In this document: piece after piece, positions 1 to 17,268 of the stretch
Numbering within the stretch: position 1 is the stretch's first letter
Layout: each line of letters opens with the position of its first letter
Assembly (NCBI GenBank): GCA_025349905.2
Contig: MU624920.1
Location: forward strand, 1 to 17,268
DNA: 17,268 bases
Reading direction: 5' to 3'
Source: Blastocladiella britannica
Taxonomy: Eukaryota; Blastocladiomycota; Blastocladiomycetes; Blastocladiales; Blastocladiaceae
Notes under the pieces: model-generated
What the model was told of the DNA's origin: nothing
The model's database searches: none
The model's input: the letters and a program-made list of their open reading frames with translations, nothing else
Program-made: the position numbers and the translations under genes

Positions 1-168
1 CTGGGCTTATACCCCACCCATTCTCGATTCGCCTTTCCTTTTGGCATACCTGTACAGCAGTCGTACAGGATCGAGATCACGTTGTTTCAGCTCTTCCCAT
101 TTCCTTGGATTTCCAGATTGGTTGTGACAGGCGTGTATCAATTCCCCGACGAAAAAAATCTCGAGTAA

Positions 169-174
169 TTTATT
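169..174 (-). terminator. AATAAA poly(A) signal overlapping the telobox gene stop
   Basis: The AATAAA hexamer shares its first A with the TAA stop codon (176-174). A T7 tract on the coding strand follows about 10 nt later (158-152), giving the usual hexamer plus U-rich arrangement. The 3' UTR would be extremely short. Confidence 0.5.
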
Positions 175-3028
175 TACACACCGAGCCCCAGTGCTGACGC
201 TGAAGGAGACGGCTCCGCACCACCCGCACCCGAACTCGTATCGCTCGAACCACCAGCCGGTGTCACAGTAATCGCGGGCAATGTCGACCGGTGCCTCAGC
301 TGCGCGTCGCCCTGCCACAGCCGCCGGAACACGGGCGCGTCGCGGTCGGCCGTCAGCACCGACCACCGTGCCAGATCCTCGTCGTCCATGAGCATGGCCA
401 TGCGCACCGACCGGAACGCCGCCGACTCGATGCGCACCGACCCGCGCGCAAATGTGCGTTCGCTCAGCAAGCCCAAGGCCGTGTCGCGTGTCCGGGCGTC
501 GAGCCGCAGCGCTGCATCCAGCATTTCGGCCAGCGCCGTCACGCCCGCGTCACCCGTGGTTGTTGCAGTGGCAGTGGTCCCAGTTTCGTTGGGGTACATG
601 CGCGTCCGCGGCGGTGGATTGGACCGCGCTCGGCGCATGGCCGCAGAAGAAGATACCGGATCCGCGGCCCGCGGGACCCGTCCAGTCCCCGGTGGCGGTA
701 ACTGTCGCAACGCGTCGCTCCACTTCAGCGCCAACCGCGGCCCACCCAAATTCATCGGCAACGGCTTGAGCGCCGCGTGGCCCGCCGGGTCGTCCTCATC
801 GTCCTTGTCGAGCACAATGTCCAGCGGCTGGCTCACAAACACCCGGTAGTCCACCAGCGGATGGTACCGCGCGTTAAAGAAATCGGACCCGAGAATAAAG
901 TCGCCACCCTTGAACTTGTGCTTCATGTGCTTCATCATGTGCGCGTGCGATTGGGACGGGCCACCACCGCCGCCACTGCCGCTGGGCCGCATCTGCGTGG
1001 CAGGACAGATGAACGGGCGCCGTTCTTTGCGATCGCACTGCAGCGCTTGGACGGGCGGTCCCGTTGGTGACGATGATGATGGCGACGACGACGGCGATGG
1101 TTCGTGGTGATGGTGCGAGTGGAGGTGGGCGGGATCCACGTCGTGGTCGGGGTCAGGATGCCGGCGCCGGCTATGCGTTCCATCCCCACCATCGCGTCCG
1201 CCGCGCCCGCCGCCACGCCCGCCACCGTGGTGGTGCCGGTTCTCATGGTGCCCGCTTTCCTCGTGATGATGATGATGATGGTGGTGATGTCCGCCACCGC
1301 CACCGCGACCACCGTGACCAAAGAGCTTCTCCTTCATGCGCTTAAAGTCGTCCATGGTGGACCGGTTCTGGGCCAGGATCTCGTACGTCGACACTTGCGC
1401 GCTGCGGAGCGACTCGGTGACGGTCTCGCGCACATGTTCCAGGTCCTCGGCCGTTGCAAACAGCTCAGCGGTCGGCGGCCCGGCGGCGTGCGCGCGCGGC
1501 ATCGACATGGCCGACGCTGCTGGGAGCCGAGACGGATCGTACGGCCGCGGCATGTCGGCGTCGGTGGCCGGCATCGGATGGCTGGGCGCCAGCGACCCAA
1601 AGAACCGCGAAATAGACCGGTCGGCGTCGGTGTCATCATCGCTGCTGCCGGTGGTGGCAGGTGGGGCGGGCGCCGAAACGTAAATGGCAGCGCGAGGCGG
1701 AGGAGACCGGCTGCGGTTGTGGTCCTCATGGTCGTCGTCATGACCGCTGTCACCGTTCTCCTGGTCACTGCCAATGTCACGGTCGCTGCTACTGTCCACA
1801 TCCATGGTACTCGGGGTCAGGATGCGGTACAGCGACACGCTGACCGACTCGGGCGTCGCCGACGACTCTTCTTCTGCACCACTGTCACCTCCCTCTGGTG
1901 CTACTGCTGCCCAGGTGTCATCCACAGCAGGATTCAGTCGGCGGATCCGAGAATTGGCGACAAGCGCCGCTGCCGCCGCCATCCCGTCAACTTCGTACCC
2001 GCGCAGCCCCACGCCGGTCACCAGCGGATTGGGCGCAACGTGGGCCGCAGGAAGAGGAGGAGGAGGAGGCGGTGCCATCATGCGCGGGCCAAAGTCCAGG
2101 TTCGGGTTGAACATTTGCATCATGCCGATTTTGGCGGCCTCGAGCGACTCGAAATCGAGCACCGACATGGGCATCGGTAGATGCGGGTGTTGCTGTTGCG
2201 GACGTTGGAGGGGAGCGGTCGCGCTAAGAGGAATAGAGGACCACGAGCCCAGCAGCGACGCCATCTGTTGCTGCTCCATTTGCTGTCGCTGCATGAGCTG
2301 CTGCTGCTGCCGCAAGAGCTGTTGTTGGTGCATCAGCTGGCTGTGGTACAGGTCCAGCGTCGAGGTCGTCGTCGTTGTCGCAGCGGAGGTGCTCGACGAA
2401 AACGATAGCCCCGGGGCGGCGGGCAGAGACGAGAAGGCGCCGGTGGTCATCAAGTCGTCTACCAGAGCCGACATGTCGGTCGTGGCTGTTGTTGCCATGG
2501 GCACTACGGACACTGCAGTTGCCGGAGGCGAAGTGCGTGGCGGCGAAGGGTCGCGGCGGCGCTTGCGGGCGGCCGTCGTCCCCGCACTGGCCGGACCAGA
2601 CGCGGATGCAGCGGTTGCCGAGAGGTCGATGGACAGTGGTGGCGCGGTTGGCGGTCGGCGGGTCGTCAGGACGCCTATTTCATACCATTTTTGGTGAGTT
2701 AAAATTGTCGTTGCGAAATGGAAATTAGACGCACGCATCTTGTCCTTGAGGTCCATGGCATTGCGCTGCGCGTCAAAGTGGAACTCGGGGTCGCGCAGAA
2801 TGGCGGTCCATGCGCCGTGGCCGTGCTGTCGGTCCGTATTATTAGAGTGGTGAGTCGAGCGAGTCAGGAAGCTTCTGCGGTGTAAAAAAGTACCTTGACC
2901 ACGCCGTTGAGAAGGCTGGTCTCTTCCTCTGGCGTCCAGCGCTTGCGTTTTCGTTGCGGGCGGCGCGTCTCGGCTGCTGCGTCCGGCGCTGCTGCTGGTG
3001 GTGGGGGTGCTGTGCTTATGCTCGCCAT
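174..3028 (-). CDS. Telobox-type Myb/SANT DNA-binding protein with long low-complexity tail
   Basis: Probable nuclear protein that binds telomere-like repeats. Exons read on the minus strand: 3028-2894, 2825-2735 and 2674-174, giving 908 aa. Intron 1 (68 nt) splits the Myb domain after GVVK and restores HGHGAWTAILRD. Intron 2 (60 nt, GTGCGT..ATAG, AT-rich, phase 1) is less certain because it is in frame and stop-free. The domain lies at about residues 28-80: RKRKRWTPEEETSLLNGV, then DLKDKM. This matches the TRF/Taz1/TRB telobox pattern (W-x-EEE..GV.K.G.G.W..IL..VDLKDKWR), except that the last Trp is Met. The rest is disordered: Pro/Ser/Thr-rich, a Gln tract (about 189-213), an Asp/Ser-rich acidic part (about 368-404), Gly/Arg and a nine-His tract (about 538-546). 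The start was chosen at the ATG that follows an A-run and precedes the Myb domain. The telobox is N-terminal, as in plant TRB/SMH proteins, whereas it is C-terminal in TRF1/2 and Taz1. The family call is firm; a telomeric role is inference. Confidence 0.8.
1262..1290. repeat. Triplet tract encoding poly-His in the telobox protein
   Basis: A GAT/GGT-rich triplet run on the plus strand reads as CAT/CAC codons on the minus strand, giving nine His in a row. Mixed codons suggest it is old rather than a fresh microsatellite expansion. Confidence 0.7.
2260..2340. repeat. CTG/TTG triplet-rich tract encoding Gln-rich segment
   Basis: Interrupted CTG, TTG and CTGCTGCTG runs on the plus strand encode a Gln-rich segment on the minus strand (residues about 189-213), with Met and Leu interruptions. 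Such tracts are common in fungal transcription and chromatin factors. Confidence 0.65.
2826..2893 (-). other. Intron 1 of the telobox Myb gene
   Basis: This 68-nt intron runs GTACTTTTTT..GACAG in phase 0 and contains CTGAC and CTAAT branch-like motifs. Removing it joins NGVVK to HGHGAW, which rebuilds an uninterrupted Myb helix 1-helix 2 region. Confidence 0.85.
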
Positions 3029-3404
3029 TTTTTTTTTCCTCCAATCCAGTATTTTAAAAGAGAGCTTCCCTGCCTCTCTTTTATCGTTTACGGCGTGTGT
3101 CTCGTTGGAAACGACCACCAATTTTTATTGCACTTTATGGTGGCGGACCCATTCGATGTCGTTGTTGTTAGTCCCGGCGGGCGGCAACATTACCTGGGCC
3201 ATCGATCTTGGCGACACGATAACCACCACTAAATGACAGCGCGGCCCAACAGAGCGCCGCCGGTACAGAGCTCATGCCTGCGGCGTCTACCGGCACTGGC
3301 GTGCGGCAATTTTATTTGGGTTGCCCTGCCATTTTAACAGCGCGAGATTCGCTAATTTACTTTCCCATGTTTCCCACTCAGTTAATAGAATACTACCACA
3401 AAAA
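3029..3404. promoter_or_regulatory. Divergent promoter region between telobox gene and secreted-protein gene
   Basis: This 376-nt gap separates two divergently transcribed genes and must hold both promoters. CCAAT pentamers occur on the plus strand at 3041-3045 and 3118-3122. No convincing TATA box was seen. An A-run (T on the plus strand, 3029-3037) directly abuts the minus-strand start codon. No supportable gene lies in the gap; the short ORFs across it are not convincing. Confidence 0.4.
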
Positions 3405-4815
3405 ATGAGGCCGGTAACCACGCTGCTGCTGCTGATCCAGCTGCTACTGCTACCCGCAATTGCTCTCGCCGAGCCCGCGGTCGTACCGCGTCAATCGGTT
3501 GCCGCGCCAGTGCAAGGTGCGAAGTTTTTTTTTTTTTTATGGATCCAAATAACAAACGCGTCCCGATTCATTCAAGATAATTTACGTAGAGATGAGCACG
3601 GTCGTGGTGAATGGCATGGTGATCCTGGTACCCGTCACGGCCACTTCCACTACAGCAGCTGTGTTGTTGTCTGGATCCGTGGCATTTTCTACCTCCACTT
3701 CCACCTCTTCGATCGTGACAACATCATTGGCAGTGACAACTCCCGAGCCCTCCACTACAACGACGACATCGATGACACCGACGACGGTCACGTCGACAAC
3801 TGCAACCCCGACTGTGATCTTGGTCACCAACACGATCGTGGTCAATGGAATGGCAGTGCTGGTGACGGAATCAGTGACGTGGACCCCTACTCCAATTCTC
3901 ACTGCGACGGCAACCGTGGAAGCATCACCGTCATCGATCCTCGTCGTTGCTCCCGTCTCGACTGCAGACACCTCTTCCTCGCAAGTCAGTGCGTCGACGA
4001 CGAATTTGGTTGCTCCGACCTCTACGTCTGTTTCGTCGTCTTATTCTTCAGTGCCGACGTCGTCCAGCAGTGTGCTGGTGGCACCTACTCCTAAGACGAC
4101 GAGTACGATGACGTCTCCCCTTACGACGACGACCACTCCATCATCTACTTTTACGACGAGGTCGACGGCTTCACCTTCCACCACGACTACGACGAGCACC
4201 ACAACTCTGACGAGTTCCATAGCTACGACAAGTACCTCGACTCTGACGAGTTCTACAACAACCACGGGCTCGACAACGGCAGCCCCATTGATCTCAACAA
4301 ACGTTCCGATGGTGGCTAACTCGGCTGCACCTGCACCTACGTTGGCAACTGCCTCACAAACGTCGGTACCCACCACGCAAGTATCCGCGCTCGTGTTCGA
4401 ATCGTCGCCAACTACAACGCAATCGTCCGCAATCGCGCCAACTGTGTCAGTTCAAGTTGTGGCTCCCAGTCCAACGGACCCTGCAATTGACACCCAAAAA
4501 CTTGAACAAGCAGAGCCCAACCCAGTGGCCGACACCGTGGAGGCAGCGATCCAGGCGTTCCGAGTCGCCCAAGAAGCGATCGAGCAGCACGACCTTGCAA
4601 TCATTGCCTTGGAGGCGCGGCTGGCAGCAACCCATCAAGCGCGGGCGGTGGCAGCGCGCGATGCGATCCGTGGACTGCTGGAATCGGTCCGTGAGCTCGA
4701 GCAAGTGACGGGGAGCAGTGGACCCGAGATGGCGGGCGACGCGGCGGCGGCAGTGCGCGAGGTGCGGGCGCTCATGGCCGAGGTGGGCGTCAGTGCCGAT
4801 GTGTCTGTCGTTTGA
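3405..4815 (+). CDS. Secreted Ser/Thr-rich mucin-like protein with C-terminal coiled coil
   Basis: Likely an exported, heavily O-glycosylated cell-surface or extracellular protein of unknown function. Exons are 3405-3516 and 3590-4815, giving 445 aa. The intron (73 nt, phase 1, GTGCGA..ACGTAG) contains a T14 tract. Exon 1 encodes a textbook signal peptide (basic start, then LLLLIQLLLLPAIALA) with likely cleavage after ALA, about residue 22. Exon 2 is dominated by Thr/Ser/Val up to about residue 330. It includes a degenerate repeated motif VVNGM..LV (around 3598-3640 and 3832-3871). Residues about 341-411 are Ala/Glu/Gln/Arg-rich with heptad character, suggesting a coiled coil. No C-terminal GPI or transmembrane segment is visible, so the protein may be soluble. 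The start was set at 3405 because it begins the signal peptide; an in-frame upstream ATG at 3321 would spoil it. The family was not recognised. Confidence 0.75.
3517..3589 (+). other. Intron of the secreted-protein gene
   Basis: A 73-nt intron with donor GTGCGA, acceptor ACGTAG and a T14 run at 3525-3538. It joins the signal-peptide exon (..APVQ) to the frame starting EMSTVVVNGM. Without splicing, the Ser/Thr frame has no export signal. Confidence 0.75.
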
Positions 4816-5005
4816 GATTTCGTTTTTTTCTTCGGTTTTTAGAGTTTCGGTCAATGCAGCGAGAGTTTCTCGTATCGGCACTTTTATCAAAGAACTTCCC
4901 ACCATATCGGTTAAGCCTGATCTCAAGGAACGCGACCAAGGCTCAAATAGTCGGCACCGGGCCGCTCCTCTTCTGCACTTCACTCAAAAAGTCACAAAAT
5001 CAATA

Positions 5006-8000
5006 ATGGACACACCAACACTTTCTCACATCACGCTCCGGGCCGCGGACCGCGAGCTCCTGCAATCCGCGCTGGCATTCTACACGTCGCTTGGGTTTGC
5101 AGTGGTGCGCGAGGACGACCAGGGCCACTGGCTCGTGTACTTTTCGCTTCCGGGCACTGGCGGCGGTCCGACGTCGCCGACTCCGGGCGGCGGCAACAAT
5201 GCCCTTCTCAATGTAACGCCGACCACCTCCGGCGGCATCGGATCCGGATCTCCGGCCGTGGGCCCGCGCCAAGTCGGATCGCCGATCGGCCGCGCACTCA
5301 CGCCCATGCTGCTGGACCCAGTGCTGCCGTCGACCTTACACTTGCGACTGGCCGACGCCGATGCGCCGGTCCGTGCGACGCCTGTGCCCGAGCAGCTCAA
5401 TGCCGCACCCGTGTCGCTGATCTTTACTGCAGCCGACTTGTTGCCGCTCGAACGGCTGTGCCTGAACAAGGAGTACCGGTCGCAGGCCATGACCCGCAAA
5501 GACGGCGCTGGGTACCTGTATGTTGCCGATCCGCTCGGGAATGTCGTGGTTTTCACCACCAAGGTTTGCTATTCGTCCATTTAAAAAAAAAAACCTTGAT
5601 CGCCTTGACTGCAGCTAACGAAATGTGTATATAAAAGGCACACCCGCTCTCCTCCCGCCTGCTCTCGTCGTCGTCGGCGGCGTCGGCTTCTTCTGCAGGA
5701 TCCGGTCCGACCACGATCCCGTACACGGAGACCACCACCTACAAGGTCGCGGCCGACCTGGCCGCCGCGCCGCCCACACTCACTTCTACTCCCAGCAGCC
5801 AAAGCGGCGCCAGCACAAAGCACACCACCGTGGAGCCCAAGCGGATCGGCATTTTGACATCGGGAGGCGACTCGCAAGGCATGAACGCGGCGGTGCGGTC
5901 GGTGGTGCGCATGTGCCACATCAAGGGATGCAAGCCATTTGCGATTTACGACGGGTACCAGGGACTCGTGGACAACCGCATCATTCCGTTCGGGTGGGCC
6001 GACGTGCAAGGGCTGCTGCGGCTCGGCGGAACCGTCATTGGAACCGCGCGGTGCTTGGCGTTCCGCGAACGCGCGGGCCGTTTATTGGGTGCACTTAACC
6101 TGGTGATGCGCGGGATTGACGCGCTGGTAGTGGTTGGGGGCGACGGATCGCTTACAGGCGCCGATAAGCTGCGGTCCGAGTGGCCGTCGCTCTTGGACGA
6201 GCTGTTGCAAAACAACAAGATTACGGCTGACCAGCGCGAAAAGTACGCGCACCTGACCATTGTCGGGCTGGTGGGATCGATTGACAACGATGTACGTTTT
6301 TTTTCTCTACCTTTATATGGACAATGACTGACAAAAAAATTGATAAAGATGTCGTCCACGGACATGACCATTGGCTGCGCGTCGGCGCTGCACCGCATCT
6401 GCGAGGCGATTGACGCGATCGAGGCCACAGCTCTCTCGCACAGCCGCGCGTTTGTGATTGAGGTGATGGGCCGGCACTGTGGGTGGCTGGCGCTGATGGC
6501 GGCGCTGGCGACGGGCGCCGACTGGCTGTTTGTTCCCGAGCGACCCGTGATGACCGACGACTGGAAGGCGTCCATGTGCGAGCACCTGGCGCGCGTGCAC
6601 CACCGCGGGCAAAAGAAGATCATGGTGATTGTGTCCGAGGGCGCGATTGACCGCGAGTTGAACCCCATCAAGGCCGAGACGGTGCGCGACGTGCTGGACC
6701 AGCAGCTGGGCCTGGACGCGCGCGTCACTACCCTGGGCCACGTGCAGCGCGGCGGCAGTCCCGCGTTCTACGACCGGTACCTGGGCACCGTGCAGGGCGT
6801 GCGCGCAGTCGAGGAGATCTTGCGGTCCACGCCCTCCACCCCGAGCCCGATGATTGGCGTCTCGCAGAACAAGATCACCGTGCACCCGCTCGTCAAGGCC
6901 GTCGAGCTCACGCACGCAGTGTCGGCGGCCATTGAGCGCAAGGAGTTTGCTCGCGCCATGGAGTTGCGGGATCCCGAGTTTGCACCTACCGTACGTGTTT
7001 TTTTTTTTTTTTTTCGCTGTATCTCAAGATGGATGCTGATCCTCTAAATTTAGTTTGACACGTTCGTGGCCATGAACAACATGCCGCCGGAATGGTTCGG
7101 CGCCACCGCCAAGTCCGGCCCGCTGGCGTACGCGTCGCCGAGTCCCAGCGCCGCCGCCAGCCCGATCACCGCGACCGCACCGCCTTCCACGGCTGGTGCT
7201 CCCCCCACGGGCCTCAAGATCGGCATCTTGCACTTGGGCGCCCCCGCGGGTGGCGTCAATGCGGCGACCCGTGCAGCGGCGCTGCTGGCGCTTAACCGTG
7301 GGCACACGCCCGTGGCGATTTACAATGGCATTGACGGGCTGATCCGGGGCGACACGGCGGTGATCACGCGCCGCATGGTGCTCAACTGGACGGCCCGCGG
7401 TGGGTCCGAGCTCGGGACCAACCGGGACCAGCCGGGCGACCAGTTGGGTGTCTGCGCGTACCAGCTGCAACGGCTCGGGCTTCATGCGCTGATGTTTGTT
7501 GGCGGATTCGAGGCGTTCACTGCTCTGCACACGCTCACCAAGGCGCGCGACCAGTACCCGGCCTTGTGCATTCCCATGGTGTTGGTGCCGGCCACGATTT
7601 CCAACAATGTTCCGGGCACAGGTTCGTACGATATTTATCCATTTAGTGACTGGTTTTATTGACATTTAAAATGGATTAGACTACTCGCTCGGATCCGACA
7701 CGGCCCTCAACGAGATTGTGAGCGCGTGCGACAAGCTCAAGCAATCGGCGTCGGCCTCTCGGCGGCGCGTGTTTGTGATGGAAGTGCACGGCGGCAACGT
7801 CGGGTACCTAGCGACGCTCGGTGCGCTGGCTGGTGGGGCCACCTCGTGCTATATCCCCGAAGAGGGCCTGAACTTGGCCACGATCCAGCGCGACGTGGAC
7901 CACCTGCGCAAGCGGTACGAGGCCGAGACTGGGTCGGGGGCCAAGCAGGGCCGCGTGGTGCTGCGCAACGAGAACGTCTCCGAGTGCTACACGACCGAGG

Positions 8001-8539
8001 TCATGTGCTCGATCCTACGGGCCGAGTCGCAGGGCGAGTTTGACGCGCGCGCGGCGGTTCTGGGACACTTGCAGCAAGGTGGGGCGCCGAGCCCGCTCGA
8101 CCGCACCCGCGCCACGCGGCTCGCGGCCATGTGCATTGACTGGATCGAGCGGCATACCTGCGACACGTACGCGCCCGCGTTGGCGATGCTTGGCGATCGC
8201 AACGACGGTGGCAGTTACCCGCCGCGGTCGTCGTCGCCCACCAACGGGCCCGTGTACACCAAGACCCGCGAGTCGGCGTGCGTGATTGGGATCCGCGGCG
8301 CCGACCTGGTGTTCACGCCCGTGGTGGACCTGATGCTGCTCAACACCGACCTCAAGAACCGCCGCGCTCGCGAGGCATGGTGGATGACGTGGCGCGGGCT
8401 GGTGCCGCTGCTGGCCGGATACGCGATCCCGCCGCAGGTCGCAGTCGAGCAGTTTGCGCGCAAGCCCGAGGGCGTGCGCAGCAGCGAGTCCACCAGTGTC
8501 ACGGGCCTGGGCTTGTTGCCCGGAGATGCCAAGTTGTAA
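5006..8539 (+). CDS. PFK: ATP-dependent 6-phosphofructokinase, fungal type with N-terminal glyoxalase-like domain
   Basis: Catalyses ATP-dependent phosphorylation of fructose 6-phosphate to fructose 1,6-bisphosphate, the committed step of glycolysis. Five exons: 5006-5563, 5638-6291, 6349-6990, 7054-7621 and 7680-8539. Introns are 74, 57, 63 and 58 nt; the protein is 1093 aa, near yeast subunits (about 960-990). Residues 1-186 form a glyoxalase/VOC-like domain ending [12 protein letters not shown], as in yeast PFK subunits. A Ser/Ala/Thr linker follows. The N-terminal catalytic half starts at about 254: GGDSQGMN (263-269), SIDND with catalytic Asp402, MGRHCGW (444-450) and GHVQRGGSP (534-542). 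The C-terminal half (from about 672) keeps the fold ([30 protein letters not shown]). It lacks the catalytic Asp, as in regulatory halves that bind allosteric effectors. The TAA stop lies inside a GTAAGT donor, and the protein ends -AKL (see findings). An alternative terminal exon to 8666 is possible. Confidence 0.93.
5564..5637 (+). other. PFK intron 1 joining the glyoxalase-like domain to the PFK core
   Basis: A 74-nt phase-0 intron: donor GTTTGC after FTTK, branch site CTAAC at 5615-5619, acceptor AAAAG at 5637. The first exon's frame stops at 5582-5584 and the PFK frame has a stop at 5632-5634, both inside this intron. The PFK frame has no ATG until the one inside its ATP-binding motif at 5881. 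The two parts must therefore be one gene. The downstream TGCAG at 5698 would give the wrong phase. Confidence 0.85.
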
Positions 8540-8729
8540 GTAGTGTTTTCAGTTGACGTTACTATTGAGCAGTCTTCTTTTTTTTTCTTTCGTGTCTTTT
8601 TTGTTTTGATTGGCTTGATCTGGGTGTGTGGGTGGGGGCAGGGATGCAGGGAAACATGTAAATTGAACTCTGCTGCATGAGCGTATAATTCAATGGGGGA
8701 TGTCTCACAAAACCAAAACCAACCAGAAC
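8540..8729. other. Convergent 3' region between PFK and the hemerythrin gene
   Basis: This 190-nt gap between two convergent stop codons is T-rich on the plus strand (about 8573-8615). No classical AATAAA was seen in either direction. It also holds a possible alternative PFK acceptor (GGGGGCAG, ending 8641) with a short alternative terminal exon (8642-8666). The two 3' UTRs probably overlap. Confidence 0.5.
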
Positions 8730-9398
8730 TCACTCCTCGGGAACCGCCCGGCCAGCGAAATCCTTGCCGAGATCCGCCACCTTGTCGATCGGCTTGGTAA
8801 ACATGCCCGCAATCGCCTCAGCAATGGGCTTGATCGGCGCCGACGGGTGCGGGTTGGTCGGGGCCATCTTCTTGGCACCCGAGAACTTGTGGCCCAGCGT
8901 CACCATGTTGGCGTCCCCGATCTTGGCCCGCAGCATCGGCAAGTCCGACTCCTCCTCCTCGCGCGCGTGACTGCGGAGCTCCGTCATCACCTGCGACAGC
9001 AGGGACGCGTGCTGCGGACTGGTGGTGCGCATCGACTGCAGCTGATACAGCTGGTTGCGCACTGTCTGGTGGTCGGACCGCAACTTGTCGGCCACTTCTT
9101 TGCCCTCGTGCTCCTCGATCGCTGCGTAGACAGTCTATTTTTTGAGATTGTTTTTTTTTTCCATCGTCGGTGTTTAGTGTCCCGAAGTATGGATAACGAT
9201 ATATATAGATACCAGCTCTTCGGCCGAACTGTGCTGCACAATCTCGCGGATCAGCTCATTGGCCACCGCCGTCTGCGCATCGTCGTTGCCGGCCATCGCC
9301 AGGTACCGGTCGTGCAGCTCCCACAGTGACTTGTGGTCGAGGCGGATCAGATCGTCGACACCGCGATCGGTGCTCGAGACAGAGGAGAAGGCTTGCAT
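8730..9398 (-). CDS. Hemerythrin-like (HHE cation-binding) domain protein
   Basis: Predicted four-helix-bundle protein that binds a non-haem di-iron centre; fungal members have proposed oxygen, iron or redox roles but no agreed function. Exons are 9398-9213 and 9134-8730, giving 196 aa. The intron is 78 nt, phase 0, GTATCT..AAATAG. Splicing rebuilds the signature QHSSAEELTVYAAIEEHEG, with SAEEL from exon 1 and TVYAAIEEHEG from exon 2. Candidate iron ligands are H22 and H29 (DHKSLWELHDRY), H56, E60/E61, H71, H84 (DH) and H118 with E121-E124 (HAREEEE). The C-terminal 60-70 residues (about from 130) form an extra tail rich in Lys, Pro and Ala with no recognised domain. No signal peptide or transmembrane segment is present, so it is probably cytosolic. 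The start is the ATG just before the first helix. It is convergent with PFK. Confidence 0.85.
9135..9212 (-). other. Intron of the hemerythrin gene
   Basis: A 78-nt phase-0 intron, GTATCT..AAAAAATAG, containing an A10 tract. It sits in the middle of the HHE domain. Removing it fuses SAEEL to TVYAAIEEHE, matching the family core. Confidence 0.85.
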
Positions 9399-9785
9399 GA
9401 TGGTTCGATGTTGTTTGAGGTGGTGGGGATATTTGGACAGGGCGGTCAGGGAGGACAGCAGACGAAAAGAAGAAGTGCGTTGTTGCTTTGGAACGACCGA
9501 GCGAAAGAGGGAGCATCATGGTTCTTTTTGAATGGTGAAGGAGGGCCAATGGGTGAGACCGAGCACACGAGACACGGGCGCATTTTTGTTCAGGGACCCC
9601 TGTTTCTACTCAGAAGTGCTACCTGTGTCCGAAGTGTCCATTCCGCAGAACCAGCAACGCCGAAAGTGCCTATGCCTGATCCGATGCAGTGGCCAACATT
9701 CAACATGCGTGTAGGCCAGGCGCGTCGATCTTGGCTTGGCGATCTCAAAATGCCATGCAGAATGGTTGATTATTCATAACAAGTA
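9399..9785 (-). promoter_or_regulatory. Intergenic region upstream of the hemerythrin gene
   Basis: A 387-nt gap between the hemerythrin start and the stop of the upstream same-strand gene. A CCAAT pentamer lies at 9546-9550 (plus orientation), about 150 nt upstream of the start codon. No TATA box or supportable gene was seen. A 148-codon plus-strand frame across it has no domain character. Confidence 0.3.
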
Positions 9786-11873
9786 TCACGAATACACTAT
9801 CACATTCCCACCTTGCCCAATCTGGCTGGCGCGGATCGACACCGCGGCCGCAACGACAATGGTCCCCAGGACGCAGATCGCCCATGTCACGATCCGACAC
9901 GTCCATCCGAGATGCACGTCCAGCAACGCCCCTGGCGACGGCGCCGATATACTCAGCGACCGGCGTCGTCGCGCCAAGATCGGGGTGCTCCCTTCATCCT
10001 TTAATGCCACCTTGTTCCGAGCCGACTTGGTGATTTGAATCGAGTCTCCTCCGTTGGGAAACGCCACTTGCAGCGACGACGAGTCGCCCGAAGTGGTGGC
10101 GGTCTCGCGAGAGATAATGGACGACGCGGTGCGCATGTTCGAATTCGGCACGACACTCAACTTCATTTTGCCGGACCCCGTCACGTCGTCCAGCGACGTG
10201 GACACGTCCGTCAGCACCGCTTGAATGCGCGCCTGCGCCGATAACCGGCGCTCCATTGCCACCGACGACGAGCTGGTGGACCCGCGCCGCTGCTCTTGTC
10301 GTCCACCCGTCAGCACCGAAATGACACGGTTCAGGGTGCCTTTTGTCTGCGGTGGAGGTTGTGGCAGCGATTGTGGTTTGAACGGACAGCCCATGGATAA
10401 GGGGGACGACGGGTCGAGCTGGCTGGTTGCTTGGATCGATCCAACGACCCGAGGGTAGTGCGGAGGATGTGGTGGTGGAGAGGACACGTGGGGCGGTGCT
10501 CCTGCTGCAGTACCACCAGCGTTCTTGTCTGGACGTTGAAGCGAGCCCTGTGTCGTCCCGTACCAAACGCCAGTGGGTGCTGGTATCGACGCGGTCGAGT
10601 CGTCGTACTCGGACGGGTGCGGGAACCGCTGCGGTGCTGTACCAGCGCGCTCCAGCGTCGATGCGCGGTATGGATGCGAGTCGCCCACAAACTGCACGCT
10701 CGACATGGCGCCAATGCGCTGCGGTTGCTGCGGAAATTGAACGCCTCCTGGACCTGGACCTCCGGCTCGGATCGACGCATTCGAATTCAATGTGCCAGTA
10801 CTCAGTGGATCCCGGGGTACTTTCCCTGCGCCGCCGCCGCCGCCGCCGCCCATGGCTGCCGCTGCCAATGGGACTATTTCGGGGACCATTTCGTTCTCGC
10901 TGGACACGCCCGTTCGGCTCGATGCAGTTGTGGTGGAGGTTAGCCGGATCGGGGCAAGTGACGACGATGCGGTGTTGGGATCTATCACGCTGCTGGCAGC
11001 GAGAGTCGGTTGTTCCCGCGGAGGCGGAGGCGATGATGACGGCGACGACTCGGACGAGTCGGTGTTGACAGACAGCACCGCTGATCCGGTGGTGGAATGA
11101 AACATGTCTTCTCGTGAGCTAACATGCAGTGCCATTCTTGCTGGAGCAAGTGAAGACGTTGGATCGATGGAAGCAGCGGGTGGATTGCTGGTCTGGCGGT
11201 GCGGATGGCGATGATGATGGTGATGGCGGCGCACGAGGAGATCGCCTTCGAAAGTTTCTGTGGGAGTAGGAAGTGTCACTGCAATCTGTGGATGATCGTC
11301 GCCTAGCTCTGGTATAACGCTGGTAGGTTCGCTTTCTGGTGCGATGGAAGAGACGATTAGGTTGGAGCGGTGCCGCTGCGGATTAATGGTATCCTTTGGA
11401 CTTTGATGCTGAGAGGGAGGCGACGAGGAACGCGACACGGCTGGAGACTGTGGAGGAGTCTGAAGAGACTGACGCCGCGACGACGACGAAATTTCGGCCA
11501 CTTGCGGGAAGCCTGTTTCCGACGAAGGCAGGATTTGCTGTTGCGACAAGCGCGAGGCTTGGTCACGGACAAACTGTTCAATGCCAGTTACAGAGCTGGA
11601 AGATGCGTCGCTGCTATTGGGTTCGCTGAAATACTGTCGAGACGATATCGAGGGAGTAGTGTCCGGGGAGCTCCCGGTCGTCGTCGTTGCTGTTGTTGTT
11701 GTCGCCGTCGGGCTTTCGGACTCTGGGATCGAGGACTGATCAGAGTTGCTTCCGAGAGGCTTGCGCACAGTGCTGGTAGAATGGAGAGACTGGCGCCGAC
11801 CGCCGATCGGACGTGATCGCGCCGGTGGAGAAGCTGGCTTCGGCTTTGGTGGGTGGAGCGGGGCGGGGAGCAT
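9786..11873 (-). CDS. Unrecognised disordered protein with C-terminal transmembrane segment
   Basis: A single open exon of 695 aa; the family was not recognised. Most of it is Ser/Pro/Thr-rich and probably disordered. Visible features are a Thr tract near residue 60-70, a His/Arg cluster (HHHHHRHPHR), a Gly7 tract at about 340 encoded by a GCC/GGC triplet run, and several Pro-rich segments that could bind SH3 or WW domains. Near the C-terminus a basic stretch RRRRSLS precedes one hydrophobic segment, IVTWAICVLGTIVVAAAVSI (about 661-680), and a 15-residue tail. There is no N-terminal signal peptide. That arrangement fits a tail-anchored membrane protein with a large cytosolic disordered domain. 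The start is the first ATG of the frame. No intron was needed, but a short in-frame one could be missed. Confidence 0.6.
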   Translation of the reverse strand: MLPAPLHPPKPKPASPPARSRPIGGRRQSLHSTSTVRKPLGSNSDQSSIPESESPTATTTTATTTTGSSPDTTPSISSRQYFSEPNSSDASSSSVTGIEQFVRDQASRLSQQQILPSSETGFPQVAEISSSSRRQSLQTPPQSPAVSRSSSPPSQHQSPKDTINPQRHRSNLIVSSIAPESEPTSVIPELGDDHPQIAVTLPTPTETFEGDLLVRRHHHHHRHPHRQTSNPPAASIDPTSSLAPARMALHVSSREDMFHSTTGSAVLSVNTDSSESSPSSSPPPPREQPTLAASSVIDPNTASSSLAPIRLTSTTTASSRTGVSSENEMVPEIVPLAAAAMGGGGGGGAGKVPRDPLSTGTLNSNASIRAGGPGPGGVQFPQQPQRIGAMSSVQFVGDSHPYRASTLERAGTAPQRFPHPSEYDDSTASIPAPTGVWYGTTQGSLQRPDKNAGGTAAGAPPHVSSPPPHPPHYPRVVGSIQATSQLDPSSPLSMGCPFKPQSLPQPPPQTKGTLNRVISVLTGGRQEQRRGSTSSSSVAMERRLSAQARIQAVLTDVSTSLDDVTGSGKMKLSVVPNSNMRTASSIISRETATTSGDSSSLQVAFPNGGDSIQITKSARNKVALKDEGSTPILARRRRSLSISAPSPGALLDVHLGWTCRIVTWAICVLGTIVVAAAVSIRASQIGQGGNVIVYS
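10829..10852. repeat. GCC-type triplet run encoding poly-Gly in the tail-anchored protein
   Basis: A near-perfect CCG/GCC trinucleotide run on the plus strand reads as GGC codons on the minus strand (Gly7). The purity of the repeat suggests recent slippage and possible length polymorphism. Confidence 0.65.
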
Positions 11874-12230
11874 GGTTGTTGTTATTGTGCGATTGTTAAT
11901 TCATGGGATCCAATGAGGGTTTTGCAAAGTGGAGTTGTTGGGGAGTACGGGGCATTGGATCAATTATTTGTGGGAAGATTTAAGCGAGAATTGCAAGATA
12001 AAATTAAACTTTACCTGCCGATTAGCGTGAGAGATGGAATATAATATGTCAATGCCAACGTTGGATCGGGGCTGGTAACTCGATAAAATCAAGGTAGGAG
12101 CTATGAATAGAGTTTGTTGTGGGAGGTAGAGTATACATGGCAAGGGAAGGGAGAATATGTGGTATATGCGATGTGAAAAAATGAAATGATGCGTTCCCTA
12201 ATCCGTGAATATGATCAAGACACTCAAAAA
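11874..12230 (-). other. AT-richer intergenic region between genes 5 and 6
   Basis: A 357-nt gap holding the promoter of the tail-anchored protein gene and the 3' end of the Rag GTPase gene. It is visibly AT-richer than its surroundings, especially 11990-12240. No AATAAA was found soon after the Rag stop on the minus strand. No gene or RNA could be supported here. Confidence 0.4.
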
Positions 12231-13575
12231 TTATACATTCGAACCATATGCGGCGCGAGGTCCATTTCCATTCGTCGCCGCTGCTGCCGCCGTCGCCGCC
12301 AGTCGACGCGACTCGGCCGCCTGCTTACAGAGTTCGGGGACGCTAAACACGCCCCAGACCGCGTCCCGGAACTTTTCAAAGTTAAAGTCTAGCAAGCCCG
12401 CCTTGCCGTCATAGTTTTCGGCGCGCAGCAGGCACACGAGTGACAGCTTGTCCATTTGCACCAGCGACAAGACAATGCCGGTCGAAAGCCGGATTACGCT
12501 GCCCTGTTTCCGGTCCGTGATTGGCGCCAGTGTCAGCACGCCCGGTCCAATTGGCCCGGTTGCTGTCGTTGCTGTTGTTGTTGTTGTTGCTGCAGCAGTT
12601 ATTGCTGCTGGCGGTGGCGGCGGCGACGAAGATTGCTCGTAAATGTGCTCGAGGTCCATCATCACATCAATCATGTCCGAGCACAGCTCGTAGCTCTGCA
12701 CATCCACGGGGCTCGAGTCGGTTGCCAGGTAGATCTTGGTGAACGAGTCAAAAAGGAAGGTTTTTTCGATGCTCGAGTTCTGAAATATAATGTTGAGTCC
12801 ATAATGATCCAATGCTTTCAATAGTGGTTACAACGCACCAGGCACAGTGTGTTGAGCAGGTTTTCGAGCGTAGGAAGCTGCGGGATGAGCTTTTGCACCA
12901 CTTTGCTAAACGCCTCATAGATCGAGTGGTCGTAAATGGAAGTAAGGTGGAACGAGAGCTTGATCTTGTCAAGCAGCTCGAGATCGAGGAGCTCGTCCGT
13001 CACGCGCTGGTGAATGTCGCGCTGGACCTCTGTTACATTTTTTTTCATGTCAGTATTTGTCGAAATAGTAAGGAGAAAAACAAGGCAAACCGATCTTGGT
13101 GTCGTCGCGAAGGCCATCGACCTTGTGGATAAAGACCTCGTAGTACATGTTGGGGTTGTAGCGCGAGGCCGTGGCCACCGTCACGTACAGCCGTTGCAGG
13201 GCGTCATAGTAGTCGTCCTATCATGACATGGTCAGACACAACCAACCAAACCAATTCAAAAATAAAAGAGAATACCTGAGCGTCAATGACAAAAATAATG
13301 GCCCCGGCCGCCGACGCCTCGCCCGACGCGCCCTCGCCAAAGATGGCCTCGAGATCGAACGTGGACGGGTCCGTGAACTCGATCTGGCCCGGGAAGTCGG
13401 CAATCATGAACTGGATGAACGAGTGCACGCGCTCGACGCCCACGGTGGTGGTGGACTCGAGAAAGATGGTCTCGTTGGGCGCCATCTTGTGGAACACCAC
13501 CTTCTGGATCGACGTCTTGCCCGACCGGCGCAGGCCCATGAGCAGGACGCGCGGGAGCTCGAGGCGGATTTCCAT
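12231..13575 (-). CDS. GTR2: RagC/RagD-family GTPase (Gtr2 orthologue)
   Basis: Small GTPase that pairs with a RagA/Gtr1 partner on the lysosome/vacuole and signals amino-acid sufficiency to TORC1. Exons are 13575-13276, 13217-13091, 13029-12839 and 12779-12231. Introns are 58, 61 and 59 nt; the protein is 388 aa (human RagC about 399, yeast Gtr2 about 341). P-loop GLRRSGKTS is at 14-22, switch II DFPGQ at 60-64 and guanine-specificity HKVD at 131-134. The HKVD form is typical of RagC/D/Gtr2. Near-diagnostic stretches follow: [27 protein letters not shown] and [15 protein letters not shown]. The C-terminal roadblock-like domain is interrupted by a Pro/Ala/Thr tract, then resumes at [12 protein letters not shown] disordered Ala/Asn/Gly tail ends the protein. 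No lipidation motif is expected in Rag proteins and none is seen. It lies 166 nt downstream of the Rrp5 stop on the same strand. Confidence 0.95.
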
Positions 13576-13732
13576 TCTTTGTATTTTTTAGCTGTTGAAG
13601 TACAAGAGAGGCCTGCAAGAGAGAGGACCAGGACCACAGGAAACCACAACCACACCCACACCCGAGCCCGCCCACTCGACCGTCACCCACGAAAAAAGAG
13701 AAAGACAGAAAAAAAAAAAAGTATACATGTAT

Positions 13733-13738
13733 TTTATT
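13733..13738 (-). terminator. AATAAA poly(A) signal of the Rrp5 gene
   Basis: AATAAA begins 4 nt after the Rrp5 TAG stop (13744-13742). A T12 run on the coding strand (13720-13709) follows about 12 nt later. Hexamer plus U-rich element makes a complete, very compact polyadenylation site. Confidence 0.6.
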
Positions 13739-13741
13739 GGA

Positions 13742-16700
13742 CTACTCGCCACGGTTGATGGACTCGACGTACTCCACAGCGCGCTGCTTGACGTACGCAA
13801 TCCGGTCCTCGTCGCCAAACTTCTTCTCAAACTCGAGCCACTTCTTGAAAAAGAATTTCACCTTCTTGGCCGAGAACTTGAGGGTGATGATACGCTCAAA
13901 CAGCTTGCGTGACGCGTCCATGTTGCGGGCCTTGACTTCCATGTCCAAGTACACGGACCACAGGTCGACGCGCTTCGGGTAGTTGGCGAGCACGCCCTCG
14001 AAGATGGTGCGCCCGCGCTCGGCGTCGCCGTGCTTGAACTCGAGCATCGCAAACTGCGAAATGAGCTCAATGTGCTTGGCTTTCGCCACCGACTTGAGCG
14101 CCCGTGGAAGCAGCGCACGGGCCTCGTCTCCGCGCGTCCGCTCAAACAAGTACCCAGCAAACCGCAGCCACGCCTGGGGCGCGTCCTTGAACTTGAGCAC
14201 CATCTCGTTGTACACCTCCTCAGCCAGATCATGCTTGCCCGACCGCGCGTAAATGTCCACCAGGTGCTGGTAGACCGTGCGCGGGTCATTGTACTGCACC
14301 GCGCGCTTGAACAGCGTCTCGAGCGAGCTGCGGTCGCCAAACTGGTTCTCCAAGTTGAGCCACGCCACCCATACGTTGAGCTTTTCTTGCTCCTCGCGGT
14401 AGTGGATCACTTGGATCGCACGCTCGGCCACCGCCCGCGCCTTGGTCACGTCCGCGAGCTTGAGCTGGAACGCCATGTACTTGATCCACAGGAACGACGA
14501 GTTGGGGGACCCGACCAGCAACCGCTCGTAGTCGGTCGCCAGCTGCGGCTCGGCCAGGAGCGCCGCCTGACGCTGCTCCACTGCGCGCTCGGCGTCCTCT
14601 TTCGCCTTGAGCTTTTGCCGACGCTGCTGCGTCTTGCTGAGCTCGCTGCCGTCCACCTCCATGGCGTCCTTGTTGTAGTTGGAGTTGTTGTCGTCCACTT
14701 CTTGGTCCTCGTCGTCAGCGTTCTCGTCCTCTTCGTCGTCCGAGAGCGAGTTGGACCAGCTAAAGCCCTTGCTGACGCGGAGTCCCGCCGAAGATGATGC
14801 CAGTGCGGCCGAGACGCCAAGAACTGTGGACGACTCGCCCTCGTCGTCGCTGACCTCGCCCGCGATCCCGAGCGGTCCCTCGACGTCTTCCTCCTCGTCG
14901 TCACTGTCGTCACTGTCGTCATTGCCGTCCGAGTCCGAAATGGCCGCGTTCACAACGTCCACTTGATCACCCTCGTCCTCGTCCTCGTCCTCCTCGTCGG
15001 ACGACACCTCAGCGACGGCCGCAGCAACGCGCTTGCGCGCCTTGCACGACAGCTCGATTTTGCCGTCCTCGGCGAGCGCGGTCACCCGGCACGCGATCGG
15101 GTCCCCGACCTTGTACAGGTTGAGCCAGTCGCGTACAAACTCGTTACTGAGTTCGGCGATCTTGACGCGGCCCGTAAGCGTCGGGGCCAGCGCCACAAAC
15201 ACGCCGGCCTTGTCGCGCACGTTGATCACGTACCCATGCACATCCATGTCGACCCGCAGATCCGTGATCGATGTCGGAGGCGTACCGGACTTGTACGGTA
15301 GCGCACCGAAATCGAGCGACTGCGCCAGTTGCAGGGACTTGGGCCCCGCGGCGGCCTTTGCGGCTTTCGCGGCCTCGCGCTGCTTGGCGCGCTGCTCCTT
15401 CTTGCTCTCGCCGCTCGCGGCAGCAGCGGCGCCATCGGCCGACTTCTTGTTGGTCCGCTCCTCGAGCAAGAACGACGCGCTCATCTTCTTGTCGTCCTCG
15501 CCCACGTAAAAGATGCGGCACTTGACGGGTTGCCCGCGCTTAAAGTCGGCGGTGGACTCGAGGTGCTCGTGGGACATGTCCGACTTGGGCACAAAGCATC
15601 GCACGTGGTTGTACAGGCTCACCACGCACCCGGCCGACAGCACGTTGATGATCACGCCGTGGGCGATGGTCCCGACCAAGTCGCGCGAGTACGCGACCAC
15701 CACAGGCAGGTCCGAGTTAACCAGCGTCTTTTTCGCCGTCAGCGAGAACCGGAGGCCGTCGACCGTCAGCACCCGGAACTTGTGCTTGGACTCGACCGGG
15801 AACCGCTTTTCCGGGTGCGAGAGCGAAATGTCGGAAATGTGGAGCGTGGGCACCAGGCCGCGGAACTCGTAGGTCTTCTGGATCTTTTTACTGGGCCGGC
15901 CGTTGGCCGCGGCGGCCGCGTCCTTTTTCGCTTGCTGCTGTTGCTGTTTGGCCTCTTCGGCGGTCGGGGCGATCAGAAGCTTGACCATCATGCCGTTGGC
16001 AGTGTGCTCAAGAATCTCGCCACGGACAACGTCGCCGACGGCAATGGGCGGCAGCGGGCGGGTATCGACGGGCAGCGCAAACGGCATGTGCACGACATGT
16101 ACCGGGAAGCGGGCGGCCAAGTCGGCGGTGACGGTCGCGATCGGTGCGTCTGCAACCACCGGGTGCAGAGTGACGACGCGCGACTGGGCGCGGCGGTCGT
16201 ACGCGTGCACTTTGAACAGCGCAATGGCGCCGTCGCGGGCGAGCCGGCTAGACTCGGACGCCGGGATCGCGTCCTGGGGCACAAACGAGCGCACGCCCGA
16301 CACGGCGGCGTCGGGAAGACCTAGGTCCACCATCACCCCGTGGTCCTCTTGCGAGGCCACTGCTCCCTGCACGAGGGTTCCGGGCTTGATGTCGCCGAGC
16401 GACATGGGCGACATGACTTGCGCGGGTTGCATCGTCAGCTCGACGCGCTTGGTCGTCAGGTCGTTGCGCATCTGCACCGCCGTGACCTTGACCAGCACCA
16501 TCTGGCCAACGGTGAAAAAGTCGTTGAGGTTCGGGAGTTCCTGATATTTTCACGTATGTGAGTCTGTGCGTTCTCCATGTCGGAGAAGAATGGCCATCAA
16601 TACCTTCTCCTCGTCTTCATCGTCATCCGACTCGCCATCGCCACTGCTAGCATCAGGCGCCGCGTAGGCTGCCACCAGCGCCGAGATCGTGGGCGAGATT

Positions 16701-17253
16701 TCGGTGATGGAAACAAACCCAAACTGGCCACCGGGCAGCTGCACAACAATGTCGAGCTCCTTGATCTCCTTGATCAGGCCCACGATCGCCTGCTTATCGG
16801 CAAACACCTATTTGTATATTTATGAGCACATGCAAGGGAGTAAATGGAAAATAGAATGAATTCGCCAACCTTGGTCAAGTTGAAGGCCAGAGGAGCGCGA
16901 GCGGGCTTGCTGGACGCGTCATCATTGTCATCATCACCAGTGGTATCAGCAGCATCGCGACGGCCCCCCTTGGGCTTCATGGTGGAACGGGCCACCGGTT
17001 TGCCCGAAGCCAGTTTGGATTTTTTGGCGGCCGGGGCCAACGAAGACGAAGACGATTTCGACAAGGAGGCCGAGCCAATGGTGGTGGTGTCGTTGTCGTC
17101 ATCGTTATCGGAGAGGTCGGCGGCCTTGCGTGCGCGCGGCTTGCGCGTGACCTGCGGGCCGTGGTGGTGGGATTCGGAGGACGCAATTGGTGCCGCAGTC
17201 GTTGTCGAGGTCTTGGCGACCTTGCCGCGCGGGAATGCGGCCGGCTGTGACAT
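13742..17253 (-). CDS. RRP5: rRNA biogenesis protein Rrp5 (PDCD11 family), shortened
   Basis: Nucleolar pre-rRNA processing factor needed for both ribosomal subunits in yeast. N-terminal S1 domains bind RNA, and the C-terminal HAT/TPR-like helices act in small-subunit assembly. Exons are 17253-16870, 16807-16604 and 16540-13742. Introns are 62 and 63 nt, both phase 0; the protein is 1128 aa. Residues 1-128 are a basic/acidic disordered lead. About five S1-type units follow (about 129-220, 223-300, 360-470, 472-557, 624-704). They include LPGGQFGFVSITEIS and TGRVKIAELSNEFVRDWL. Next come Asp/Glu-rich tracts (about 711-814) and GFSWSNSLSD. From about 867 the signature ERLLVGSPNSSFLWIKYMAF starts the HAT repeats, which reach the C-terminus. 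Yeast Rrp5 is about 1729 aa with 12 S1 domains, so most middle repeats are absent here. The ATG at 17253 follows an A15 run near the window edge. Confidence 0.93.
16541..16603 (-). other. Intron 2 of the Rrp5 gene
   Basis: A 63-nt phase-0 intron, GTATTG..ATATCAG. It joins DEDEEK to ELPNLNDFFTVGQMV inside the first S1-like unit. The LP.L.DFF.VGQ arrangement is what the family has at this place. Confidence 0.85.
16808..16869 (-). other. Intron 1 of the Rrp5 gene
   Basis: A 62-nt phase-0 intron, GTTGGC..CAAATAG. It links the disordered N-terminus (..FNLTK) to VFADKQAIVGLIKEI, the first strand of S1 unit 1. Confidence 0.85.
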
Positions 17254-17268
17254 TTTTTTTTTTTTTTT

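Follow-up and report, generated by a model that had tools for sequence, protein, structure and literature searches.

Does splicing decide whether the phosphofructokinase (PFK) of the fungus Blastocladiella britannica carries a peroxisomal signal (PTS1), or does the enzyme bear such a signal in its ordinary reading frame? The question is raised by a window of 17,268 nt (the whole stretch of DNA that was analysed), in which the PFK frame terminates in -AKL and its stop codon sits inside a donor-like hexamer. This enzyme catalyzes the committed and regulated step of glycolysis. A sequence-only reading of this DNA had proposed a switch, in which retention of positions 8536-8641 leaves a peroxisomal PFK ending in -AKL and their removal leaves a cytosolic PFK ending in -DAGKHVN.

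The PFK gene and its terminus

The window, part of a 15.26-Mb genome assembly of 624 contigs (G000), encodes a PFK of the fungal/animal double-domain type, with two PFK stretches recognized by Pfam and a score of 997.5 bits, above the curated cut-off of 708.4, against TIGR02478 (eukaryotic fungal/animal PFK-1). Its introns measure 74, 57, 63, and 58 nt (Table 1). The public B. britannica protein P0001 (1093 aa, 100% identity) also terminates in -AKL, and its gene model is without a terminal intron. The frame ends in -GDAKL with the TAA inside GTAAGT, exactly where the sequence-only reading had placed them, and the tripeptide does fit the PTS1 consensus [SAC][KRH][LM]. A hemerythrin-domain frame (window 8730-9134, minus strand) is convergent with PFK, with its stop ~190 nt past the PFK stop. 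Further along the same strand (window 13204-16549, minus) lie an exon of a Gtr1/RagA G protein and an RRP5-like frame that carries S1 and HAT repeats. Rfam gave zero matches within the window.

Table 1. Features of the PFK locus in window coordinates.
Feature	Position	Strand	Basis
PFK gene, 1093 aa	5006..8539	+	gene model; length and ends match public P0001; TIGR02478 match
PFK exons (5)	5006-5563, 5638-6291, 6349-6990, 7054-7621, 7680-8539	+	gene model
Codons of PFK residues 1071-1093, predicted disordered tail	8468..8536	+	pLDDT <50
-AKL codons GCC AAG TTG, PTS1-type ending	8528..8536	+	gene model; B. emersonii P0242 and Catenaria P0002 end alike
PFK stop TAA	8537..8539	+	gene model
GTAAGT over PFK stop, donor-like, judged coincidence	8536..8541	+	intron statistics; hexamer and TAA counts
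Candidate 106-nt intron, judged unlikely	8536..8641	+	score -1.86 vs mean 15.2 (sd 5.0), 47 introns

Conservation of the ending

Comparison of PFK ends among relatives, as the sequence-only reading had suggested, showed that B. emersonii, known from a 347-aa fragment model only, and Catenaria anguillulae end in -AKL as well, giving the same ending in 3/3 species. The residue at position -4 is Asp in B. britannica, Ala in B. emersonii, and Val in Catenaria. The PFKs of Allomyces, Sorochytrium, Paraphysoderma, and two metagenome relatives do not end in -AKL. Among the matches listed (the best 120 per search, the second list repeating 11, which leaves 229 distinct PFK homologs), a strict PTS1 was found in 4/229, namely the -AKL trio and Gorgonomyces haynaldii; some sequences in the set are models flagged as partial, with C-termini that are possibly incorrect. 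The protein of this chytrid (P0258) ends in -QSRL and lies outside the -AKL clade. An -NKL end occurs in 8/229 of the listed homologs (P0011, P0022, P0025, P0047, P0049, and others), and those inspected are metagenome proteins.

When the C-terminal half was used to build a maximum-likelihood tree of 20 rows, the trio formed a single clade (99/96), within which B. britannica and Catenaria are sisters (93/90, just below the starred level), so that the two Blastocladiella PFKs are not near-copies of each other. Outside -AKL, the tails of the trio are little or no more similar than shuffled sequences: when the last three residues are removed, 498, 273, and 67 of 500 shuffles align equally well for the three pairs. 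These pairs show 74-75% identity, and all three (3/3) share the last three residues; among non-trio pairs, which are not independent of one another, the last three residues are identical in 10/1017 at 65-75% identity and in 39/824 at 75-85% identity. The composition of 60 predicted proteins leads us to expect a strict PTS1 end in 0.31% and AKL in 0.036% of cases, and such an end was found in 1/60, the window PFK itself, the ends of model genes being imprecise. Because the two nearest relatives found keep -AKL while the tails drift, we judge the ending to be more than chance. An end that is kept while the linker drifts matches what is expected of a targeting signal, and the peroxisomal reading is strengthened because both of the nearest relatives found end in -AKL on otherwise diverged tails.

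All three species may nevertheless owe the ending to one gain in their clade, in which case they do not count as three independent events. A rival view is that -AKL does not work as a signal, having appeared by chance a single time in their common ancestor and been tolerated since on a cytosolic enzyme. Confinement to one clade, the Asp at -4 in B. britannica, and GAPDH, PGK, and GPI without PTS1 in the same genome all agree with it, but the tripeptide was kept in every one of the three species although the surrounding tail drifted, and we consider this view unlikely.

The proposed splice switch at the stop codon

Introns were predicted with a gene model self-trained on B. britannica (60 genes, 225 introns), its input being 200 kb of the 15.26 Mb plus the window and seven loci. 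This model recovers the four PFK introns and two TPI introns. It merges neighbors (PFK with the upstream gene and TPI with the downstream gene), and of six gene ends checked, four were right (PFK, PGK, PEX5, and GPI) and two wrong (TPI and GAPDH). Its introns are biased toward its own site model; the six PFK and TPI introns, the hexamer counts over 200 kb, and a first round without a site model serve as model-independent checks. Three intron sets were used: all 225, 129 with both flanks >0, and 47 with both >3.

Predicted introns mostly start with GT-N-[C/T]: at position +4, 88-91% of them have C or T and 4-5% have A. The six PFK and TPI introns that reproduce the public proteins have C or T there in 6/6. 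GTAAGT begins 0/47 introns with both flanks strongly coding, 0/129 in the looser set, and 1/225 of all, and in the 200 kb its frequency is 0.70 times that expected from dinucleotides, vs 2.08 times for GTACGT. The hexamer over the PFK stop had been described as an ideal donor; it fits the general consensus, but it is untypical of this genome, where +4 is rarely A. Acceptors here tend to AA[C/T]AG and not GGGGGCAG; the acceptor proposed at 8640-8641 scores under all 47 introns. As a separate observation, the predicted introns of the 200 kb show GTACGT- or GTATGT-type donors and A-rich acceptors, and both GTACGT and GTACGC occur twice as often as expected.

The candidate intron itself is correctly described in several respects. 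Its removal keeps the frame, which then reads AKLDAGKHVN up to a TGA at 8664-8666, and the stretch past the stop is T-rich (46% T over 110 nt; mean 27%, sd 8, at 54 of the 60 model ends). It exceeds the other introns of PFK, a caveat already raised by the sequence-only reading, and the median of predicted introns is 63-64 nt; 4/47 of them are at least 106 nt long, so length is no bar. Splice-made isoforms are moreover known for fungal GAPDH and PGK, according to the available part of PMC3798809. Against these points, both of its sites are untypical, its score (Table 1) falls below 47/47 and 129/129 introns and is equaled by 30.6% of 2844 sampled GT sites, GTAAGT is depleted where GTACGT is enriched, and the public model does not contain a terminal intron. 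Switching of PFK between peroxisome and cytosol by retention or removal of 8536-8641 is thus unsupported, and we regard it as very improbable.

With the same donor, other acceptors score 3.07 for an intron of 114 nt and -1.36 for one of 146 nt, while the AG at 8726, giving 191 nt, scores 6.85. The 191-nt alternative, the product of which would extend to 1173 aa, lies in the low tail of introns, scoring above 2/47 and 7/129 of them, and 8.5% of the sampled GT sites reach 6.85. Some other use of the PFK donor may occur, as may rare splicing at the stop. TAA lies within GTAAGT in 22/1710 TAA triplets (1.3%, both strands, 200 kb), from which we infer many chance cases over thousands of genes. A stop inside GTAAGT was found at 3/60 model gene ends, PFK included, these ends being imprecise, and at PFK alone among seven genes with ends read. 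The placement of the PFK stop is little beyond chance and looks like a coincidence.

A cryptic isoform generated by alternative splicing was considered and rejected on two grounds: the main frame and the public model already end in -AKL, which is therefore not hidden, and no usable splice sites were found for the 106-nt candidate, which scores below all 47 introns. Stop-codon readthrough gave no strict PTS1 end in the in-frame extensions of PFK, TPI, GAPDH, PGK, and malate synthase, and the readthrough frames of GPI and PEX5 exceed the 300 nt translated.

A probable open signal and possible sources of cytosolic activity

The B. britannica genome encodes PEX5 with 64% identity to the consensus of the PEX5 repeat region, and the best solved matches of this frame are PTS1 receptors. 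The Pex2/Pex10/Pex12 family is also present. Malate synthase, which in fungi commonly resides in peroxisomes, ends in -GKAKL in B. britannica, and its last three codons and its stop are identical to those of PFK. In an AlphaFold2 prediction of PFK (34-row alignment, one model; mean pLDDT 78.3), residues 1071-1093 fall below 50, and this end of the protein is therefore probably free.

Our preferred reading, to which we assign a probability of roughly 0.65, is that the PFK of Blastocladiella and Catenaria bears an ordinary, open PTS1 on a disordered tail, is bound by PEX5, and is imported at least in part. The enzyme would be translated with its -AKL openly encoded, PEX5 would bind this ending, and PFK would be taken into peroxisomes (microbodies), partly or fully. 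Cytosolic activity could result from incomplete import, to which a signal weakened by the Asp at -4 might contribute in B. britannica; alternatively, it could come from a second, trypanosome-type PFK gene without PTS1. Either source could explain a cytosolic PFK, and a splice switch is unnecessary.

Incomplete import is described as a route to dual location for other proteins in section 8 of PMC3798809, as far as that source was available, and the same section suggests partial import of a fungal fructose-bisphosphate aldolase with a PTS1-like end. Both this aldolase and the PFK described here are glycolytic enzymes with a terminal signal, and dual location by incomplete import, suggested for the aldolase in the same part of the source, would apply to PFK as well. 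They differ in that the aldolase signal is reported there as PTS1-like, whereas the PFK tripeptide is canonical and its import is predicted only.

The second PFK gene is located at G000:C9:23842-24887 on the minus strand (L005, L006). Among solved structures it is closest in sequence to PDB 2hig and 6qu3, which we take to be trypanosome PFKs, and its best NCBIfam match is PRK06830, below the cut-off for this fragment. Assembled by eye, its spliced frame terminates in -DLVL, which is not a PTS1. This trypanosome-type PFK could serve the cytosol. The clade-X PFK is the glycosomal one in kinetoplastids, according to the part of PMC9512073 available, and the second PFK of B. britannica, which is of trypanosome type, differs from glycosomal PFK in that it lacks a PTS1.

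Other glycolytic enzymes and the glycosome

The TPI of B. britannica (L022, 1055-1938) ends in -CRARL, and -ARL also ends the TPIs of B. emersonii, Catenaria, and Sorochytrium, while two Allomyces TPIs end in -ARA and -AQL, without a strict PTS1. The distribution of TPI -ARL appears to match that of PFK -AKL partly. It is weaker support because many TPIs end in a strict PTS1 (28/120 among the best 120 homologs listed). The GAPDH, PGK, and GPI of the B. britannica genome have no PTS1; among the enzymes compared, PTS1-type endings are present on PFK and TPI. Aldolase (two families) and Hexokinase_2 gave zero matches in this genome; the control genomes were likewise unmatched by PF00274 and PF03727 but were matched by PF01116. 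Either the assembly or the search may be responsible for these missing matches, and we do not read them as absence.

These endings bear on a stronger alternative, that PFK is mainly or wholly peroxisomal and forms a glycosome-like segment of glycolysis with TPI. In its favor are the -ARL shared by the four TPIs, the lack of a strict PTS1 on the two TPIs and the PFK of Allomyces, and the existence of a separate PFK without PTS1. However, strict PTS1 ends are frequent among the TPIs listed, three other enzymes of the pathway carry none, and aldolase and hexokinase were without match, and we find it improbable.

A tentative extension, which we would not expect to hold, is that Blastocladiella and Catenaria have evolved a partial glycosome independently of trypanosomes, with the fungal-type PFK and TPI imported and the trypanosome-type PFK cytosolic. 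The microbodies involved would perhaps be the ones found, together with lipid globules, in the side-body complex of the zoospore. Microbodies are mentioned for the side-body complex of Blastocladiomycota in the part of PMC9616733 available. If true, this partial glycosome would be the mirror image of that of trypanosomes, whose imported PFK is the trypanosome-type one.

Comparison with known systems and significance

In fungi, TPI, GAPDH, and PGK are reported to have peroxisomal isoforms that arise via splicing or readthrough (Freitag et al., 2012, cited in PMC4207609, PMC3798809, and PMC9512073, each available in part). As far as these sources go, those enzymes and the PFK described here are alike in being glycolytic enzymes with a PTS1; they differ in that the signals of fungal TPI, GAPDH, and PGK stay concealed until splicing or readthrough uncovers them, whereas the main frame of this PFK ends in PTS1. 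The glycosomal PFK of kinetoplastids and diplonemids also has a C-terminal PTS1 (PMC9512073, available in part), but these PFKs belong, according to that part, to other PFK clades than the fungal/animal double-domain enzyme of the window. No PFK of a fungus bearing a PTS1 came up in the accessible portions of the open-licence literature, and the word phosphofructokinase is absent from the available parts of PMC4207609, PMC9133605, and PMC3798809.

If imported, this PFK would be a case to compare with the glycosome and would place part of sugar metabolism in an unexpected compartment. Since PFK is the committed step, a peroxisomal PFK would alter the control of carbon flow in a deep fungal lineage.
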